DNA from: Paenibacillus sp. FSL R10-2782
GTDB taxonomy: Bacteria > Bacillota > Bacilli > Paenibacillales > Paenibacillaceae
Direction of reading: 5' to 3'
DNA length: 64,000 bases
Assembly (NCBI RefSeq): GCF_038592985.1
Contig: NZ_CP151951.1
Span: 3,649,001 to 3,713,000, forward strand
Shown here: piece by piece, positions 1 to 64,000 of the stretch
Layout of the letters: every line of letters begins with the position of its first letter
How positions within the stretch are numbered: the stretch's first letter is position 1
Notes under the pieces: model-generated
Told to the model about the DNA's origin: nothing
The model's database searches: none
Seen by the model: only the letters and a program-made list of their open reading frames with translations
Translations under genes and position numbers: made by a program

Positions 1-345
1 CACCTGAGGGTGCAAATCCCGGTTCTCAGGCAACTCACGAATCGGCAGCAGCAATTGACGCCCCAATCCCATTTCCAAAAAACAACCCAGACGCGGATGC
101 ACATCCGCCACCTGAAGTTTGGCCAGTTCGCCCAGCGAGAGGAACGGCTTTTTCATAGTAGCGGCCAAACGGTCCTCTGTATCGTGAAAAATAAATACTT
201 CCAGCCGTTCTCCAACCTCGATCTCACGTGTCAGCTCGGTATAATGAAGCAACACATCCTGATCGCCGACTGTGAGAAAGTAGCCGAAGGGGGATACCTC
301 ACGATCTACCATAATCGTGACATAAGTACCAGCAATCAGATTCAT
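1..345 (-). CDS. cvfB: CvfB/YitL-like S1 RNA-binding protein, N-terminal part (runs off window)
   Basis: Only the first 115 codons are visible. The reading frame is open from an ATG at 345 to the window edge. The product begins MNLIAGTYVTIMVDREVSPF and continues with a compact beta-rich segment (VLLHYTELT, GERLEVFIF, LGELAKLQVADVHPRLGCFLEMGLGRQLLLP). This matches the tandem S1-like domains of the CvfB/YitL family, RNA-binding proteins that affect virulence-factor expression in staphylococci. The start overlaps the rsfS stop by 4 bp, so it is translationally coupled as the last visible member of the yqeG-rsfS operon. In Bacillus subtilis this position is usually held by yqeM. The family is recognised from memory; the missing C-terminus with the winged helix cannot be checked. 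Confidence 0.8.
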   Translation of the reverse strand, partial: MNLIAGTYVTIMVDREVSPFGYFLTVGDQDVLLHYTELTREIEVGERLEVFIFHDTEDRLAATMKKPFLSLGELAKLQVADVHPRLGCFLEMGLGRQLLLPIRELPENRDLHPQV

Positions 346-689
346 ACCTTCTCCACAACCTTAGCGTCCGACCAAAGTCTTTCAATGTTATAATATTCAC
401 GCTCGTCGCGATGGAAGACATGCACTACGACATCTCCCAAGTCCATCAGAACCCAGCGACCCGAATCCATTCCTTCGATCCCTTTGATTGTTGTACCTTC
501 ATCATGAGCGCGTTTGCGAATTTCCGTCACAATCGCCTGTACCTGAGTATCCGAATTACCGTGGCAGATAACAAAGTAATCCGCTACAAGGGATACGCCC
601 CGCAAGTCAAGGGCTACAATATTCATGGCCTTCTTATCTTCAGCGGCCTCAACCGTAATTTGCATTAATTTCTCATTAGTTATGGTCAT
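342..689 (-). CDS. rsfS: Ribosomal silencing factor RsfS
   Basis: This 115-residue protein has the length and signature segments of the RsfS (YbeB/YqeL, Iojap) family: ALDLRGVSLVADYFVICHGNSDTQVQAI, then GMDSGRWVLMDLGDVVVHVFH, and a final EREYYNIERLW. RsfS binds ribosomal protein uL14 on the 50S subunit and blocks 30S joining when nutrients are scarce. It sits in the standard position after yqeK, overlapping its stop by 4 bp, and its own stop overlaps the cvfB start. Regulation beyond the operon is not visible. No missing residues were noticed. Confidence 0.95.
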   Translation of the reverse strand: MTITNEKLMQITVEAAEDKKAMNIVALDLRGVSLVADYFVICHGNSDTQVQAIVTEIRKRAHDEGTTIKGIEGMDSGRWVLMDLGDVVVHVFHRDEREYYNIERLWSDAKVVEKV

Positions 690-1282
690 TCATGAACCTC
701 CGATTTTCTCTGTTTAAGTTGTTGGATCAGATCATTTCGCGACAGTACCGTCAACGGAAAAATAACCTTTTGCTTCTCCAGCAGCAGTGAAATCGTGGAA
801 TCAAATCCAGCGACAAGACCCTGCTCCAAACTTTTTTTCGCCTGTTTGCGGATATGATCTACCCCTGGGAAATCTCTTCCCGGCTCGATATAATCAGCGA
901 GACACACGACTTTGTCTAGCAAACTCATGCCTACACGTCCTGAGGTATGCCAGCGAATGGCACTCCGTATTTCAGAGTCTTCCACCCCATAGTCTCTCGC
1001 TGCAACGCAATATCCTACCTCAGAATGCCACAGTTGCTTGTCATGTTGCAAAAGCTCTTGGTCACATTCGGGATGACTGCGAATCACTTCCTCCATCTGC
1101 TGAACGGGCCAATATTTCGCTACATCATGCAAAATAGCCGCTAATTCGGCCTTATCCGGGTCCGCGCCATACCGCTTGGCAAGCTCCACGGAGGTATGCA
1201 TGACACCTAGTGTGTGCTTCCAGCGTTTTTCAGGCATTTGACCAGATACGGCCTCCATCAATTGCTCACGGCTGTACTTCAT
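686..1282 (-). CDS. yqeK: YqeK family HD-domain hydrolase (diadenosine tetraphosphatase type)
   Basis: The 198-residue product starts at the ATG at 1282 (MKYSREQLMEAV). The longer open frame upstream overlaps nadD and has no family likeness. HD-domain metal ligands are present: H near residue 20 (HTLGVMHTSVELAKRY), HD in AAILHDVAKYWP, the H in WHSEVGY and later HTSGR and D in CLADYIEPGR. YqeK enzymes cleave Ap4A symmetrically and belong to the Bacillales nadD operon. The start lies 17 bp inside the end of nadD, so coupling is likely. Activity is inferred from the family. Confidence 0.92.
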   Translation of the reverse strand: MKYSREQLMEAVSGQMPEKRWKHTLGVMHTSVELAKRYGADPDKAELAAILHDVAKYWPVQQMEEVIRSHPECDQELLQHDKQLWHSEVGYCVAARDYGVEDSEIRSAIRWHTSGRVGMSLLDKVVCLADYIEPGRDFPGVDHIRKQAKKSLEQGLVAGFDSTISLLLEKQKVIFPLTVLSRNDLIQQLKQRKSEVHE

Positions 1283-1856
1283 ACAAACCGCCCCTTGTAA
1301 TGTAATCATGCACACGATCAGGCACAAGATAGCGAATGGTGCGCCCTTCCGCAACACGTTCCCGAATATCCGTCGAGGAAATATCCACCACCGGCATATC
1401 CGCCAGCAGCACCTTGTTTTGCAAATAATGCGGCAGTTCATTCAGCGCAAGCTGGAAACCGGGACGCCGGACACCGATAAAACAAATCCGGTGCGCCAGC
1501 TCCTCAATCCCCTGCCAATGAGGTAAGTAATTCACCATATCCGCGCCAATGATAAAATAAAAATCAACAGCAGGATGCAGTTCCTGAAGCTTTTTGATCG
1601 TGTCAATAGTATAAGATACCCCGCCGCGAAGCACTTCAATATCCAACACTTCAAAAGCAGGATGGCCTGCCACCGCTTCACTCGTCATCTCCAGCCGCTC
1701 CGTGCCGCTCGCCCCCGCCTGATGCTTGTGCGGAGGGATATGGGAAGGCATGAACCATACATGGTCCAGCGCATAGGCATCCCTTGCCGCTTCTCCAGCC
1801 AGCAGATGTCCAATATGAATCGGGTCAAATGTACCGCCCATAATACCGATTTTCAT
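1266..1856 (-). CDS. nadD: Nicotinate-nucleotide adenylyltransferase NadD
   Basis: This 196-residue protein carries the nucleotidyltransferase signature GGTFDPIHIGHLL at its N-terminus (with the HxGH motif), WFMPSHIPPHK for substrate contact, and the C-terminal ISSTDIR motif. NadD adenylates nicotinate mononucleotide to deamido-NAD in NAD biosynthesis. It sits between yhbY (18 bp upstream) and yqeK (overlapping). Length and motifs are standard, with nothing odd. Confidence 0.97.
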   Translation of the reverse strand: MKIGIMGGTFDPIHIGHLLAGEAARDAYALDHVWFMPSHIPPHKHQAGASGTERLEMTSEAVAGHPAFEVLDIEVLRGGVSYTIDTIKKLQELHPAVDFYFIIGADMVNYLPHWQGIEELAHRICFIGVRRPGFQLALNELPHYLQNKVLLADMPVVDISSTDIRERVAEGRTIRYLVPDRVHDYITRGGLYEVQP

Positions 1857-1874
1857 AGTTTTCTCCCCGCTTGC

Positions 1875-2171
1875 TTATCCTCTAGGCAGTTCGATTTGCT
1901 TGTTATCACGGGATTCCTTGTACAAAATAATCGTGCTCCCGATGAGCTGCACAAGCTCGGAACCTGTTTCCGTAGCCAGCTCTTCCGCAATTTCATGCTT
2001 GTCATCCAAACAGTTGTTCAAAATCTGCACCTTCATTAGCTCGCGCTTTTCAATCGCATCGTTAATGTGGCGCATAAGATGCTCGTTCGTACCGTTTTTT
2101 CCTACTTGAAAAACCGGGTCCAGATGATGTGCCATCGAGCGCAAATACCTTTTTTGTTTACCTGTTAACAT
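1875..2171 (-). CDS. yhbY: YhbY/YqeI CRM-domain RNA-binding protein
   Basis: A 98-residue protein of the CRM domain family, with the typical start LTGKQKRYLRSMAHHLDPVFQVGKNG (containing the conserved KQxR and GKxG elements), the amphipathic helix HLMRHINDAIEKRELMKVQILNN and the ETGSELVQLIGSTIILYKES core. Family members bind precursor 50S particles and help ribosome assembly. The gene lies between aroE and nadD as in Bacillus. A ribosome binding site AAGGAG precedes the ATG. Confidence 0.95.
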   Translation of the reverse strand: MLTGKQKRYLRSMAHHLDPVFQVGKNGTNEHLMRHINDAIEKRELMKVQILNNCLDDKHEIAEELATETGSELVQLIGSTIILYKESRDNKQIELPRG

Positions 2172-2239
2172 GTATAATTAACTCCTTCATAACCACATAT
2201 GCCATGCGGCAATTCCATAATTTTAATGTAAAATCCGAC

Positions 2240-3109
2240 TTACGACAGGCTTCTCAGCACCGCCGCTCTCATTTCGTCTACAGCAGGAGCTACGCCCATA
2301 AAATACTCAAAAGCCACCGCTCCCTGATACACGAACATGCCCAAGCCTCCATGCACGGTGCAGCCGCGCTGTTCACGGCTTTCGCGTAAAAATCTCGTTT
2401 CCAGCGGGTTGTAGATCAAATCACTCACAATGATTCCTTGCGGAATCAGACTCGTTTCCAGTGGAAGCTCATCGGATAGAGGAGACATTCCTACCGAGGT
2501 CGTATTGATCAGCACATCCACCGATGCAAGCACGCTCTCCGCTTCATCGTTAGAATAGCCCGTCACAGGGATCGCTTCCGTCGTCCACTCCAATGCCAGT
2601 TGCTCTGCCTTATCGCGTGTCCGATTCAGAATAATGACTGATTCGGGCTGTTCCTCCAGTAAAGCATGAATCACACCTCTGGCAGCACCTCCAGCTCCGA
2701 GGACTGCAATTTTTGTGCCTTTCAACTTAACCGAAGTCTCTTCTTTGAGCGAGCGTACGTAGCCGATCCCGTCCGTATTGTAACCCTTGAGCCGTCCGTT
2801 GTCGTTCACAATCGTGTTAACAGCACCGATGAGTCTGGCCCCTTCATCAATCTCATCCAAATATTTCATAACTTCAACTTTATGAGGAATCGTCACATTG
2901 ACTCCGCGGAAATGCAGAGCACGAATCCCCTTCATGGCGTCCTCCAGCTGTTCCGGCTTAACATGAAGAGGAACAAAATCCCCCTCTATCCCCGCAGCCT
3001 TTAAAGCTACTTTATGCATGAGAGGCGATTTGGAGTGCTTGATCGGATCACCCAATACGCCCAATAATACAAGATCTTGTTCAGTCACTCCAGACTCCCC
3101 GCTGCTCAT
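2240..3109 (-). CDS. aroE: Shikimate dehydrogenase AroE
   Basis: The 289-residue enzyme reduces 3-dehydroshikimate to shikimate with NADPH. Motifs in order: VLGDPIKHSKSPLMH (shikimate binding), NVTIPHK with the catalytic lysine, the Rossmann glycine motif GAGGAARG, the NADP phosphate-binding NRT, and the C-terminal GLGMFVYQGAVAFE. It sits in the usual place between yqeH and yhbY. The ATG follows GGGGGAG. Ordinary in length and content. Confidence 0.97.
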   Translation of the reverse strand: MSSGESGVTEQDLVLLGVLGDPIKHSKSPLMHKVALKAAGIEGDFVPLHVKPEQLEDAMKGIRALHFRGVNVTIPHKVEVMKYLDEIDEGARLIGAVNTIVNDNGRLKGYNTDGIGYVRSLKEETSVKLKGTKIAVLGAGGAARGVIHALLEEQPESVIILNRTRDKAEQLALEWTTEAIPVTGYSNDEAESVLASVDVLINTTSVGMSPLSDELPLETSLIPQGIIVSDLIYNPLETRFLRESREQRGCTVHGGLGMFVYQGAVAFEYFMGVAPAVDEMRAAVLRSLS

Positions 3110-3214
3110 CGTTGTTCTCCCCCATATTGCAAAATATTAGGCTGCACAAATACATGAACGGCGGCAGGAACCTGAATATGTTCCTTGCCGCCCTATCACA
3201 TGGTTTAACATCCG

Positions 3215-4342
3215 TTAAATCAACGAAGGCCGTAAAAGGACACGGATTCCCCGAGGAGCATGAACCGCTACCAAAGCCCCGTTCTCACTATTGACCCTGA
3301 TCCATCCCAAACCAGAGATATAAATATCCGATTGAGATTTACGGGGAACGCGGAACTCATGTCTTGTCCATTCCGGCATCTCTGCCAACTGATCACGTGT
3401 CGGCGGTGACAGCAGTTCTCCGGCATGATCTTCGAACAGTTGATCCGCCCGCTCCAGCTTGGTGCGATGAATTTTAAGGCCGCCATTGATGTAGCATGTG
3501 AACGATTGGTGTTGCCCCTCTACAAAATCAAACCGTGCCATCCCACCGAAAAACAGCGTTTGTCCGGGATCTAGCTGATAAGCAGCTGGTTTCAGCGGCT
3601 TGTCCGGCATAATAGCGCCCAAATCCTGCCGGGACACGATTTCACTGAAACGCCAAGGATACACAATACCCGGTGTATCAATAATATGCTTGCCGTCGTC
3701 AAGCGGAATATTCACCATATCCAGCGTCGTTCCCGGGTAACGGGATGTTGTTAACTCCTGCTCCATATCGCTATGATCACGGATCAAGCGGTTAATGAGC
3801 GTGGATTTACCAACATTTGTTGCACCGACCACATACACATCCCGATTGCCGCGCAACTCGGATACTACATCCAGCAGACGATCAAAGCCTTGATTTTTTT
3901 TGGCCGAGCACAGAACGATATCTGCCGTGCGAAGTCCTTGCTCCTTAGCCTGCTTTTGCACCCAGTTGAGGACCTTGTTCCAGTTCGTTACCTTAGGCAA
4001 CAAATCCGTCTTGTTCACAGCCAGTACAACCGGATTAGATCCTACGAAACGTTGCAAGCCGGAAATCAGACTGCCTTCAAAGTCGAAAATGTCCACAATG
4101 TGGATGACGAGTGCGTCCTTGTCCCCAATTTGGCTGAGCAGTTTCAGGAACTCATCCTGATCCACAGCTACCGAAGACGTTTCATTATAATTTTTAATCC
4201 GGAAACAACGCTGACAGATGACAGGCTCGCGTGTAAGCAATTTTTCAGGAATATATCCCGGAAGCTCCGGGCTAGTGGTCTGCATCGTGATACCGCACCC
4301 ACTACATTTGACGGCAGTTCCGCCGTCAGGTCTTTCAGTCAT
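3215..4342 (-). CDS. yqeH: Ribosome biogenesis GTPase YqeH
   Basis: A 375-residue circularly permuted GTPase needed for 30S assembly. The start is the ATG at 4342 because GAGGAGG precedes it at good spacing; the longer frame lies inside yqeG. An N-terminal zinc finger (CSGCG ... CQRC, about residues 13-55) is followed by G4 (VNKTD), G5 (CSAKK), G1 (GATNVGKST) and G3 (DTPG), the permuted order. The gene overlaps yqeG by 8 bp and precedes aroE. Typical of the family. Confidence 0.96.
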   Translation of the reverse strand: MTERPDGGTAVKCSGCGITMQTTSPELPGYIPEKLLTREPVICQRCFRIKNYNETSSVAVDQDEFLKLLSQIGDKDALVIHIVDIFDFEGSLISGLQRFVGSNPVVLAVNKTDLLPKVTNWNKVLNWVQKQAKEQGLRTADIVLCSAKKNQGFDRLLDVVSELRGNRDVYVVGATNVGKSTLINRLIRDHSDMEQELTTSRYPGTTLDMVNIPLDDGKHIIDTPGIVYPWRFSEIVSRQDLGAIMPDKPLKPAAYQLDPGQTLFFGGMARFDFVEGQHQSFTCYINGGLKIHRTKLERADQLFEDHAGELLSPPTRDQLAEMPEWTRHEFRVPRKSQSDIYISGLGWIRVNSENGALVAVHAPRGIRVLLRPSLI

Positions 4343-4865
4343 TCTTCTTTTCCTCCTCAAGCCATAAGCCTTTCTTACGTAACCTTGTGAGCGCAATTCG
4401 CTCCAACCGCCGATTAAAGCGGGTCATGATTCCTTCATCATGGATGGATATGGGCAGCACCAGCACCGTGTGCAATCCCAGTCGGTTACCACCCAATACA
4501 TCCGTCAACATTTGGTCCCCGACCATAATAGTCTCTTCCGGGGTAAGTCCCATCATACGGATGGCTCTGCGGAAGGACGAGTTGGAGGGCTTCCGTGCGG
4601 CATGTATAAATTCAATGTCCAAAGGCGTAGCGAACACAGATACACGTGCCATATTATTGTTGGACACGATGACAAGCTTAAAACCCGCCTGTTTGACCTT
4701 TTCAAACCAGGCCACCAGTTCGGGAGTCGCATTCGGAGCTTTTGCACCAACCAGCGTATTATCCAGATCCGTAATAATGCCGCGATATCCTTGAGCATGC
4801 AATCCTTCAAGATCAATATCAAAGACGGTATTCACCCGCAATTTGGGCATCAGCATTTCAAACAA
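4335..4865 (-). CDS. yqeG: YqeG family HAD-IIIA phosphatase
   Basis: This 176-residue HAD superfamily phosphatase has motif I TDLDNTLVG, motif II VSNN, and motif III/IV VGDQMLTDVLGGNRLG. Relatives in Bacillus (YqeG) and mitochondrial Gep4-type enzymes act on phosphatidylglycerophosphate or similar phosphoesters; the bacterial substrate is not certain. It is the first gene of the operon, and the next gene (yqeH) starts within its end. A promoter probably lies in 4870-4915, but I could not fix its boxes. Confidence 0.92.
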   Translation of the reverse strand: MFEMLMPKLRVNTVFDIDLEGLHAQGYRGIITDLDNTLVGAKAPNATPELVAWFEKVKQAGFKLVIVSNNNMARVSVFATPLDIEFIHAARKPSNSSFRRAIRMMGLTPEETIMVGDQMLTDVLGGNRLGLHTVLVLPISIHDEGIMTRFNRRLERIALTRLRKKGLWLEEEKKND

Positions 4866-4917
4866 CGTCGGTCACCTCAGTTTCATACGACAAACTATAC
4901 CATATTAATAGGGGTTA

Positions 4918-4954
4918 GTAAAAAGCTATCCACAACAAACGGACAGCTTTTTAC
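4918..4954 (-). terminator. Intrinsic terminator after the transglutaminase operon
   Basis: A hairpin with arms GTAAAAAGCT(G/A)TCC and GGATAGCTTTTTAC around a short loop ends in a T run on the minus strand. It lies 118 bp beyond the stop of the transglutaminase-like gene and just before the yqeG promoter region, so it separates the two operons. Confidence 0.75.
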
Positions 4955-5071
4955 AGAGCATATGATGAAGATTATAAATCGGCAGCTTTCGAGCCGAGTA
5001 AAAACGGTTTAGCCTTCGTCCTTCTAATCCGAAACGGTTTTTCGTTCGCTTCATTCGGTATGCCTTCTGGA

Positions 5072-7264
5072 CTAACCTTTCTTATGCAACAGGGCCGCTT
5101 GCTGGCGGACCTTGCGCCAATCCTCGGCAGTTACCGAGGAAGGACTGTAGCGCGCTTGTTCAAACAGCTCCAGCAGTAGATGCAGAATTGGAGCGCGTTC
5201 CGGTGATTCAACTGACCATCTGCCGACCGATTCCCTCAGCGTCTCGTGGCTAGTACGGGCAAACCCCTTACTGCGCATGTACCGTAGCCAGCGCTCGGTT
5301 TCGACGATCACCTTTTCGTCCGGGGTCAACGGCTTTCCTTTACGCAGACGCAGCAGATAAAAATGAATATCTGCCCGATTACGCCATACGATATAAGCGC
5401 CCCACAGTACGATAACAGCCACTGCCGACACTATAATTACCGGATGAATCCTCGTCCCTTCCTCTGGATTGGCCTGCGGCGTCTGTGCAGACTGTTCCGA
5501 CTCAGGCTGATCCTTCACTTCCGGAGTATCAGGCGTCTTCGAATCCTCCTGTTCCGTAAGCAACGGCATATCAAAGCCTGGTGTAGCTTCTACAGGAACC
5601 CATCCGTATTCACCCAGATACACTTCGGCCCAGGAATGTGCATCCGCATTGGTAACGGAGTAGGATGACATATTTTCATTATCATCGCCCGTCGTTGCAT
5701 CATCCGAAAACGTCTGCTGACCTGGTGCATATCCTTTGACCCAACGCGCCGGAACACCGACGGAACGAGCCATCATAACCAGCGAAGTGGAATAATAATC
5801 GCAATAGCCTTCCCTAATCTCGAACAGAAAGGCATCCACAAAATCCTTGCTTTTTTTGCGGGAAAGATCCGGGTTGTTCGTATATGCATAATTTCGCTGT
5901 AAATATTGCTGTAGCAGTCCGACCTTTTCATAAGGCGTTTTGGCTGATGATGTTACATTTTGAGCCAAATCACGCACTCGCTTCGGCAGCTCATTAGGGA
6001 TTTGCAAATAGGCTTCCTGCTTATTCTTTCCATACAGCTCATTAAACGTTTTTGTGCGAAGTTCTTTCTCCGGGATTACAGGCACATGTGACACCAGAGT
6101 ATACGTTTTGGGATAAGTAGTTCTTCTGGAGGATGAACTCCATAGCAGTTCTGCCTGTTCCGGTTTCCAACGTAATCCGTCTGCCCGCGAGTCTCTGTCC
6201 ACCGATTGAACACGATGTACCGAATAGGCACCGAACAAAACGGGGTAGCTCTGATCATTTTGCATCGTAATGGTCTGAACGACCTGCTCAGTGGAATGCC
6301 GCGTTTCTTGTGTATTTTCCAGCTCTGCCGTCATTGGCACATCATTCAGCGTTTGGTCGTCATTGTCTGCATCACTCCAGCCCGTACCGGAATACGTTCG
6401 CTTAGTCTCGCCCCGCCAATAGCTTCGCTGGTTCGTCGTGATGGTCATTACGGGAGAGTAGTCAAAATTAAATCCCCCACCCAGTCGATTATCCTGCCGA
6501 CTATAGCCCGATGCTGTACTCATCCGCTGATTCATAGCCCCGGCTCCATTGTTAATACCAACGGTAGATGAGCTATTTCGCTGGGTCCAAGCCGTATAAG
6601 GATCCGTTAAGGTCGGCTGTATCTCTGGCATATTCACGCCAGCCATAATAATCAAAGCAAAAATGACCGCAATATTCGCTGCAATTTTGTACGGGTAACG
6701 GCGAATGTGCTTCCACCCTTGAGGATAGTGCTGTCGAAAATACTGCAAATGCTCAGTCACCAGCCAACCCATACCCGCAAACACCATCCAAGCGACTTCT
6801 TCCCATAGCACGGTTGGCGTGAACGAATCAAGCACTGCCAGCGCGGCAATATTAATGCCTACAAACACCAGAATGCGCTGCTTCGTCGTAACGATGAGTG
6901 GTAACATCTCAATGACTAGCCAAGCAATCAATGAAAACCAAATATACGGAGACATATTAGATATAAATTGATCCAGACGGTTTGCAAATCCCCCGAAAGG
7001 AATAATAATCGAGTAGGACACGAGCGTCCGGTACAAAATAAAAAATAACGTGGCCGCCTTGACGATAAATTCAATCCAAGGCCGAAGCGGCAGCAAGATT
7101 TTCACCAGAGCCAGCATCGTAACCGTCGCCAGTACAAGCGTTCTCGTCTCTTCAAGCCACAGGACTGAAGCAAAGGACACCCATTGCATGACAATAATAA
7201 TAATCCATAAAAATGTAAAAGCCGCAGCCCAGGAGCCCTTCAGCGATTGAAGCCAGTTCTTCAT
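5072..7264 (-). CDS. TgpA-like membrane protein with transglutaminase domain
   Basis: A 730-residue protein with about seven N-terminal membrane helices (roughly residues 10-215), an extracellular region, a transglutaminase-like cysteine protease core around residues 440-560, one further membrane helix (about 610-630) and a cytoplasmic tail with a DUF4129-like end (WLRYMRSKGFARTSHETLRE). Catalytic residues are visible: Cys in EGYCDYYSTSLVMMARS, His in DAHSWAEVYL and Asp or Glu in WVPVEATPGF. It overlaps the DUF58 gene by 4 bp and belongs to the MoxR-DUF58-TgpA trio common in bacteria. The substrate is unknown; a cell-surface peptidase role is inferred. Confidence 0.9.
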   Translation of the reverse strand: MKNWLQSLKGSWAAAFTFLWIIIIVMQWVSFASVLWLEETRTLVLATVTMLALVKILLPLRPWIEFIVKAATLFFILYRTLVSYSIIIPFGGFANRLDQFISNMSPYIWFSLIAWLVIEMLPLIVTTKQRILVFVGINIAALAVLDSFTPTVLWEEVAWMVFAGMGWLVTEHLQYFRQHYPQGWKHIRRYPYKIAANIAVIFALIIMAGVNMPEIQPTLTDPYTAWTQRNSSSTVGINNGAGAMNQRMSTASGYSRQDNRLGGGFNFDYSPVMTITTNQRSYWRGETKRTYSGTGWSDADNDDQTLNDVPMTAELENTQETRHSTEQVVQTITMQNDQSYPVLFGAYSVHRVQSVDRDSRADGLRWKPEQAELLWSSSSRRTTYPKTYTLVSHVPVIPEKELRTKTFNELYGKNKQEAYLQIPNELPKRVRDLAQNVTSSAKTPYEKVGLLQQYLQRNYAYTNNPDLSRKKSKDFVDAFLFEIREGYCDYYSTSLVMMARSVGVPARWVKGYAPGQQTFSDDATTGDDNENMSSYSVTNADAHSWAEVYLGEYGWVPVEATPGFDMPLLTEQEDSKTPDTPEVKDQPESEQSAQTPQANPEEGTRIHPVIIVSAVAVIVLWGAYIVWRNRADIHFYLLRLRKGKPLTPDEKVIVETERWLRYMRSKGFARTSHETLRESVGRWSVESPERAPILHLLLELFEQARYSPSSVTAEDWRKVRQQAALLHKKG

Positions 7265-8508
7265 AGCGTCCCTCCCCCCATTCTAGCTGGAAGCTCTTCA
7301 AGACTCGGAACATGATAACCCTGAATGCCTCTTGTACGAAGCATGCTCATCCATTCTTGGGCCTGTCCCTCACTTGATTCTTCTCCGATATAAATGTGGC
7401 ACGGGGTCATCCCCCGTGTATCGGCCCAACGAAGAAGCTCCAACGCCTGATGATCCTTCAACGGACTAATCAGCACAAAATAGCAGCCTTGTGGAAATTG
7501 CCGAACACTGCTTTCTACAGCCGTCATAAGACTGCCTTGGGAAGTGGTGTGTATGTCTACCAAATGATGCATCATCCGTTGCCGTTCCATCATCTGCTCA
7601 CTGGGCTGAAAAACAGTGCCTGTCTCCCCTGCCGTACAAAGACCTACCCCCATCCGCTCCCTTCCACCATATTCCAGCAATGAAGCGATTGAGGATACGG
7701 CCAGTTCAAACTGATTGGCATTTACATAATGCTTTGTGTGTATGTCCAGTACTAGCATCGTTTTCGGAACCGTCTCATGCTCAAATTCCTTAGATTTCCA
7801 GCTGCCTGTACGTGCGGTCGCATTCCAATGGATACGTGAAAAACGGTCCCCGTATACATAGTCCCGCACTCCGTTAATTTGCGTCGTTTCGCGCCGTGTT
7901 CGAGTCTGGACGGTCTGTGGGCCGGACATACGCGAGCGGCGGTCATTTAACTGCCAATAGGGAATGAATACCGTGCGGGGCAGTACCCGAAATTCACCAG
8001 GTGCGCTTAATCTGCCTTTATGCTCCAACAGACCGAAGATATCCTCGCTCACACACTCGGTTTCCGCAAAATAATAGCTTCCCCGCTCTAACGCAGGAGT
8101 CTGAAAGGCAAGCTGTCCGCTTCCTTTCATGCTGGGGATTACGCTGTCCTCAAACGACCAGGATTCGCCTGTATGACGCTTGAGCACCTCACGAACGATG
8201 ATATACGGTAACGGCAGAAAGCCGGGAAGGCTCAAGCTCAGCTTTACATGCACCTGATCTCCGGCATGCAGTAGCTCCCCAAACTCTGAGCCTTGCGAAA
8301 GCTGCCTTGAACCCTGAACGCGGCGTACCCCGCTCAGCCCGACGATCCATAAATAAATACCCAGCAGCGTAACCATGGACAACAGCATAACTGACGTCTT
8401 GCCACCCTGAAACAACAGATATAGCAGACATACCACCCATATAGCCATCAGAAGCCAGATGCGGCCTGACAGCCGAAGGAGCCTGCGCTTCCTTTTAACC
8501 ATCTTCAT
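7261..8508 (-). CDS. DUF58 domain membrane protein
   Basis: The 415-residue protein has two N-terminal membrane helices (about residues 12-50) and a DUF58 core with the signature GVRDYVYGDRFSRIHWNATAR near the centre, followed by a von Willebrand A-like fold (VLDIHTK). Members always occur next to a MoxR ATPase, with which they are thought to act as a chaperone or assembly module. Here the gene follows moxR by 3 bp and overlaps the transglutaminase gene by 4 bp. The client is unknown. Confidence 0.9.
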   Translation of the reverse strand: MKMVKRKRRLLRLSGRIWLLMAIWVVCLLYLLFQGGKTSVMLLSMVTLLGIYLWIVGLSGVRRVQGSRQLSQGSEFGELLHAGDQVHVKLSLSLPGFLPLPYIIVREVLKRHTGESWSFEDSVIPSMKGSGQLAFQTPALERGSYYFAETECVSEDIFGLLEHKGRLSAPGEFRVLPRTVFIPYWQLNDRRSRMSGPQTVQTRTRRETTQINGVRDYVYGDRFSRIHWNATARTGSWKSKEFEHETVPKTMLVLDIHTKHYVNANQFELAVSSIASLLEYGGRERMGVGLCTAGETGTVFQPSEQMMERQRMMHHLVDIHTTSQGSLMTAVESSVRQFPQGCYFVLISPLKDHQALELLRWADTRGMTPCHIYIGEESSEGQAQEWMSMLRTRGIQGYHVPSLEELPARMGGGTL

Positions 8509-8511
8509 TCC

Positions 8512-9471
8512 TTATGGACGCTCCATTCGCACGGGTACGTTCACCTGCCGAAGGACAGCCTGAAGGACAGACTGGGCGTTGGAGCTGTCGAGACGCACCT
8601 CGGGACGAAGCAGCAAACGATGCGCCAGCACATAAGGCGCCAATATTTTCACATCATCAGGAAGCACGTAATCACGATTTTCCAGAAAAGCGTACGCCTT
8701 GGTGGCCATTACAAATGCAAGCGCTGCCCGCGGGCTGGCTCCCAGCAGTACCGAAGGATGCTCTCTCGTCGCACGGACGATATCAAGTAAATAGGACGTA
8801 ACTGCTTCGTCCATATAAATTTCTCTGATTTCCTGCTGGATCGCAGCAATCTGTTCCATATGGGCTACCGCCTCTAGCCGATCTGCCGGCTGACCCTCCT
8901 GATGACGAAGCAGCATGTTTCGCTCAGTCTCCATATCGGGATAACCGAGACTGATTTTGAGCATAAAACGATCGAGCTGCGCTTCCGGCAGCATATAAGT
9001 CCCTTCAAAATCAATCGGATTTTGCGTAGCACACAGCATAAAAGGATGAGGCAGCATGTGCGTTTCTCCATCCACGGTTACACTGCGCTCCTCCATCACT
9101 TCCAGCAAAGCCGATTGGGTTTTCGTCGTGGCCCGGTTAATTTCATCTGCCAGTAAAATATGGGTCATCACGGGACCCGGACGGAAATAAAAGCGCTCAT
9201 CCCGTGGATGAAATATGGAAACCCCTGTAATATCACTGGGGAGAATATCAGGATTACATTGAACACGGCGGTAATCACCGCGCATGGATTTGGCAAGAGC
9301 CTTGATCATTTGCGTTTTTCCCGTACCCGGAACGTCCTCGATCAGAATGTGCCCACCCGCCAGCATAGTCGTTAGCAGTAATTTTATTTCAAAGGATTTA
9401 CCTAATATGCATGATTCCAGATTAGAACGGATTGCAGATACAATCTGCACAGATTTTTGACGCACGGGCAT
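8512..9471 (-). CDS. MoxR family AAA+ ATPase
   Basis: This 319-residue AAA_3 ATPase has Walker A EDVPGTGKT, Walker B LLADEINRA, sensor segment CATQNPIDFEGTYMLPEAQLDRFM, and an arginine-rich lid (SPRAALAF). MoxR ATPases act as chaperones in maturation of protein complexes together with DUF58/VWA proteins. It is the first gene of the three-gene operon. The family is certain; the cellular target is not known. Confidence 0.94.
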   Translation of the reverse strand: MPVRQKSVQIVSAIRSNLESCILGKSFEIKLLLTTMLAGGHILIEDVPGTGKTQMIKALAKSMRGDYRRVQCNPDILPSDITGVSIFHPRDERFYFRPGPVMTHILLADEINRATTKTQSALLEVMEERSVTVDGETHMLPHPFMLCATQNPIDFEGTYMLPEAQLDRFMLKISLGYPDMETERNMLLRHQEGQPADRLEAVAHMEQIAAIQQEIREIYMDEAVTSYLLDIVRATREHPSVLLGASPRAALAFVMATKAYAFLENRDYVLPDDVKILAPYVLAHRLLLRPEVRLDSSNAQSVLQAVLRQVNVPVRMERP

Positions 9472-9604
9472 AGCCTGTAAACCTCCTAGATAGCAACATG
9501 TTTCCTATTATTGTACATGAAGGAGGGCATAGAGTACACTTGAGTCCTTTTCCAGATGTTCGAGCCAGCGCTACAGTTTGGCAGCATTTTGTATGCAGAC
9601 ATAT

Positions 9605-9647
9605 AAAAAAGCCCTTCGGTCATTCAGATCCGAAGGGCTGATTTTTT
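9605..9647 (-). terminator. Terminator after spoVAE
   Basis: A perfect 10-bp stem (AGCCCTTCGG and CCGAAGGGCT) is flanked by A and T runs on both sides. It lies 50 bp past the end of spoVAE on the minus strand and ahead of moxR, so it most likely ends the spoVA transcript. Confidence 0.85.
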
Positions 9648-9697
9648 ATGCTTGTTCAAAGGTATGTTTTAATCTATAATGTGTTGCTTTTATGTGG

Positions 9698-10048
9698 TTA
9701 TCCTTTTGGACGCACGACCAAGGCCGCCAAAAAGGAGAAAATAATCGCCGAGGAAATCCCTGCACTTGTCACACTAAAAATCCCTGTAATGACACCTAGC
9801 CATCCATCCTTTTCCAGCTCAGTCAATGCGCCGTGTACTAGTGAATTACCAAAACTTGTAATTGGAATGGTCGCACCCGCTCCTGCAAATTTAATTAGCG
9901 GATCATATATGCCCACAGCATCCGCAATCGCACCTGCCACCACCAACGTGCTCATCGTATGTGCCGGGGTCATTTTAATGACATCCATCATCAACTGGCC
10001 CACGACACAAATGGCACCGCCGACTAAAAAAGCCCATAGATATATCAT
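9698..10048 (-). CDS. spoVAE: Stage V sporulation protein AE (SpoVAEB type)
   Basis: A 116-residue membrane protein starting at the ATG at 10048 (MIYLWAFLVGGAICVVGQ), coupled to spoVAD by a 4-bp overlap. About four membrane helices, with the conserved AGAGATIPITSFGNSLVHGA loop. SpoVAE is part of the inner-membrane channel that moves dipicolinic acid into the forespore and out on germination. The longer upstream frame is inside spoVAD and was not used as start. Confidence 0.94.
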   Translation of the reverse strand: MIYLWAFLVGGAICVVGQLMMDVIKMTPAHTMSTLVVAGAIADAVGIYDPLIKFAGAGATIPITSFGNSLVHGALTELEKDGWLGVITGIFSVTSAGISSAIIFSFLAALVVRPKG

Positions 10049-11067
10049 ATTGTTCCTCCCGCTTCGAAAGCTACAGCATGTGCAATGCAGGGAATACTTT
10101 CCCCTTGCTGTGCGGACAAAGGAGATAACAACGCTCCGGTCGCCACGACCAGTACCTTCTGAAGTTCTCCCTTTTCGATCCGCTTCAACAGATGTCCATA
10201 AGTTACAACAGCCGAGCATCCGCAACCACTGCCGCCTGCAATGACTTGCTTTTGCTTGTTCAGATCGTAAATCAGTAAACCACAATCATTAAATTCGGTC
10301 TGATTCATATCAATGCCTTGCTTTTTTAGCAGTTCCTTGGTAATCGGCAACCCTACCGAGGCCAAGTCCCCCGTTACAATGAGGTCATAATAGCCAGGGC
10401 CCCGACCCGTATCTCGAAAATGAGATAACAAGGTGTCCGCCGCCGCTGGAGCCATCGCCCCTCCCATGTTAAAAGGGTCTTTAATACCCATATCCATTAC
10501 ACGCCCAATGGTAGCGCAATCCACCACCGTACCTGACTTGGCATGTCCCACAACTACGGCGCCGGAGCCTGTGACGGTATACTGAGCCGTTGGCGGCTTC
10601 TGCGATCCATATTCCGTAGGATATCGGAACTGCCTTTCCACCGTACAGTTATGGCTTGTCGTACCCGCCATTACATAATCGCCCGCCTCTGAATCCACAA
10701 TAAGCGCGGCTAAGGCCAGACTTTCCATCGACGTAGAGCAGGCTCCGAAAACACCCAAATAAGGAATCGCGAGCTTGCGCGCTGAAAAGGAGCTACTGAT
10801 AATTTGATTCATCAGATCACCACTGATAAAAAACTGTACTTCCTCTTTGTTCAAATTGGCATTGATTAACGCCAGCTCTGTAGAGTGCTCGAACAATCTG
10901 CGTTCCGCTTTTTCCCATGTTTTTTCGTTAATTTCGAGATTGTCATAAATATAGTCAAAATCCGTGGACAACGGCCCCTCTCCTTCATCCGGGCCAACAA
11001 CGGTTGCACTTCCCACGATACGCGGCCTGGATTCAAACTTCCAGGTTTGTCCTCCCTGTCTTCTCAT
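10045..11067 (-). CDS. spoVAD: Stage V sporulation protein AD
   Basis: The 340-residue protein is SpoVAD, a thiolase-fold protein that binds dipicolinic acid at the spore inner membrane. Recognisable segments are TDFDYIYDNLEINEKTWEKAE, GVFGACSTSMESLALAA, YGSQKPPTAQYTVTGSGA and IAGGSGCGCSA. It overlaps spoVAC by 4 bp and spoVAE by 4 bp, giving the compact C-D-E order. The other B. subtilis spoVA genes (A, B, F) are not in the window, as in many Paenibacillus operons. Confidence 0.97.
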   Translation of the reverse strand: MRRQGGQTWKFESRPRIVGSATVVGPDEGEGPLSTDFDYIYDNLEINEKTWEKAERRLFEHSTELALINANLNKEEVQFFISGDLMNQIISSSFSARKLAIPYLGVFGACSTSMESLALAALIVDSEAGDYVMAGTTSHNCTVERQFRYPTEYGSQKPPTAQYTVTGSGAVVVGHAKSGTVVDCATIGRVMDMGIKDPFNMGGAMAPAAADTLLSHFRDTGRGPGYYDLIVTGDLASVGLPITKELLKKQGIDMNQTEFNDCGLLIYDLNKQKQVIAGGSGCGCSAVVTYGHLLKRIEKGELQKVLVVATGALLSPLSAQQGESIPCIAHAVAFEAGGTI

Positions 11068-11573
11068 AGGTGGTTGCCTCCCACTCCAAGAATGGCGTAG
11101 ATGACACCCACAACGAATGCGGCAACAACCCCGAATACGATAACCGACCCTGCCAGCTTGAACATATTCGCGCCTACACCGAGCACCAGCCCCTCAGAAC
11201 GATGCTCCAGTGCAGCCGAACACATCGAGTTGGCAAAGCCTGTAATCGGTACAGCGGTTCCCGCTCCCGCCCATTGGGCAAACTTGTCGTACACCCCGAA
11301 GCAGGTCAATATGACCGCCAGCAGGATCATCATGGATGAGGTCGGCGGTGCCGCCTCCTTGGCCGAAATGTGCATCCCTGCCATGAAGGCTTCCTGAATT
11401 GCCTGACCAATCACACAGATGCCGCCTCCAACCAGAAAAGCCCGCACACAGTTGGCAAAAACTTTTCTGGATGGTTCGTGCTTTTTGGAAATACTTTGAT
11501 AGTCCTTCTCATTTATGGACAGCGGCGGCGTATTGGTACGAAAACCGCTTTGCCCTGATTTAGCTGGCATCAT
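11064..11573 (-). CDS. spoVAC: Stage V sporulation protein AC
   Basis: A 169-residue membrane protein with a polar N-terminus (about 45 residues) and four or five helices. It contains FLVGGGICVIGQ and AGAGTAVPITGFANSM, the family signature shared with SpoVAE. SpoVAC acts as a mechanosensitive part of the DPA channel. It is the first gene of the operon; the ATG at 11573 follows AAGGGG. A forespore sigma-G promoter is expected upstream, but I could not find a convincing pair of boxes. Confidence 0.95.
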   Translation of the reverse strand: MMPAKSGQSGFRTNTPPLSINEKDYQSISKKHEPSRKVFANCVRAFLVGGGICVIGQAIQEAFMAGMHISAKEAAPPTSSMMILLAVILTCFGVYDKFAQWAGAGTAVPITGFANSMCSAALEHRSEGLVLGVGANMFKLAGSVIVFGVVAAFVVGVIYAILGVGGNHL

Positions 11574-11751
11574 TCACCACCCCTTGTTCGTAAGTACCGC
11601 ACTTTGCGGTTCGGATTCATGTGTCCTTATCATTATTAGCTTTATGGGGAATTGTTATGTCAGGAAAATGATATCGTGGACATTCCGTACAAATCCATTC
11701 ATACTGGATGGATGACGACCACTGGTTAATTAATAAGGAGTGAGGTACATC

Positions 11752-12831
11752 ATGGAATCAAAAACATTAGAACTGTTTAAAAACTTAACGGAGTTTCCTT
11801 CCATTCCCGGACACGAGCGAGAGCTGCGGGCATGGGTTAAAGAACGGATATCCGGTTATACGGACGAAATCGTGCAAGATCGTTTGGGTAGCCTTTTCGG
11901 CGTGCTGCGCGGGGAAGAGAACGGGCCACGTATAATGGTAGCAGGCCATCTGGATGAAGTCGGATTTATCGTTAATGGCATTACGGAAAATGGCATGATT
12001 CGTTTTCAGCCGGTTGGAGGCTGGTGGAGTCAGGCCATCATGTCACAGCGTCTTCAGGTACTGACTCCGAATGGTCCGGTGATCGGTGTCGTTGGCTCAG
12101 TCTCGCCCCATTTGCTGGATGAATCACAACGCAGCAAGCCTATGGACATCAAGCATATGTATCTGGATATCGGCGTGGACAGCCGTCAGGAGGCGCAAGA
12201 TCTGGGCATCGTGCCGGGAACAGCCATTGCGCCGATTTGTGATTTTACTCCTCTGGCAAATCCGAAAAAAATCATGGCTAAAGCGTGGGATAACCGCTAT
12301 GGTGTAGGCTTGGCTATTGAGCTGCTTGAAGCGTTACATAAGGAAAAGGACAAGCTGCCTAATACGCTGTATGCTGGGGCTACCGTTCAGGAGGAAGTAG
12401 GACTGCGCGGCGCTCGCACGGCAGCCAACCTGATTCAGCCAGACGTTTTCTTTGCACTAGATTGCAGTGCGGCCAACGATATGGGCGGCGATCCGAACGC
12501 TTATGGACATTTGGGTAAAGGCGCGCTGCTGCGGGTTTTTGATCCGGGTATGATTACCCATCGCGGGATTGTGGAATACGTGCAGGATATGGCGGAAACG
12601 CACAAGATCAAGTATCAGTATTTCATCTCCACAGGTGGAACAGATGCAGGTCAAGTCCATTTGAGCGGAATTGGAGTGCCATCCACCGTCATTGGCATTT
12701 GCGGACGATACATCCACACTTCCTCCTCCATTATTCACACTGACGATTACGATGCAGCCAAAGAGCTGATCATCAAGCTGGTGCAAAACTTGGATCGCAC
12801 GACGCTAAATACGATAATTGAACGAGCTTAA
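11752..12831 (+). CDS. M42 family metallo-aminopeptidase
   Basis: The 359-residue product is a tetrahedral-type aminopeptidase (M42; glutamyl aminopeptidase or YtoP/YsdC-like). Visible zinc ligands and catalytic residues: [44 protein letters not shown] and [13 protein letters not shown] chose the ATG at 11752, preceded by AAGGAGTGAGGT; an in-frame GTG at 11740 is less well placed. It stands alone, divergent from spoVAC and followed by a terminator. Confidence 0.93.
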
Positions 12832-12858
12832 GGTTTCTCAGAAAATTACAATCTATTA

Positions 12859-12901
12859 AAAACAGTCAAAACAGGTTATACATGTTTTGACTGTTTTTTT
12901 G
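12859..12901 (+). terminator. Terminator after M42 peptidase
   Basis: Perfect 13-bp arms (AAACAGTCAAAAC and GTTTTGACTGTTT) are followed by a T run, 28 bp after the stop codon. The flanking A run may let it also serve the convergent DUF457 gene. Confidence 0.9.
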
Positions 12902-12929
12902 ATTTATTAGAGTTACAACATAGAACGCT

Positions 12930-13646
12930 TCATATCAAATGCTTATAACGAAGCAAGGCAATGATAACAAGTATAGCCGTCAAGGCAATGCAGATATTCT
13001 CTACCTGCTTCCCTTTGCGCGTTCCGGTACTCATCAGCCTAAATCGCAGCTTCCATTTGAACGGTGGCAATGGTTTAATCCCGTTATTCGTCAAGGAATC
13101 TGCCAACAAATGCAGCAGATACGCCAAACCGCCAGCCAGCCATATGCTGTCACCGTGCAGACGAGTTGTACCATACAGCAACGCAGCCCATGCGACTGTT
13201 CCGTACACCGTATGTGTCAATCCCCGGTGCGGGACAAGCGTACAGATAATCAGCAGGCATCCGGCAATGTAATTCCACGGCGCATATGCTTCCCCATACC
13301 AGGCCAAGCCAATCCCAAGCAAAAAAATAATAACCTTTCGCATGGATCGTGAAGGCATAAAGGAAGCGCTGATCATCAGCAAAGCCAGAACAAGATTCCA
13401 CGGCGGCGGAGCCAGACGGGTGAAAAATACCCAGCCCGCAGCCCCAATCATCAGGAGCTGTACGAGTCTGAGCATTTTGGTAGGCAACGCACGACTCACG
13501 AGCATGGAGTTAGGCTCGTCAATATCCGGCAGCAGTGAACCGACTACAGCGGCAGCCACGGCAGCCGGAGTCACTTCGTATCCGTTCAAGGCTAATACCG
13601 ACAGGGAGGCCCCGGTTCCAATAATCAAATGGGCTCTTCCCATCAT
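12930..13646 (-). CDS. DUF457 / YdjM-like metal-dependent hydrolase, membrane protein
   Basis: This 238-residue protein has about six membrane helices and the family histidines: MGRAHLIIGTG at the start, GSLLPDIDEPNS, VPHRGLTHTVYG and LLHLLADSLTNNGI. These match the LexA-linked YdjM/YvsG group (DUF457), called membrane-bound metal-dependent hydrolases; the reaction is unproven. The start is the first of two adjacent ATGs at 13646; the upstream in-frame extension has no good ribosome binding site. Confidence 0.88.
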   Translation of the reverse strand: MMGRAHLIIGTGASLSVLALNGYEVTPAAVAAAVVGSLLPDIDEPNSMLVSRALPTKMLRLVQLLMIGAAGWVFFTRLAPPPWNLVLALLMISASFMPSRSMRKVIIFLLGIGLAWYGEAYAPWNYIAGCLLIICTLVPHRGLTHTVYGTVAWAALLYGTTRLHGDSIWLAGGLAYLLHLLADSLTNNGIKPLPPFKWKLRFRLMSTGTRKGKQVENICIALTAILVIIALLRYKHLI

Positions 13647-13803
13647 GATGCATAACATCCTTTCTTTGCAGCATACAGCAGAGTTCGACATCACTCTATT
13701 TGAATCAGCATGATTCGATTGTATACGACAAACAAAAGGAGAACAATAGTTCGCTTATTCTATTTAAAGGATATCGGTCAAAAGTCCTGGTCAAAAATTC
13801 GCC

Positions 13804-14955
13804 TTAGAGTATTTTTTGGAACAAAGCGATAACTTCCTCTTTGGTTGGCTGAAACGGATTACCGGGCGCACACGCATCCTTCATGGCATTGTCGGCTAAC
13901 AGATTCAGGTCCGGGTCCGTTACTCCCAGCTCAGACAAGCGTTTTGGGATTCCGACCTCCTGCGCCAGCCCACGGATGGCATCCACGACAAATTCAGCAC
14001 ACTCCTCATCCGTTCGCCCTCTGACCGAGAATCCAATCGCTTGAGCGATAGGTCTGAATTTACGAGGAACATGCTTCGCATTGGCCTCCTGTACATAGGG
14101 CAGCAGCATCGCATTACACACCCCATGAGGAAGATCATACACACCTCCAAGCTGATGAGCCATCGCATGCACATATCCCAACCCCGCATTGTTGAAGGCC
14201 AGCCCTCCCAGAAAAACAGCATACACAAGCTTTTCCCGAGCCTCAATATTTTGACCGTTCTCCACAGCATCAGGCAAATAACGGAATATCAGTTCGACAG
14301 CAGCCAGGGCAGTGGCATCGGTGACTGGATAAGCTCCCGGGGTAACCAGCGCCTCAATCGCATGAGTAAGCGCATCCATACCTGTCGCAGCAGTTAATTC
14401 GGCTGGCTTACCCACCATTAATTCGGGGTCATTTACAGAGATGGAAGCCAGGCTGTTTTTATCAACCATGACCATTTTGACCTTACGCTTCTCATCCGTA
14501 ATGACATAGTTAATGGTGACCTCGCTGGAGGTGCCCGCCGTTGTATTCACTGCCACAATAGGAACGGACGGTCGTTTGGATTTGTGAACGCCTTCATATT
14601 CTGAAATATGTCCTCCATTGGTGACAATGATGCCAATGGCTTTGGCCGCATCCTGAGGCGACCCACCACCTACCGAGACGAGAACATCACATCCGTTATC
14701 CTGAAACACCTTGACTCCTTCGTGAACATTGTTACAGGTAGGGTTAGGTTGCACACCATCATATACAATATATGGAACTCCATGCTGCTCCAAAACAGCA
14801 ATAACCCGGTCGGTGATCCCATTTCGACGCAGCCATTTATCCGTCACGATAAGCGCTTTCATAAATCCTCTCTCTTGCAACATCGGTCCCAGATCTCTAA
14901 GACATCCAATCCCCATCAAGTTCACTGGCGGTACATAAAAGATATTTCTCCCCAT
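13804..14955 (-). CDS. Iron-containing alcohol dehydrogenase
   Basis: A 383-residue group III alcohol dehydrogenase, the usual length. The ATG at 14955 is preceded by GAGGAGG. The NAD-binding GGGSPQDAAKAIG motif lies near residue 95. The iron ligands are in TGMDALTHAIEA and GYVHAMAHQLGGVYDLPHGVCNA. Relatives oxidise or reduce ethanol, butanol, lactaldehyde or 1,3-propanediol; the substrate cannot be told from sequence. It is monocistronic between DUF457 and the expansin. Confidence 0.94.
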   Translation of the reverse strand: MGRNIFYVPPVNLMGIGCLRDLGPMLQERGFMKALIVTDKWLRRNGITDRVIAVLEQHGVPYIVYDGVQPNPTCNNVHEGVKVFQDNGCDVLVSVGGGSPQDAAKAIGIIVTNGGHISEYEGVHKSKRPSVPIVAVNTTAGTSSEVTINYVITDEKRKVKMVMVDKNSLASISVNDPELMVGKPAELTAATGMDALTHAIEALVTPGAYPVTDATALAAVELIFRYLPDAVENGQNIEAREKLVYAVFLGGLAFNNAGLGYVHAMAHQLGGVYDLPHGVCNAMLLPYVQEANAKHVPRKFRPIAQAIGFSVRGRTDEECAEFVVDAIRGLAQEVGIPKRLSELGVTDPDLNLLADNAMKDACAPGNPFQPTKEEVIALFQKIL

Positions 14956-15235
14956 TCGTAAACCCCTCCTCTGTGTTAATCGTTCTCCAGTCATCTCTGC
15001 TATCTATTATCATGCATCTTCCTGATTCTACCATCAGATTGAGCAGACATCTGCGAAAAAAAGCACAGTTCTGCAATTCCCATAAAAACACGCAATAAGG
15101 CCTAGAAGCATGTTGACAAACTTATGCATTATTTTCTTTTTGCCTCAAAAGCCTATTGTACTATTTGAAATATTATGTAATATAGTGTTTATATTTACTA
15201 TATGAATCTATTAAATGAACAAGGAGGAAATAATT

Positions 15236-15949
15236 ATGCAAAAAAGCTCTGCGATTCGCAAGTTCAAAACGGTTGGTCTGGCATCATTGCTAAGTCTTGT
15301 TTTGTTCGCTCTCCCCGCTTCTGCTGCTTGGAATGATACATACACAGGTTATGCCACCTATACCGGATCTGGCTACTCAGGAGGAGCATTGCTGCTTGAT
15401 CCAATCCCTTCCGATGCAAAAATTACGGCTCTTAACCGCACACAACTGAATTATAGCGGAATCAAAGCCGCATTGGCAGGAGCATATCTGGAAGTCCAAG
15501 GCCCCAAAGGGAAAACAACCGTCTATGTAACCGATCTTTATCCTGAAGGTCCAAGTGGCGCGCTCGACCTGTCCCCAAATGCTTTTAGCCAAGTTGGCAA
15601 CCCAATTGATGGAAAAATCAATATCTCATGGAAAGTCGTCAAAGCCCCAGTTACTGGAAACGTCTCCTACCGCATTAAAGAAGGCAGCAGCCGGTGGTGG
15701 GCAGCTATTCAGGTACGCAATCATAAATATCCTGTCTTAAAACTGGAAGTCCAACAGAATGGACAGTGGACCAATCTCGAAAAACAGGACTACAACCACT
15801 TTCTGGGTACTAACTTAGGGAACCAGCCTCTTAAAATCCGGATTACAGACATTCGCGGTGTGGTGCTGAACGATACCCTCCCGGCTCTAGCAGAAAATGG
15901 AACGGGCGATGCCTATATTGTTAAAGGTAATGTGCAATTCCCTGACTGA
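15236..15949 (+). CDS. exlX: Bacterial expansin (EXLX1/YoaJ type)
   Basis: The 237-residue secreted protein has a signal peptide (about residues 1-30, ending LPASAA) and two domains. D1 is a double-psi beta barrel with the expected polar site: Thr/Tyr in GYATYTGSGYSGGA, Asp and Tyr in VTDLYPEG, and Asp in GALDLSP. D2 is a cellulose-binding module with the paired aromatic residues SRWWAAIQ and a later Tyr (YNHFLG). Expansins loosen plant cell walls without hydrolysis and aid root colonisation. The ATG at 15236 follows AAGGAGG, so the first seven codons of the longer frame are excluded. Confidence 0.95.
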   Translation: MQKSSAIRKFKTVGLASLLSLVLFALPASAAWNDTYTGYATYTGSGYSGGALLLDPIPSDAKITALNRTQLNYSGIKAALAGAYLEVQGPKGKTTVYVTDLYPEGPSGALDLSPNAFSQVGNPIDGKINISWKVVKAPVTGNVSYRIKEGSSRWWAAIQVRNHKYPVLKLEVQQNGQWTNLEKQDYNHFLGTNLGNQPLKIRITDIRGVVLNDTLPALAENGTGDAYIVKGNVQFPD

Positions 15950-16043
15950 TTGCAGGTATCTTCTCACAGCTTGAGTCCTGTCAGGCACAAATAGGTGCTT
16001 CCTACCTATGTGCTGTCCAACTTGAGACAGGCTTTATGTAATC

Positions 16044-16097
16044 CCCAGGCTGGGAACCGACGCAAGCGATTTTGCGTATCGGGTTCCTGGCCTTTTT
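16044..16097 (+). terminator. Terminator in the expansin-araC intergenic region
   Basis: Long imperfect stem: GGCTGGGAACCGACGCAA pairs with TTGCGTATCGGGTTCCTGGCC and is followed by five T. It lies about 95 bp after the expansin stop and is the only clear terminator before the AraC gene. The rest of 15950-16224 shows no gene. Confidence 0.75.
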
Positions 16098-16224
16098 ACG
16101 AAAAAGTCATTATTTTTCATAAAAAATTAGTTTGTTCACTGTCCTGTTCACAGGAAGGCACGTATAATGAATACATATTAGGGTGTATTTTGGCTATATG
16201 CACATAGACAGGAGACCTGCCCAC

Positions 16225-18486
16225 ATGAGCAATTTCAAAAAGCATCACAAGCTTCACAGCAAATTGATGATCAGTATCACGTTATGTATTACGCTGACGT
16301 TGCTGGTATCTACCACAGTGTATTATTTTTATTATATTCGGGTGGAGAAGGAGCAAGCATTCGAAGCCAATCATAGCAGCCTGGCACTGAGAAGCAGAGA
16401 GGTCATTAACATGACATCTATCGCCCAATCGTTGGCCTTCCAAATGTACCGCAGCAGCACTCTGACCAAGTTGTTGTATTATCCCAAACCCAATGTATAT
16501 GATGTAACCGCTGCCATGTCTGAGCTGAACAATTATCTCAATTCTATGCCGTACATTGAATCCATCTATGTGTATAATCCGAAAAGCGACACCTTCTATA
16601 TTGCATCCTCACGGGGGCAAAACGGGTTATATAGCAAAAGTGAACTGGCTGACACGGATATTATACGCGTGCTGGATCATTATCAGGATTATAAGCCATT
16701 TACACCTATTCCACGCACCTATCCGCTGCTGTCTGCGTCAGACTCCATGGCCGGAGCAGAGCAAGACAGCACAGAAATTGCCGCCTATACGTATTTATGC
16801 TACGACGCAATCAACTCGAACGAAGCGATGAATTCGGCTGTGATCGTCAATGTATCTGCGACTTGGATGAACAAGGAAATGGCGACGAATCCGAACTCAG
16901 GTGGAACAGCTTATATTTTGGACGATCAAGGCAGACTTTTATCCGGCGCGACACTGGCAGACGAAGCATTGAACGAAAAAGAACAGCTGTGGCTGCACAC
17001 CCGAGTCAAAAAGCAGGAAACAGGATATTTTGTAGAAGATTTTCACAGTAAAAGATCACTCATTTCCTATACCTCCCAAGACGGATTGGGTTGGCAGTAT
17101 ATTAGTGTCACCCCGTATGAAAGCGTTGTCAAAATGGCGAGTGTTATCCGTAATGCCATGCTGCTGATTGCCGCCATCATTGCATTAGCAGGGTTCGTGG
17201 CTTCCTGGCTGCTGTCCAGAATGCTGTATACCCCCATTGGACAGATCGTTGTCCATATGAATTCATTAGAATCAGAGAAACGAAACAGCATGTATACGAT
17301 CCGGCAAAACATTTTACAGAATATTATTCGGGGGGTTCAATTGCTTCCTGCCGGCGAGGAGCCGGAGCGGCTGCGTGAGCTTGGAATCACCTTCCAGTTC
17401 GACAAAGACTATCGGCTGGTGCTGCTGCGTATAGATGAATATGCCCGGTGGCAAAGCGAACGCGGTCCGGACCTGCTGCCCTATAAGTTTGCCATGATGA
17501 ATATTGCTTCTGAAATATGCGGGCAGACGTACCAGGTGGAAGCCGTGGATATCGACGAAGACAGTGTCCTGTTGCTGCTCAACATTCTTGATCCTGCGGA
17601 GTATACGGATACCGTGCTGCTGGAAACCTTATTGCGCCAGATACGTGAAGCTTGCTTTGAATACTTGAAGTTAAGTGTATCTCTGACCTATAGTGCCATC
17701 GCAAGCCAGCCAGAACGGCTGCATCTGTTGTACCGTCAGGTACAGGAAGCGTCCATGCACCGATTTTTTCAAGGGTACGGCTGTATTATTGATGCGCAGA
17801 ACACAATGAACTCAAATACTCAAAATGCCTACGTATATCCGTCGGATAAAGAGAAAAAATTGCTCGACGCGCTGTTATCTGGTCATACGGAGGAAGCTCA
17901 TGGCATGTTCAAGGACTTGCTGATGCACATGGAAAAATATTCATTTTCCGTCGGACAGGCGGCTATATCCCGGCTGATGATGAGTGTGAATCATGCCATT
18001 CAGCATATGAGTGAGCGTAATGGATTTGCTGCCGGATCTATCCCTGAATTGCCATCCGCAGATCAGTTGGAGACGGCCCCGGAGCTTATCGAACAATATC
18101 AATTGGTCTTTGATCATGTCCGCTCCAACCTATCGGAAAAACGAAACACGAAACAAGAGCGGCTAGTACGGCAAATTAATGAGCGAATAGAGCAAGCCTA
18201 TGCTGATCCGGATTTTTGCCTCAACCAGATCGCTGAAGAGCTGGATATGTCACCGATCTATGTCAGCAGACTATACAAGCAACAAACCATGTCTACCATC
18301 GTAGACGTCATTCAACAGCTACGCATTCGCAAAGCCTGCGAGCTGCTGGAGCAAACCGACTGGTCTGTAGCTGACGTGGCAGAACAAACCGGATTTGCGA
18401 GCAGCTCTTATTTTCACCGCATGTTCAAGCGTAGCATGGGCGTGACGCCTACAGATTTTCGTCGTTCCAAAACGAACGCGCAATAA
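16225..18486 (+). CDS. Membrane-bound AraC family sensor-regulator (Cache domain)
   Basis: A 753-residue one-protein sensor-regulator of the kind common in Paenibacillus. It has a membrane helix at about residues 17-40, an extracellular Cache-like sensor region, a second helix near 315-340 (MLLIAAIIALAGFVASWLLS), a central GGDEF-like linker region and a C-terminal HTH_18 domain (about 655-750). The latter contains NQIAEELDMSPIYVSRLYK and VADVAEQTGFASSSYFHRMFKR. The ATG at 16225 follows AGGAG. It converges on the neighbouring Lpl-type sugar importer and probably controls it; the ligand is unknown. Confidence 0.88.
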   Translation: MSNFKKHHKLHSKLMISITLCITLTLLVSTTVYYFYYIRVEKEQAFEANHSSLALRSREVINMTSIAQSLAFQMYRSSTLTKLLYYPKPNVYDVTAAMSELNNYLNSMPYIESIYVYNPKSDTFYIASSRGQNGLYSKSELADTDIIRVLDHYQDYKPFTPIPRTYPLLSASDSMAGAEQDSTEIAAYTYLCYDAINSNEAMNSAVIVNVSATWMNKEMATNPNSGGTAYILDDQGRLLSGATLADEALNEKEQLWLHTRVKKQETGYFVEDFHSKRSLISYTSQDGLGWQYISVTPYESVVKMASVIRNAMLLIAAIIALAGFVASWLLSRMLYTPIGQIVVHMNSLESEKRNSMYTIRQNILQNIIRGVQLLPAGEEPERLRELGITFQFDKDYRLVLLRIDEYARWQSERGPDLLPYKFAMMNIASEICGQTYQVEAVDIDEDSVLLLLNILDPAEYTDTVLLETLLRQIREACFEYLKLSVSLTYSAIASQPERLHLLYRQVQEASMHRFFQGYGCIIDAQNTMNSNTQNAYVYPSDKEKKLLDALLSGHTEEAHGMFKDLLMHMEKYSFSVGQAAISRLMMSVNHAIQHMSERNGFAAGSIPELPSADQLETAPELIEQYQLVFDHVRSNLSEKRNTKQERLVRQINERIEQAYADPDFCLNQIAEELDMSPIYVSRLYKQQTMSTIVDVIQQLRIRKACELLEQTDWSVADVAEQTGFASSSYFHRMFKRSMGVTPTDFRRSKTNAQ

Positions 18487-18562
18487 GCAGGGCTATAGTC
18501 AGATGTCTTATGCGATTGCTCCGAGAACGGAACGTTGATGCCACAAAAAATAGACTGACACT

Positions 18563-18606
18563 AAAAAAGCAAGCCTCCAACTTCCTGGAGACCTGCTTTT
18601 ATTTTT
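18563..18606. terminator. Bidirectional terminator between araC and the solute-binding gene
   Basis: Imperfect hairpin (AAAAAGCAAGCCTCCA with TGGAGACCTGCTTTTATTTTT) between two convergent genes, with A and T runs on the two sides. Confidence 0.75.
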
Positions 18607-18640
18607 ATCCCAACTGTTAAAATCTCTTTGCCTTGCTCAA

Positions 18641-20182
18641 TTACTTAATACCTTTCTCCTTCACGTAGGTTTCCCATTGCTTGGTATATTCCGTCTGGAT
18701 TTTCTCCAGGCCAGCCTGATTTGCTTTTTGCAAGAAGGTCTGCAAGCCTTGATCCACATTATCAATCAGTCCAGCTTGGAGCGGATAAAGATATTGCTTC
18801 TCAACCTGCTCCAAAGCCGCCTTTTCAGCCTGATAGGTTGTATAATCCTCGGCAAAGCCAGTGAACAGGTCAGGCTTCTGAATTTTATCCAGATCAGCAA
18901 AAATCTGCTTCACACGGTCAAAGCTTGAATCAAACAGCATGTATTCCGGGTTACGCCAAGCCCAACCGTTCATGCCTTCCCGTGGAAAACCGTTCGTGCT
19001 GGACGTACCTACCATTTGATAGTACCCGTCTTTGACTTCATAGTTTTTGCCTTCAATCCCGTATTGAGTGAGCAGATTATAACGTTTGTCCGTCACAAGC
19101 TTTTCATAAAAGGCCAGTGCCCGCGCAGGGTTAGGGCTACTTTTTGGAATCGCAAAGCCGTTATGAATCGGATGAACCGGAGTCGCATAACCCGTCGTCA
19201 GCGGGAAAGGATAGTAATCCAGCTTCCAATCAGGGTGAGCAGATTTGATCTTAATGACCATATCATTAAACCGGTTTGGATTGTCACCAAAAATACTCGC
19301 TGCTTTACCCGAAGTCACCTGATCCTGTAGCGTATCCTTTACATTCAGTACATTTTTAGGGATGAATCCTTTATCGGCCCAGCGTTTGTAAGTGTTCAGC
19401 TCTTCTTTTTGCTCATCTGACCCCCAATACTTGTAAACCTCTGTCGGCTTCTCATATTTAATGCCGATGCCATAAGGCAAAGCCCCTACACTCTTGGTTA
19501 CCAATTCGGAATAGCGATCATGCAGGTTTCCTTTAATATCACTATTCAGCGAGATCGGTTTCATATTAGGCTCATGCTGACGGATACCTTCCATGTAAGC
19601 CTCGTAGCTCTTTATATCCGTAGGTTTAGGCAGATTATATTTCTCACGCAAATCCTCACGCCACACAAAACCGTCGGTCACATATTCTTTAAACGTGCTA
19701 GGAACGGTATAAATTTTGCCCCCGATTTTAACGCTATCCCACATACTTTGAGGCACAAATTTTTGCAGGGCAGGCGCAGCCTTCGGCAGCAGATCGTCAA
19801 GCGGCAGGAATGCGCCTTTCTTGGCGTAGGCCTGATACTGCGTCCAATCTGCAGTGAAGATCAGGTCAATCGGCTGGCCTGAAGAGAGCAGCAGCTTATA
19901 CTTCTGATCCCAGTCCGTCCACGTCGTGTAGTTGAATTTGACGGTGGCATTCAGATCTTTTTCCGCCAATTTATTAATCTCTGCTTCAATGGCGGGCATA
20001 TCCTTCGGAGCATCACCCAGCATATAAAATTGTAGCTGTACCTTCTGGGATTTGTCATCCGTTCCATCTGCTTTTTGTGCACTGCTTCCGCCACCGCCTC
20101 CACACCCGGCTAATAGCCCCATGATGACCATAACTGCAATCAGGATGGACATGCGTTGCTTTCTTTTCTTTGTAAATGTCAT
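18641..20182 (-). CDS. Lpl-type sugar ABC transporter solute-binding lipoprotein
   Basis: A 513-residue lipoprotein with a signal peptide ending in the lipobox LLAGC (Cys at about residue 27) and a glycine-serine linker. The rest is an extracellular solute-binding protein of the LplA/YtcQ family, used in Paenibacillus for oligosaccharide or uronate uptake. The ATG at 20182 follows AAAGGAGG. It is the last gene of the permease-permease-binding protein set on the minus strand, 213 bp after the second permease, with a cre-like site in that gap. The substrate is unknown. Confidence 0.9.
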   Translation of the reverse strand: MTFTKKRKQRMSILIAVMVIMGLLAGCGGGGGSSAQKADGTDDKSQKVQLQFYMLGDAPKDMPAIEAEINKLAEKDLNATVKFNYTTWTDWDQKYKLLLSSGQPIDLIFTADWTQYQAYAKKGAFLPLDDLLPKAAPALQKFVPQSMWDSVKIGGKIYTVPSTFKEYVTDGFVWREDLREKYNLPKPTDIKSYEAYMEGIRQHEPNMKPISLNSDIKGNLHDRYSELVTKSVGALPYGIGIKYEKPTEVYKYWGSDEQKEELNTYKRWADKGFIPKNVLNVKDTLQDQVTSGKAASIFGDNPNRFNDMVIKIKSAHPDWKLDYYPFPLTTGYATPVHPIHNGFAIPKSSPNPARALAFYEKLVTDKRYNLLTQYGIEGKNYEVKDGYYQMVGTSSTNGFPREGMNGWAWRNPEYMLFDSSFDRVKQIFADLDKIQKPDLFTGFAEDYTTYQAEKAALEQVEKQYLYPLQAGLIDNVDQGLQTFLQKANQAGLEKIQTEYTKQWETYVKEKGIK

Positions 20183-20317
20183 GTGAATCCTCCTTTTGAA
20201 GTGGTTGCTGGTTTAAAGCCATCTATCTTTTAAAAGCCTGGAGAGTGGACGAAAATCATTCGCTTGTACTCAGCCGCGCCTTTAAAATTTGTAGGAAACA
20301 AACATTACTGCCTTTAA

Positions 20318-20331
20318 ATAAAACGCTTACA
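20318..20331 (-). promoter_or_regulatory. cre-like catabolite control site
   Basis: Read on the minus strand, TGTAAGCGTTTTAT matches 12 of 14 positions of the CcpA consensus TGWAANCGNTNWCA. It lies in the gap before the solute-binding protein gene, which may have its own promoter. The assignment rests on pattern match only. Confidence 0.4.
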
Positions 20332-20395
20332 AAAAATGCTTTCAGAATGGCACAACGTCAGCACGCCATGCCATCTTAGCTGATGATCGTCTGCT

Positions 20396-21289
20396 TTAGC
20401 CTTTAACAGCACCAATGGTCAAGCCCTTGACGAAATAACGCTGAATGAACGGGTACAGCAGTAAAATCGGCCCGGTGACCACGATCGCCATTGCCATTTT
20501 GGTCGATTCGGTCGGCATATCGTTGGAGAGCGAAACGCCAGTACCTGCCCCCATTTGCGCGATAAATTGCATCGAGTTGATTACATTATACAGATAATAT
20601 TGCAGCTGGTATTTATGTGGATCATTAATAAAGAGTGAGGACGAGAACCAGTCATTCCAGTATGCCAAGGCCAGAAACAAGCCTACGGTGGCAATGCCCG
20701 GGGTAGACAAAGGCAGCACAATCCGATAGTAGATTTTAAAATCACCCGCACCGTCAATTTTAGCAGACTCAAACAGCTCTTCCGGCATGGACGAACGAAT
20801 GAAGTTTTTCATCAAAATGATCAGAAAAGGAGTCATCAGCCCCGGGAAAATAAGCACCGTATACGTATCGAGCAGTCCTAAATACTTCGTCAGCATAATG
20901 TACCAGGGTACCAAGCCGCCCCCGAACAACGTTGTAAAGTAAATATAGAACGAAAACGCGTTCCGGTATTTAAAATCTTTACGCGCCAGCACATATCCCG
21001 CCATCGTCATTAGGAACAGGCCCAACGTCGTACCTACTACAGTTGTAAAAATGGTCACCCCGTACGCTCTCAGCACCTCCTCAGGAAAGGTGAACACCGT
21101 CCGGTATCCTTCCAGCGAAAATTCCTGTGGAATAAAATGATATCCATCTCTGATAATCGACTCGTTACTGGTCAATGATGCCGAAATAATAAGTAGAAAT
21201 GGTAGCAAACAAGCAATAGAAGCAATAATGATTATCGCATAAGAGAGAATTTGAAAAATTCGGGTGTATACATCCTCTTTGATCGCCAT
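20396..21289 (-). CDS. Lpl-type sugar ABC transporter permease (LplC/YtcP family)
   Basis: The 297-residue permease has six membrane helices and the binding-protein-dependent transport EAA loop (ELFESAKIDGAGDFKIYYRIVLPLSTPGI). It begins with a short cytoplasmic segment (VYTRIFQILSY) typical of LplC/YtcP proteins and ends GLTIGAVKG. The ATG follows AGGAGG; the gene starts 18 bp after the LplB-like gene. No ATPase is encoded here; such systems share a general MsmX-type ATPase. Confidence 0.92.
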   Translation of the reverse strand: MAIKEDVYTRIFQILSYAIIIIASIACLLPFLLIISASLTSNESIIRDGYHFIPQEFSLEGYRTVFTFPEEVLRAYGVTIFTTVVGTTLGLFLMTMAGYVLARKDFKYRNAFSFYIYFTTLFGGGLVPWYIMLTKYLGLLDTYTVLIFPGLMTPFLIILMKNFIRSSMPEELFESAKIDGAGDFKIYYRIVLPLSTPGIATVGLFLALAYWNDWFSSSLFINDPHKYQLQYYLYNVINSMQFIAQMGAGTGVSLSNDMPTESTKMAMAIVVTGPILLLYPFIQRYFVKGLTIGAVKG

Positions 21290-21307
21290 CCGTTTGGGTC
21301 CTCCTTT

Positions 21308-22303
21308 CTAGAACAGAGCATATTCGTCGTTCAGCTTGCGGATAATATAGTTCACAGTCATGATCAGTATAAAGCCGAACAAAGACTGGTACACGCCTGC
21401 CGCCGAAGCCATACCGACATCAAAGGTTACTTTCAGTGAACGGTACACATACGTGTCCAAAATATCCGTCGTATTGTACAGCACCCCATTGTTGCCGATT
21501 AATTGATAGAAGAGATCGAACTGTCCCTTCATAATACTGCCGAGCGCGAACAGCAGCAGCACGACGAACGTCGATTTGAGCATTGGCACGGTAATGTACC
21601 AGATCCGTTGAAAAATGTTGGCCCCGTCCATTTTCGCCGCCTCATAATACTCGTCGCTAATGCCTGTAATGGCCGCCAGATAAATCACCATACTGTAGCC
21701 GAGGTTTTTCCACAGGTAGAACAGGATAATCAGGAAAATCCATACCCACGGTTGGTTGTATACATCCACACGTTCACCGCCGATTTGCACTAGCAGCGTA
21801 TTCAGAAAGCCGTTATCATAATTAAATATGTTATACACGATAACGCTTAGAATAACGAAAGAAACAAAATAAGGCAGGAACATCACAGATTGAGCGATCT
21901 TTTTAAAGTAACGCCCCCGCAGCTCGTTCAGCAAAATAGCAAGAACAATCGCTATCACATTGCCAAATAAAATAAATGCTGCGTTGTATCCGACCGTATT
22001 CAGGGTCAGCTTGGTCAACGTGCCGGATTGCCATAGAAATTGAAAATTCTGTAGTCCGACAAACTTGGCATCGAACAAGCTGGTATTGAAGTCAAACTGG
22101 GTAAATGCATAATAGATCCCCACCATAGGAATGTAAGAATTAATGAAGAAAAAGATCAGGGTCGGCAGCAGCATTAAAAATAATATCCGATTACGGATCA
22201 ATTCATAGAAAAATCCGTTTTTCCTGCCGCTCGCCAGCCTCCTCCCGTTCAGGCGGGAATCTGTCGTGAGCATAGCGGAACTCTTAGGCACAGGCTGATT
22301 CAA
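21308..22303 (-). CDS. Lpl-type sugar ABC transporter permease (LplB/YteP family)
   Basis: A 331-residue six-helix permease. The start is a TTG at 22303 after AGGGGGAG. Family features: RNRILFLMLLPTLIFFFINSYIPM in the first helix region, a cytoplasmic EAA loop (YYEAAKMDGANIFQRIWYITVPML) and the C-terminal IIRKLNDEYALF. It is the first gene of the importer and has a cre-like site about 75 bp upstream. Confidence 0.92.
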   Translation of the reverse strand: MNQPVPKSSAMLTTDSRLNGRRLASGRKNGFFYELIRNRILFLMLLPTLIFFFINSYIPMVGIYYAFTQFDFNTSLFDAKFVGLQNFQFLWQSGTLTKLTLNTVGYNAAFILFGNVIAIVLAILLNELRGRYFKKIAQSVMFLPYFVSFVILSVIVYNIFNYDNGFLNTLLVQIGGERVDVYNQPWVWIFLIILFYLWKNLGYSMVIYLAAITGISDEYYEAAKMDGANIFQRIWYITVPMLKSTFVVLLLFALGSIMKGQFDLFYQLIGNNGVLYNTTDILDTYVYRSLKVTFDVGMASAAGVYQSLFGFILIMTVNYIIRKLNDEYALF

Positions 22304-22376
22304 TGTGAGTCACTCCCCCTCTGTATACGTTACCAACAGCATGTTTTGCAGTCCGCCGTCGTATGACCTTATTTTA

Positions 22377-22390
22377 TGTAAGCGCATTCA
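22377..22390 (+). promoter_or_regulatory. cre-like site upstream of the sugar importer
   Basis: TGTAAGCGCATTCA matches 13 of 14 positions of the CcpA site consensus. It is 74 bp upstream of the LplB-like start, where a promoter would be. A weaker 12 of 14 match (TGTATACGTTACCA) lies at 22322-22335. This suggests glucose repression of the importer. Confidence 0.5.
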
Positions 22391-22509
22391 AAATGAAAAG
22401 TGAAGCCTTGCGTACTTCATGAACAAAGGAGTGTCCTAAGGAGTGAACAATTCGGATATTTGTGAAGTATTGTGTGATATAAGGCGCCTGATAGGCACCC
22501 AAGCCCCGC

Positions 22510-23451
22510 TTACAAAGCATAATTAAACGTTTGGGGTTGCCCTTCACTATCATGTAGCTCGAAGCACAGTTCACCGTCATTTTTGTTCTGACCGATAAAC
22601 TTGATGCCATCTTCCCTGATCCTGTCAGTTGCTCAGGAGCTAATTGAAGCAACTCATACACCAAAAACGACTGATGGGCTTTAAGATTAAATAACATTAA
22701 AAAGCCCTCATCATTCGATCTGGCAAGAATAAATTCCTCGCCCATGCCTTCCACCGCAAAACTGTCCTTCAAACGACCAGAAAGCTTCCCCATATTCCAT
22801 GTTTCTTTTACAGAGCCATTAGCGTCAATCAGACGAACGGTCTGTCCATCGTTCATGACTGCTTTACCATTATAAAGCTTGATATTGTTGGCATTAAAAT
22901 TCCAATAATGAGCCTTTGCCTGACGAAGTACCTTTCCTTTCTGGACGAACAGCGTATAAAAATCGTCATTAACCATGGGCTCCCCATACGCTTGCCATAC
23001 CGTAACCAAATCTGCATCCTCCGTAACCTTGGTCGAAATGATTTTCGTCATGCCAAAATAATCTTCTTTCAATTTGATATTTGTTGGACTGAGCGCGCGG
23101 ATACGGCCGCCATCCTCTTTACGGTACAATACTCCGCTGCTTGCATCCAGCAAATAGCCTTTACTTTCCCCCGATTCCCCAACCAACTGAGGATAGCTTA
23201 TTGCCATTCGTTCGTTTTTCTTCCATTCCAGCTTGCCTCCGACCACATCACTGATAAATGCCAAAGGGACATACAGCGTTCCGCGAATGTTACTGGCTGA
23301 AACGGTGTAAATAACCTTCTTGTTATGTACAAAGCCTATAAATGAATGGCTCTCCTTTGGGAAATGACATTATATTTCCGTTAAAATAAACACGGATACT
23401 TGCAGTCTCCTGTCCTTGCTTCACGGGTGCAGCACCCCCGGTCCGTTCCAT
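22510..23451 (-). pseudogene. Stalk-domain (copper amine oxidase N-like) protein, two frameshifts
   Basis: The open frame 22374-23264 is only the middle of a decayed gene. Upstream, the frame from an ATG at 23451 reads MERTGGAAPVKQG, then SIRVYFNGNIMSFPKGEPFI and stops; the next frame continues GTLYVPLAFISDVVGGKLEW. Together these make one stalk-domain unit broken near 23335. Near 22613 the frame shifts again: the alternative frame reads IREDGIKFIGQNKNDGELCF and ends at a stop at 22510, while the open frame runs on with no family likeness to 22374. The signal peptide is also missing. Frameshifts could be sequencing errors, but two plus a missing signal peptide argue for decay. Confidence 0.75.
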
Positions 23452-23489
23452 TCTTCCTAAAAATTCGCTGTACAGGTGTTAAAATCCTC

Positions 23490-23523
23490 TAAAAAGGACC
23501 CTGCTACCTGCGCAGAGTCCTTA
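23490..23523 (-). terminator. Terminator after DMT exporter
   Basis: On the minus strand AAGGACTCTGC pairs with GCAGGGTCCTT and is followed by TTTTA, 19 bp after the exporter stop. Confidence 0.8.
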
Positions 23524-23541
23524 CTTGTACCATACCTATTT

Positions 23542-24429
23542 TCAAGCTTGCTGTACTACTCTCGCTCTGCGATTCACCAAATAAATGCTAAGCCCGATTA
23601 ATACCAGACCGATCAGCAAGAAAGCCGTAATCGCTTCGCGCAGCAGCAAGGAGCTGACAAACACCGAGATAACAGGCACCAAAAACGTATAAGACGCGAC
23701 TTTGCTCGCATCCCCCGAGTTAACCAGTGTGAAATACAGCAGCCAAGACAGCGAAATACCCAACACGATGCCGAATACCAGCCCTGACACATAAGGAAAA
23801 TTCCATACGATGTCTGACCAGCTTTCCGTCACTGTTCCGGCTCCCGTCAACACGATGCCTCCCAGCGTACATTGAAATGCGACCAGCCACAGCGAATCCA
23901 CGCGCTGGTTTACCTTTTTCACGTAGACGGTGCCCAATGCCCAACTCACGGCTGTAATAATAGCGATAACTACACCTGCCACAGCCACATGCCCCGAAAA
24001 TCCTCCGACACTTACAGCCGCCACACCCAGAAATCCGATGACCAATCCAGTCACCTTAAGCCCGGACATCGCTTCACCCAGCCACATCCATGCAAAAATG
24101 CCGACCAAAACTGGCTGGAGATATACCAGAACAGAAAACAGGCCGGATGGTACGTACATCAGCCCTACCGTTTGCAGACCATAAAACAGTACCACGTTAA
24201 AAACACTCGAAATTGCATAGACCCGCCAGTTCTCTTTCCAACGGATACGTTTCCATCTCGGCAGTAAAATCGCTCCTAACAGCAGACCTCCCAGCAACGT
24301 GCGCAACCCTGCAAACAAAAGTGGAGGCGTAAACTGCAACGCTACTTTATAAATGGGCCAAGATATGCCCCACAATACAACCAACAGCGCGATCATCATG
24401 ATCCGCTTGGCTGTCGTTAACTCTCCCAT
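23542..24429 (-). CDS. EamA/DMT family transporter
   Basis: A 295-residue protein with ten predicted membrane helices arranged as two EamA repeats (about residues 8-140 and 150-285). Signature segments are PPLLFAGLRTLLGGLLLGAIL and YTFLVPVISVFVSSLLLREAIT. DMT proteins export amino acids, nucleosides or other small metabolites. The ATG follows GAGGAG. It stands alone, ended by a terminator, and no neighbour hints at the substrate. Confidence 0.9.
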   Translation of the reverse strand: MGELTTAKRIMMIALLVVLWGISWPIYKVALQFTPPLLFAGLRTLLGGLLLGAILLPRWKRIRWKENWRVYAISSVFNVVLFYGLQTVGLMYVPSGLFSVLVYLQPVLVGIFAWMWLGEAMSGLKVTGLVIGFLGVAAVSVGGFSGHVAVAGVVIAIITAVSWALGTVYVKKVNQRVDSLWLVAFQCTLGGIVLTGAGTVTESWSDIVWNFPYVSGLVFGIVLGISLSWLLYFTLVNSGDASKVASYTFLVPVISVFVSSLLLREAITAFLLIGLVLIGLSIYLVNRRARVVQQA

Positions 24430-24618
24430 GCTGCTTTCGCTCCTCTATAAAAAAAATGACTAGACCTTATATTTTACGCCTATAGGACAACTTTATCAAA
24501 CAAAAAATATGCATGGGAAAGCACAACTCCAGACAGAGGAATCCTGTCATTTGCCTATGTTACAATATACCAAACCAAAAAGAAAAATAGAGATTAAAGG
24601 ATAGGAGGATGTCTGCAC

Positions 24619-25368
24619 TTGATTTATATCATCAAATTTTTATACAGCTTCGTGCTGCCTCCCGGTTTGTTTATCCTCGTGATGGCAGGGCTTGTAATCT
24701 GGCTGTGGAAGCGTGCGCGTAAACCTGCTGTCATTCTACTCGTTGTCACACTGCTGCTGTATGGTTCCTCTACCAATTGGGCCGGAGATTTGCTAATCAG
24801 CAGTCTGGAAAAGCAGTATCCGCAGCCTCGTACCGTTCAAGGCGATGTCATCGTCGTGCTTGGCGGCGGAGCTACAGAGGGAACACCCGACATCAACGGA
24901 CAGGGTAATCTGCTTGGGTCAGCGGCCAATCGCCTGCTCACTGCGGCACGGTTACATGAAGCAACGGGCTTACCTATTCTGTTTTCCGGTGGACAGGTAT
25001 TTGGCGACAGTGGCAACGAAGCGAATATTGCCCAAAGACAGCTTCTGGAACTCGGTATTCCCGCAAAAGATATTCTGATCGAAAACCGTTCCCTGAACAC
25101 GCAGCAAAATGCCGTGTATACGTCCCAAATTTTGAAGCAGCATCAGCTCACCAAACCCATTTTGGTGACCTCTGCCTTCCATATGCCACGTGCGGCGGTG
25201 GAATTTCAGCGTGCAGGCATGCAGGCTGTACCTTATCCGACGGACTATCTGGCAAGTGAACATCCTTCACTATATGCCGCCAAGCTCTCCCCGTCTGCCG
25301 GAGCCATGGCTACTACTGGAACTGCCCTCAAGGAATATCTGGGGCTCCTTGCTTTGAAGCTTAAATAA
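24619..25368 (+). CDS. YdcF/ElyC family membrane protein (DUF218)
   Basis: The 249-residue protein has two N-terminal membrane helices and a DUF218 domain with GDVIVVLGGGATEGTP, PILFSGGQ, ILIENRSLNTQQNAVYTSQIL and LVTSAFHMPRAAVEFQRAGM. E. coli relatives ElyC and SanA influence envelope and peptidoglycan-precursor homeostasis; the reaction is unknown. The start is a TTG with AGGAGG ten bases upstream; the nearby ATG at 24609 is out of frame. Confidence 0.88.
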   Translation: MIYIIKFLYSFVLPPGLFILVMAGLVIWLWKRARKPAVILLVVTLLLYGSSTNWAGDLLISSLEKQYPQPRTVQGDVIVVLGGGATEGTPDINGQGNLLGSAANRLLTAARLHEATGLPILFSGGQVFGDSGNEANIAQRQLLELGIPAKDILIENRSLNTQQNAVYTSQILKQHQLTKPILVTSAFHMPRAAVEFQRAGMQAVPYPTDYLASEHPSLYAAKLSPSAGAMATTGTALKEYLGLLALKLK

Positions 25369-25404
25369 TGTGACGTATATCTAGCGTGTAGACCTTCATC
25401 ACAA

Positions 25405-25463
25405 ACAAGCGCCTTGGCAGCTCGCAGATGTAAACCTGTAAGCTGCCAAGGCGCTTGATTTTA
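25405..25463 (+). terminator. Terminator after ydcF-like gene
   Basis: Perfect 17-bp arms (CAAGCGCCTTGGCAGCT and its complement) around a 20-base loop, followed by ATTTTA. It serves the plus-strand gene. Confidence 0.85.
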
Positions 25464-25540
25464 CCATGAGTCTTTCTTTCATGAGTATCGTAAGAGTTCA
25501 AAGTCCGTATTTTATCCCGACTCGCATGTCTTCCAACCCA

Positions 25541-26011
25541 CTACATATCCCCGTGCAAGAAAATTTCCGACAATTGTTCCTCCGAAATCACCTTAAAGCC
25601 TTCCTTTTTCAACAAAGCCGAGGTTACGCCGTTACCTGCTATTTTCCGGTTTTCAAATGACCCGTTATAGATGGCGGCTGATCCGCAAGACGGACTGTTT
25701 TCTTTTAAAATAATGAGCGTAGCGTTAATCTCTTTAGCTATGTTCAGAGCTTCGTATGCACCTTTAATGTACATCTCACTGACATCGTTGCCCGAGGACT
25801 CAACCACCTTGGCTGTACCGTTCAGTACATCTTCCCCCGTCCCGCCCACAATTTCAGCAGGCGGTCTCGGCGTCATAAAGCCTCCCAACAGCTCAGGACA
25901 GATGGCCACAACCTTCTTTTCCTCAACCAACTTCTGAATATGTACGTCCAAGCTATCCGTCCCGTTATACCGGACCTTCATCCCTGCCAAACACGAACTT
26001 ACCAAAATCAT
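25541..26011 (-). CDS. DUF523 domain protein
   Basis: A 156-residue cytoplasmic protein. I chose the ATG at 26011 because GAGGTGG precedes it. DUF523 has conserved cysteines and motifs: LVSSCLAGMKVRYNG, CPELLGGFMTPRPPAEI, LKENSPSCGSAAIYNG and GVTSALL. The cysteines suggest metal or cluster binding, but no function is established. A MITE copy sits 40 bp upstream of its start and may carry or disturb its promoter. Confidence 0.9.
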   Translation of the reverse strand: MILVSSCLAGMKVRYNGTDSLDVHIQKLVEEKKVVAICPELLGGFMTPRPPAEIVGGTGEDVLNGTAKVVESSGNDVSEMYIKGAYEALNIAKEINATLIILKENSPSCGSAAIYNGSFENRKIAGNGVTSALLKKEGFKVISEEQLSEIFLHGDM

Positions 26012-26050
26012 CTGCTTCCACCTCATATCATTGCTTTTCACAACTTAAGT

Positions 26051-26168
26051 GAATCAATGTCATAATACCCTCAGTAGCTTTAATAAAGAGTACATATAGA
26101 TCAAAATGGTTTGATTTGTCTATATGAAGTATACATTTCGTTGGCTTAATCATTTATGAACTGGATTC
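26051..26168. mobile_element. MITE-like element, left copy
   Basis: A 118-bp AT-rich element without coding capacity. It begins GAATCAAT and ends ATGGATTC-like (TGGATTC); the ends form imperfect terminal inverted repeats of about 16 bp. It is flanked by the 4-bp direct repeat AAGT (26047-26050 and 26169-26172). An internal stem CATATAGA/TCTATATG is present. It is about 93 percent identical by eye to the copy at 30170-30288, in opposite orientation. The remaining sequence to 26268 shows no gene. Confidence 0.8.
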
Positions 26169-26268
26169 AAGTAGTTTAAGTATAATCAAATTTTCTCATA
26201 TAGTCATCGTACGAAAAATAAAACTTCCTTCTTCCATATCAATAATGTCGCTTCTTCTACCGTATGAC

Positions 26269-26320
26269 ATAAAAAATGAAGAAAGCGAGGCCGTCCCGTA
26301 AATAGGGATAACCTCACTCG
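26269..26320 (-). terminator. Terminator after nucB
   Basis: On the minus strand GAGGTTATCCC pairs imperfectly with GGGACGGCCTC and is followed by GCTTTCTTCATTTTTT, 65 bp beyond the nucB stop. Confidence 0.6.
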
Positions 26321-26384
26321 ATTTAAGATTGCCAAAACTGTTCTTTCTGTACCAACATAATGAACGTCTAATTTCTAGACCTCA

Positions 26385-26801
26385 CTAATTCACTATAAAT
26401 TTAACCCGCGTTCCATCCGGATAATCTTCCACTTGATGACTTACCCATGATCCTGCGCCACGATTATCACTAGGGCTTATATAACGAATGTCTGCCCCTG
26501 CCCCTCCCTCTGCACACATCGCCATCGGCCACTCGTCACGGTCATATCCTTTTTTGGTCGGATATCCCTTTAAGGACTCTCTGCGATTTTCCTCGGCCCC
26601 GTCTCGGTCAATCGTACAAACCGAAGAATGCCCGGTTGCAATTGCATCCTTAATATGCGCCCCGGTTTCCGGATAGCGAGAGGTTGGGAAGTTCAAGGTA
26701 TACTCTGCTGCTGCCCTCTGCATGTTCACTACAGGTTCTGCATAAGCACTTTGCATGGATAAAATGGCAGCCAGCAAAAAAACAATAAGCCCTCTTATCA
26801 T
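26385..26801 (-). CDS. nucB: NucB-type secreted sporulation nuclease
   Basis: A 138-residue secreted DNase with a signal peptide (about residues 1-21, MQSAYA). The NucB/NucA core holds the catalytic DRDGAEEN motif ([18 protein letters not shown]), [11 protein letters not shown] and [11 protein letters not shown]; two cysteines are well placed for a disulfide. In Bacillus it degrades mother-cell DNA and disperses biofilms. Here it is divergent from sigK and shares the 206-bp region upstream of both, which fits mother-cell control. Confidence 0.94.
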
Positions 26802-26910
26802 TGCACACCTCCATATTCTGTTATTTGTCTATAGAATACGATTTGAAATGTAGAGGTGTGTTAAATAAATTACAGCCCTAAATTGTTGCAAAACAGTTTT
26901 CGGAGTACAG

Positions 26911-26940
26911 GCACGGATGGGCACCTGCCCACATACAATA
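26911..26940 (+). promoter_or_regulatory. Putative mother-cell sigma promoter of sigK
   Basis: CATACAATA at 26932-26940 fits both the sigma-K -10 (CATAnnnTA) and sigma-E -10 (CATACAnT) elements. GGCACGG at 26910-26916 is a plausible sigma-K-type -35 (AC core). A perfect inverted repeat TGGGCA-CC-TGCCCA (26919-26932) fills the spacer. The gene starts 68 bp downstream. Promoter identity is inferred. Confidence 0.5.
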
Positions 26941-27007
26941 AACAGATCACAAGCCCGGTAAGTACCGTAGGCCGGCAAGTTCGCAACTACCTCAGGAGGT
27001 GTCACCC

Positions 27008-27709
27008 GTGCCCGGACTATTTAGCGCTATCGCTCTGTTCATCAAGGAATTGACGCTACTCGTCTCTTATGTGAAAAACAACGCCTTTCCGCAGCCATTG
27101 ACTGAGAAAGAGGAAGCCCGACACCTAAAGCTGTTTGCCGAAGGCAATGCGCAATCCCGCAACACACTAATTGAGCATAATCTGCGGCTGGTGGCTCATA
27201 TTGTGAAAAAGTTTGATAACACCGGTGAAGATTTGGAGGACCTCATATCCATCGGCACCATCGGACTGATCAAAGCCATTGAAAGCTTTCAGACCGGGAA
27301 AGGCACCAAATTAGCAACGTTTGCGGCCCGGTGTATTGAAAACGAAATTTTAATGCATCTTCGCTCATTGAAAAAAACACGTAAAGACGTATCTCTCCAT
27401 GATCCTATTGGGACAGACAAAGAGGGCAACGAAATTACTTTAATTGATATCCTCGGCACCGAGGCGGACGATATTGTGGATAAGGTACAGCTCAAAATAG
27501 AGAAGAGTAAAATCTATCGCAACCTGGATATTTTGGATGAGCGTGAAAAAGAAGTGGTTATTGGTCGATTTGGCCTGGAAGCCGGAGGAGAAGAACGTAC
27601 ACAGCGGGAAATTGCCAGAGAGTTGGGGATTTCTCGTTCGTATGTATCCCGCATTGAGAAGCGTGCGTTAATGAAGCTGTACCATGAATTTTACAAGCAG
27701 AAGGGGTAA
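27008..27709 (+). CDS. sigK: RNA polymerase sporulation sigma factor SigK (pro-sigma-K), uninterrupted
   Basis: The 233-residue late mother-cell sigma factor is intact, with no skin element. It begins with the pro-sequence [20 protein letters not shown] followed by [10 protein letters not shown], where SpoIVFB cleaves. Region 2 is [33 protein letters not shown], and the region 4 helix-turn-helix is [25 protein letters not shown] chose GTG at 27008, seven bases after AGGAGGT; GTG at 26999 overlaps that site. A scrambled relic of this gene lies at 29697-29783. Confidence 0.96.
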
Positions 27710-27762
27710 TGAGCTCCGCTTCAATAATAACTATTTTGATATGTATTTTCATTTTAAACGCC

Positions 27763-27797
27763 AATAAAAGCCTGTAGTGGTTTTCTACACTACAGGC
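27763..27797 (-). terminator. Terminator after the hydrolase-tetR operon
   Basis: Perfect 10-bp stem GCCTGTAGTG/CACTACAGGC with TTTTATTGG following on the minus strand. It has no T run on the plus strand, so sigK lacks an obvious terminator of its own. Confidence 0.75.
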
Positions 27798-27875
27798 TAA
27801 AAATGCTTGATATTATTGGGTATTTTTACTTCGTCAGGACAAGCTCCTCCATTAGTTGGCTCTCTGAAATTGAAT

Positions 27876-28850
27876 TTATTTTCCTACATACTCATCTAAA
27901 AAGCGATCTACTCTTTTGAAATATTCAGTGGGGTAATGGTTGATGGCATCGATGTGCTCCGTATTTTGCGGGTACCATACTTCTGCTTTTGGGTTATCTT
28001 TTAAGGACTCGTAAATAATTTCTGTATTTTTATAACTAATTTGCTGATCTCCAGTACCATGAATGAGCATAACTGGCTTGTCTTGCATCTTTTTTACCGC
28101 ATCCATAGGAGATATGGAATCAAGATCAACCTTAAAGGCCCAATTTGCCATCCATGTCGATGTATAACTGAATGGAAACGCTGGTAAACCTGAAAAGAAG
28201 GGCAAACCCTCTCTCAGAAATAGACCAGCATTACGAAAAGGACTATCCGCAATTACGGCTTTAATGTCATCACTTTCACTTGCGGCTAGCAAAGAAGTAG
28301 CAGCACCCATTGAAAAGCCGATAACTCCAATGTTATCACCCGTATGTTCTCTGGATTTTAAATAGCTTACAGCTCCTAGCAAATCGTATTTTTCATTGAG
28401 GCCCAATGTAATCAAATCACCATCGGATTTACCTTGCGAGCTGAGGTCAAATGCCAATACATTGTAGCCCTTCGGAACGAAATGCTCTACTAACTTTGGG
28501 GTCCGCCCTTTGACTAAACGATTGCTCGTATATCCATGGACGACAATAATCGTCTTATTACTTGCTTTACCAGAAAGACCACTTGCAGGGAAGAAGGAAC
28601 CTCTAATCGTATTATCATTTTTCAAACTCTTGAACTCGACCTCTTCGTAAGGAGTTTTATTGATATTCAATTCGTAGCTGACATTAGTGTCTCTAGGATG
28701 GTGCAACAAGGTGTCTACTACTTTATAAGATATAAAAAATACAAGAGCCATCACAAGCAAAAGCACGATCCCTAGGCTCCATAAAATTTTCTTCCGTTTT
28801 TTCACACGAACGTTAAATGTCAGATCAGGTTGTAATGATGTTTGACTCAT
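27876..28850 (-). CDS. Alpha/beta hydrolase with N-terminal membrane anchor
   Basis: A 324-residue protein with one membrane helix (about residues 22-45) and an extracellular alpha/beta hydrolase fold. The nucleophile serine is in GVIGFSMGAATS, the oxyanion region in VVHGYTSNR, the acid in MLIHGTGDQQIS and the histidine in NTEHIDAI. It resembles the YqkD/FrsA-like Bacillus hydrolases. It is co-transcribed with the TetR gene (4-bp overlap), so it may respond to a compound sensed by that regulator. The substrate is unknown. Confidence 0.88.
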   Translation of the reverse strand: MSQTSLQPDLTFNVRVKKRKKILWSLGIVLLLVMALVFFISYKVVDTLLHHPRDTNVSYELNINKTPYEEVEFKSLKNDNTIRGSFFPASGLSGKASNKTIIVVHGYTSNRLVKGRTPKLVEHFVPKGYNVLAFDLSSQGKSDGDLITLGLNEKYDLLGAVSYLKSREHTGDNIGVIGFSMGAATSLLAASESDDIKAVIADSPFRNAGLFLREGLPFFSGLPAFPFSYTSTWMANWAFKVDLDSISPMDAVKKMQDKPVMLIHGTGDQQISYKNTEIIYESLKDNPKAEVWYPQNTEHIDAINHYPTEYFKRVDRFLDEYVGK

Positions 28851-29476
28851 TCAGACTCCTCCAGTTTTTCTTTAGGTTGTATGGGTGCGAACAAATAAAA
28901 GGCATGCCTCTTCAGATTTTCCCACTCGGGATGATGAATAATACTTTCTCCAAGAGTTAAGCCCACTCCATTAAAGAAAGAGATATAGGCACGAGAGATC
29001 ATTGCTGGAGAAAAGCTTTTGTTGAATTCGCCCATTAACTGTCCCTTGGCATAGACGCATTCGATCGCATCTGTCATTACCTTTGTACTTTCAAGGACCT
29101 TCTGTGTAAGTTCAGGGAATCTTATTCGTTGTCCTAAGACAGATTGAACAAGCCGCAATTCATTTGTATATAAGTAGATATGGTTGAATTGTTCTGCCAC
29201 CATGTTCTTAATCAATACGCCCGGCGTCCCCTCTTGTTGTAGACAAGCAAGCGATTTCGCCTGAATATCAGCAAGCGGCTCAAGGACAGCTGCGTAGTAT
29301 AAAGCTTCTTTGCTAGGGAAATATTGAAAAATGGTTCCAGGAGTCACCCCCACACTCTGCGCAATAATAGCCGTTGTGGTATTCGAATAGCCACTTTCTG
29401 CGAACAGGATAACAGCTTCTTCTAGGATACGTTTACGCCGCTCCAGTCTTTTTTCTTCATTGATGGGTCTTGCCAA
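28847..29476 (-). CDS. TetR/AcrR family transcriptional regulator
   Basis: The 209-residue repressor has the N-terminal TetR helix-turn-helix (ILEEAVILFAESGYSNTTTAIIAQSVGVTPGTIFQYFPSKEALYYA, about residues 15-60) and a ligand-binding C-terminal half. It is the first gene of a two-gene operon with the hydrolase. A perfect AT-rich palindrome lies 36-65 bp upstream and is the likely operator. The inducer is unknown. Confidence 0.92.
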   Translation of the reverse strand: MARPINEEKRLERRKRILEEAVILFAESGYSNTTTAIIAQSVGVTPGTIFQYFPSKEALYYAAVLEPLADIQAKSLACLQQEGTPGVLIKNMVAEQFNHIYLYTNELRLVQSVLGQRIRFPELTQKVLESTKVMTDAIECVYAKGQLMGEFNKSFSPAMISRAYISFFNGVGLTLGESIIHHPEWENLKRHAFYLFAPIQPKEKLEESE

Positions 29477-29511
29477 ATGTATTCCCCTCTCTTTAAGCTA
29501 AACTTTCGTTA

Positions 29512-29541
29512 ATTAATTAAATGATCAGTTATTTAATTAAT
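29512..29541. promoter_or_regulatory. Probable TetR operator
   Basis: Perfect 11-bp arms ATTAATTAAAT and ATTTAATTAAT separated by GATCAGTT. It lies just upstream of the tetR-hydrolase operon, where an autoregulatory operator is expected. The AT richness makes chance palindromes more likely, but 11 of 11 pairs is unusual. Confidence 0.55.
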
Positions 29542-29610
29542 AATATATCTTAAATTACGACTTATAGCAAGAGTGAATTTACTTACGAGCAGGATGAACC
29601 TCAACATATA

Positions 29611-29657
29611 AAAACAAGCCGGAGTGCTGCCCAACATGCGCCTCCGGCTTGTTTTTA
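29611..29657. terminator. Orphan bidirectional terminator
   Basis: AAAACAAGCCGGAG pairs with CTCCGGCTTGTTTT, with A and T runs on both sides. No intact gene reads into it: tetR begins 135 bp away and reads outward. It sits beside the sigK relic and may be a leftover of a deleted gene. Confidence 0.75.
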
Positions 29658-29696
29658 TCAGGTTATTTTGGATGAGTACATGTTCCGCCTTCCTTA

Positions 29697-29783
29697 ACGG
29701 TGAAGATTTGGAGGACCTCATATCCTTCGTTACCATCGGGGATTACGCGTTCGTATGTGTCTCGCATTGAAAAGCGTGCGTTT
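29697..29783 (+). pseudogene. Internally deleted sigK relic
   Basis: 29697-29740 repeats sigK bases around 27222-27265 (encoding [13 protein letters not shown]) almost exactly. 29741-29783 then repeats sigK bases around 27627-27670 (encoding [13 protein letters not shown]), joined at a shared GG-GATT and lacking about 360 bp in between. The frame reads into a stop. A 13-bp match to another part of sigK (TATTTTGGATGAG) occurs at 29664-29676. A short hairpin with T run follows at 29807-29831. The rest of 29542-30169 shows no gene. Confidence 0.8.
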
Positions 29784-29806
29784 AAGCACAAATATATGAA
29801 CTGCAT

Positions 29807-29831
29807 TAGGGTCCCAATAGGGGCCTTTTTC
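29807..29831 (+). terminator. Short terminator-like hairpin after the sigK relic
   Basis: GGGTCCC-AATA-GGGGCC followed by five T. It would end any transcript reading through the relic. Confidence 0.5.
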
Positions 29832-30169
29832 GTAATTATATCGCTTAAACTCTATCATAAAACCATGTAAACAATTGTTCCTTTTTAATGTTAGGAATAC
29901 GCGGGGGTTGCTTATATTGTATGTGTCGTCATCAACAGCATTCTAGCAATAACTGTATATACAGCCTTGCGCTCATTTGCGAATTGAGGCAATCCAGTGC
30001 TTTATCTAACCCGGGTTTACTTCCGTCCATTTGAAGCTATGTAGACGACAATCTCTACCTGTTGAAGAGTATTGGTGTGTTTTTTCTGACAGTCGCAATA
30101 TGTATTTTAGTATAAGGGAATACATTTATTGAGAGATTCATATCAATATACAATAATAATTTCAACAAT

Positions 30170-30288
30170 GAATCCATTTCATAAATGATTAAGCCAACGA
30201 AATGCATACTACATATAGACAAACTAAACCATTTTGATCTATATGTACTCTTTATTAAAGCTACTGAGGGGTATTATGATATTGATTC
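30170..30288. mobile_element. MITE-like element, right copy (inverted relative to the left copy)
   Basis: A 119-bp copy of the element at 26051-26168, in reverse orientation. It starts GAATCCATTTCATAAA and ends ATTATGATATTGATTC; 13 of the first 16 terminal bases pair with the other end. It is flanked by CAAT on both sides (30166-30169 and 30289-30292), a 4-bp target duplication different from that of the left copy. It lies 37 bp upstream of the discoidin-like gene and could supply its promoter. Confidence 0.82.
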
Positions 30289-30325
30289 CAATATTAAATA
30301 ATTTAACTAATGGGGGAAATGCAAC

Positions 30326-30835
30326 ATGACAAAATTTAGTCAGAATCCAAACGATTATTCTTTTTCAATTGATCCTGTCGTTATAGCAGAAGAAAATGTT
30401 TCAACTAATGGTGATTCCAAAAATACTTTTCCAAAAAATATTTTAGTTGATAATAATCTTTCTTGGGAAAGCAGCTTGAGCGGTAGAGGTGGAGAAATTG
30501 TATTCAAATTAGATGAAGGCAAAACGATTAATGATATCCTCTTGGCTCAGCCAACCTTTAAAGCTTTTATCCTAACGTTTTCTCTTCATGGTTCTAACGA
30601 CGGAGAAAACTGGTTTAGATTAGGTGCAGTAGAAGCAGTGCCAACTACTGCAAAAACGACTTATCAATTTAACAATGAGATTCCTTTTCAATATTATAAA
30701 ATAACTGTACTTTCATCTGGCCTGAATAATACAACAACCTATTATGGTGTACGATATATTCAGTTAAGAACCGCTTCAATCAATGGCGTTCCAGCCTACA
30801 GAAATTCCAATTTAAATCCCGCTATTGCGGAATAA
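30326..30835 (+). CDS. Small discoidin-like (F5/8 type C fold) protein, unknown function
   Basis: A 169-residue protein with no signal peptide and no membrane helix. The central part (ILVDNNLSWESSLSGRGGEIVFKLDEGKTI ... FSLHGSNDGENWFRLG ... QYYKITVLSSG) resembles a discoidin or carbohydrate-binding module 32 beta-sandwich by pattern (SxDGxxW). The likeness is weak. Base use is more AT-rich than most neighbours. The ATG follows GGGGG at good spacing. It stands alone behind a MITE copy and ends at a terminator; transfer is possible. Confidence 0.7.
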   Translation: MTKFSQNPNDYSFSIDPVVIAEENVSTNGDSKNTFPKNILVDNNLSWESSLSGRGGEIVFKLDEGKTINDILLAQPTFKAFILTFSLHGSNDGENWFRLGAVEAVPTTAKTTYQFNNEIPFQYYKITVLSSGLNNTTTYYGVRYIQLRTASINGVPAYRNSNLNPAIAE

Positions 30836-30881
30836 AAATCAATGTGAGCATACTGCATCAATTCCTATATGCACATATACA

Positions 30882-30917
30882 AAAGAGGGGCTGGCTAATG
30901 CCACCCCCTTCTTTTTA
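30882..30917. terminator. Terminator shared by convergent genes
   Basis: GGGGCTGGC-TAAT-GCCACCCC with T and A runs. It overlaps the stop of the minus-strand SLH gene and follows the plus-strand discoidin-like gene by 46 bp. Confidence 0.8.
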
Positions 30918-33900
30918 TTGAATTTTTTGAATCATGTTATAAATCATTTCAGCCGCTTCGGCGCGTGTGATTTCCTGTTTTGCACGGAAGCTTCCATCTG
31001 GATATCCTTGTACTAAATTAATTTCGGTTAGACCCAGTACATCTTCTCTGGCCCATTCCACAATTTGAGAGGCATCTGAGTAGATGTTGCTTTCTTGTTG
31101 TGGCGTAGCCTTGATAACGTTGTTCACCATTTTAGCCGCCTGCTCCCGGTTAATAACGCGATCTGGAGCAAATACCTTATTACTAAATCCACGAGCGACC
31201 TGGTCTTTAATCGCTGTTTTTAGTAGATCAACATACCACGCTGATGGATTGATATCCTCGAAGCTTAAAGCCATATCCGTTTCGAGCGGTAATTTCAGGG
31301 AACGGACGAGCATCGAAGTGAACTCCATACGTGTTACAGGTCTGCTCGGCTCAAAAAGGGTTTGGGTCATACCCTTCACTACCCCCAAATCTGCAAGGGC
31401 ATTAATCTTATCTTTGTTAAATGCCCGTTCAATGTCACTAAAGCGATTGGGCTTCGTTTCGACTGAAGGTGCTTGAACGATCGCTGTTTCAGTCAACTCC
31501 TCTACATCGGGCTGAATCGGCTTGATGATCCCCCCACCTCCTGCTCCACCGCCTGAGGCTGAGGCTTCAGTATTCCCTGTTGTTTTACCGTTGGCTTGTT
31601 TTGCAATGGTACGCTTTCCTTGGCTGTTTTCTGCCCATAGCTGAACTGCATACGATTGTTTCTCTTTAAGTTGACTCCAAATAAAGCTTCGATCCTTACC
31701 ACGATATAATTCTGCTTGCCCTTCACTGGTGAGTACGAAAATATCATTTTTGTGTTCTGATTCCCAGTGGATCATAAACTCGCTATTCGTCGTCTCCGTT
31801 TTCGAAAACGCAAATTCTGGAGACGGTAACGTTTCTACCTCGCCTTCTGTCTGTTTACCTTCACCGCTTGTGTTAACCGGTTTGACCGTAATACGATACA
31901 CCGTAGAGCTATCCAAACCATCTACTTTAAAATTAGAGTTTACTGTATGACCGATAAGCAGCCCATTTTGGTATACATGGTAGGTATCCGCACCAGGAGC
32001 TTCTTTCCACGTCACTACCAGATCGGTATCTGTTACATCTTTAAATGTCAGCTCATGATCTGGTATTTGACCTGGCAGCGCACGATACGTAAATGGAGTC
32101 CACTCACCTGCGCCCGTTGTATTGACAGCTTGAATGCCGAACGAGTACATCGTACCGGGTTGGATACCTGAAAGCTTGATACTAGTATCCTTGGTATTCA
32201 CGATTTCACCAGTATCTTTCCGAATTACAGCATATTGATAAGCATTTTTGCTTTCATCCCAGTTCAGCAAAATCTGGCCATTCCCTAGCTCTGTGACTTT
32301 GACGTTTTGCACTTGAGGTGGAAGCGTGAGCAGCTCTTCCCGCACAGGCTGACTGAACCCACTACCATTACCGCTGCTCACCTGAAAATCGTATTTCTTT
32401 CCACCCTCTAATCCGGATACGACTACACGTGGTTCCGTGCTGTAATAATCCTGGCTATTGATTGATACTTTATATTTGGTCGCCCCATCGACTGGGTCCC
32501 AAACAATCGCGGCATCATGTTCCCGAACCTCTACCGCTATAAGTCGTACAACCGATGCGGGTAGTGTTAATTCGTTGATAGTTGTATCTTCACCTATACC
32601 ACTTCGATTGTAGGCCCGGATTCGAATATTTGCATTCCTACCTGCGGGCAATCCATCAAAAGTATAGGCATGGCTTCCCCGGGGAAGCCGCACATCTGGC
32701 TCATCATTAACATTCAAGATGTATCCGTCAGCCCCCTGCACATCTTGCCAACCTACACTGACAGAATATACATCATTCTCCACACTCGCCAGCGTAGTTA
32801 CCCGATCAGGTAATGTGATGACCCTCAAATGAGCATCATCTCCAAGGCCGGTTGCATTTTCAGCGGAAATGGAATAATCATACTCCGTTCCTGCCTGAAG
32901 TCCGTGATCAGCGAATTCAGTATACACATCCTTATAAACAGCTGCTTTGTCCCGCTCCAGAGCATAGTATGTCGCTGTAATTACACGATCCCATTTTAAG
33001 TCGATTCCATCGTCCTTCACGGTTACATTTTGGAATCCGCTTGGGCTATCTGGCAGGCTTAAAAAAGACACATGCTTGGCCGCACCCTCACCACTGGCAT
33101 TCATTGCTGATACCGAAACATCGTAAAATTCACCCGGTTTCATCCCCGTAATTGGATTATACACATCCTGTGTAACAGTATCCTTAAATATGACTTCCCC
33201 CGTACTAACATCCATTGCTGTAATCTTATAGCTGTCAGCTGAAAGCACTGGCGTAAAATCAGCCATGATTTGTGCTGAAGTACGAGACATGGTTCGTAAT
33301 CGGATCTGATCCGGGGCATCAGGTAACGTTAGCACACGAACTCGATTGGAATAAGCATTGCCTCCCACGTGATTACTGGAACGCACTTCATATTCGTATG
33401 GACGCCCTCCCTGTAGCCCTTTGTTTGTAAAAGAATTTGTCGGATGCGTAACATCCCAAATCTCATTCGTCGTTAAATTTCGGACGGTATAGACGTAACC
33501 ATCATCAAGGCCCGATGGAAGAGTCCATTGCAGATCGACCTCTGTATTTCGTACGGATGACGCAGAAAGCTCAGCCGGCTGAGGTTGCTTCTGAATGCGA
33601 AGTGCTCTGCTGACCGTTTCAGAAATGTTACCCGCCTGATCTTTAACCTTGGCATGAACATACCATTCACCTTCATTTGAAAGGTTAATCTGAATTCCTG
33701 TATCAGCAGCTGTATCCCAATGTTCGGGTACATCAGGGCTGTTCGTGATTTTATACTGCATCGTCGCTGGTTCGATCCCCGAATGTTGGTCCGCATATCG
33801 TATCCCCACTTGGATGCTCGTATCCTTCCATTCACGCGAATCCGGTGTGAGCTGGATCGTCGGGGGTTCCAAATCAATGTAAGATGTTGCGGACACTGGA

Positions 33901-35510
33901 TCACTCCGATTTCCAGCTGCATCCACAGCTTGAGCAGTCACTTTGACGATGCCAGAATTATTTAATACTCCCGATGAACCAGGAACATAATGGCCAGAGC
34001 CCATTTGATATTCGTAATGTACTGCTGAAATATCCGTTCCACCCGAAATAGCAAATTGTACTGGCTTATTGGTGTATCGGGTGGGCATCGTCACCTCGGA
34101 GAACGTAACTTCCGGGGGCGTTGGCCTAGTTCGATCAATCATGACCGATTGAGTCACGATTGGACTAGACACGTCCAGATTATTGATCGTCCGTGCTGAT
34201 AGTTCGTACAGCCCTTCCGCGTTTAATGTAAAAACGCCATTGTATGTCTGCCACTCCCCTGCTGAACTCAAACGATACTGCGTCATCTTGATTCCATTTA
34301 CAGGATCACTTCCTGAATCAATGGCAATATTCACATTGTTGATCGTTGGGCCCGCCTCGCTAGCTCGGATAGCAGGAGCAGTCGGACCCTTTTTATCAAT
34401 AGTGACTTCCTTGCTTACTTCTTGGCTCACATTACCCACGTTGTCTATGGAGCGGGCATAAACCGTGCTTTTGCCATCTTGATTAACATGGAATGCTCCA
34501 CCATAGTCTTGCCAACCTCGATTGACAACGCCCGTCACGCGAAATTGTGTATGGGCCAGCCCAGAATAGTCGTCCGCTCCTGGCTGCAATGTAATGGTAT
34601 AGTCATTACTGTTGCCCGTTGCACTTATGATCGGTGGCGTCGGCGGCATTTGGTCTATCCTGACATTCCCGGAAGAAAGACCACTGTACTGGTTGTTCAC
34701 GTCTACAGTCCGGGCATAGATTGTATTTACACCATGATCATATACAGTAAAGGGTCCTGTGTACTGTTGAAATGCTCCACCATTTAGGCTGTATTCATAG
34801 TATTTTAGCCCTTCAGGTGCCACATCCCCATTGATCCAAACCGTTACAGGTCCTTTGGTCCACCCCGTACTTGCTTGGCCCTCAGCCCCTGCATTAATCT
34901 GGGGTGATTTAGGCATCAAGTCTGATTTGGGAATGACACGGACTCCAAACCTGGATATTTCAGTACTTGTCTGCTGGTTAGTACCCATAGCTCTAAAATA
35001 CCGAATATCTTTTAACGTAATAGAGTCTGTGATCTCTACCCATTTCCCTTGATAAGAGCTACTGGCATAAAATTTTGTGACATCGGTCCATGTATATAAA
35101 TTCGTTCCATTAGGCTGCCAACTGTTACCCGCTGCTGCATTAGATACATATATATCAGTATGGTAAGACCCTTCGATATAAACAAAAATCTTATAATCTG
35201 ATGTCTTAATAGATCTTCCAATATCAACAAAACGTTCTGTCGGCTGCACCACACCCTCACACTTATATCTTGCCGAGCCCATGCCGCTATAAACTTCAGT
35301 TGCTCCTATTCCATTTCCTGACCATAACCCCCAACTGTCACCCCCACCAGGTAAATTATTTTGGCAAAAAGGTCCTCCGATGATCTCTTGGGTAGCAGCT
35401 GATACCCTCTCTGGAAATATAGGGAGGGCGGTTAACATGATCATTACAGCTAAAAATCCATATACCCACTTGCTATATTTCCTTACCTTTCGCTTATTTT
35501 TTGGATACAT
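30915..35510 (-). CDS. Large secreted FN3-repeat protein with SLH cell-wall anchor
   Basis: A 1531-residue surface protein. It has a signal peptide (about 1-38, ending RVSAA), then an N-terminal domain (about 40-200) rich in aromatics. From about 210 to 640 come four or five OmpL47/Ig-like repeats (pattern YxxSxxGxWQxYxGxFxxxxxGxxxxxARxxD). From about 640 to 1320 come eight or so fibronectin type III repeats (LPxxVxxLxx .. GLxxGxxYDxxVxAxNxxG). A GGGAGGGG linker precedes three SLH domains (about 1355-1531) that bind pyruvylated wall polymer. No catalytic domain was recognised, so adhesion or scaffolding is the likely role. It stands alone. Confidence 0.9.
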   Translation of the reverse strand: MYPKNKRKVRKYSKWVYGFLAVMIMLTALPIFPERVSAATQEIIGGPFCQNNLPGGGDSWGLWSGNGIGATEVYSGMGSARYKCEGVVQPTERFVDIGRSIKTSDYKIFVYIEGSYHTDIYVSNAAAGNSWQPNGTNLYTWTDVTKFYASSSYQGKWVEITDSITLKDIRYFRAMGTNQQTSTEISRFGVRVIPKSDLMPKSPQINAGAEGQASTGWTKGPVTVWINGDVAPEGLKYYEYSLNGGAFQQYTGPFTVYDHGVNTIYARTVDVNNQYSGLSSGNVRIDQMPPTPPIISATGNSNDYTITLQPGADDYSGLAHTQFRVTGVVNRGWQDYGGAFHVNQDGKSTVYARSIDNVGNVSQEVSKEVTIDKKGPTAPAIRASEAGPTINNVNIAIDSGSDPVNGIKMTQYRLSSAGEWQTYNGVFTLNAEGLYELSARTINNLDVSSPIVTQSVMIDRTRPTPPEVTFSEVTMPTRYTNKPVQFAISGGTDISAVHYEYQMGSGHYVPGSSGVLNNSGIVKVTAQAVDAAGNRSDPVSATSYIDLEPPTIQLTPDSREWKDTSIQVGIRYADQHSGIEPATMQYKITNSPDVPEHWDTAADTGIQINLSNEGEWYVHAKVKDQAGNISETVSRALRIQKQPQPAELSASSVRNTEVDLQWTLPSGLDDGYVYTVRNLTTNEIWDVTHPTNSFTNKGLQGGRPYEYEVRSSNHVGGNAYSNRVRVLTLPDAPDQIRLRTMSRTSAQIMADFTPVLSADSYKITAMDVSTGEVIFKDTVTQDVYNPITGMKPGEFYDVSVSAMNASGEGAAKHVSFLSLPDSPSGFQNVTVKDDGIDLKWDRVITATYYALERDKAAVYKDVYTEFADHGLQAGTEYDYSISAENATGLGDDAHLRVITLPDRVTTLASVENDVYSVSVGWQDVQGADGYILNVNDEPDVRLPRGSHAYTFDGLPAGRNANIRIRAYNRSGIGEDTTINELTLPASVVRLIAVEVREHDAAIVWDPVDGATKYKVSINSQDYYSTEPRVVVSGLEGGKKYDFQVSSGNGSGFSQPVREELLTLPPQVQNVKVTELGNGQILLNWDESKNAYQYAVIRKDTGEIVNTKDTSIKLSGIQPGTMYSFGIQAVNTTGAGEWTPFTYRALPGQIPDHELTFKDVTDTDLVVTWKEAPGADTYHVYQNGLLIGHTVNSNFKVDGLDSSTVYRITVKPVNTSGEGKQTEGEVETLPSPEFAFSKTETTNSEFMIHWESEHKNDIFVLTSEGQAELYRGKDRSFIWSQLKEKQSYAVQLWAENSQGKRTIAKQANGKTTGNTEASASGGGAGGGGIIKPIQPDVEELTETAIVQAPSVETKPNRFSDIERAFNKDKINALADLGVVKGMTQTLFEPSRPVTRMEFTSMLVRSLKLPLETDMALSFEDINPSAWYVDLLKTAIKDQVARGFSNKVFAPDRVINREQAAKMVNNVIKATPQQESNIYSDASQIVEWAREDVLGLTEINLVQGYPDGSFRAKQEITRAEAAEMIYNMIQKIQ

Positions 35511-35573
35511 ACATTTCTCCCTTGCTTTATTTTATTTTCAAAGAGTTGTACAAACTCGTTTCGGCTAAAATAG

Positions 35574-35626
35574 AAAAAGCACCCCAAACGAAGGCGGTTA
35601 AGCCTAAGTTTGAGGTGCTTCCTCAA
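35574..35626 (-). terminator. Terminator of the 35754-36632 gene
   Basis: AAGCACCTCAAAC pairs with GTTTGGGGTGCTT on the minus strand, followed by TTTC. It separates this gene from the SLH protein gene promoter. The remaining 35627-35753 shows nothing. Confidence 0.75.
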
Positions 35627-35753
35627 AGTAACGAGTATGTTTTGAAGTTATTATACTTCGTTCTAAACGTAATGTAAACAGCACGACATCATTTAAAATT
35701 CATAAATTCTTGTATTTCACATTATTCCACATCTCGGGGTCAGCCTCGAAGCC

Positions 35754-36632
35754 TTAATTAACGTGAACGCCCAAGTTCCGAAAAAAGGCGCGCAAGTTCT
35801 GACTGTAAGAGTCCTGCATAGCGGAAGATTCCTTAAGAATATTTTGCATACTGTTCATAAAAGCGGAAGCTGAAGTCGTATCAGCCTTGTCAAACCGGTT
35901 CTCTATTCGCGTGTTATTTAGCAACTCCGCAATCTCTCCTGTACGTTCCTTATATTTCTCAATCCATTTGGGGTTTTGAGGAGCCTTTTGTGCAAAATCT
36001 ATCAACTGACTCAGTCCATTCCCTCCACCTTTAATGTCATTGATGAATGCAGTATATTTTTGGGGGTCAGCCTGCTTCATCAATTCCGACATTTTGACGT
36101 AATCCTCAGGGGCACCTATCGGACGGTCTATTGGAGTCGTGTAACTAATATCTCCAGTCTCTGGATCAATTGAACGTGTCAAAGCAATAGCAGCTATTTG
36201 GTTCATAGTTTCCAAAAACTCTTTGGCCTTGTCACCTTCCATATAGTGGTCTGCAATATACTTGGATTGGGAAACTCCCATCTCCAGTAGCACGGTTCGC
36301 TGGCTCTCATCTGTTACTGTTCCATTGACGATAAAATTGGATTCAATCATACTGTACACCGCATTGGACACTTCTTCTGGCTGACCTTCTAAAACTCGGT
36401 TTAATGCATCGTTGATCTGGGTTGTTCCGAAATACTTAGCAGACTGTGATACAATAGCTCCTTCAGCCAGTTGCCTACCAGTTTCGCTAATCTCTACGGA
36501 GTCTTGAATAACCAATTCGGAGCGTTTTCCTTCATAAAGCTGGGGGGATTGGGCTTGCTTAGCTTCCACATTTATCCGCAAGCTACTAGTATTAATAACG
36601 GCTCGTTGCATTCTAAGGGGCTCAAAATTCAT
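35754..36632 (-). CDS. Hypothetical protein, no recognised family
   Basis: A 292-residue, mostly helical and soluble protein without signal peptide or membrane segment. The ATG at 36632 follows GGAGG. The N-terminus (VINTSSLRINVEAKQAQSPQLY, then VEISETGRQLAEG) resembles the disordered, flagellar-type start of FlgM-like or rod proteins that end a segment with EISxxGR, but this is a weak hint. The rest has segments such as YSMIESNFIVNGTVTDESQR and helices around residues 120-290. I do not recognise a function. Confidence 0.7.
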   Translation of the reverse strand: MNFEPLRMQRAVINTSSLRINVEAKQAQSPQLYEGKRSELVIQDSVEISETGRQLAEGAIVSQSAKYFGTTQINDALNRVLEGQPEEVSNAVYSMIESNFIVNGTVTDESQRTVLLEMGVSQSKYIADHYMEGDKAKEFLETMNQIAAIALTRSIDPETGDISYTTPIDRPIGAPEDYVKMSELMKQADPQKYTAFINDIKGGGNGLSQLIDFAQKAPQNPKWIEKYKERTGEIAELLNNTRIENRFDKADTTSASAFMNSMQNILKESSAMQDSYSQNLRAFFRNLGVHVN

Positions 36633-36708
36633 TTGATTTCCTCCTGTCATTTGGTAACAGGCACTCTAAGTCGTATGTATAATGTAATGTGACCCTGTTT
36701 CTATATAT

Positions 36709-36752
36709 ATCGGACAAAGCACATATGGAATGAATACATGCTTTGTCCTAAA
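36709..36752 (-). terminator. Hairpin after the first secreted paralog
   Basis: Perfect 10-bp arms GGACAAAGCA/TGCTTTGTCC lie 30 bp past the stop at 36778. No real T run follows on the minus strand, so termination is uncertain. Confidence 0.4.
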
Positions 36753-36777
36753 AATGAACAAATATTAAAGCAGTTAA

Positions 36778-38244
36778 TCAACCGCCATAAATACTGTAAG
36801 CGAAGTGATATACAATATCTGTGTCTATAATCGAAGTTCCTCTAACCTGAGCAGCTACCCCTGAGAGATCAAAATAGTGTGTAAAACTGATTGCTCCGGA
36901 CAAGTATTCCGCAATACTTCCAGTTGAATGAGGCAGGGAAACGGTAACACTAAAGGCCCCATTCTGATCCGTATATGCTGTGCCTGTACGAGTGCGATTG
37001 CCGCTGCCTTCAGTCCAGTTCTGATTCAACCATGTCATATCAACAGGCGCATTTGCAACAGGATAATTATCAGTTGTAGTAACGACACCCTTCACAGTAA
37101 AATCACTGGTTCCAGTAACACGGTAATGACGACCGTAAGAATAGGTTGGGTAATCATTAGGGCCATTTTTAGAAGAGTCGTAACCGTTAATTACAATTTT
37201 TCCAGCCCGAAGCACCGGTTTAAGTGTTAGTGTATACAAATGGTCAGCTGAGTACTGATTGGTTGTGTATACTCGTACATAGTAGGTTCCAGTATTTAAA
37301 GAAACATTGTGATTCGTTTGCGGGAGAAGCACCATCTGGTTGCCGCTGAGAGCTCCATAAACTTCCGCTTTGTAACCGTAGCTTTCCGAGGTACTATCCA
37401 GCTTTACATTTAATGCATCATAATTGCGGCTCGCAGGGATCGTGATTTGATACCAGTCGTTATCAATGCCTGAATGGATGGAACGTGAGTTAAGGGAAGA
37501 TCCACCCGTACTAAAGGTAAAGTTATAAGCATGAAAAGCGCTCTCATCCGGCTCATATGCATCGTAGCTGGAACTTGTATCGACAGTTAGATAGAAAGGA
37601 GCATTAATGCTAGAGCCCTTCTTCGCATGAACTGCAATCGCATAAGCCTTTTCCGATCCGATAGCATTGCGCGCTCCTACGTTTTCGGGAAGTGATGCAG
37701 CCCCCTGTTCATAATTGTTAAAATAAGTACCGTAGGTAGAAGCGTCTATTGGATTGGGGTTGATGTCACCTGTCGTCATATCAAACTCGTATAAGTACAA
37801 GTCATAGTCAAGCTGTGCTGAAAATGGTCCGTCCAGCTGAGCCTGCAACAATTCGCCAGGCTGCAAATAGATCGGATATAAAAATTGTGTACCTCCCTCT
37901 TCCGTAATCGTACCGGAATACGTAGCAGAAGAAGCTGTGGCTGCCGCTGGGCTTGCTTTCAGCGAAGGAACAGTTTCTTTTTTCAATGAGGGTGTCTCTG
38001 GTGTCTTGAAGTTGAGATCTTCCTTCATGGCATATACCGAAGAAGTAATACTGTCAGGCTTGTCTGCCCGCATTAGCTGCTTAATGACGCTTTCATTTGC
38101 AGTTGTTAGCTGAACATCGGACTCCGCCTTAATCGCTTGGTCCGATACCCCATCTGTGCTTTGACTCGCATTCGCAGTCAACCCAAAAGCAAACAGGAGC
38201 ATCGCGCTTAGCATAACTGCAATAGCCTTTTTGAACCTCTTCAT
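36778..38244 (-). CDS. Secreted PPC/beta-sandwich protein, paralog A
   Basis: A 488-residue secreted protein starting at the ATG at 38244 behind GAGAGGGG. Signal peptide about 1-27 (LLFAFGLTANA). A linker rich in Lys and Ser (about 30-105) precedes a pre-peptidase C-terminal-like beta-sandwich (SGTITEEGGTQFLYPIYL to DAYEPDESAFHAYNF), then a second PPC-like unit (SIHSGIDNDWYQITIP ... YYVRVYTTNQY) and a C-terminal Ig-like domain (VKGVVTTTDNYPVANAPVDMTW). There is no peptidase domain. It is strongly similar to the next gene (paralog B), a tandem duplication. The function is unknown. Confidence 0.82.
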   Translation of the reverse strand: MKRFKKAIAVMLSAMLLFAFGLTANASQSTDGVSDQAIKAESDVQLTTANESVIKQLMRADKPDSITSSVYAMKEDLNFKTPETPSLKKETVPSLKASPAAATASSATYSGTITEEGGTQFLYPIYLQPGELLQAQLDGPFSAQLDYDLYLYEFDMTTGDINPNPIDASTYGTYFNNYEQGAASLPENVGARNAIGSEKAYAIAVHAKKGSSINAPFYLTVDTSSSYDAYEPDESAFHAYNFTFSTGGSSLNSRSIHSGIDNDWYQITIPASRNYDALNVKLDSTSESYGYKAEVYGALSGNQMVLLPQTNHNVSLNTGTYYVRVYTTNQYSADHLYTLTLKPVLRAGKIVINGYDSSKNGPNDYPTYSYGRHYRVTGTSDFTVKGVVTTTDNYPVANAPVDMTWLNQNWTEGSGNRTRTGTAYTDQNGAFSVTVSLPHSTGSIAEYLSGAISFTHYFDLSGVAAQVRGTSIIDTDIVYHFAYSIYGG

Positions 38245-38279
38245 ACTGAAATCCCCTCTCAAATGGTTTAAGGAATTCC

Positions 38280-38360
38280 CGCTATTCCCCAGATAAACCA
38301 GGGTAACTTCTAGGCTGTATGGCTCTATCATAAAACACTTCTGGTTCTAATGGAAGATAC
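38280..38360 (-). promoter_or_regulatory. Upstream block shared with paralog B
   Basis: The block upstream of paralog A repeats that upstream of paralog B: ATTCCCCAGATA, CTCTATCATAAA and TTCTGGTTCTAATGGAAGATAC are shared in order and spacing. On the coding strand TATGAT is a plausible -10. The conservation may simply reflect recent duplication. Confidence 0.45.
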
Positions 38361-38364
38361 TGTG

Positions 38365-38442
38365 CAAAAAAACATAAAGAGCCGCCTTTTTCGAAAATGG
38401 AAAGCCTCAGCAAGCCATTGCGAAAAAAAGCGACTCTTATGT
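38365..38442 (-). terminator. Terminator after paralog B
   Basis: A long stem on the minus strand: ACATAAGAGTCGC...TTTTTTCG pairs with CGAAAAAGGCGGCTCTTTATGT, followed by a run of T, 26 bp past the stop. Paralogs A and B are therefore separate transcription units. Confidence 0.8.
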
Positions 38443-38467
38443 ATTACTCTACTACGTTAAAAAATGA

Positions 38468-39940
38468 TTAATTTCTAATACTGTAAGCAAAAAGATAAAT
38501 AATATCCGTTGCACTAATCGAGGTGCCGTCGACCTGAGCCGCTACCCCTGTAAGATCATAATAGTGTGTAGAACCAATGTCACTCAAATATTCTACATTT
38601 CTTCCTGTAGATTGTGGAAGGGATAGTGTCACACTGAATCTCCCGTAATCGTTCGTATACGTAGAAGCCGTTCTGGTACGATTACCGCTGCCCTCGCTCC
38701 AGTTCTGATCCAGCCAAGCGACAGTGACAGGCGCATTAGGAACCAGTTGACCATCCGTTGTTTTAACGACACCATTCACGATCAGGTTGCTGCCTCCGTT
38801 AATACGATAATGACGACCGTATGAGTAAGTTGGATAGTCATAATAGCCATTGGAGTTAAAGCTCGTAATTTCGATTTTACCAGCCTTGAGTACCGGTTTC
38901 ATGGTTAGTGTATACAAATGGTCGGCTGAATACTGACTTGTGGTGTACACTCGCACATAGTAGGTTCCTGTATTCAGGGAAACGTTGTGATTCGTTTGCG
39001 GAAGAAGCACCATTTGGTTGCCAGTGAGCACCCCATAAACTTCCGCTTTATAGCCGTAGCTCTCCGAGGTACTATCCAGCCTTACATTTACAGCATCATA
39101 ATTACGACCTGCTGGGATCGTGATTTGATACCAATCGTTATCTATTCCGGAATGGATGGAGCGTGAGTTAATTGAAGAACCTCCGTTGTTAATTGTAAAA
39201 TTATAAGCATGAAAGGCGCTCTCATCCGGCTCATATGCATCATATTTGGAGCTTGTAGCCACAGTCAGATAGAAAAGATCATTAATACTTGACCCCTTCT
39301 TGGCATGGACTGCAATCGCATAAGCCTTTTCAGATCCAGTCGTGTTGCGGGCTCCTACATTTTCGGGAAGTGATGCAGACCCTTGCTCATAATTGTTAAA
39401 ATAAGTACCGTAGATGGAATTGTCAATGGCATTGGGATTAATGTCACCTGTCGTCATATCAAACTCATATAAGTACAAGTCATAGTCAAGCTGTGCTGAA
39501 AACGGTCCGTCTAATTGAGCCTGCAACAATTCACCGGGCTGCAAGTAGATTGGATATAAAAACTGCGTACCTCCCTCTTCCGTAATCGTACCGGAATATG
39601 TAGCGGAGGACGCTGTAGCTGTGGCATTCGCTGATACTGACTTTGGACTTGCTTTCAGCGAAGGGGTAACTTTCTTTTTCAAAACAGATTTCTGTGGCGT
39701 TTGCAAGTTGATATTTTCCGTAATGGCATACACCGAATCTGTAATGCTTGCGGGCTTGTCTGCCCGTGTTAAATCTTTAATGACGCTTTCTTTTTCAGTT
39801 GTTAGCTGAAAACTGGACTCCGCTTTAATCGCCTGTTCCGTTTTACCCTCTGTGCTTTGACTCGCGTTCGCAGTCATCCCGAAAGAAAGCAGGAGCACCG
39901 TGCTTAGCAACAGCGAAGTTGCCTTTCTGAACCTGTTCAT
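38468..39940 (-). CDS. Secreted PPC/beta-sandwich protein, paralog B
   Basis: A 490-residue secreted protein nearly collinear with paralog A: signal peptide (LLLSFGMTANA), PPC-like unit EEGGTQFLYPIYLQPGELLQ, second unit with NDWYQITIPAGRNYDAVNV, and C-terminal Ig-like domain (GVVKTTDGQLVPNAPVTVAW). The central part is almost identical between the copies, whereas the linker and C-terminus differ. That suggests gene conversion or selection on the core. The start follows GAGAGGGG. No enzyme motif was seen. Confidence 0.82.
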   Translation of the reverse strand: MNRFRKATSLLLSTVLLLSFGMTANASQSTEGKTEQAIKAESSFQLTTEKESVIKDLTRADKPASITDSVYAITENINLQTPQKSVLKKKVTPSLKASPKSVSANATATASSATYSGTITEEGGTQFLYPIYLQPGELLQAQLDGPFSAQLDYDLYLYEFDMTTGDINPNAIDNSIYGTYFNNYEQGSASLPENVGARNTTGSEKAYAIAVHAKKGSSINDLFYLTVATSSKYDAYEPDESAFHAYNFTINNGGSSINSRSIHSGIDNDWYQITIPAGRNYDAVNVRLDSTSESYGYKAEVYGVLTGNQMVLLPQTNHNVSLNTGTYYVRVYTTSQYSADHLYTLTMKPVLKAGKIEITSFNSNGYYDYPTYSYGRHYRINGGSNLIVNGVVKTTDGQLVPNAPVTVAWLDQNWSEGSGNRTRTASTYTNDYGRFSVTLSLPQSTGRNVEYLSDIGSTHYYDLTGVAAQVDGTSISATDIIYLFAYSIRN

Positions 39941-39977
39941 ACTAAAAAATCCCCTCTCGAATGTTTTACTAAATTTC

Positions 39978-40062
39978 CGCTATTCCCCAGATACATCTGG
40001 AAAACTTCTATGCTGTCTATCCTCTATCATAAAGCAATTCTGGTTCTAATGGAAGATACTTC
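39978..40062 (-). promoter_or_regulatory. Upstream block of paralog B
   Basis: Same conserved elements as upstream of paralog A (38280-38360), here with a perfect CCAGAT-AC-ATCTGG palindrome near 39987. The -10-like TATGAT is conserved. Beyond it, 40063-40305 has only a terminator-like hairpin and no gene. Confidence 0.45.
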
Positions 40063-40184
40063 TTCAAATATTCTTATTTGTAATCCGTGATAATTTTGTC
40101 ACCGCTTTTGGAACTATGCCTGAGGCAGTGGACAGAGCACTGGAAATCCTTGTCTACTTTTTTATCCTAAAAATCACGACGAAT

Positions 40185-40218
40185 AAGGCTACCCTAATTA
40201 AAAGGGAGCCTTTTTTTG
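40185..40218 (+). terminator. Orphan plus-strand terminator before CRISPR array 1
   Basis: AAGGCTACCCT-AATTAA-AAGGGAGCCTT followed by TTTTT. No plus-strand gene reads into it. It may end a small RNA or be left from a lost gene. Confidence 0.65.
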
Positions 40219-40305
40219 AGTTTCAAGCTAAAAAACTTGAACACATATCTTGAGCGCACATAATGTACCTTTCGTAAAACACGTAAAAAGTTATTGTGAG
40301 CGCTG

Positions 40306-41147
40306 TGCTTTAATATCGCATTCATGTAGAGTGCGACCCAAAGGAGAGATATACAGATGAACAGACTAGCAAAGATTTCAATCCACGCACTCATATAGAG
40401 TGCGACAGTGCAAAGATATTAACTGCTACAGTCAACAGTATATTTCAATCCACGCACTCATATAGAGTGCGACGAAATAAAAGCCAAAATAGCCCTAGAC
40501 TGGGCAATTTCAATCCACGCACTCATATAGAGTGCGACAGTAATCTTATGTCCTATCTTCCTAGCTACTACATTTCAATCCACGCACTCATATAGAGTGC
40601 GACTCGAAAAACTGTGATTGCCCAAGAATCCCCCACTTCAGGATTTCAATCCACGCACTCATATAGAGTGCGACCTCTACGATCCTAGCTGTCTCTTCTG
40701 GATCTCCAGAATTTCAATCCACGCACTCATATAGAGTGCGACTCCTATGTTACCGCGAAACGTGCATCTGAAAAGCTGATTTCAATCCACGCACTCATAT
40801 AGAGTGCGACGTTGACCGGATTCATGGTCAACACCACATTTCGCAATTTCAATCCACGCACTCATATAGAGTGCGACCTCACCAGCAGCCCCCAAGGCAT
40901 CTACACTTAAACAAATTTCAATCCACGCACTCATATAGAGTGCGACAAAATACCTCAAGCAGATCGACGCAGCCAAGACAGGATTTCAATCCACGCACTC
41001 ATATAGAGTGCGACTTTTGATTAAACCCGTGACTTTAGTTTTGTGAATAATTTCAATCCACGCACTCATATAGAGTGCGACGCCATAAAATCACCCCAAT
41101 ACCCGTATATGTGGTATTTCAATCCACGCACTCATATAGAGTGCGAC
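40306..41147 (-). CRISPR. CRISPR array 1, type I-C-like repeats, 12 spacers
   Basis: Twelve identical 32-bp repeats begin at 40375, 40442, 40507, 40572, 40643, 40711, 40779, 40846, 40915, 40983, 41050 and 41116. A degenerate repeat at 40306-40337 ends the array. Spacers are 33-39 bp. In sense orientation (minus strand) the repeat starts GTCGCACTC, forms a stem with GAGTGCG and ends TGGATTGAAAT, the type I-C pattern. The degenerate repeat at the left and the leader at the right both place transcription on the minus strand. No cas gene lies in the window. Small frames in this stretch are repeat translations. Confidence 0.97.
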
Positions 41148-41330
41148 AGCGAAAATGCAGTAATTCATACCCTAACGATATCAATTCCACACATTATCGT
41201 AAAAACTGATGCCAAATAAGCTTGAATCAACTATTGACTTTTAAGGTTAAATAGCCATCCCAACACTTTTCGACAAATTTCGAGGTGCGAAGGACCCGGG
41301 ATTTTCATGTGCGCTTGGGGTTCGCACCGA
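41148..41330 (-). promoter_or_regulatory. Leader of CRISPR array 1
   Basis: The stretch flanking the newest repeat contains, at 41284-41327, a block also found beside array 2. It is a GGTGCGAA...TTCGCACC inverted repeat enclosing CCCGGGATTTTCATGTGC and CTTGGGG. Position and sharing mark it as the leader. 41331-41511 has no gene. Confidence 0.8.
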
Positions 41331-41511
41331 AGCGCCTTCTATATGATACCCTATTTTTAATGAGTAGATCAATCAACTTAGTTTCGACACTATTTTACCA
41401 TAAAAACCCTATCATTCTCTTATTTATACGATATAATAAAAGATATGGATAGTTCTTTTAGACTACAGTCACATCGAATTACCCATAACATACATAAAAA
41501 GGGGAATACAG

Positions 41512-42000
41512 ATGAAAAAACTTAGCGTATTTATGTTAGTATTATGTTGCTTTTCTATTTTGGCAGCCTGCTCTACTGATCCTGTTAAAAAAGATTTAAT
41601 TACGTATATCAATGATGGAATGCTTCCCTTGGCACAAGATGAAACAGCAGTAACTGACAAGTATGAGGCCGTGACTAAAGATGATAACGCAGATGATCTA
41701 ACACTATATAATACTTTAAATGATGAAATCATCCCGGAATACAGCAAATTTGTCGATAAAGTAGAAGCTGTAAAAACGGAAACTCCTGAGGTAAGAGCCG
41801 TTCACGAAATCTACATCAAGGCCGTTAATATCCAAAATGAAGCCATGATTACGATGGTAGATGCGTTGGATAAACAGGATCTGAACTTAGTCAATGAAAG
41901 TAACGCCAAGCTCAGCGAGGGTAGAAAGCTAATCAGAGATTTTCAAGAACAACTCAACACACTTGCCAAAAAGCATGATGTGGAAATGAACAAGAATTAA
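41512..42000 (+). CDS. Small lipoprotein, unknown function
   Basis: A 162-residue lipoprotein: signal peptide with lipobox ILAACS (Cys at about residue 20), then an all-helical region (about 25-160) with heptad-like spacing and many acidic residues. It is reminiscent of small helical lipoproteins of Bacillales, but I could not name a family. The ATG follows AAAAGGGG. It is monocistronic with a terminator, between the two CRISPR arrays. Confidence 0.8.
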   Translation: MKKLSVFMLVLCCFSILAACSTDPVKKDLITYINDGMLPLAQDETAVTDKYEAVTKDDNADDLTLYNTLNDEIIPEYSKFVDKVEAVKTETPEVRAVHEIYIKAVNIQNEAMITMVDALDKQDLNLVNESNAKLSEGRKLIRDFQEQLNTLAKKHDVEMNKN

Positions 42001-42005
42001 GATTT

Positions 42006-42031
42006 AAAGCTCCCATCAGGGGAGCTTTTTC
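42006..42031 (+). terminator. Terminator after the lipoprotein gene
   Basis: AAAGCTCCC-ATCA-GGGGAGCTTT followed by TT, 5 bp after the stop. Confidence 0.85.
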
Positions 42032-42039
42032 TATATCTC

Positions 42040-42411
42040 TTAGGAATACTCGAAGCAAATGACCGCTTTACCCAATTCTCTATCATAAAATAAATAGGCA
42101 GAATCCGCCCCGAACACTTGAAAATAATATCCGGTAATGGAACCCGATATAGGTAAACGTCTCGCCATTGGCACGTTTAGGTACATGAAGCAAGTTCGTC
42201 TGTTCGAACTAGAACAACTCTTAGATAGATTCACCATATTCCTTTATATAGCTTTGGGGCTCTTCGGACTGAAATGCGATATCATCCAATATACTGTTTA
42301 CTTCAGGAAAACTCACTCCCCTACCACTGGATTTCTTTTCCTCAAAATCGCGGATGAGTTCTTCTACGGACTCTTTGGCATCAACTCTTTTTTCTTTTGC
42401 TGAATATCCAC
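42040..42411 (-). pseudogene. Decayed gene with frameshifts and in-frame stops
   Basis: Read on the minus strand from a GTG at 42411, an A run breaks the frame, after which VDAKESVEELIRDFEEKKSS and VSFPEVNSILDDIAFQSEEP are clear. Two in-frame stops follow near 42221, then FEQTNLLHVPKRANGETFTY IGFHY in the same frame. A second shift gives GYYFQVFGADSAYLFYDREL GKAVICFEYS to the stop at 42040. The pieces join into one plausible protein of about 120 residues. I do not recognise the family. Confidence 0.65.
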
Positions 42412-42504
42412 CTTATATATATGTCCTCCTCATATGATGTATGGTCTATACCCATTTCATTGAATGGTAACAAACGGGTTTGAAGTTCGCTATAAGTGGG
42501 CCGT

Positions 42505-42618
42505 CTACTTTCTGTTGTGTTGGTTCAATGCGATTAAGATGGTGACAATTAATCCGATCAACGCAACCAGCAGCGTACCGAACATCATCATTAATGTCAA
42601 AGCATCTTTAACCTCCAC
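42505..42618 (-). CDS. Putative holin-like toxin (type I toxin, Hol_Tox family)
   Basis: A 37-residue hydrophobic peptide, too short for the usual gene callers. It starts at GTG 42618 with GAGG just upstream and reads (M)EVKDALTLMMMFGTLLVALI then GLIVTILIALNQHNRK. The EALxLMxxFGTLLVALIGLI pattern followed by a charged end is that of the Bacillales holin-like toxins, membrane peptides usually controlled by an antisense RNA overlapping their 3 prime end. The region beyond the stop (42430-42504) would hold that RNA on the plus strand; I could not fix its promoter. Confidence 0.75.
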   Translation of the reverse strand: MEVKDALTLMMMFGTLLVALIGLIVTILIALNQHNRK

Positions 42619-42702
42619 GGCCCTCACATCCTTTGCAGGAGACTAGCCAACTGCCCACCCAAGCCATTTTGTCGTCAGCGTTGCAACTACACCTATGGTT
42701 TG

Positions 42703-43362
42703 TTATGTACGGGCATACATTTCCTCTTCTACTCTTTCAATCGCTTGAATCAACGTCATGTGAGGGTCCTCATGCTTATACTGAATGGCCTGTTCGCCTG
42801 TACCGCCAGCATCACACCATTCCCAGTACATATGCACATCTACGGATTCCAGAAAATATACAGATAAGGCTTCGACCGGATTCATAGCATACATCGCCAT
42901 AAAGGCTTCATTCGAGAGTTGCTTATAACGCAGGTATTCGTCTTTCATCAGGTAGAGCAGATGTTGGATTGCCTGTTCATTCACATTGATGATACGACGG
43001 ATGAACGCATTGCGTCTTTCAACGGTATTCAGTATGATTTGCATAGCATGACGAATCTGCACAGCTTCAGGACTGATTTTGAGCAGGTGAATTAAATCAT
43101 TAGTGGTTAAATTAGGGTTCCAGGGAGCTGGCTCAATAATCCGTGTCCATGCATCGTTATACCCTCTTTCAAAAACCTCAATCGCGTCCGAAACATTGAC
43201 ACCGATGGTTTGCCATTTCCGATGAAGTGCATCCACAATATGATAATAGTGTAGCTCTGCTGCTTCCTGCTCTCCCTTTTCCTGCTCCCACACCTGATTC
43301 ATGCGTACAATATCCTTGATCCCTTGCACATTCGCTTTCCGTTTTTCAGTCACAGGTATCAT
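42703..43362 (-). CDS. Hypothetical helical protein, divergent from an XRE regulator
   Basis: A 219-residue soluble, mostly helical protein with no signal peptide. Features: a polar N-terminal third (EKGEQEAAELHYYHIVDALHRKW), a hydrophobic-aromatic centre and a C-terminus rich in Met, Tyr and Trp (VYFLESVDVHMYWEWCDAG). I do not recognise the family. The ATG at 43362 follows GGAGGATGATACCTGTG-like sequence weakly. It shares its upstream region with a divergent XRE regulator whose palindromes could control both. Confidence 0.72.
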   Translation of the reverse strand: MIPVTEKRKANVQGIKDIVRMNQVWEQEKGEQEAAELHYYHIVDALHRKWQTIGVNVSDAIEVFERGYNDAWTRIIEPAPWNPNLTTNDLIHLLKISPEAVQIRHAMQIILNTVERRNAFIRRIINVNEQAIQHLLYLMKDEYLRYKQLSNEAFMAMYAMNPVEALSVYFLESVDVHMYWEWCDAGGTGEQAIQYKHEDPHMTLIQAIERVEEEMYART

Positions 43363-43438
43363 CCTCCATTGAAATTCTGGTAAAATAGCAATAGCAAAGC
43401 TAAGGGTATGTTCGTTACATCCCTTTGGGTTGGTATTA

Positions 43439-43456
43439 TATTCGCATTAGCGAATA
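43439..43456. promoter_or_regulatory. Operator-like palindrome 1
   Basis: Perfect inverted repeat TATTCGC-ATTA-GCGAATA in the 163-bp gap between the divergent 219-residue gene and the XRE regulator. Confidence 0.55.
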
Positions 43457-43473
43457 AATCGTATATGCATTAT

Positions 43474-43495
43474 ATTATTCGCATAAATGAATAAT
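43474..43495. promoter_or_regulatory. Operator-like palindrome 2
   Basis: Perfect inverted repeat ATTATTC-GCATAAAT-GAATAAT, 35 bp from the first palindrome and sharing the ATTCGCAT core. It lies 31 bp before the XRE start. Both are likely XRE binding sites. Confidence 0.55.
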
Positions 43496-43525
43496 GTCAA
43501 TGAGTTTTTAGGAGGTTTCTTTTTC

Positions 43526-43741
43526 TTGCTAAAATTAAATATAAGGCTTAAAGAAGTGTTAAAAGACCGAAATATGACGCAAATGCAACTTTCTGAAAAA
43601 TCAGGTGTTAATCAAGCAAGAATCTCACAGCTTTGTAAAAATGGAAGACAAGAAGTAAACTTGCTTATGCTTGAAAAGATCGCCTATGCTTTGGAGATCA
43701 AGGACATTTCCGTGCTAATGCAGTTTGAAGAAACGGAATAG
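43526..43741 (+). CDS. XRE family HTH regulator
   Basis: A 71-residue Cro/C1-type repressor consisting almost wholly of the helix-turn-helix domain (LKDRNMTQMQLSEKSGVNQA RISQLCKNGR ... MLEKIAYALEI). I chose the TTG at 43526, placed after AGGAGG; the longer frame from 43487 runs through the ribosome binding site. Small XRE proteins of this kind often regulate toxin or mobile-element genes. It is divergent from the 219-residue gene and followed by a terminator. Confidence 0.85.
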   Translation: MLKLNIRLKEVLKDRNMTQMQLSEKSGVNQARISQLCKNGRQEVNLLMLEKIAYALEIKDISVLMQFEETE

Positions 43742-43779
43742 CGTGGTTTATGCATGTTAAGCGTAGGAATAGATTAAGG

Positions 43780-43807
43780 AGTCTGTTTTAAAACGGGCTT
43801 CTTTTTT
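43780..43807 (+). terminator. Terminator after the XRE gene
   Basis: AGTCTGTTTT pairs with AAAACGGGCT (three G-T pairs) followed by a T run. Confidence 0.7.
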
Positions 43808-43901
43808 GGTGTTCAGCTTTTTAGGGTGGTAGTCCAAGCAGTTCCACGACTATAAAAAAGTTAGTTCATCAAGATGAGTCCATTGGCATTTTAACCAACA
43901 C

Positions 43902-43938
43902 AAAAAAGGCTTGCCAAGTTCAAAGGCAAACCTTTTTT
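43902..43938 (-). terminator. Terminator downstream of CRISPR array 2
   Basis: AAAAAAGGTTTGCC pairs with GGCAAGCCTTTTTT on the minus strand. It lies 64 bp beyond the last (degenerate) repeat of array 2 and would end its transcript. It can also act on the plus strand. Confidence 0.7.
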
Positions 43939-44001
43939 ATGTTTCAAAGAAACATGAGGAACGTCATAGCTGTGCTACATGTGGGGTATGAGAAATACGT
44001 G

Positions 44002-44170
44002 TTTTCAATTCATGCTCCTACATAAGGAGCGACATGGGTCAAAGATGCAGCTTTCATGCGTTTAGCGATTATTTCAATCCACGCTCCTACATAAGGAGCG
44101 ACTGGATGGTTTGGCGACTATGAGGTGCCGCTATGAGTATTTCAATCCACGCTCCTACATAAGGAGCGAC
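44002..44170 (-). CRISPR. CRISPR array 2, type I-C-like repeats, 2 spacers
   Basis: Three 32-bp repeats at 44002-44033 (degenerate, three changes at the distal end), 44071-44102 and 44139-44170, with spacers of 37 and 36 bp. The repeat matches array 1 outside the hairpin (ATTTCAATCC and the final GAC). Its stem is CGCTCCT/AGGAGCG instead of CGCACTC/GAGTGCG. The degenerate repeat and leader give minus-strand transcription. No cas gene is near. Confidence 0.93.
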
Positions 44171-44340
44171 AGCACGCGTTACAAAGCCTTACCCAGCAAG
44201 GCTTTGTAAAAGCTTTTTCGCAAATCTCTTTTTAACGTAGCAATAAATGTTGAAACCACACCCCAAAATCGCTGAATCCCTTGTCTGGCGCGGGGTGCGA
44301 ATGTTCCGGGGATTTCATGTGCACTTGGGGTTCGCACTCA
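44171..44340 (-). promoter_or_regulatory. Leader of CRISPR array 2
   Basis: At 44294-44337 lies the block shared with the array 1 leader (GGTGCGAA ... GGGATTTCATGTGC ... CTTGGGG-TTCGCAC). Next to the first repeat is an 11-bp perfect hairpin TACAAAGCCTT-ACCCAGC-AAGGCTTTGTA (44180-44208), absent from array 1. Confidence 0.75.
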
Positions 44341-44367
44341 AGCCTATGAAACCCATGCCTTGTTCTG

Positions 44368-45048
44368 TTATAAATTCTTTTTCAACTCCTGATCCTTTTG
44401 TTGCTCACTCAAATGCTGTAGTTCCTTGCTGTCATACAATAGACTCAGTTGGGGCTCGAAATTATCACCTTGTAAATCAAGCAAAATTTCTGTATCTTCT
44501 GTCTCCCATGCTGCCTGATAATGCAATTCACCTGTCGCTACAGCCATTCCCCATTGGCTTGGTGTATCCTTGTATAACTCTCCCTTCCAAAGGGTATCAT
44601 CACTGCTAGGCTTGCCGTATTTCTCCGTTAGGCTCTTTTTTAAGTCATTATAATTCTCAATATAATCATTCTTATTCGTATGTTTTTCTGTAACTAAATA
44701 ACCTGCACGAACCAATTGATCATCCACAAAAAAGTACATGAGTCCGCTTTCCAGTCCCAATATCTTGGAATAATAGGCAATCGACTCTTGATCTTCTTCC
44801 TCAACCTTCATATCTTCAGATGCCTTTACTTGCTCTTTACTCATCCCCCAGCCTACGTTGCGAAATGATATTTTACCTTGATATCCCTTATTTTCAGTCG
44901 CTACCGTCTCATGTACAGTTGAACTGTCAGAGCCTCCTGATGCATTTGAACTTGTAGCACTCTCTGTACTTGTGGTACCGCTCTTGGAAGTAGTACAGCC
45001 CGATAGAACGACTCCTGCTACGCATAAACATAACAATACCTTTTTCAT
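44368..45048 (-). CDS. Lipoprotein, unknown function
   Basis: A 226-residue lipoprotein with lipobox VLSGC (Cys at about residue 18) and a Ser/Thr-rich linker (about 20-50). The folded part has a repeated FRNVGWGMSKEQVKASED-like helix-sheet motif and NDLKKSLTEKYGKPSSDDTLWKG. This WGmsxeqVkaxE pattern occurs in many Bacillales lipoproteins of unknown role. The stop lies only about 30 bp beyond the array 2 leader block. The ATG at 45048 follows AAAGGGG. Confidence 0.82.
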   Translation of the reverse strand: MKKVLLCLCVAGVVLSGCTTSKSGTTSTESATSSNASGGSDSSTVHETVATENKGYQGKISFRNVGWGMSKEQVKASEDMKVEEEDQESIAYYSKILGLESGLMYFFVDDQLVRAGYLVTEKHTNKNDYIENYNDLKKSLTEKYGKPSSDDTLWKGELYKDTPSQWGMAVATGELHYQAAWETEDTEILLDLQGDNFEPQLSLLYDSKELQHLSEQQKDQELKKNL

Positions 45049-45208
45049 AAACTGACCCCTTTACCGAATATATACCAAAACTCTACCATGTCTTTGGTAA
45101 TGGGTCTATAGTAATGATCATACAAACCATTTTTCAGCTATCTATTCCCCAACCATTACGTTATAATGATCTCAACTATTTTATTCCGATATGAAAAGGA
45201 TGATATAT

Positions 45209-45637
45209 ATGAGTCAAGTTCCTGCCTCGATTCCCCGTCCGTTGGTCAGGACTAATCAATGGGTGATTGTGCTGTCTGTGGTCTTTACCTGGATTACAGG
45301 GGCGTATGGGGTGTTAGCTATTCCGCTGGTTGCGGGGTTGCTCGGTGTGCTTTTCAACTTCAATCCGGTGATGCGGGTAGCCAAGCTGTTTTTAAAGAAA
45401 AGCCCTTCCTCATATGTGCAGGAAGACCGGGGACAGCAAAGATTTAATCAACTCCTTGCCGTCTTTTTTCTGCTGGTGGCTCTGGCAGGATTTACGTTCC
45501 AATGGAGTGTTGTCGCTTATGTGTTCTCGGCGATGGTGCTGGTTGCGGCATTGGTGGCTATTCTGGGCTTTTGTGTCGGATGCTTTATTCTCTACCAATG
45601 GTCCCAATATCAATATCGGAGAAGAAATCACGTATAG
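45209..45637 (+). CDS. DUF4395 membrane protein
   Basis: A 142-residue protein with four membrane helices. I chose the ATG at 45209 (MSQVPASIPRPLVRTNQWVI) after AAAAGG. DUF4395 features are PRPLVRTNQ, FNFNPVMRVAKLFLKKSPSSYVQEDRGQQRFNQ and CVGCFI with a CxxC. DUF4395 proteins often accompany thioredoxin-like proteins; none is here. The function is unknown. Confidence 0.88.
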   Translation: MSQVPASIPRPLVRTNQWVIVLSVVFTWITGAYGVLAIPLVAGLLGVLFNFNPVMRVAKLFLKKSPSSYVQEDRGQQRFNQLLAVFFLLVALAGFTFQWSVVAYVFSAMVLVAALVAILGFCVGCFILYQWSQYQYRRRNHV

Positions 45638-45654
45638 ATTGCCTCCCCTTCATC

Positions 45655-46002
45655 CTATTTTGCAACAATCGTATCCTCAAACACAAAAACAGAGATAGCT
45701 ATATCTTCTTCCACCTTAATATCTGAAAAGAGGTGCAGCAGTCGGGAATCCATGTATTCCTCCAGTTCTTTGTTGAACTGTACGGGATAGATTTTCTGAA
45801 CCATTTTGGTTCGGGCTGCATGCACCATCTCTTTCCCGGCAACCTCTTGTGCCAGAAACTTTTCAGAAGGGGTTAAATTACCGTACAGCATCGTGATGGC
45901 CATGTTATCTACAAAGGTTGTATGTATGCGTTCCGGGCCTTTTCCAAATAGCTCTTTACGTACTTTTCGAATAATTTCGTTAAAACCCGTTTCCTTTCTC
46001 AT
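45655..46002 (-). CDS. DUF2294 (Na-translocating decarboxylase-associated type) protein
   Basis: A 115-residue soluble protein starting at ATG 46002 (MRKETGFNEIIRKVRKELFG). The core GKGPERIHTTFVDNMAITML YGNLTPSEKFL and ARTKMVQKIYP fits DUF2294, found singly or near stress genes in Bacillales. The function is unknown. It converges with the DUF4395 gene, with only 17 bp between their stop codons. Confidence 0.82.
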   Translation of the reverse strand: MRKETGFNEIIRKVRKELFGKGPERIHTTFVDNMAITMLYGNLTPSEKFLAQEVAGKEMVHAARTKMVQKIYPVQFNKELEEYMDSRLLHLFSDIKVEEDIAISVFVFEDTIVAK

Positions 46003-46134
46003 ATCGCACCGCTCTCCTAAATCTACTAAAATCCTTGTTACTATTTCCATCATAACTGATTTCTCTCATATAAAACAGAGATTGAACGAAAGTGATTTTT
46101 GGAACATGCTTTGTGATATATGCCAAACATAAGA

Positions 46135-46170
46135 AAATAAAACACAGCCTGCCCCATCGGCAGACTGCGT
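46135..46170 (-). terminator. Terminator after modB
   Basis: On the minus strand GCAGTCTGCCGATGGGGCAGGCTGTG followed by TTTTATTTT, 23 bp past the modB stop. It ends the molybdenum operon. Confidence 0.8.
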
Positions 46171-46192
46171 AGGTTTCATACTCTATAGCGGG

Positions 46193-46858
46193 CTAATCCT
46201 TCACCAATCGGTTTGAAAGCATCAACATGATAAAAGAGAACAGAATGATGACGGCCACCCAGCTCCAGGAGAGTGCCATATTTCCGGCCTCGGACGCGGT
46301 GTAAATCGCCGTAGACAGGGTTTGGGTCTGTTCGGGAATATTACCCGCAAGCATCAGCGTAGCGCCAAATTCTCCTAATCCCCGGGCAAATCCAAGAATG
46401 TATCCCGAGATGAGCGGGCGATAGGCAAGAGGCATTGTAATGTAGCGAAATACTTGCCATTCGTTGGCACCTTGGGCACGTGCAGCCTGCTCTACCTCGG
46501 GATCGACGGCTTCAAAACCTGCCTTGATCGTCCGATAAGCCAGTGGAAAAGCCACAATTACAGAAGCCACCACCGCAGCTCCCCACGTAAATACAATCGT
46601 CTGCTGGAACAGGCTTTCGAAGGCTATACCGATCCAGCTTTTCCTCCCCAGCAAGATGAGCAAAATAAAGCCAACGACTGTGGGGGGCAAAACAAGTGGA
46701 AGAAGTAAGACCGTCTCGATCACGCTGGTTCCCCTCCGCAGCTTGCAGTTCGCCATCATCCGAGCCACCACAGTAGCTAACAGAAATACAAAGATGCTGG
46801 CGACGACGGCTACTTTGACGGATACGATAACCGGAGGAAGAAAAGCTGACCAATCCAA
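46193..46858 (-). CDS. modB: Molybdate ABC transporter permease ModB
   Basis: A 221-residue permease with five or six helices. The start is a TTG at 46858 after GGAGGGGG. It has the transport EAA loop EVEQAARAQGANEWQVFRYI and the ModB motif GFARGLGEFGATLMLAGNIPEQTQTLSTAIY. It follows modA by 27 bp. No modC ATPase gene is present in the window. Confidence 0.94.
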   Translation of the reverse strand: MDWSAFLPPVIVSVKVAVVASIFVFLLATVVARMMANCKLRRGTSVIETVLLLPLVLPPTVVGFILLILLGRKSWIGIAFESLFQQTIVFTWGAAVVASVIVAFPLAYRTIKAGFEAVDPEVEQAARAQGANEWQVFRYITMPLAYRPLISGYILGFARGLGEFGATLMLAGNIPEQTQTLSTAIYTASEAGNMALSWSWVAVIILFSFIMLMLSNRLVKD

Positions 46859-46885
46859 CGGGACCCCCTCCTTTATAGATGGATG

Positions 46886-47701
46886 CTATTTTCCAGTCGT
46901 TTCTGTAGGAGCTGAAAATCCGTCCTTGCTGAATACGCCCATCGCTTCATCCGTACGCAGAAAATCGAGAAACTCACCAGCTTCCTTGCTGTGTTTCGTT
47001 GCTTTTACAATACCTTCCGGGTACAGAATCGGAGCATGAAGTTCCTCAGGCACTTCCAGTGCAACGACTGCTTTATCCGAAGATTTGGCATCCGTCAGGT
47101 AGACGAGTCCCGCATCGGCGTTGCCTGTTTCTACATAGTTTAATACCTGTCTTACGTCCTTGGCGAATACCAGCTTCGACTCCAGCTTGTCCCATAGTCC
47201 GGCCTTCGTCAGCGCTTCTTTGGAATACTGTCCAGCAGGAACGGTAGTTGGCTCCCCGACAGCTACTTTCAGAAAGGATGGGCTTGTCAGATCATGGAGT
47301 GTAATATTTTTGTTATCCGTGCTTTTCGACTTATCCTGTGGAACAACCACAACCAGTTTATTTTGGAGTAGTACACTATCCTTTTCTATTAAAGAAGCAT
47401 CGGTCAATGCCTTCATTTGCTTCATACCTGCCGAAATAAATACGTCAGCGGGTGCGCCTTGCTCAATCTGTTTTTGCAATGTGCCAGATGAAGCATAGTT
47501 AAAGGTAAGTTTGATATCTGGATGCTGCTTTTCATACTGGTCCTTGAGCGTGTTGAGGCTATCTTGAAGACTCGCAGCGGCAGATACGATGATCTCCGTT
47601 TTTGGTGCAGATTGTGTCGACTGTACAGCAGCCGAAGACGAGCAACCAGCCAGCACCCATGCCAACAATCCAACCAACGTGAATATGTAGCCAAATTTCA
47701 T
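46886..47701 (-). CDS. modA: Molybdate-binding lipoprotein ModA
   Basis: A 271-residue lipoprotein starting at ATG 47701 (MKFGYIFTLVGLLAWVLAGCSSS) with lipobox VLAGC. The ModA fold shows IIVSAAASLQDSLNTLKDQYE, NYASSGTLQKQIEQGAPADVFISA, and LVYLTDAKSS, residues that bind molybdate or tungstate. The upstream in-frame extension has no fitting start. It lies between moeB and modB. Confidence 0.94.
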   Translation of the reverse strand: MKFGYIFTLVGLLAWVLAGCSSSAAVQSTQSAPKTEIIVSAAASLQDSLNTLKDQYEKQHPDIKLTFNYASSGTLQKQIEQGAPADVFISAGMKQMKALTDASLIEKDSVLLQNKLVVVVPQDKSKSTDNKNITLHDLTSPSFLKVAVGEPTTVPAGQYSKEALTKAGLWDKLESKLVFAKDVRQVLNYVETGNADAGLVYLTDAKSSDKAVVALEVPEELHAPILYPEGIVKATKHSKEAGEFLDFLRTDEAMGVFSKDGFSAPTETTGK

Positions 47702-47783
47702 TTTCAACTTACTCTTCCCCTGTCCTATAAATTCCGAAATGGGTATAACGATGTACACCTCATAACGGTTCAACTCTATTGGG

Positions 47784-48881
47784 TCAGCCCAAATATTTGT
47801 GAACAATAGATCTCGCCTCGGCGATGTCCTTCGTGCCATGGATCAGAACGCGTCCATCCTGAAATAGAACCAACCGATGCGCTCCAATCACAACGGATAC
47901 CAGATATGGATTATGTTCTACTCTGCCTCCCTGGCGTGACAATAGACGTGCCGCTTCATTCAGATCGCGCACAGCACCGGAGGCCGGGCGGATTTGAACC
48001 GTATCACGTCCACACAAAACAGCCGACTTGGATTGATGCTCCGATTGTAAAAAAGGATACACCGGATGCTCGCCGCACGTTGGGCAGTCGGCTTTCTTCA
48101 TCGCGCTGATCTGGATCGCCTGATGCTGATTGTTCCACAGATCAAAGGAAGTCAGTTTGCCTTGCAGCGCTGAGTCGTCCCCGGTGAGGAGCTTCAGTGC
48201 TTCGGCGCTTTGGTAGGCTGCCACCATCTGTACAGCCGGGCTAATCACACCGACCGTGTCGCAGGTCGCGCCGCCTAGCGGTACGGTTCCGAGCAGGCAA
48301 TGCAGGCACGGTGTCTGTCCCGGCACGATGGTAAAGGTCGTCCCGTAACTCCCCACACAAGCCCCATAAATCCAGGGAATTTGGTGCTTGACCGCGTAAT
48401 CGTTAATGAGCAGACGTGTATCAAAATTGTCGGTGGCATCTACGATGAGGTCCACACCTGCTGCGATATCGTCGATTTCTTCCAGTGATATGTCCCGAAT
48501 TAGCGCGCGAATGTCCACGTCTGAATTGACTTGCTGCAATCGCTTCTGCGCTGCAATCGCCTTCGGCATATGATCACGAGCGTCCGCTTCATCATAGAGC
48601 TGTTGGCGTTGCAAATTGCTCCAATCTACATAATCTCGATCCACCAGCGTCAGCCGTCCGATGCCCGCTCGCACCAGCATGTCCGCATTGGCGGTACCCA
48701 GTGCTCCAGCCCCAATGATAAGCACGTGCTTGCTGCGGATATTTCGCTGTCCTGCTGGCCCAATTTTCGTAAACAACTCTTGCCTTGAATATCGGGCATG
48801 AGACGCGTGGGGCTGCGCTTCTACATCGGCATTCATGTTCTGATCCTTCTTCATTTCAGACATCGTTGTTTTACGCCCCAT
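47784..48881 (-). CDS. moeB: MoeB/ThiF family adenylyltransferase
   Basis: A 365-residue E1-like enzyme that adenylates the C-terminal glycine of MoaD (or ThiS). ATP site GAGALGTANADMLVRAGIG, catalytic Asp in VDATDNFDTR and zinc cysteines CLHCL and CPTC are present. A C-terminal extension of about 60 residues (VRDLNEAARLL ... VVIGAHRLVLFQDGRVLIHGTKDIAEARSIV) is a common Bacillales addition. No rhodanese domain. It overlaps the moaD-moaE fusion by 11 bp. Confidence 0.92.
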   Translation of the reverse strand: MGRKTTMSEMKKDQNMNADVEAQPHASHARYSRQELFTKIGPAGQRNIRSKHVLIIGAGALGTANADMLVRAGIGRLTLVDRDYVDWSNLQRQQLYDEADARDHMPKAIAAQKRLQQVNSDVDIRALIRDISLEEIDDIAAGVDLIVDATDNFDTRLLINDYAVKHQIPWIYGACVGSYGTTFTIVPGQTPCLHCLLGTVPLGGATCDTVGVISPAVQMVAAYQSAEALKLLTGDDSALQGKLTSFDLWNNQHQAIQISAMKKADCPTCGEHPVYPFLQSEHQSKSAVLCGRDTVQIRPASGAVRDLNEAARLLSRQGGRVEHNPYLVSVVIGAHRLVLFQDGRVLIHGTKDIAEARSIVHKYLG

Positions 48882-49581
48882 AAGGGTTCCAACCTCCTAG
48901 CTGATGCCCCTTCCATTCCGAGCCGTCCTCCCACACTTCCTTTTTCCAGATCGGCACGATTTGCTTCAAGCGTTCAATCGCATGGCGGCTGGCTTCGTAG
49001 CAAGTATCGCGGTGTGCAGAAGAAACAGCAATCACAACGCTCGTCTCTCCAATCCTCACCGTACCAAGCCGATGTGTAATCGCCGTACGTGTAGACGGCC
49101 AACGCTCTGCGATCTCGTCACCAATCTGCTTCATCGTGTTCATCGCCATCGGGACATACGCCTCATATTCCAGCAACACAGTACGCTGACCTTGTGTATA
49201 TTCCCGAGTCGTTCCATTAAAGGTCAGGGAAGCTCCATGGGATGGGTCCTGCACCTTCGCGGTCACCTCATCAGCATCAATCGGATCGTACGTGATCGCA
49301 AACAAGCCACATGGCGAAATGACCGTTTCCATCCCTGGTGCGGATTGAAGAAGCGTGATTGTATCTGATGAACGGACGATTTCCTCTGGAGAAGCCAGTT
49401 TTTTATTATTCGTAAAAAAAGAACCTTGCAGCAGTGAAGCCGCTTCCGAATATTGCTCATTCAAGCTTTTTCGAATGTCTGCAACAGTCACCGTTTCCTG
49501 CGGAAGCTCCAGCGTGATCACGGATTGACCAAGCTGCTCCGCCATACCCGCGAATAGTTGAATACGGTATTGCATATGCAT
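48871..49581 (-). CDS. moaE: MoaD-like/MoaE fusion, molybdopterin synthase catalytic subunit
   Basis: A 236-residue fusion. Residues 1-84 are a MoaD-like ubiquitin fold (YRIQLFAGMAEQLGQSVITLE) parallel to the separate MoaD downstream, but ending SAPGM instead of the diglycine. Residues 85-236 are a full MoaE with FNGTTREYTQG, EAYVPMAMNTMKQIGDEI, HRLGTVRIGETSV, SAHRDTCYEASRHAIERLK and the catalytic lysine region PIWKKEVWEDGSEWKGH. MoaE converts precursor Z to molybdopterin using the MoaD thiocarboxylate. The fused half cannot carry sulfur as it stands. Confidence 0.92.
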   Translation of the reverse strand: MHMQYRIQLFAGMAEQLGQSVITLELPQETVTVADIRKSLNEQYSEAASLLQGSFFTNNKKLASPEEIVRSSDTITLLQSAPGMETVISPCGLFAITYDPIDADEVTAKVQDPSHGASLTFNGTTREYTQGQRTVLLEYEAYVPMAMNTMKQIGDEIAERWPSTRTAITHRLGTVRIGETSVVIAVSSAHRDTCYEASRHAIERLKQIVPIWKKEVWEDGSEWKGHQLGGWNPYGA

Positions 49582-49631
49582 TTGACCCCCTTTGCACCTA
49601 TCCTATCAAACTCGCTTAGCCTGTATCGAAT

Positions 49632-49880
49632 TTACCCTCCTGAAACCGGGGGAATGATGGCAATTTCGTCAACTATACTCACCAGATCCTCCGGTGCGGC
49701 ATAAGCCTGGTTTTTGGCAACAAAAGAACCCCGCAACTGCGCGGCTACTTCTGGAAAGCGCTCGGATAGCAGGTCTTTTAACGCGGCAATAGTCATCGTT
49801 TCCTGATCGGTGGGTACTGTGATAATAGGCCCTCCCATCTGCTCCGCAAGACCGGCAAATACTTGAATATGATATTTCAT
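49632..49880 (-). CDS. moaD: Molybdopterin synthase sulfur carrier MoaD
   Basis: An 82-residue ubiquitin-like protein ending in VSGG, the diglycine that is thiocarboxylated. MKYHIQVFAGLAEQMGGPII is clearly paralogous to the N-terminus of the next gene (moaE fusion). It works with MoeB and MoaE. It lies 29 bp after fdhD and 50 bp before the fusion. Confidence 0.94.
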   Translation of the reverse strand: MKYHIQVFAGLAEQMGGPIITVPTDQETMTIAALKDLLSERFPEVAAQLRGSFVAKNQAYAAPEDLVSIVDEIAIIPPVSGG

Positions 49881-49909
49881 TTAAATGTTCACCCCCAGAA
49901 ATGTTCACA

Positions 49910-50722
49910 CTATATTTTAGATTCAACCAATTCCTCAATCCGCTGGGGATGCGTATATACATTCAGAGAATGATTTCGTATAAAGCCTACCGTAGTAATG
50001 CCCAGATCCTCAGCCAATTCAAGCGCAAGCTCTGTCGGAGCCGACTTGGACAACACTACTTCACAGCCAATCTTGGCGACCTTCAACAAAATTTCAGACG
50101 AAATGCGCCCGCTGAACACAATAATTTTATCTTGTAACACAATATCATGCTTGAGGCAATATCCATAGATTTTATCCAGCGCATTGTGGCGGCCAATATC
50201 CATTCTCGACAGGATGATTCCGTCCTTGTCGCACAGTGCGGCATTATGGACGCCTCCGGTCTCCTGAAACGTGTGCGCCGAATTTTGCATCAAGTTCATC
50301 AGGCGGAAGCAGTCGTCAAAAGACAGCATGACATGGGTGTCGTTCATTCTTTTTGCCACTTTGGCATCGTTCATAAAGTAGAAGCCCTGTCTACTTTTCC
50401 CACAGCAGGAGGTAATGTACCGTTTGGAATGAAAGTTTTGATAGAACTCATTCATCCGACGGGTTTTAATATGAACAAAGCCTTCTTTTTCCTGAACCCA
50501 AATATCTTCAATATCATCATACTGTTGAATGACACCTTCCGAGGCCAAAAAGCCTACTGCCATATCCTCCACATACTCCGGTGTACAAACCATGGTGGCA
50601 AATTCCTGCTGATTGATTTTGATCGTCACCGGATGCTCCGTCACCACAGTGTCCTCATCACGCTTGATTTGACCGTCACGATAACGGAGAATCTGGCGTT
50701 TGATCTCAGCCGGCTTTTCCAT
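49910..50722 (-). CDS. fdhD: Sulfur carrier protein FdhD
   Basis: A 270-residue protein that transfers sulfur from a cysteine desulfurase to the molybdenum cofactor of formate dehydrogenase. The ATG at 50722 is placed 9 bp after AAGGGAG; a GTG at 50731 is possible. Motifs: FNxRxI-like start segment, TSCCGKSRQGFYF with the sulfur-carrying cysteines, GGVHNAALCDKDGIILSRMDIGRHNALDK and SEILLKVAKIGCEVVLSKSAPTELALELAE. Its presence fits the divergent fdhA. Confidence 0.95.
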   Translation of the reverse strand: MEKPAEIKRQILRYRDGQIKRDEDTVVTEHPVTIKINQQEFATMVCTPEYVEDMAVGFLASEGVIQQYDDIEDIWVQEKEGFVHIKTRRMNEFYQNFHSKRYITSCCGKSRQGFYFMNDAKVAKRMNDTHVMLSFDDCFRLMNLMQNSAHTFQETGGVHNAALCDKDGIILSRMDIGRHNALDKIYGYCLKHDIVLQDKIIVFSGRISSEILLKVAKIGCEVVLSKSAPTELALELAEDLGITTVGFIRNHSLNVYTHPQRIEELVESKI

Positions 50723-50761
50723 GTGCTCCACTCCCTTGTTTCTGGCAGGCTGGCTTTTCGG

Positions 50762-51775
50762 TTACCCGCCGATGTGTGACATTTCAATTTTGGATGCTAA
50801 TTGCTGCGTATGGTTCAGCCGTTCCTCCGAATAGCGGTCTGTACGCCCTCTCCACACACGCTCAATGTAAGCCCTTATCTCATCATCGGACTGCTCAGAA
50901 CGCAGCATCCCGCGCAGCTCGTACCCTTGAGAAGCAAATAAGCATGTATATAAGGAGCCTTCAGCGGAAATTCTGGCCCGTGTACAGGTGGAGCAAAAGG
51001 CATCCGTAACGGACGAAATAATGCCAATTTCCCCTTCGCCGTCCTGATACCTGTAACGCGTCGCTACCTCGCCTTTGTAGTGGGGCGGGACAGGCTCCAG
51101 CGGCATTTGCTTATGGATGGCTTCGATGATCTGCTGCTTGGAGACGACCTGATCCAATTTCCAGCCATTGGTGTTACCTACATCCATAAACTCAACAAAC
51201 CGCAAAATATGTTTTTTCTTTTGAAAATAGTCGGCCATGGGCACAATATCCTGATCGTTGAAGCCCTTTTGTACGACCATATTGATTTTTACCTGCATCC
51301 CCGCTTGTGCTGCCGCATCAATACCATCCAGCACGGCTTGCACGCTGCTTCTTCCCCCGTTCATCCGGCGGAAGCGATCATCATCAAGCGAATCCAGACT
51401 GACCGTCACTCTCTTCAACCCTGCCTCTCGAAGCGCCGCTGCATATTTAGGAAGAAACACGCCGTTCGTCGTCATAGCCATATCTTCAACTCCTTCGAGT
51501 TGAGTTAACGAATGAATGAGCGAAGCCAAGTCCTTTCTTAGCAACGGCTCGCCGCCCGTAATGCGCAGCTTGGTAACCCCCAGAGAGACAAAAATACGGG
51601 AAAGCCGGGTAATTTCCTCAAAGGTCAATATTTTTTCTTTTGGCAAAAACGGATAGTCATGGCCAAAGATTTCTTCCGGCATACAATACCGGCACCGAAA
51701 ATTACACCGGTCTATGACGGATATTCTCAAGTCCCGTAACGGACGATTCCATTGATCATCACTCCGGTTCGCCAT
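50762..51775 (-). CDS. moaA: GTP 3,8-cyclase MoaA
   Basis: A 337-residue radical SAM enzyme, first in molybdenum cofactor synthesis. I chose ATG 51775, preceded by GAGGTG; the GTG at 51784 lies inside that site. The N-terminal [4Fe-4S] cluster motif CNFRCRYC, the C-terminal cluster [18 protein letters not shown], and the GG end (HIGG) needed for activity are present. It heads the minus-strand moaA-fdhD-moaD-moaE-moeB-modA-modB operon. Confidence 0.96.
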
Positions 51776-51824
51776 CCCGCTCACCTCAATCCGTCTTCAT
51801 TAATAAAACCCTTTAAACTCTATA

Positions 51825-52070
51825 TTGATTCAGTATAAAATGAACTTGAAAATTCACATCAAAAGCGGAGCAAACGGAATGGTGCTGGACAAGCGATAGC
51901 GGTCGCCTGAAAGCTTTCCGGAGGAAAGCTCGCATCGTAAGCATAAACTGTCCTCCAGATTTCCACCATTGTTCGTTCATTCAGGAAATCTGGGGGCAAC
52001 AGCGATGGGAAGCATCATCCGTTTGTGTAGTGGCACCGTGTGAACTTCAATTCATTTTATCCAGAACCAA
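51825..52070. repeat. 246-bp imperfect palindromic element
   Basis: The ends pair: TTGATTCAGTATAAAATGAA at the left matches the complement of the right end (16 of 20), then TTGAA/TTCACA also pair. Further in, CAAACGGAATGGTGCT pairs with AGCATCATCCGTTTG. The centre holds AGCTTTCC/GGAAAGCT and CTCCAGATTTCC/GGAAATCTGGGG hairpins. No coding frame. No convincing target duplication. It is a non-autonomous element or a structured RNA upstream of moaA. Confidence 0.65.
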
Positions 52071-52324
52071 AAAACCGACATCACAACAAATCCTTCGCCA
52101 TCGAACACATCGAAGAATCTGCTAAATGCCGGTTAATTTATCTACATCAGGATTCTACGAATCCTCACATCATGTGATATAGAAAAATCAAACTAACAAG
52201 CGCTGCGACAAATAAAATATACGCGATTCCCCACGCACACTCCATTCACGAATGCTCTGCAATAGATTACATTCTTATTGTTAGCAATCCTCGAACGTTT
52301 GTCAATGATTTTTCGTTTCTCGAA

Positions 52325-52339
52325 CGATAATCATTATCA
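52325..52339. promoter_or_regulatory. Fur-box-like site
   Basis: CGATAATCATTATCA matches 14 of 15 positions of the Bacillus Fur/PerR 7-1-7 consensus TGATAATNATTATCA. It lies 293 bp before fdhA and 550 bp before moaA. It may link iron status to the iron-rich formate dehydrogenase. Confidence 0.55.
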
Positions 52340-52390
52340 ATTAAAAATTTTAATAATGTACCGTTGAACTATCTTAAATTTTACGTTATA

Positions 52391-52510
52391 GTTACACCTG
52401 ATGACATGCAGAAAATGACATATTCAGGTTATTGATATACAGGCGGTGTGTACCGTTTGTTATTAATACATACGCATATGGCGGATTGGCCTCCAGGACC
52501 TAGAGCTTGG
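52391..52510 (+). promoter_or_regulatory. Candidate structured leader of fdhA
   Basis: ACACC (from 52391) pairs with GGTGT near 52446, enclosing CCTGA/TCAGG and two copies of ATGACAT eight bases apart. A further GACC-TAGAGCTT-GGTC hairpin precedes the terminator. This is what an aptamer or protein-binding leader could look like. I could not match it to the known molybdenum cofactor riboswitch from memory. 52071-52324 otherwise shows nothing. Confidence 0.4.
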
Positions 52511-52515
52511 TCACT

Positions 52516-52576
52516 ACTCCACCATAAACACAAGTGCTTCCTCCCGAGCACTTGTGTTTATGGTGGAGTTTTTTTA
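52516..52576 (+). terminator. Strong terminator inside the fdhA leader (probable attenuator)
   Basis: Perfect 23-bp arms (ACTCCACCATAAACACAAGT plus GCT) with an 8-base loop, followed by seven T. It ends 41 bp before the fdhA start and 27 bp before its ribosome binding site. No plus-strand gene precedes it in the preceding kilobase. Confidence 0.85.
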
Positions 52577-52617
52577 TTTCTAATTTTTACATTTCAAATC
52601 TGAAAGGAGCCTGAACC

Positions 52618-55560
52618 GTGATTCATAGTACGATCAAAATTACATTAAACGGACAGGAACTGAAAACCAAAGACAGCACAACGATTCTTGAAGTCATTAA
52701 CGAAAATAATATCGCCCATCCCCAACTATGTTATGTTCCCGAGGTCGATCCGATCCGCACCTGTGATACCTGCATCGTGGAGGTCAACGGCAAGCTCGTT
52801 CGCTCCTGCTCGACACTTGCTGCGGACGGAATGAATATTCAATTAAACTCGGACCGCGCCAAAGCAGCCCAAACAGAAGCCATGGATCGGTTGCTGGAAA
52901 ATCACCTCCTCTACTGCACCGTATGTGATAACAACAATGGTAATTGTTCCTTGCATAATACGGCAGAGCTTATGGAAATTGAGCATCAAAAATATCCATA
53001 TCAGCCCAAGGTTGGTCCGACGGAAGTCGATATGTCCCATCCGTTTTACCGATATGACCCAAATCAGTGTATTGCCTGCGGCCAATGCGTAGAGGTATGT
53101 CAAAACCTTCAGGTCAATGAAACCCTCTCTCTCGACTGGGAAGCTGAACGCCCTCGCGTCATTTGGGATGATGGTGTTGCGATTAACGATTCCTCGTGCG
53201 TCAGCTGCGGTCAGTGTGTAACGGTCTGTCCTTGTAATGCCTTGATGGAGAAATCCATGCTGGGTGAAGCCGGCTTCATGAGCGGCATGGAGAAGGACTT
53301 GTTAAATCCGATGATAGATTTAATTAAGGAAGTGGAGCCAGGCTATAGCGGTATTTTTGCCATATCCGAAGCAGAAGCAGCCATGCGTGAAACCCGTACG
53401 AAAAAAACTAAAACCGTCTGCACCTTTTGCGGCGTAGGTTGCAGCTTTGAGGTTTGGACCAAGGGTCGCAAAATTTTGAAGGTACAGCCTACCTCTGAAG
53501 GACCTGTGAACGGCATCTCGACCTGCGTTAAAGGGAAATTCGGCTGGGATTTTGTGAACAGTGATCAACGTTTGACCACCCCTTTAATTCGTCAAGGTGA
53601 CGAATTTGTGGAGGCGACCTGGGAAGAAGCACTAAGCCTGATGGCCAGCAAAATGGGTGCTATTAAAGAAACACACGGCGGCGAGGCGCTCGGCTTTATT
53701 TCCTCGTCCAAATTTACGAATGAAGAAAACTATCTGATGCAAAAGTTGGCGCGTCAGGTATTCCAAACGAATAATGTCGATAACTGTTCACGGTACTGCC
53801 AATCCCCCGCCTCATGGGGGCTGCAACACACCGGAGGCATTGGCGGCGACAGCGGTACGATTAAAGACATTGCCAAAGCAGGTCTGGTCATGCTGGTCGG
53901 CTGTGCGCCGGGAGAAGGACATCCGGTGCTGGCTACCCGTATTAAACGTGCGCATAAGCTGCACGGTCAAAAGCTGATCGCGGTCGATCTGCGCAAGCAT
54001 GAAATGGCGGATCGTGCGGACCTGTTCATTCGTCCGAAGCAAGGTACAGATTATGTATGGTTATCCGCTGTAACCAAGTACATCATTGATCAAAACTGGC
54101 ATGACGCAACATTCATTGAAGAACATGTAAACTTTTATCCCGAATATTTGAAGTTGCTGGAGAACTTTACATTGGAATTTGCAGAGCAGGAAACGGGCAT
54201 TTCCAAAGAGACGCTGATTGAGGTAGCGACTATGGTCCATGAAGCCAATGGCACTGCCATTTGCTGGGGCATGGGTGTGACGCAAAACATCGCAGGCTCC
54301 TACACCTCTATTGCGATTGCCAACCTGCTGCTGGTGACCGGAAACTTTATGCGTCCAGGTGCAGGCGCGTATCCGCTTCGCGGACATAACAATGTTCAGG
54401 GTGCTGCTGACATGGGCACGATGCCGGATATTTTCCCGGGTTATCAGCCTGTCACCAACGATGACATTCGTGCCAAGTTCGAAGCGGCCTACGGGGTACA
54501 CATTCCGGGCCAACGCGGACTGGACAATATCCAAATGCTGGAGGCCATTGAAACAGGTGAGCTAAAAGCGATGTATATCGCCGGAGAAGAAATGGCGTGG
54601 GTGGATGCGGACTCCAACCATACACAGGAAATGCTGGCGAACCTGGATTTCCTCGTCGTTCAGGATGTATTCCTGAGCAAAACAGCAGAATTCGCAGATG
54701 TCATTTTGCCCGCCGTACCTTCGCTCGAAAAAGACGGTACCTTTACGAACACCGAACGTCGCGTGCAGCGTTTATATGAGGCGCTCAAGCCTGTAGGAGA
54801 CAGCAAACCGGACTGGTGGATTTTCAGCCAATTTGCCAAGCACATGGGATTTGATTGGAGCTACAGCCATCCAAGTGAAATTTTTGAGGAAATGGCGTCA
54901 CTCACTCCATTTTTCTCCCAGTGTAATTATGACGTATTGGAAGGCTGGAACAGCTTCCACTGGGGATCGCCGGATGGCAGCAACACGCCGCTTTTACACA
55001 CCAACGGCTTTAACTTCCCGGATAAAAAGGCACGTCTCGGTCTTTTCGAATATGTACCGCCTAAACAATATCCGGCTGAGTTCGATCTGACCTTAAACAA
55101 CGGCAGACTGCTCGAACAATTCCATGAAGGAAATCTGACGACCAAATCACCGGGTATCCAGCTCAAGCTTCCAAGCGTATTTGTGGAGGTATCGCCGGAA
55201 TTGGCCAAGGAACGCGGAATCAAGGACGGATCTCTGGTTCGACTGGAATCGCCATATGGTGCCGTGAAGCTGCGTGTTCTCATCACCGACCGGATGCAGG
55301 GAACCGATATCTACGTACCTATGCACTCCAGCAGCCATGACAGCGCCGTGAACCTGTTAACTGGTGGAGCATTCGATGTAATCACCAACACACCGGCTTA
55401 TAAGCAAAACAAGGTACGAATGCACATTTTGGAGGTCGATGGTCAAAATCCGCTGCCACGTATCAACCCGCGCTATAAACAGCGTCATCCGCAAAATGGG
55501 GTTGAAGTGGAGCGGAAATGGAATCGTCCCGGTTACGTCGATCTGGTGGATCAAAAATAA
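52618..55560 (+). CDS. fdhA: Formate dehydrogenase alpha subunit (YjgC/YrhE type)
   Basis: A 980-residue cytoplasmic molybdenum or tungsten oxidoreductase. The start is GTG after AAAGGAG. Order: [2Fe-2S] ferredoxin domain (CYVPEVDPIRTCDTCIVEV), NADH-GOGAT-like cysteine and His cluster site (CTVCDNNNGNC), two [4Fe-4S] motifs (CIACGQCVEVC, CVSCGQCVTVC), the fourth-domain CTFCGVGCSFEVW cluster, then the pterin domain. Cys in VDNCSRYCQSPAS is the likely metal ligand in place of selenocysteine, with Gln where other formate dehydrogenases have His. C-terminal molybdopterin dinucleotide domain from about residue 830. Oxidises formate to CO2. Confidence 0.96.
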   Translation: MIHSTIKITLNGQELKTKDSTTILEVINENNIAHPQLCYVPEVDPIRTCDTCIVEVNGKLVRSCSTLAADGMNIQLNSDRAKAAQTEAMDRLLENHLLYCTVCDNNNGNCSLHNTAELMEIEHQKYPYQPKVGPTEVDMSHPFYRYDPNQCIACGQCVEVCQNLQVNETLSLDWEAERPRVIWDDGVAINDSSCVSCGQCVTVCPCNALMEKSMLGEAGFMSGMEKDLLNPMIDLIKEVEPGYSGIFAISEAEAAMRETRTKKTKTVCTFCGVGCSFEVWTKGRKILKVQPTSEGPVNGISTCVKGKFGWDFVNSDQRLTTPLIRQGDEFVEATWEEALSLMASKMGAIKETHGGEALGFISSSKFTNEENYLMQKLARQVFQTNNVDNCSRYCQSPASWGLQHTGGIGGDSGTIKDIAKAGLVMLVGCAPGEGHPVLATRIKRAHKLHGQKLIAVDLRKHEMADRADLFIRPKQGTDYVWLSAVTKYIIDQNWHDATFIEEHVNFYPEYLKLLENFTLEFAEQETGISKETLIEVATMVHEANGTAICWGMGVTQNIAGSYTSIAIANLLLVTGNFMRPGAGAYPLRGHNNVQGAADMGTMPDIFPGYQPVTNDDIRAKFEAAYGVHIPGQRGLDNIQMLEAIETGELKAMYIAGEEMAWVDADSNHTQEMLANLDFLVVQDVFLSKTAEFADVILPAVPSLEKDGTFTNTERRVQRLYEALKPVGDSKPDWWIFSQFAKHMGFDWSYSHPSEIFEEMASLTPFFSQCNYDVLEGWNSFHWGSPDGSNTPLLHTNGFNFPDKKARLGLFEYVPPKQYPAEFDLTLNNGRLLEQFHEGNLTTKSPGIQLKLPSVFVEVSPELAKERGIKDGSLVRLESPYGAVKLRVLITDRMQGTDIYVPMHSSSHDSAVNLLTGGAFDVITNTPAYKQNKVRMHILEVDGQNPLPRINPRYKQRHPQNGVEVERKWNRPGYVDLVDQK

Positions 55561-55574
55561 AGGAGGTCAGACTC

Positions 55575-56057
55575 ATGGCTAAGCCTATTTCAATCATACG
55601 AAAGCGTGTGTTGACAGAAGAAGAACGGCAAAAGCAATCGCTGGATCAGCTTACTGCTGATCTGGCAGACAACGGGGCCGCATTGCAGAAGACGCTCGAA
55701 ATTGTGCGTGAGCTGCACGATAGCGGTCTTCTCGAAGCGGCTCAGTCTATGCTGAAAGCCAAGGAAAGCATCGCTAAAATTGCTGTAGGACAAGCGACGC
55801 GCAAGCCTGTGACGAACATCATCAACAATCTGATGGGAGCAGTCGGCATGCTGTCCGAGGTAGACCCCGAGCTAATGAAAAAGCTGGTGGGCAGCGTCAC
55901 TTCAGGCCTGAACGAAGCCGAAGAGCATCTAAAACAGAACAAAAAGACCCGCCTGCGCGATCTCATGAAGGCTATGAATGATCCGGATGTAAACCGGGCG
56001 ATGGGTTTTGGCATTCATTTTCTCAAAGGGCTGGGAAAAAGCTTGTCCGATAAGTAG
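55575..56057 (+). CDS. yjgD: DUF1641 protein YjgD, formate dehydrogenase partner
   Basis: A 160-residue helical protein starting at ATG 55575 behind AGGAGGT, 14 bp after fdhA. The DUF1641 core shows MLKAKESIAKIAVGQATRKP and NLMGAVGMLSEVDPELMKKL. In Bacillus this gene always follows yjgC-type formate dehydrogenase and is thought to be a small subunit or accessory factor. It has no cofactor motif. Confidence 0.92.
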   Translation: MAKPISIIRKRVLTEEERQKQSLDQLTADLADNGAALQKTLEIVRELHDSGLLEAAQSMLKAKESIAKIAVGQATRKPVTNIINNLMGAVGMLSEVDPELMKKLVGSVTSGLNEAEEHLKQNKKTRLRDLMKAMNDPDVNRAMGFGIHFLKGLGKSLSDK

Positions 56058-56086
56058 CTGAATATAGCGTGGAGGTGGATACAGAG

Positions 56087-56365
56087 TTGCAAGATTATAT
56101 TCGACGCTATCAGCAGGAGGACGATCAGGAATGCCTTCAGCTATTGCTGGAGCATTGTTGGCCATATGTGGAGACTTTGATTGGGGAGCTTGCCACAACA
56201 ACGGAAATGAATGAAGACACGGTCAGGGAGCTTCGGCAAAAAGGAAAGACACGCTTCCCTGATATCATTAGTAAATACCAGTTGGAGGTCCTGCTTCCAC
56301 TCCAAACATTCCTTTATAATACGTATCGGTTTTACTTTCGACAGGTGCTTAACGGCCAAGGGTAA
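56087..56365 (+). CDS. Small helical protein in the fdhA operon
   Basis: A 92-residue acidic protein. The best start is TTG 56087, 8-11 bases after GGAGGTGG; a GTG at 56069 lies upstream of that site. It reads MQDYIRRYQQEDDQECLQLL, VETLIGELATTTEMNEDTVR and ends FYFRQVLNGQG. The layout is reminiscent of small anti-sigma-like or sigma-region proteins, but I do not recognise a family. It is the last gene before a terminator, probably co-transcribed with fdhA. Confidence 0.72.
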   Translation: MQDYIRRYQQEDDQECLQLLLEHCWPYVETLIGELATTTEMNEDTVRELRQKGKTRFPDIISKYQLEVLLPLQTFLYNTYRFYFRQVLNGQG

Positions 56366-56371
56366 CAACAG

Positions 56372-56414
56372 TAAAAGAGAGCTGACCCACCGCAAACGGG
56401 TGTCAGCTCTTTTC
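56372..56414. terminator. Terminator between the fdh operon and a convergent gene
   Basis: AAAAGAGAGCTGACCC pairs with GGGTGTCAGCTCTTTT. A and T runs on both sides make it bidirectional. Confidence 0.85.
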
Positions 56415-56434
56415 ATGTTCCCTTGATGCTTTGC

Positions 56435-56905
56435 CTACAATCGAACCTCCCTGCCTCGTCTCTCCGTCAAAAATTGCAACAGCCAAATACCATAATTGAT
56501 AAAAACCAGCGTAAAGCTAATGACCGAAAACAGCGGAATTGTATGTAAAATGGTAGCATAAACGATCCAAATCAGCAGGATCACCAGCAGACAAACACGA
56601 AGGATTGCGTTGCTGTCTGTTTCCTTATGGAATAGCAACGTTTTCACTTTCATAGTATGATCGTTACGATGAAGCAAATGAGCGAAAATTAGGATATGGA
56701 GAATCAGATGAACAGCAAAAGCAATGAAGGCAAAAACGATACCCGTGGCAAATAGACCCAAGCCATTTTCCAAATCAGAAGATTCATGTGCCAACTCCGG
56801 CAACTGCCACATCCAGTACAACATGAACCCATGACAGGAAGCCAACGCAACGAGCATTGAAAATACATATAAAAATACTTTACTGACAGCAGTCTCCGTG
56901 TTCAA
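56435..56905 (-). CDS. Four-helix membrane protein, unknown function
   Basis: A 156-residue protein with four membrane helices (FLYVFSMLVALASCHGFML, FATGIVFAFIAFAVHLILHI, AILRVCLLVILLIWIVYATI and PLFSVISFTLVFINYGIWLL). The best start is TTG 56905 after GGAGG; a TTG at 56926 would add seven residues without a site. No family recognised. Confidence 0.72.
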   Translation of the reverse strand: MNTETAVSKVFLYVFSMLVALASCHGFMLYWMWQLPELAHESSDLENGLGLFATGIVFAFIAFAVHLILHILIFAHLLHRNDHTMKVKTLLFHKETDSNAILRVCLLVILLIWIVYATILHTIPLFSVISFTLVFINYGIWLLQFLTERRGREVRL

Positions 56906-56978
56906 TGTATGCTTCCTCCGTCTCAACCAACTTTTACTAGATTACACCACTCCAAAGCTATCACGCAAATTGGAAAGG

Positions 56979-57015
56979 CGAAAAAGGCTATTCGGACGCA
57001 TACCGAACAACCTTT
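56979..57015 (-). terminator. Terminator after the 57059-57412 gene
   Basis: On the minus strand AAAGGTTGTTCGG pairs with CCGAATAGCCTTT followed by TTCG. Confidence 0.6.
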
Positions 57016-57058
57016 CTGAGGCTACAGCACTTTATAAAGTAACGCTATGATCTGCCTT

Positions 57059-57412
57059 TTATTTTTTGTCCACCTGCAAAAGCGTCACCATTCTGAGAGA
57101 AACAGCATCTTTTAATTGCTCCTCTGCGATGACCTTGAGTTTAAGCAAACTGGCAATCTTCGAAGTATCCGGTTTGGAAAACAAGCGCCATAGCTGCGGA
57201 TCAGGCAGCGAATCATACAGCTTGGTATGATCGTATTCTTTGCGGTGCTGCTGCACAATTTTCACCCGGTAGCTGCCAATTTCCCATTCTGCCACTCCCT
57301 GCTGCGCACAATGAGCTGTAATGTCATTACGTAAATCAGTCAGTTCGCCTTCTATTTCTTTTTGCTTCTGCTTTAACTGATAGTAGCGACGCACCTTGTT
57401 CTCCAATTCCAT
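57059..57412 (-). CDS. Hypothetical coiled-coil protein
   Basis: A 117-residue protein starting at ATG 57412 after GAGGAG. The first third is a coiled coil (VRRYYQLKQKQKEIEGELTD), followed by WEIGSYRVKIVQQHRKEYDH and a helical end. This layout resembles small phage-related or Gam-like DUFs, without a firm match. The longer open frame to 57580 runs into the KdgT gene and lacks a site. Confidence 0.7.
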   Translation of the reverse strand: MELENKVRRYYQLKQKQKEIEGELTDLRNDITAHCAQQGVAEWEIGSYRVKIVQQHRKEYDHTKLYDSLPDPQLWRLFSKPDTSKIASLLKLKVIAEEQLKDAVSLRMVTLLQVDKK

Positions 57413-57566
57413 CACGCTCCTCTGCTTACATATGTATGTTTGCGGAAGCGCTTTAGGACAAGTTTGTGGTGTCAGTATATGAGTTAGTTTCTGCAAAAGC
57501 ATTTCCCGGGTAATGGAGAGGCTCAGAAAATGATCTGGAATAAGTCGATCCGGGATCATCCGAGCT

Positions 57567-58568
57567 TTATTTAGGCACATTCGCGCCAGGATTTACAGGC
57601 CCGGCTCCCCTGGATTCTCCTTTGCGTTTAACATAATTGGACCAGTAAGCTGTCAAAATGGGCACCAATATAGAGGTAACGATGACCGAAGCAGCTACTA
57701 ACGCAGTTGCTGATTGCGCTACAGGCAGGAACTCTGGCTTCATATTCGCAACAATGACCGGATTGGCCACCGCCGCACCTGCCGTACTGGAGGCTGCAAG
57801 TCCTGCTGTACCGTTGCCACCGCCGATATATTTGTCCGCCAGGATCAGCGGAATGCCTGTAATAATAATGACGCCGATGCCCAATATAATACCAAGCAAG
57901 CCGGTTTGAACAATCACACTCAGATCGATGGAACAGCCCAGTGCAAAACCGAAAAATGGAATAAGCGCATGCGTGGCGCTACCAAAATATTTACGAAAAT
58001 CATGATCCAGATTCCCCAGTATGAACCCGACCAGAAATGGTAATACCGCCCCCACAAAAGCCTGCGGCTCAAAAACAGCCAGTCCGGTACTGCCCAAAAT
58101 GAGCATGGTCACTAACGGACCCGATTCCAAGGACATCAGCACGAATGCCCCTGCCTCTTCCTTGGAACCATATTGCTGCATAATGGAGGCGTATAGCCCA
58201 CCATTCGTCATATCCATGGAGGAAATCAGCGCCAATACCGACAGTCCGGCAAAAAGCCCGCTTTCCACGCCACCGACGGGCAGCAGTTTAGACGCAATGA
58301 TCGCCACCACCCAAGCGACTGCAATTTTAGTCAATACGAGTGTACCTGACTTACGCAATACGGTACCTGTAGCTCGTACATCAATCGAAGCACCCATACA
58401 AAAAAACCACACCGCCAAAATCGGTACTGTCCCAGTCATTAGCCCCTTGGTGAACGATCCAAAGTAATCCCCGGCCCAAGGCATAAAAGTATGAACCAAT
58501 GCGCCTATAAACAGCGGCACCAGCATAATGCCCCCTGGAATTTTATCAATGTTTTGTTTGATTTTCAT
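57567..58568 (-). CDS. kdgT: 2-keto-3-deoxygluconate permease KdgT
   Basis: A 333-residue permease with about ten helices. The start [20 protein letters not shown] matches the KdgT family start, so ATG 58568 is preferred over 58580. Further motifs: [38 protein letters not shown], and [20 protein letters not shown]. KdgT takes up 2-keto-3-deoxygluconate, a pectin and alginate breakdown product, with protons. It lies 48 bp after the TctC-like gene in one operon. Confidence 0.93.
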
Positions 58569-58616
58569 AACTTCATTCAACCCTTTCGTTTTTGCCAGCG
58601 CAAAAACAAGGCCGTT

Positions 58617-59624
58617 TTACTTGCGGCTCAAGCCTAGTTCGGGAATCAGTCTTGCGAAGGTGTCATGGCTTTCCTTCAACTGTCGTGCGAATGCTTCTGC
58701 ATCCTTAACACGTAGCCCCAATCCATGCCTACGCATTTCTTCCCTGAATTCCTCATCTTTCGTCCCCTTGATCAGTGCGTCCGCCAGGGTTTGAGCAATC
58801 TCATCCGGCGTATCCTTGGGCACAGCCAGCCCTCTCCAAGTCCCGATAAAATGTACACGCAGCCCAGTAGCCTGCTGTAACGTCGGTACATTTGGAAACG
58901 CTTCCGAAACGGTGTCTGCCTGTATCGCCAGTATGCGCAGCTTCCCTTGGTCCACATCCTTTTTCACTTCCGCAGGACTGACCGGCACAGCATCCACGAA
59001 GCCGCTCAGCAACGCTGATACGGCTGGCCCTGCCCCCTCATAGGGGATATGGGTAAAGCGGACTCCGCTTTTTTGCTCCAGCATCGCAGCAGCGAGGTGC
59101 CAGATGCTACCCGTGCCTGCATTGCCCATTTTCAGCTTGCCGGGATGAGCATGAGCGTCCTCCAGAAATGCTTCGGCCGTCGTCCAGGGCGCATCCGCTC
59201 TAACCGTGATGGCAGAAGGGTCCATATTGGTTTGGACCAGAGGTTTAAAGCGCTCATAGGTGAGGGGCAGCAGTCCCAGATGTGGCAATGTGGTCAGCTC
59301 CGCAACCAGATAGGTTACAGTGTAGCCGTCCGCCTGCGCCTCAGCCCCTTCCATCAGTCCGACCGAACCGCCTCCACCCGTCCGGTTAACGACGATGATC
59401 GGCTGACCGAGATGCTTTTCGGCGGCTTTCGCTAATGCTCTTGCCGTGATATCCGTCCCGCCACCCGCCGCATATGGAACGACGAGGGTAATAGGCTTCA
59501 CAGGAAATGCACCATTGTGGTCATGCAAGGCGTGTTGATCCACATATTCACTGATACTCAAGGCAGAAAGAAAAGCCACTCCCGCCGCAACCAGCACATA
59601 TTTTTGCCATGGCTTGTTCTTCAT
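58617..59624 (-). CDS. TctC/Bug-type extracytoplasmic solute-binding protein
   Basis: A 335-residue protein of the tripartite tricarboxylate transporter receptor family. It has an N-terminal membrane anchor or signal sequence (VLVAAGVAFLSALSI, no lipobox), ITLVVPYAAGGGTDITARAL near residue 45, GNAGTGSIWHLAAAM, and FTHIPYEGAGPAVSALLSG. Normally such receptors work with TctA and TctB, which are absent here. The neighbour is KdgT. It may deliver a sugar acid or act as a sensor partner of the upstream regulator. Confidence 0.9.
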   Translation of the reverse strand: MKNKPWQKYVLVAAGVAFLSALSISEYVDQHALHDHNGAFPVKPITLVVPYAAGGGTDITARALAKAAEKHLGQPIIVVNRTGGGGSVGLMEGAEAQADGYTVTYLVAELTTLPHLGLLPLTYERFKPLVQTNMDPSAITVRADAPWTTAEAFLEDAHAHPGKLKMGNAGTGSIWHLAAAMLEQKSGVRFTHIPYEGAGPAVSALLSGFVDAVPVSPAEVKKDVDQGKLRILAIQADTVSEAFPNVPTLQQATGLRVHFIGTWRGLAVPKDTPDEIAQTLADALIKGTKDEEFREEMRRHGLGLRVKDAEAFARQLKESHDTFARLIPELGLSRK

Positions 59625-59669
59625 TACGCTTCCTCTTTTCCGAAAAATGAACTGGGCCAGTCACGCACC

Positions 59670-59714
59670 CGTTTTCACCCCCAGACGTTTTCAGCCATGA
59701 TTTTTGCGTTTACA
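59670..59714 (-). promoter_or_regulatory. Three direct repeats of TGWAAACG upstream of the tctC-like gene
   Basis: CGTTTTCA (59670-59677), CGTTTTCA (59686-59693) and CGTTTACA (59707-59714), spaced 16 and 21 bp start to start. They lie in the 130-bp gap between the AraC gene and the TctC-like gene. They could bind the AraC regulator or, as partial cre sites (12 of 14 at best), CcpA. Confidence 0.45.
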
Positions 59715-59754
59715 TGAAGTCAATGTACCGCAACGCAGGGGGGACAGCTATCGC

Positions 59755-62184
59755 TTAATCTTCGAATTTATCTTCCAAATCCCCAAAATGCCGACCTTTT
59801 GGCGGATCTGCATATCCATTGGAACATTTGCTTATTTCCCTAAATTTCCCAGGGGTCACCTGTTTATGCTTCCGAAATACACGGATAAAGCTGTTCTCAT
59901 TCCGGTAGCCGACCTGATCAGCAATCTCTGCGATTTTCAGATGTGTTTCGCGCAATAGAACGCACGCCTTTTTCATTCGCAAACCAGTTAAGTAATCGTA
60001 CACGGTACTGCCTGTCTCTTCCTTGAACATACTGCTCACCGATGACACGCTCATATGAACCTGATCTGCAATTTCCTGAAGCCCAATATTTAAATGCAAA
60101 TGATGTTCCATATAATCCATCATCTCCTGTACACGTACAAACTCCTTGGACCGTCTGTGTCCAGAGAGTTTTTCTCCGATATCATCCACAATCGAAAACA
60201 ATTGCTTCTCCAGATCTGGAAGATCAAGCGTCAGAATCTGGTTCCAGTGGTAATCGACCAGTTGATCCGGCGGCGTCACACTATGAGTCATGCACCATTT
60301 CAGCAATTTCCCCATCAGCTCATGAACAGACAAGTACACCTGCACCGGGGAGGTCCTGTGAAGACGAAGTTCTTCTCCCCATTGGCTGATCAGCTTTATA
60401 CTTGCTCCGGCTTCCTGTGACTCTAGGGCACGAATGATTTCCACATTCCGGTTTCCCACCGCTGATGAGACGTGGGCGCCCTCCCCCATGCGGTCCGTAC
60501 TCATATGCGAACGTCCATATCCCTCATACAAACGCAAACCAAGGGCTTCTCTCCCTGTTACAAAAGACTGACGTGCCTCATAGATATCCGAAAATACATG
60601 ACCGATTCCTATAGAAATAGTGAGGGGAAGATGCTCACCTACAACCTGAATCAGCCTGTCTGCGCTTTTGCGAAGCAGAGCACTTTCTTTGACATTGGCT
60701 TTGGCATCGGCACCAGTCTCAATCCTAGTCCCATCTACAGCTTCATCCTCGCGCTCACTGAACTGTAGGAGTACAACGAACCCGCTTTGCTCCTCTGGCG
60801 CGCTTACCGCCTTCCAGTGAGGTTCAAGCCATTCCAGCAAAATATTGTTCAGCGCATATTTGAGCAGCATTTTATCCTCCACTGGAAAGCTTGCTGCCCA
60901 AGTAGAATACCGATCGATCGACACGATCATCACAGCCAAAGAGCTTCCGTCCCAATCGGAAAAATACTGCTCCCATTTCATGCGCATTTCCTGTATGCCC
61001 ATTCTACGCTGGATGACATCTTCAATATATTTGGAACGTAGCTCCGGTAGGCTTCGTTCCACCACCAATGATTTGCGATGAAACTCTCCAACCAGCTTGC
61101 CAATGACCGACTCCAGATCATACAGTCCACCTTGACGCGTTCCTTTGTAGCCTAAATTCAGCAGGCTATTAATTCTTTTCATAGGGCGAAATGCGGCATA
61201 ATTGTAATAATAGACCGCTGAGCAACCCGCCAGTATAGAAATAAAGGCCAACCACAGCATCATGTTGCGGGCCAGCTTAACATGCTTCAGCAGCTTGTCC
61301 ATAGGGACAAGTGATACCAGACGCCAGCCCGTCACATCGGAAAAAGTCTGGTTCGCCATATACTCCATCCCCCCTACCACCACATAAGCATAGGGGCTCA
61401 CATCCAATTCTTGCAAAACCCTGTCCATTTCGTTTAAGGGCACTGAAGATTTTAACTTGGGATAGATCAACTCCCCCTCCAGATCGTACACAAATTGCGA
61501 GTTGGATAAATGAATATACAGCTTGGAGAAAAAACGGTCATAATCCAGATTGACCAGCACTGCACCAATAACCCGTCCATCCTTTACCACGGGTCTAGCC
61601 AGCGAAAGCAGTTCTACTGTTCCATTTTCATGATTTGCGCCGTACCATCTTCGCTTAATCAGTAATGGCTTCCTTTGAATGTCCCGAATCCAGGGAACCC
61701 AAGTCGTATCCGGCGCTTGGTCCCAATCGGGCAAGTAGCCGTATTCGCTGGATACGAGAGCGTGATTTTCAAAAGAAATAACTTCAGCCGAATGAATCTC
61801 TTCATGTGAAGAAAGGGCTTTCAAGTATTTTTGAAGCCGTTTGATGACGGAAGCGTTGGATAGCGATTTTTCATCCGTTTGCAAACGTGCAAATGCCTCA
61901 ACATCCCGGGAATAGGCCGCATCCAGCGCCTTATTATCGGACTCACGAAATGCCCTATTAGTCACATCCAGATTAATTTGCAGCAGTTCTATGTTTGGTG
62001 TGTTTAATTCAGTATCTAAGCCCTTGCGGTATCCCGAATACGATAGCAAGCCGATTACACTAATAATGAGTGATACGCTTAGTGTGAGCAGCAGAATCAG
62101 CCTTGCCTGTTTATTTTTCAGGATCAATCGAAGCTTTAATCGTAGCATTCCCGTAACTTCATCCTTCCGGACTTCGTTTTCCAT
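59755..62184 (-). CDS. Membrane-bound AraC family sensor-regulator (Cache domain)
   Basis: An 809-residue protein: membrane helix about 28-50 (LILLLTLSVSLIISVIGLLSY), extracellular double-Cache-like sensor (about 55-300), second helix (about 303-325, MMLWLAFISILAGCSAVYYY), a linker with degenerate GGDEF-like parts, and a C-terminal HTH_18 (about 690-790). The latter contains IGLQEIADQVHMSVSSVSSM FKEETG and IAEIADQVGYRNENSFIRVF RKHK. The final 25 residues are a polar tail. It heads the tctC-like/kdgT operon and probably controls it. The start ATG 62184 has a weak site (AAGAGA). Confidence 0.88.
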   Translation of the reverse strand: MENEVRKDEVTGMLRLKLRLILKNKQARLILLLTLSVSLIISVIGLLSYSGYRKGLDTELNTPNIELLQINLDVTNRAFRESDNKALDAAYSRDVEAFARLQTDEKSLSNASVIKRLQKYLKALSSHEEIHSAEVISFENHALVSSEYGYLPDWDQAPDTTWVPWIRDIQRKPLLIKRRWYGANHENGTVELLSLARPVVKDGRVIGAVLVNLDYDRFFSKLYIHLSNSQFVYDLEGELIYPKLKSSVPLNEMDRVLQELDVSPYAYVVVGGMEYMANQTFSDVTGWRLVSLVPMDKLLKHVKLARNMMLWLAFISILAGCSAVYYYNYAAFRPMKRINSLLNLGYKGTRQGGLYDLESVIGKLVGEFHRKSLVVERSLPELRSKYIEDVIQRRMGIQEMRMKWEQYFSDWDGSSLAVMIVSIDRYSTWAASFPVEDKMLLKYALNNILLEWLEPHWKAVSAPEEQSGFVVLLQFSEREDEAVDGTRIETGADAKANVKESALLRKSADRLIQVVGEHLPLTISIGIGHVFSDIYEARQSFVTGREALGLRLYEGYGRSHMSTDRMGEGAHVSSAVGNRNVEIIRALESQEAGASIKLISQWGEELRLHRTSPVQVYLSVHELMGKLLKWCMTHSVTPPDQLVDYHWNQILTLDLPDLEKQLFSIVDDIGEKLSGHRRSKEFVRVQEMMDYMEHHLHLNIGLQEIADQVHMSVSSVSSMFKEETGSTVYDYLTGLRMKKACVLLRETHLKIAEIADQVGYRNENSFIRVFRKHKQVTPGKFREISKCSNGYADPPKGRHFGDLEDKFED

Positions 62185-62321
62185 GATCTCTTGCCAACAA
62201 CGTATGGGCTAACATATACTCCCTAAATCTATTTGACGCAGGATGTGGAATTTCCTGCCTATTAACTCTACGGAGAGCAATAAAAGTTGGCTATTATTGT
62301 CAATAATTTGACACTTTTTAC

Positions 62322-62361
62322 AAAAAAGAAGAAGCCTCCCTTCGTGGGTAAGACTTCTTCT
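62322..62361 (-). terminator. Terminator after the chemotaxis receptor gene
   Basis: AGAAGAAGTCTTACCCACGA pairs with the following GGGAGGCTTCTTCT, then a T run on the minus strand, 56 bp past the stop. Confidence 0.75.
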
Positions 62362-62416
62362 ATGGGTTTATCCTATATTCATCATCTAGCCAATAAATGT
62401 GTTAGTTTCATGTTAC

Positions 62417-64000
62417 TTAGCCCGTTTTTTCCACCTGAAAGCGATTCAGCTCCCGTTGCATCTCCTCACGAATCTGACGAAGCTCTTTCACCTTCTCAGC
62501 CGATTCCTCAAAGGAACGCTTCTGCTCCACGGTAGAGGCGGTAATTTCTTCACTGCCTGCGGCGGATTGCTGGGTAATCGCGCTGATGTTCTCAATGGCT
62601 TGCTGTACCTGTACACTCAGTTCCCGAGATACATTCATATCCACCGACAGCTTGCTGACTTGGCTGGCAATTTGCTGAACTTTGCCGCTAATCTCAGTGA
62701 ACGATTCCCCGGTAGACGAAGTTGCCTTCTCCTGCTCACGGAACAGCTCCTGACTTTGTGTCACAGAGGTCTTCACCTTATTCATTGCCTGCGTAATGCC
62801 CTCGACAGCGGTATAAATTTGCTTCACAGCCGACTCCGATTGATTCGCCAGTTTTTTGACTTCATTGGCAACGACAGCAAAGCCTTTTCCAGCCTCACCC
62901 GCGCGCGCAGCCTCAATTGAAGCGTTCAAGGACAGCAGCGACGTCTGACTGGCAATCTCGGATACATAGCCGGTCATGGTTGTAATCTCGGCTGCATTGG
63001 ACTCCAGCTCCTTGACCGTCTGTTCCACCTCGGACATCGCTGAACGATTTTCGGCTACAATGCGTAGCTGATCGCTCATCACACGTGTACCTTGCTCAAT
63101 GACACGCAATGCGTCTTCGCTATATGTAGAGGACTGCTTGGTCTCCAACAAATTCGCTTCAAACTTCTGCTGCATCTCATCCACAACGCCAACGGTGGTC
63201 GACAGATCCTCGGCAATCTTTTGACTACCAATCGCCAGTTCCTCTGTTGAGGTGCTAACTTGCGTCACGATTTCCTTCATGGCCTCATTATGCTGGTCAA
63301 TATCCCGAGCCATCAGATCAACACGATTCCCCGACTGGTCAATAGAGAGCACAATGTTACGCAAGTTCCCGATCATGAACCGGAACGATTCATTGAGCTC
63401 GTCCAGCTCATCACGTCCCTTCGTTTGTGCGAGCTGCACCGTCAAATTCCCATCGGCAATTTGCTTCGCGGCATCCGTCAACTTGCGGGTTCTGAGGGCA
63501 AGTTGCCTGGATGTATATGTATTATATATCCCCACCGCCACCAGAAGCAGAACAGCACCTGCCAAGGCCAATTGCCAAGTAAAGCGGATACTCTTGGTCA
63601 ATTCCTCTGTATATTCGTCATAACGCGCCTTCGTTAGAATATCCAGCATGAACACATCGTTCTGGATACCCTGTACACGCATCGCATTACGTTTGGATTC
63701 AGGGCTACTTCCCGTGCTCATCGCTTTATCCGTCGCAACCTTCAATTCGCTGAATTTTGTTTTAACGGTATTCAGGCGTTTTTGCTGCGCTTCGGTCTGC
63801 ATCATGCCTTGCGAAAGCAAAGTGATTGTTTTTTCCGCCTGACCCATTTGGTTTTGCACATCCGTTTTATTGCTCTCTGTCATGGAAGAAGAGTAGTTTT
63901 GCAGCGCCTGTCCTGACTGAATCAAATAAGCATTGAGCTGCTGTACATTCAGCATAGCTGGAACGAGACTACTGCTTTGCGAGTTGATACGGATCAATTG
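62417..64000 (-). CDS. Methyl-accepting chemotaxis protein, C-terminal part (runs off window)
   Basis: At least 528 codons; the frame is open at the window edge, and a receptor with no first membrane helix would be unusual, so the N-terminus is missing. Visible: a helical extracellular sensor (about 150 residues, four-helix-bundle type), a membrane helix [23 protein letters not shown], a HAMP domain ([18 protein letters not shown]) and the signalling domain with tip [32 protein letters not shown]. It ends without a CheR/CheB pentapeptide. The attractant is unknown. Confidence 0.92.

Follow-up and report, generated by a model that had tools for sequence, protein, structure and literature searches.

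Two blocks of about 118 bp flank the nucB-sigK-hydrolase-tetR sporulation segment of the window, the whole stretch of 64,000 nucleotides that was analysed. The best explanation, to which we assign a probability of roughly 0.93, is that both belong to a family of non-autonomous DNA transposons (MITEs) of Paenibacillus and were inserted independently. This explanation is favored because many copies carry 4-bp target duplications, empty sites are found in relatives and the flanks are unrelated, and it agrees with the independently inserted, MITE-like elements that a preliminary description had proposed. The blocks show the usual marks of a MITE, namely the lack of a transposase gene, terminal inverted repeats, target duplications and multiple, mostly intergenic copies. 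For Paenibacillus this provides a widespread MITE family, divided into two subfamilies, whose copies can be counted; it can serve as an insertion marker and help to annotate intergenic gaps.

The two elements (118 and 119 bp, AT-rich with a GC content of 0.30) lie in opposite orientation at the positions given in Table 1, as the preliminary description had it. They are about 95% alike, so the near-identity reported there holds, while the count of about eight differences is corrected to six substitutions and one 1-bp indel. The reported inverted arms measure 102 nt and 20 nt, with 95% complementarity in both cases. Matched terminal inverted repeats of about 15-16 bp, close to the length of about 16 bp first given, were read from the sequence as GAATCAATGTCATAA / TTATGAACTGGATTC for copy 1 and GAATCCATTTCATAA / TTATGATATTGATTC for copy 2. 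Open reading frames of at least 20 aa that overlap the copies encode 31-55 aa, and all extend beyond an element end. Six ORFs in the region from 25400 to 30900 reach 110 aa or more, and they correspond to a 2-thiouracil desulfurase, a NucA/NucB-type DNase, a sigma-70 factor (sigK), an alpha/beta hydrolase, a TetR protein and an F5/8 type C protein. None of these six is a transposase, in line with the preliminary description, which had also placed each copy against an outward-reading gene; the gaps are 9 bp from copy 1 to the listed minus-strand ORF start at 26041 (a later start is possible) and 37 bp from the end of copy 2 to the plus-strand start at 30326.

Table 1. Features of the two elements and adjoining genes, in window coordinates.
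Feature	Position	Strand	Remark
2-thiouracil desulfurase gene	25541..26041	-	DUF523 of the preliminary description; adjoins copy 1, outside the element
Left target duplication, copy 1	26047..26050	.	AAGT
Copy 1, family-1 element	26051..26168	+	118 bp
Left terminal inverted repeat, copy 1	26051..26065	+	
Central hairpin, copy 1	26091..26128	+	core pattern 26094-26125
Right terminal inverted repeat, copy 1	26154..26168	-	
Right target duplication, copy 1	26169..26172	.	AAGT
Left target duplication, copy 2	30166..30169	.	CAAT
Copy 2, family-1 element	30170..30288	-	119 bp; orientation opposite to copy 1
Terminal inverted repeat, copy 2	30170..30184	+	right end of the element
Central hairpin, copy 2	30210..30247	-	core pattern 30213-30244
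Terminal inverted repeat, copy 2	30274..30288	-	left end of the element
Right target duplication, copy 2	30289..30292	.	CAAT
F5/8 type C (discoidin-like) gene	30326..30835	+	adjoins copy 2, outside the element

The pair is far from alone. The genome of the window contains 13 copies of this family (family 1), 12 of them at least 107 bp long, and a second, related family, equal in length and plan, accounts for 41 matching stretches, fragments included. Family-1 matches were obtained in 55 of 75 Paenibacillus genomes, a count that includes the window's own genome and others of its species. Among 37 tested copies of the window's genome, 34 either miss all ORFs or overlap them by 20 bp at most, as judged with a crude ORF caller. 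Occupied sites were compared between genomes, using for the window's genome the copies with an assigned locus and leaving aside its fragments without one. Five of six sites in PIC167 coincide with an occupied site in the window's genome, as do 4 of the 21 core sites tested in B-30644 (L201, L228 and L245, which have short flanks, were excluded). Some insertions are old and have been kept in place: one site is filled in six species, and four others are each filled in two genomes. Family 1 was found neither in phages nor in plasmids and the core pattern gave 0 hits in viral contigs; family 2 is present in two P. polymyxa plasmid records. None of the matches listed in our literature search, with subscription papers mostly outside its reach, deals with a MITE family of Paenibacillus.

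The flanking 4-bp duplication is exact in 31 of 64 copies, compared with a mean of 3.3 and a maximum of 11 in shuffled controls (L107, whose ends were not found, was excluded). Some rows in this count, as in the alignment and the pairing analysis below, represent a single insertion shared by several species; when each site is counted once, the duplication is exact at 29 of 54 distinct sites against 2.7 expected and a maximum of 10. The proportion is 10/12 for family 1 and 12/24 for family 2 in the window's genome, and 9/28 for family 1 across the genus. The imperfect or absent duplications of many copies are what decay would give. The 29 exact duplications follow an ANNT rule, 28 starting with A and 23 ending with T. 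The repeats AAGT and CAAT noted earlier at the two window copies are present, and relatives carry a single copy of each at the empty site. The copy 1 site is empty in all six other species fetched, with one AAGT in five (L167, L168, L169, L170, L171) and AAGC in L172, and none of the six yielded a match to either family in the region fetched. The copy 2 site is empty with base precision in one relative (L167, single CAAT). The expected empty sites are thus observed, and the blocks are not a conserved accompaniment of the same orthologs in other species.

These observations are consistent with a transposase, most likely of the DDE type, that would act in trans and recognize the terminal inverted repeats. 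It would cut at 4-bp staggered A-N-N-T targets, and insertion of the 118-bp element would leave the 4-bp duplication. A partial search, covering end patterns in four genomes and three transposase families at 90 loci, revealed no autonomous element with matching ends. The end patterns gave no IS-sized convergent pair in the window's genome, G024, G026 or G061, apart from one weak 2.2-kb pair in the former (297100/299302), one end of which falls inside a 674-aa ORF. Scanning the fetched loci for convergent ends 300-4500 bp apart yielded 11 pairs. Two (L166, L229) are the window pair in PIC167, two (L180, L181) consist of a full copy next to a derivative that retains only the ends, with L209, going by length, on the same contig as L180, one (L186) is a copy carrying another inserted repeat and one (L129) has host genes between its ends; the remaining four are L201, L215, L219 and L242. 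A 4-kb pair at L126 likewise encloses host genes. The transposase families were PF13751 (IS1182-type; genus-wide, 46/75 genomes), PF01609 (5/6 genomes) and PF13586 (genus-wide, 19/75). The 90 loci read for them (60 for PF13751 and PF01609, 30 for PF13586, some places listed twice, many without a clear end recovered, and with further matches beyond the 90) gave no good matching end pair; three weak pairs, in L341, L359 and L366, have 6 mismatches and lack a duplication in the flanks.

Both families share a plan of matched terminal repeats and a central hairpin, and 95.4% of the cells of this structure are paired, compared with 31-43% when it is slid out of register. The terminal repeats, of pattern GAATC[AC]ATTTCATAA or [GC]AGCATTTTGCA, have 97.0% of their end cells paired over 63 distinct copies, with compensating changes between the families. 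Double-change cells number 197 against 67 in shuffles; pairs changed on both sides show little excess (12 versus 10.4, with 31 of 500 shuffles reaching 12). Seven copies shorter than 105 bp (L013 and L093 of family 1; L113, L118, L123, L124 and L125 of family 2) were left out of the alignment, as were the 11 weakest family-2 matches, which have no locus, and other genomes are represented by one best copy each at 29 loci (55 genomes have a match). Identity between the families is 26/30 letters in the hairpin core, 17/30 in the ends and 11/46 in the spacers. Because the hairpin is kept between subfamilies that differ in ends and spacers, its conservation suggests that it matters for mobility. 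More tentatively, the hairpin could be a third component with an active role in the element, bound by a transposase or host factor or folding as single-stranded DNA during replication, and kept while the subfamilies changed their ends along with different transposases; the lineage might then be defined by its middle and not by its ends. This reversed conservation makes it testable that a MITE can depend on its interior in order to move. When folded as DNA, the window copies have z values of -0.9 to -3.2.

The preliminary description had raised the possibility that the inverted pair allows the 4-kb block to invert. Recombination between 118-bp inverted repeats 4 kb apart is possible in principle, and in one relative (G028, locus L169) the sigK-hydrolase-tetR part lies in inverted orientation with respect to the flanking DNA. 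However, the 13 kb fetched from G028 contains no match to either family, the window is colinear with P. terrae PIC167 (98.9%, both elements in each), and the element-free relative G061 has the same gene order. The block has one orientation only in the two genomes carrying both copies (the window's genome and PIC167), and there is no recombinase among the six ORFs that reach 110 aa. Inversion is thus unsupported, there is no sign that the copies act as a switch, and an invertible segment is very unlikely; the tempting idea of a flipping sigK segment can be set aside.

Even less probable is a conserved regulatory or RNA element of the 2-thiouracil desulfurase and discoidin-like genes. It would fit the location of both copies close upstream of outward-reading ORFs, the covarying hairpin and the retention of some other copies at one site across several species, but not the empty copy 1 sites described above, nor the fact that copies in the window's genome adjoin many different ORFs in varying orientation. 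The ratio of G-T to A-C mismatch cells, 12 to 6 for the hairpin and 12 to 5 for the ends, gives no clear strand-specific RNA signal. The covariance models of Rfam 15 had no match at gathering score in the window, and three weak Rfam matches within 25990-30340 all lie off the elements. RNA folds of L096 (both strands) and L082 surpass shuffles by a wide margin; those of the window copies, as folded, do not (z -0.8 to -1.7). A promoter scan gave 15 sites versus 12.8 (sd 3.6) in shuffles.

A similarly slim chance is left to a palindromic element of the REP/REPIN or IS200/IS605 type, mobilized by a single-strand transposase, which would account for a palindromic, mostly intergenic repeat with a central hairpin. 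Elements of these types are not known to leave a duplication, and this origin is disfavored because target duplications are present, together with matched terminal repeats. Segmental duplication, or an inverted fragment of an older repeat, without transposition would explain the likeness of the two copies but is extremely unlikely given that homology stops at the element ends, that a separate 4-bp duplication borders each copy and that empty sites are seen.

The transposon family resembles prokaryotic MITEs as described in a review (PMC10969869), being short, AT-rich, gene-less, mostly intergenic and foldable into a stem-loop, with terminal inverted repeats and direct repeats. It departs from that general picture in that our partial search found no parental IS and in that the subfamilies resemble each other more in the hairpin core than at the ends. 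The main text of the review contains no occurrence of Paenibacillus, Bacillus or Firmicutes. The bcr repeats of the Bacillus cereus group (100-400 bp; bcr1 with a mean of 39 copies per strain) are likewise confined to one group of bacilli, and their mobility is tied to a mechanism resembling site-specific recombination and to a TTTAT motif (PMC6542083); in our family the duplications are 4 bp and variable. Among the copies in the duplication count, the flanks differ from one another and lack a constant TTTAT. RUP, BOX and Correia-type elements are also small and non-autonomous with inverted ends or a foldable interior. RUP and Correia elements duplicate TA, whereas the duplication here is 4 bp.

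The two copies in the window are members of a MITE family with a conserved middle. They form the inverted pair claimed in the preliminary description, each with its own 4-bp repeat, and are ~95% identical, with inverted ends, differing at six substituted positions and by a single indel. The ORFs of 110 aa or more that lie between or beside them encode a 2-thiouracil desulfurase, a NucA/NucB-type DNase, a sigma-70 factor (sigK), an alpha/beta hydrolase, a TetR regulator and an F5/8 type C protein. MITEs are a known kind of element, of which this Paenibacillus family is a new member; no description of it was found in the literature searched. Among seven syntenic regions, the NucB-like gene (window 26385-26801) has a protein match only in Paenibacillus terrae PIC167 (G063); at the DNA level, its first part also has matches in the genomes G061 and G062.

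Coordinates of the two family-1 elements in the window
Element	Length	Position	Strand	4-bp direct repeat
Copy 1	118 bp	26051-26168	+	AAGT
Copy 2	119 bp	30170-30288	-	CAAT

The window's genome is a single contig of 5.6 Mb, of which the window covers 3649001-3713000. A DNA search of this genome returned 17 places, namely 13 elements of the window copies' family (family 1) and four matches to the central 32 bases only; these two copies are thus not the only ones. Twelve of the 13 elements measure at least 107 bp, and the last, of 99 bp, lacks its left end. The central hairpin pattern, or core, occurs at 23 places with up to three mismatches, and its reverse at none. Twelve of these places belong to family 1 and 11 (the four core-only places and seven more) to a related family 2, whose ends, GAGCATTTTGCATAA...TTATGCAAAATGCTG, are unlike those of family 1. 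Family 2 has 41 matching stretches in the genome, counting fragments, one family-1 copy's core and two stretches of one shortened copy. Elements of ~43-45 bp with little beyond both ends (L180 845-887; G000:C1:5294488-5294531, in L131) derive from families 1 and 2 by internal deletion. At L186 7524-7835, another hairpin-forming repeat is inserted within a family-1 copy.

An exact 4-bp duplication flanks 31 of the 64 copies with both ends (10/12 family-1 and 12/24 family-2 copies from the window's genome, 9/28 other family-1 copies), versus 3.3 on average and 11 at most when left and right flanks were re-paired 2000 times. Counted once per site, the many copies with 4-bp duplications sought in the preliminary description amount to 29 of 54 distinct sites with an exact duplication (re-paired mean 2.7, maximum 10). 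Since A is the first base in 28 of these 29 duplications and T the last in 23, the target is approximately ANNT.

A structure with 13 base pairs in the ends and 16 in the central hairpin was tested on an alignment of 65 copies (40 family-1, 25 family-2; 63 distinct). It is formed by 95.4% of cells versus 83.7% in shuffles, with 197 versus 67 double-change cells and a covariation score of 0.308 versus 0.117, and by 31-43% when slid by 1-3 columns; both controls favour the structure because it was drawn from these sequences, which are related. Pairs changed on both sides number only 12 versus 10.4 in shuffles, a value reached by 31 of 500 shuffles. RNAalifold alone recovers only the end helix from all 65 rows; from the 40 family-1 rows it recovers, besides this helix, the central hairpin and a small side hairpin. 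In ordinary MITEs the ends are expected to be best kept, whereas in these two families it is the middle: majority letters agree between them in 26 of the 30 columns of the core, against 17 of 30 in the ends and 11 of 46 in the spacers. As inserted copies should drift freely, yet the middle is kept between the subfamilies, sequence comparison suggests that the middle may be needed for spreading.

Family 1 has matches in 55 of 75 genomes of the genus; across the order, the exact core is present in 38 of 392 genomes, from three of 49 genera. In a named collection 95 stretches match, and the best 80 of these 95 all carry Paenibacillus in their titles, apart from one MAG labelled Brevibacillus. These 80 hold 81 core hits; a simple pattern places 62 of them within the ends of family 1 or family 2, and the remaining 19, inspected by eye, resemble variants of both families (L183 and L214 being left halves only, L228 and L245 cut by the locus end). 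Viral contigs gave no core match, phages no family-1 match, and plasmids none for family 1 and two for family 2. No autonomous element with matching ends was found using end patterns, a scan of the loci, or the ends of 90 transposase loci forming part of all PF13751, PF01609 and PF13586 matches; this partial search leaves room for a transposase of the family. Copies of a PF13751 element in genome G024 (L294, the same place as L311; L313, L318, L322, L326, L330) have terminator-like hairpins on both sides and look as if the whole stem-loop had been duplicated upon insertion.

Both window elements are present in G063, and no family-1 or family-2 match was found in the syntenic regions of G061, G062, G028, G046, G027 and G013. 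The relatives provide the empty sites expected of a transposon. The copy 1 site is unbroken in all six element-free regions, where G013 reads AAGC and the other five have one AAGT, and the copy 2 site is empty to the base in G061, with one CAAT. At the latter site, only 17 bases in G013 stand in place of the window's 140, in a weak alignment, G062 has a deletion, and the G028, G046 and G027 alignments are uninformative to the base. P. terrae NRRL B-30644 carries copy 2 as well (L238, a locus covering the copy 2 but not the copy 1 site). Core sites common with the window's genome number 5 of 6 in PIC167 and 4 of 21 in B-30644; the remainder may reflect independent insertions, regions that are missing, or fragments of the window's genome outside the comparison.

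Some insertions of the family are old. Within the 65-copy alignment, six species (L080, L084, L085, L086, L090, L092) carry a copy at one and the same site, which adjoins the end of a 220-aa ORF in L086, and four other sites are each common to two genomes on both flanks. Occupation across species argues against a purely recent burst. The kept copies, including that at the six-species site, could be candidates for being put to use.

The inverted pair might recombine, and inversion of the ~4-kb sporulation segment had been proposed; the comparison does not support it. Over ~10 kb, G063 and the window are colinear at 98.9%, and the gene order is the same in G061, which lacks the elements. The sigK-hydrolase-tetR part is inverted with respect to its flanks in G028 (L169 4346-7326), where the absence of any MITE match points to inversion by other means.

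A decayed second sigK piece lies beside the intact sigK in the window (29698-29782) and in G061, G062 and G028 (L167, L168, L169). The hydrolase-tetR-remnant part is absent from G062 (L168), where sigK joins the downstream sequence directly; the sigK-hydrolase-tetR segment may therefore have been added beside an old sigK. Matches to sigK are split in two in the relatives G019, G054, G053, G032, G079, G092, G006 and G080. In the first five, the pieces lie ~23-54 kb apart on one contig and the gene is split at differing points, like repeated skin-type interruptions. In B-30644 (L238 1-765), a sigK 3' fragment follows a putative transposase ORF, presumably of ISL3 type. Elsewhere in the window, two related segments ~1.7 kb apart (36790-40016) have stretches 76-85% alike, and CRISPR-like arrays with the repeat ATTTCAATCCACGC... 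occupy 40298-41170 and 44063-44170.
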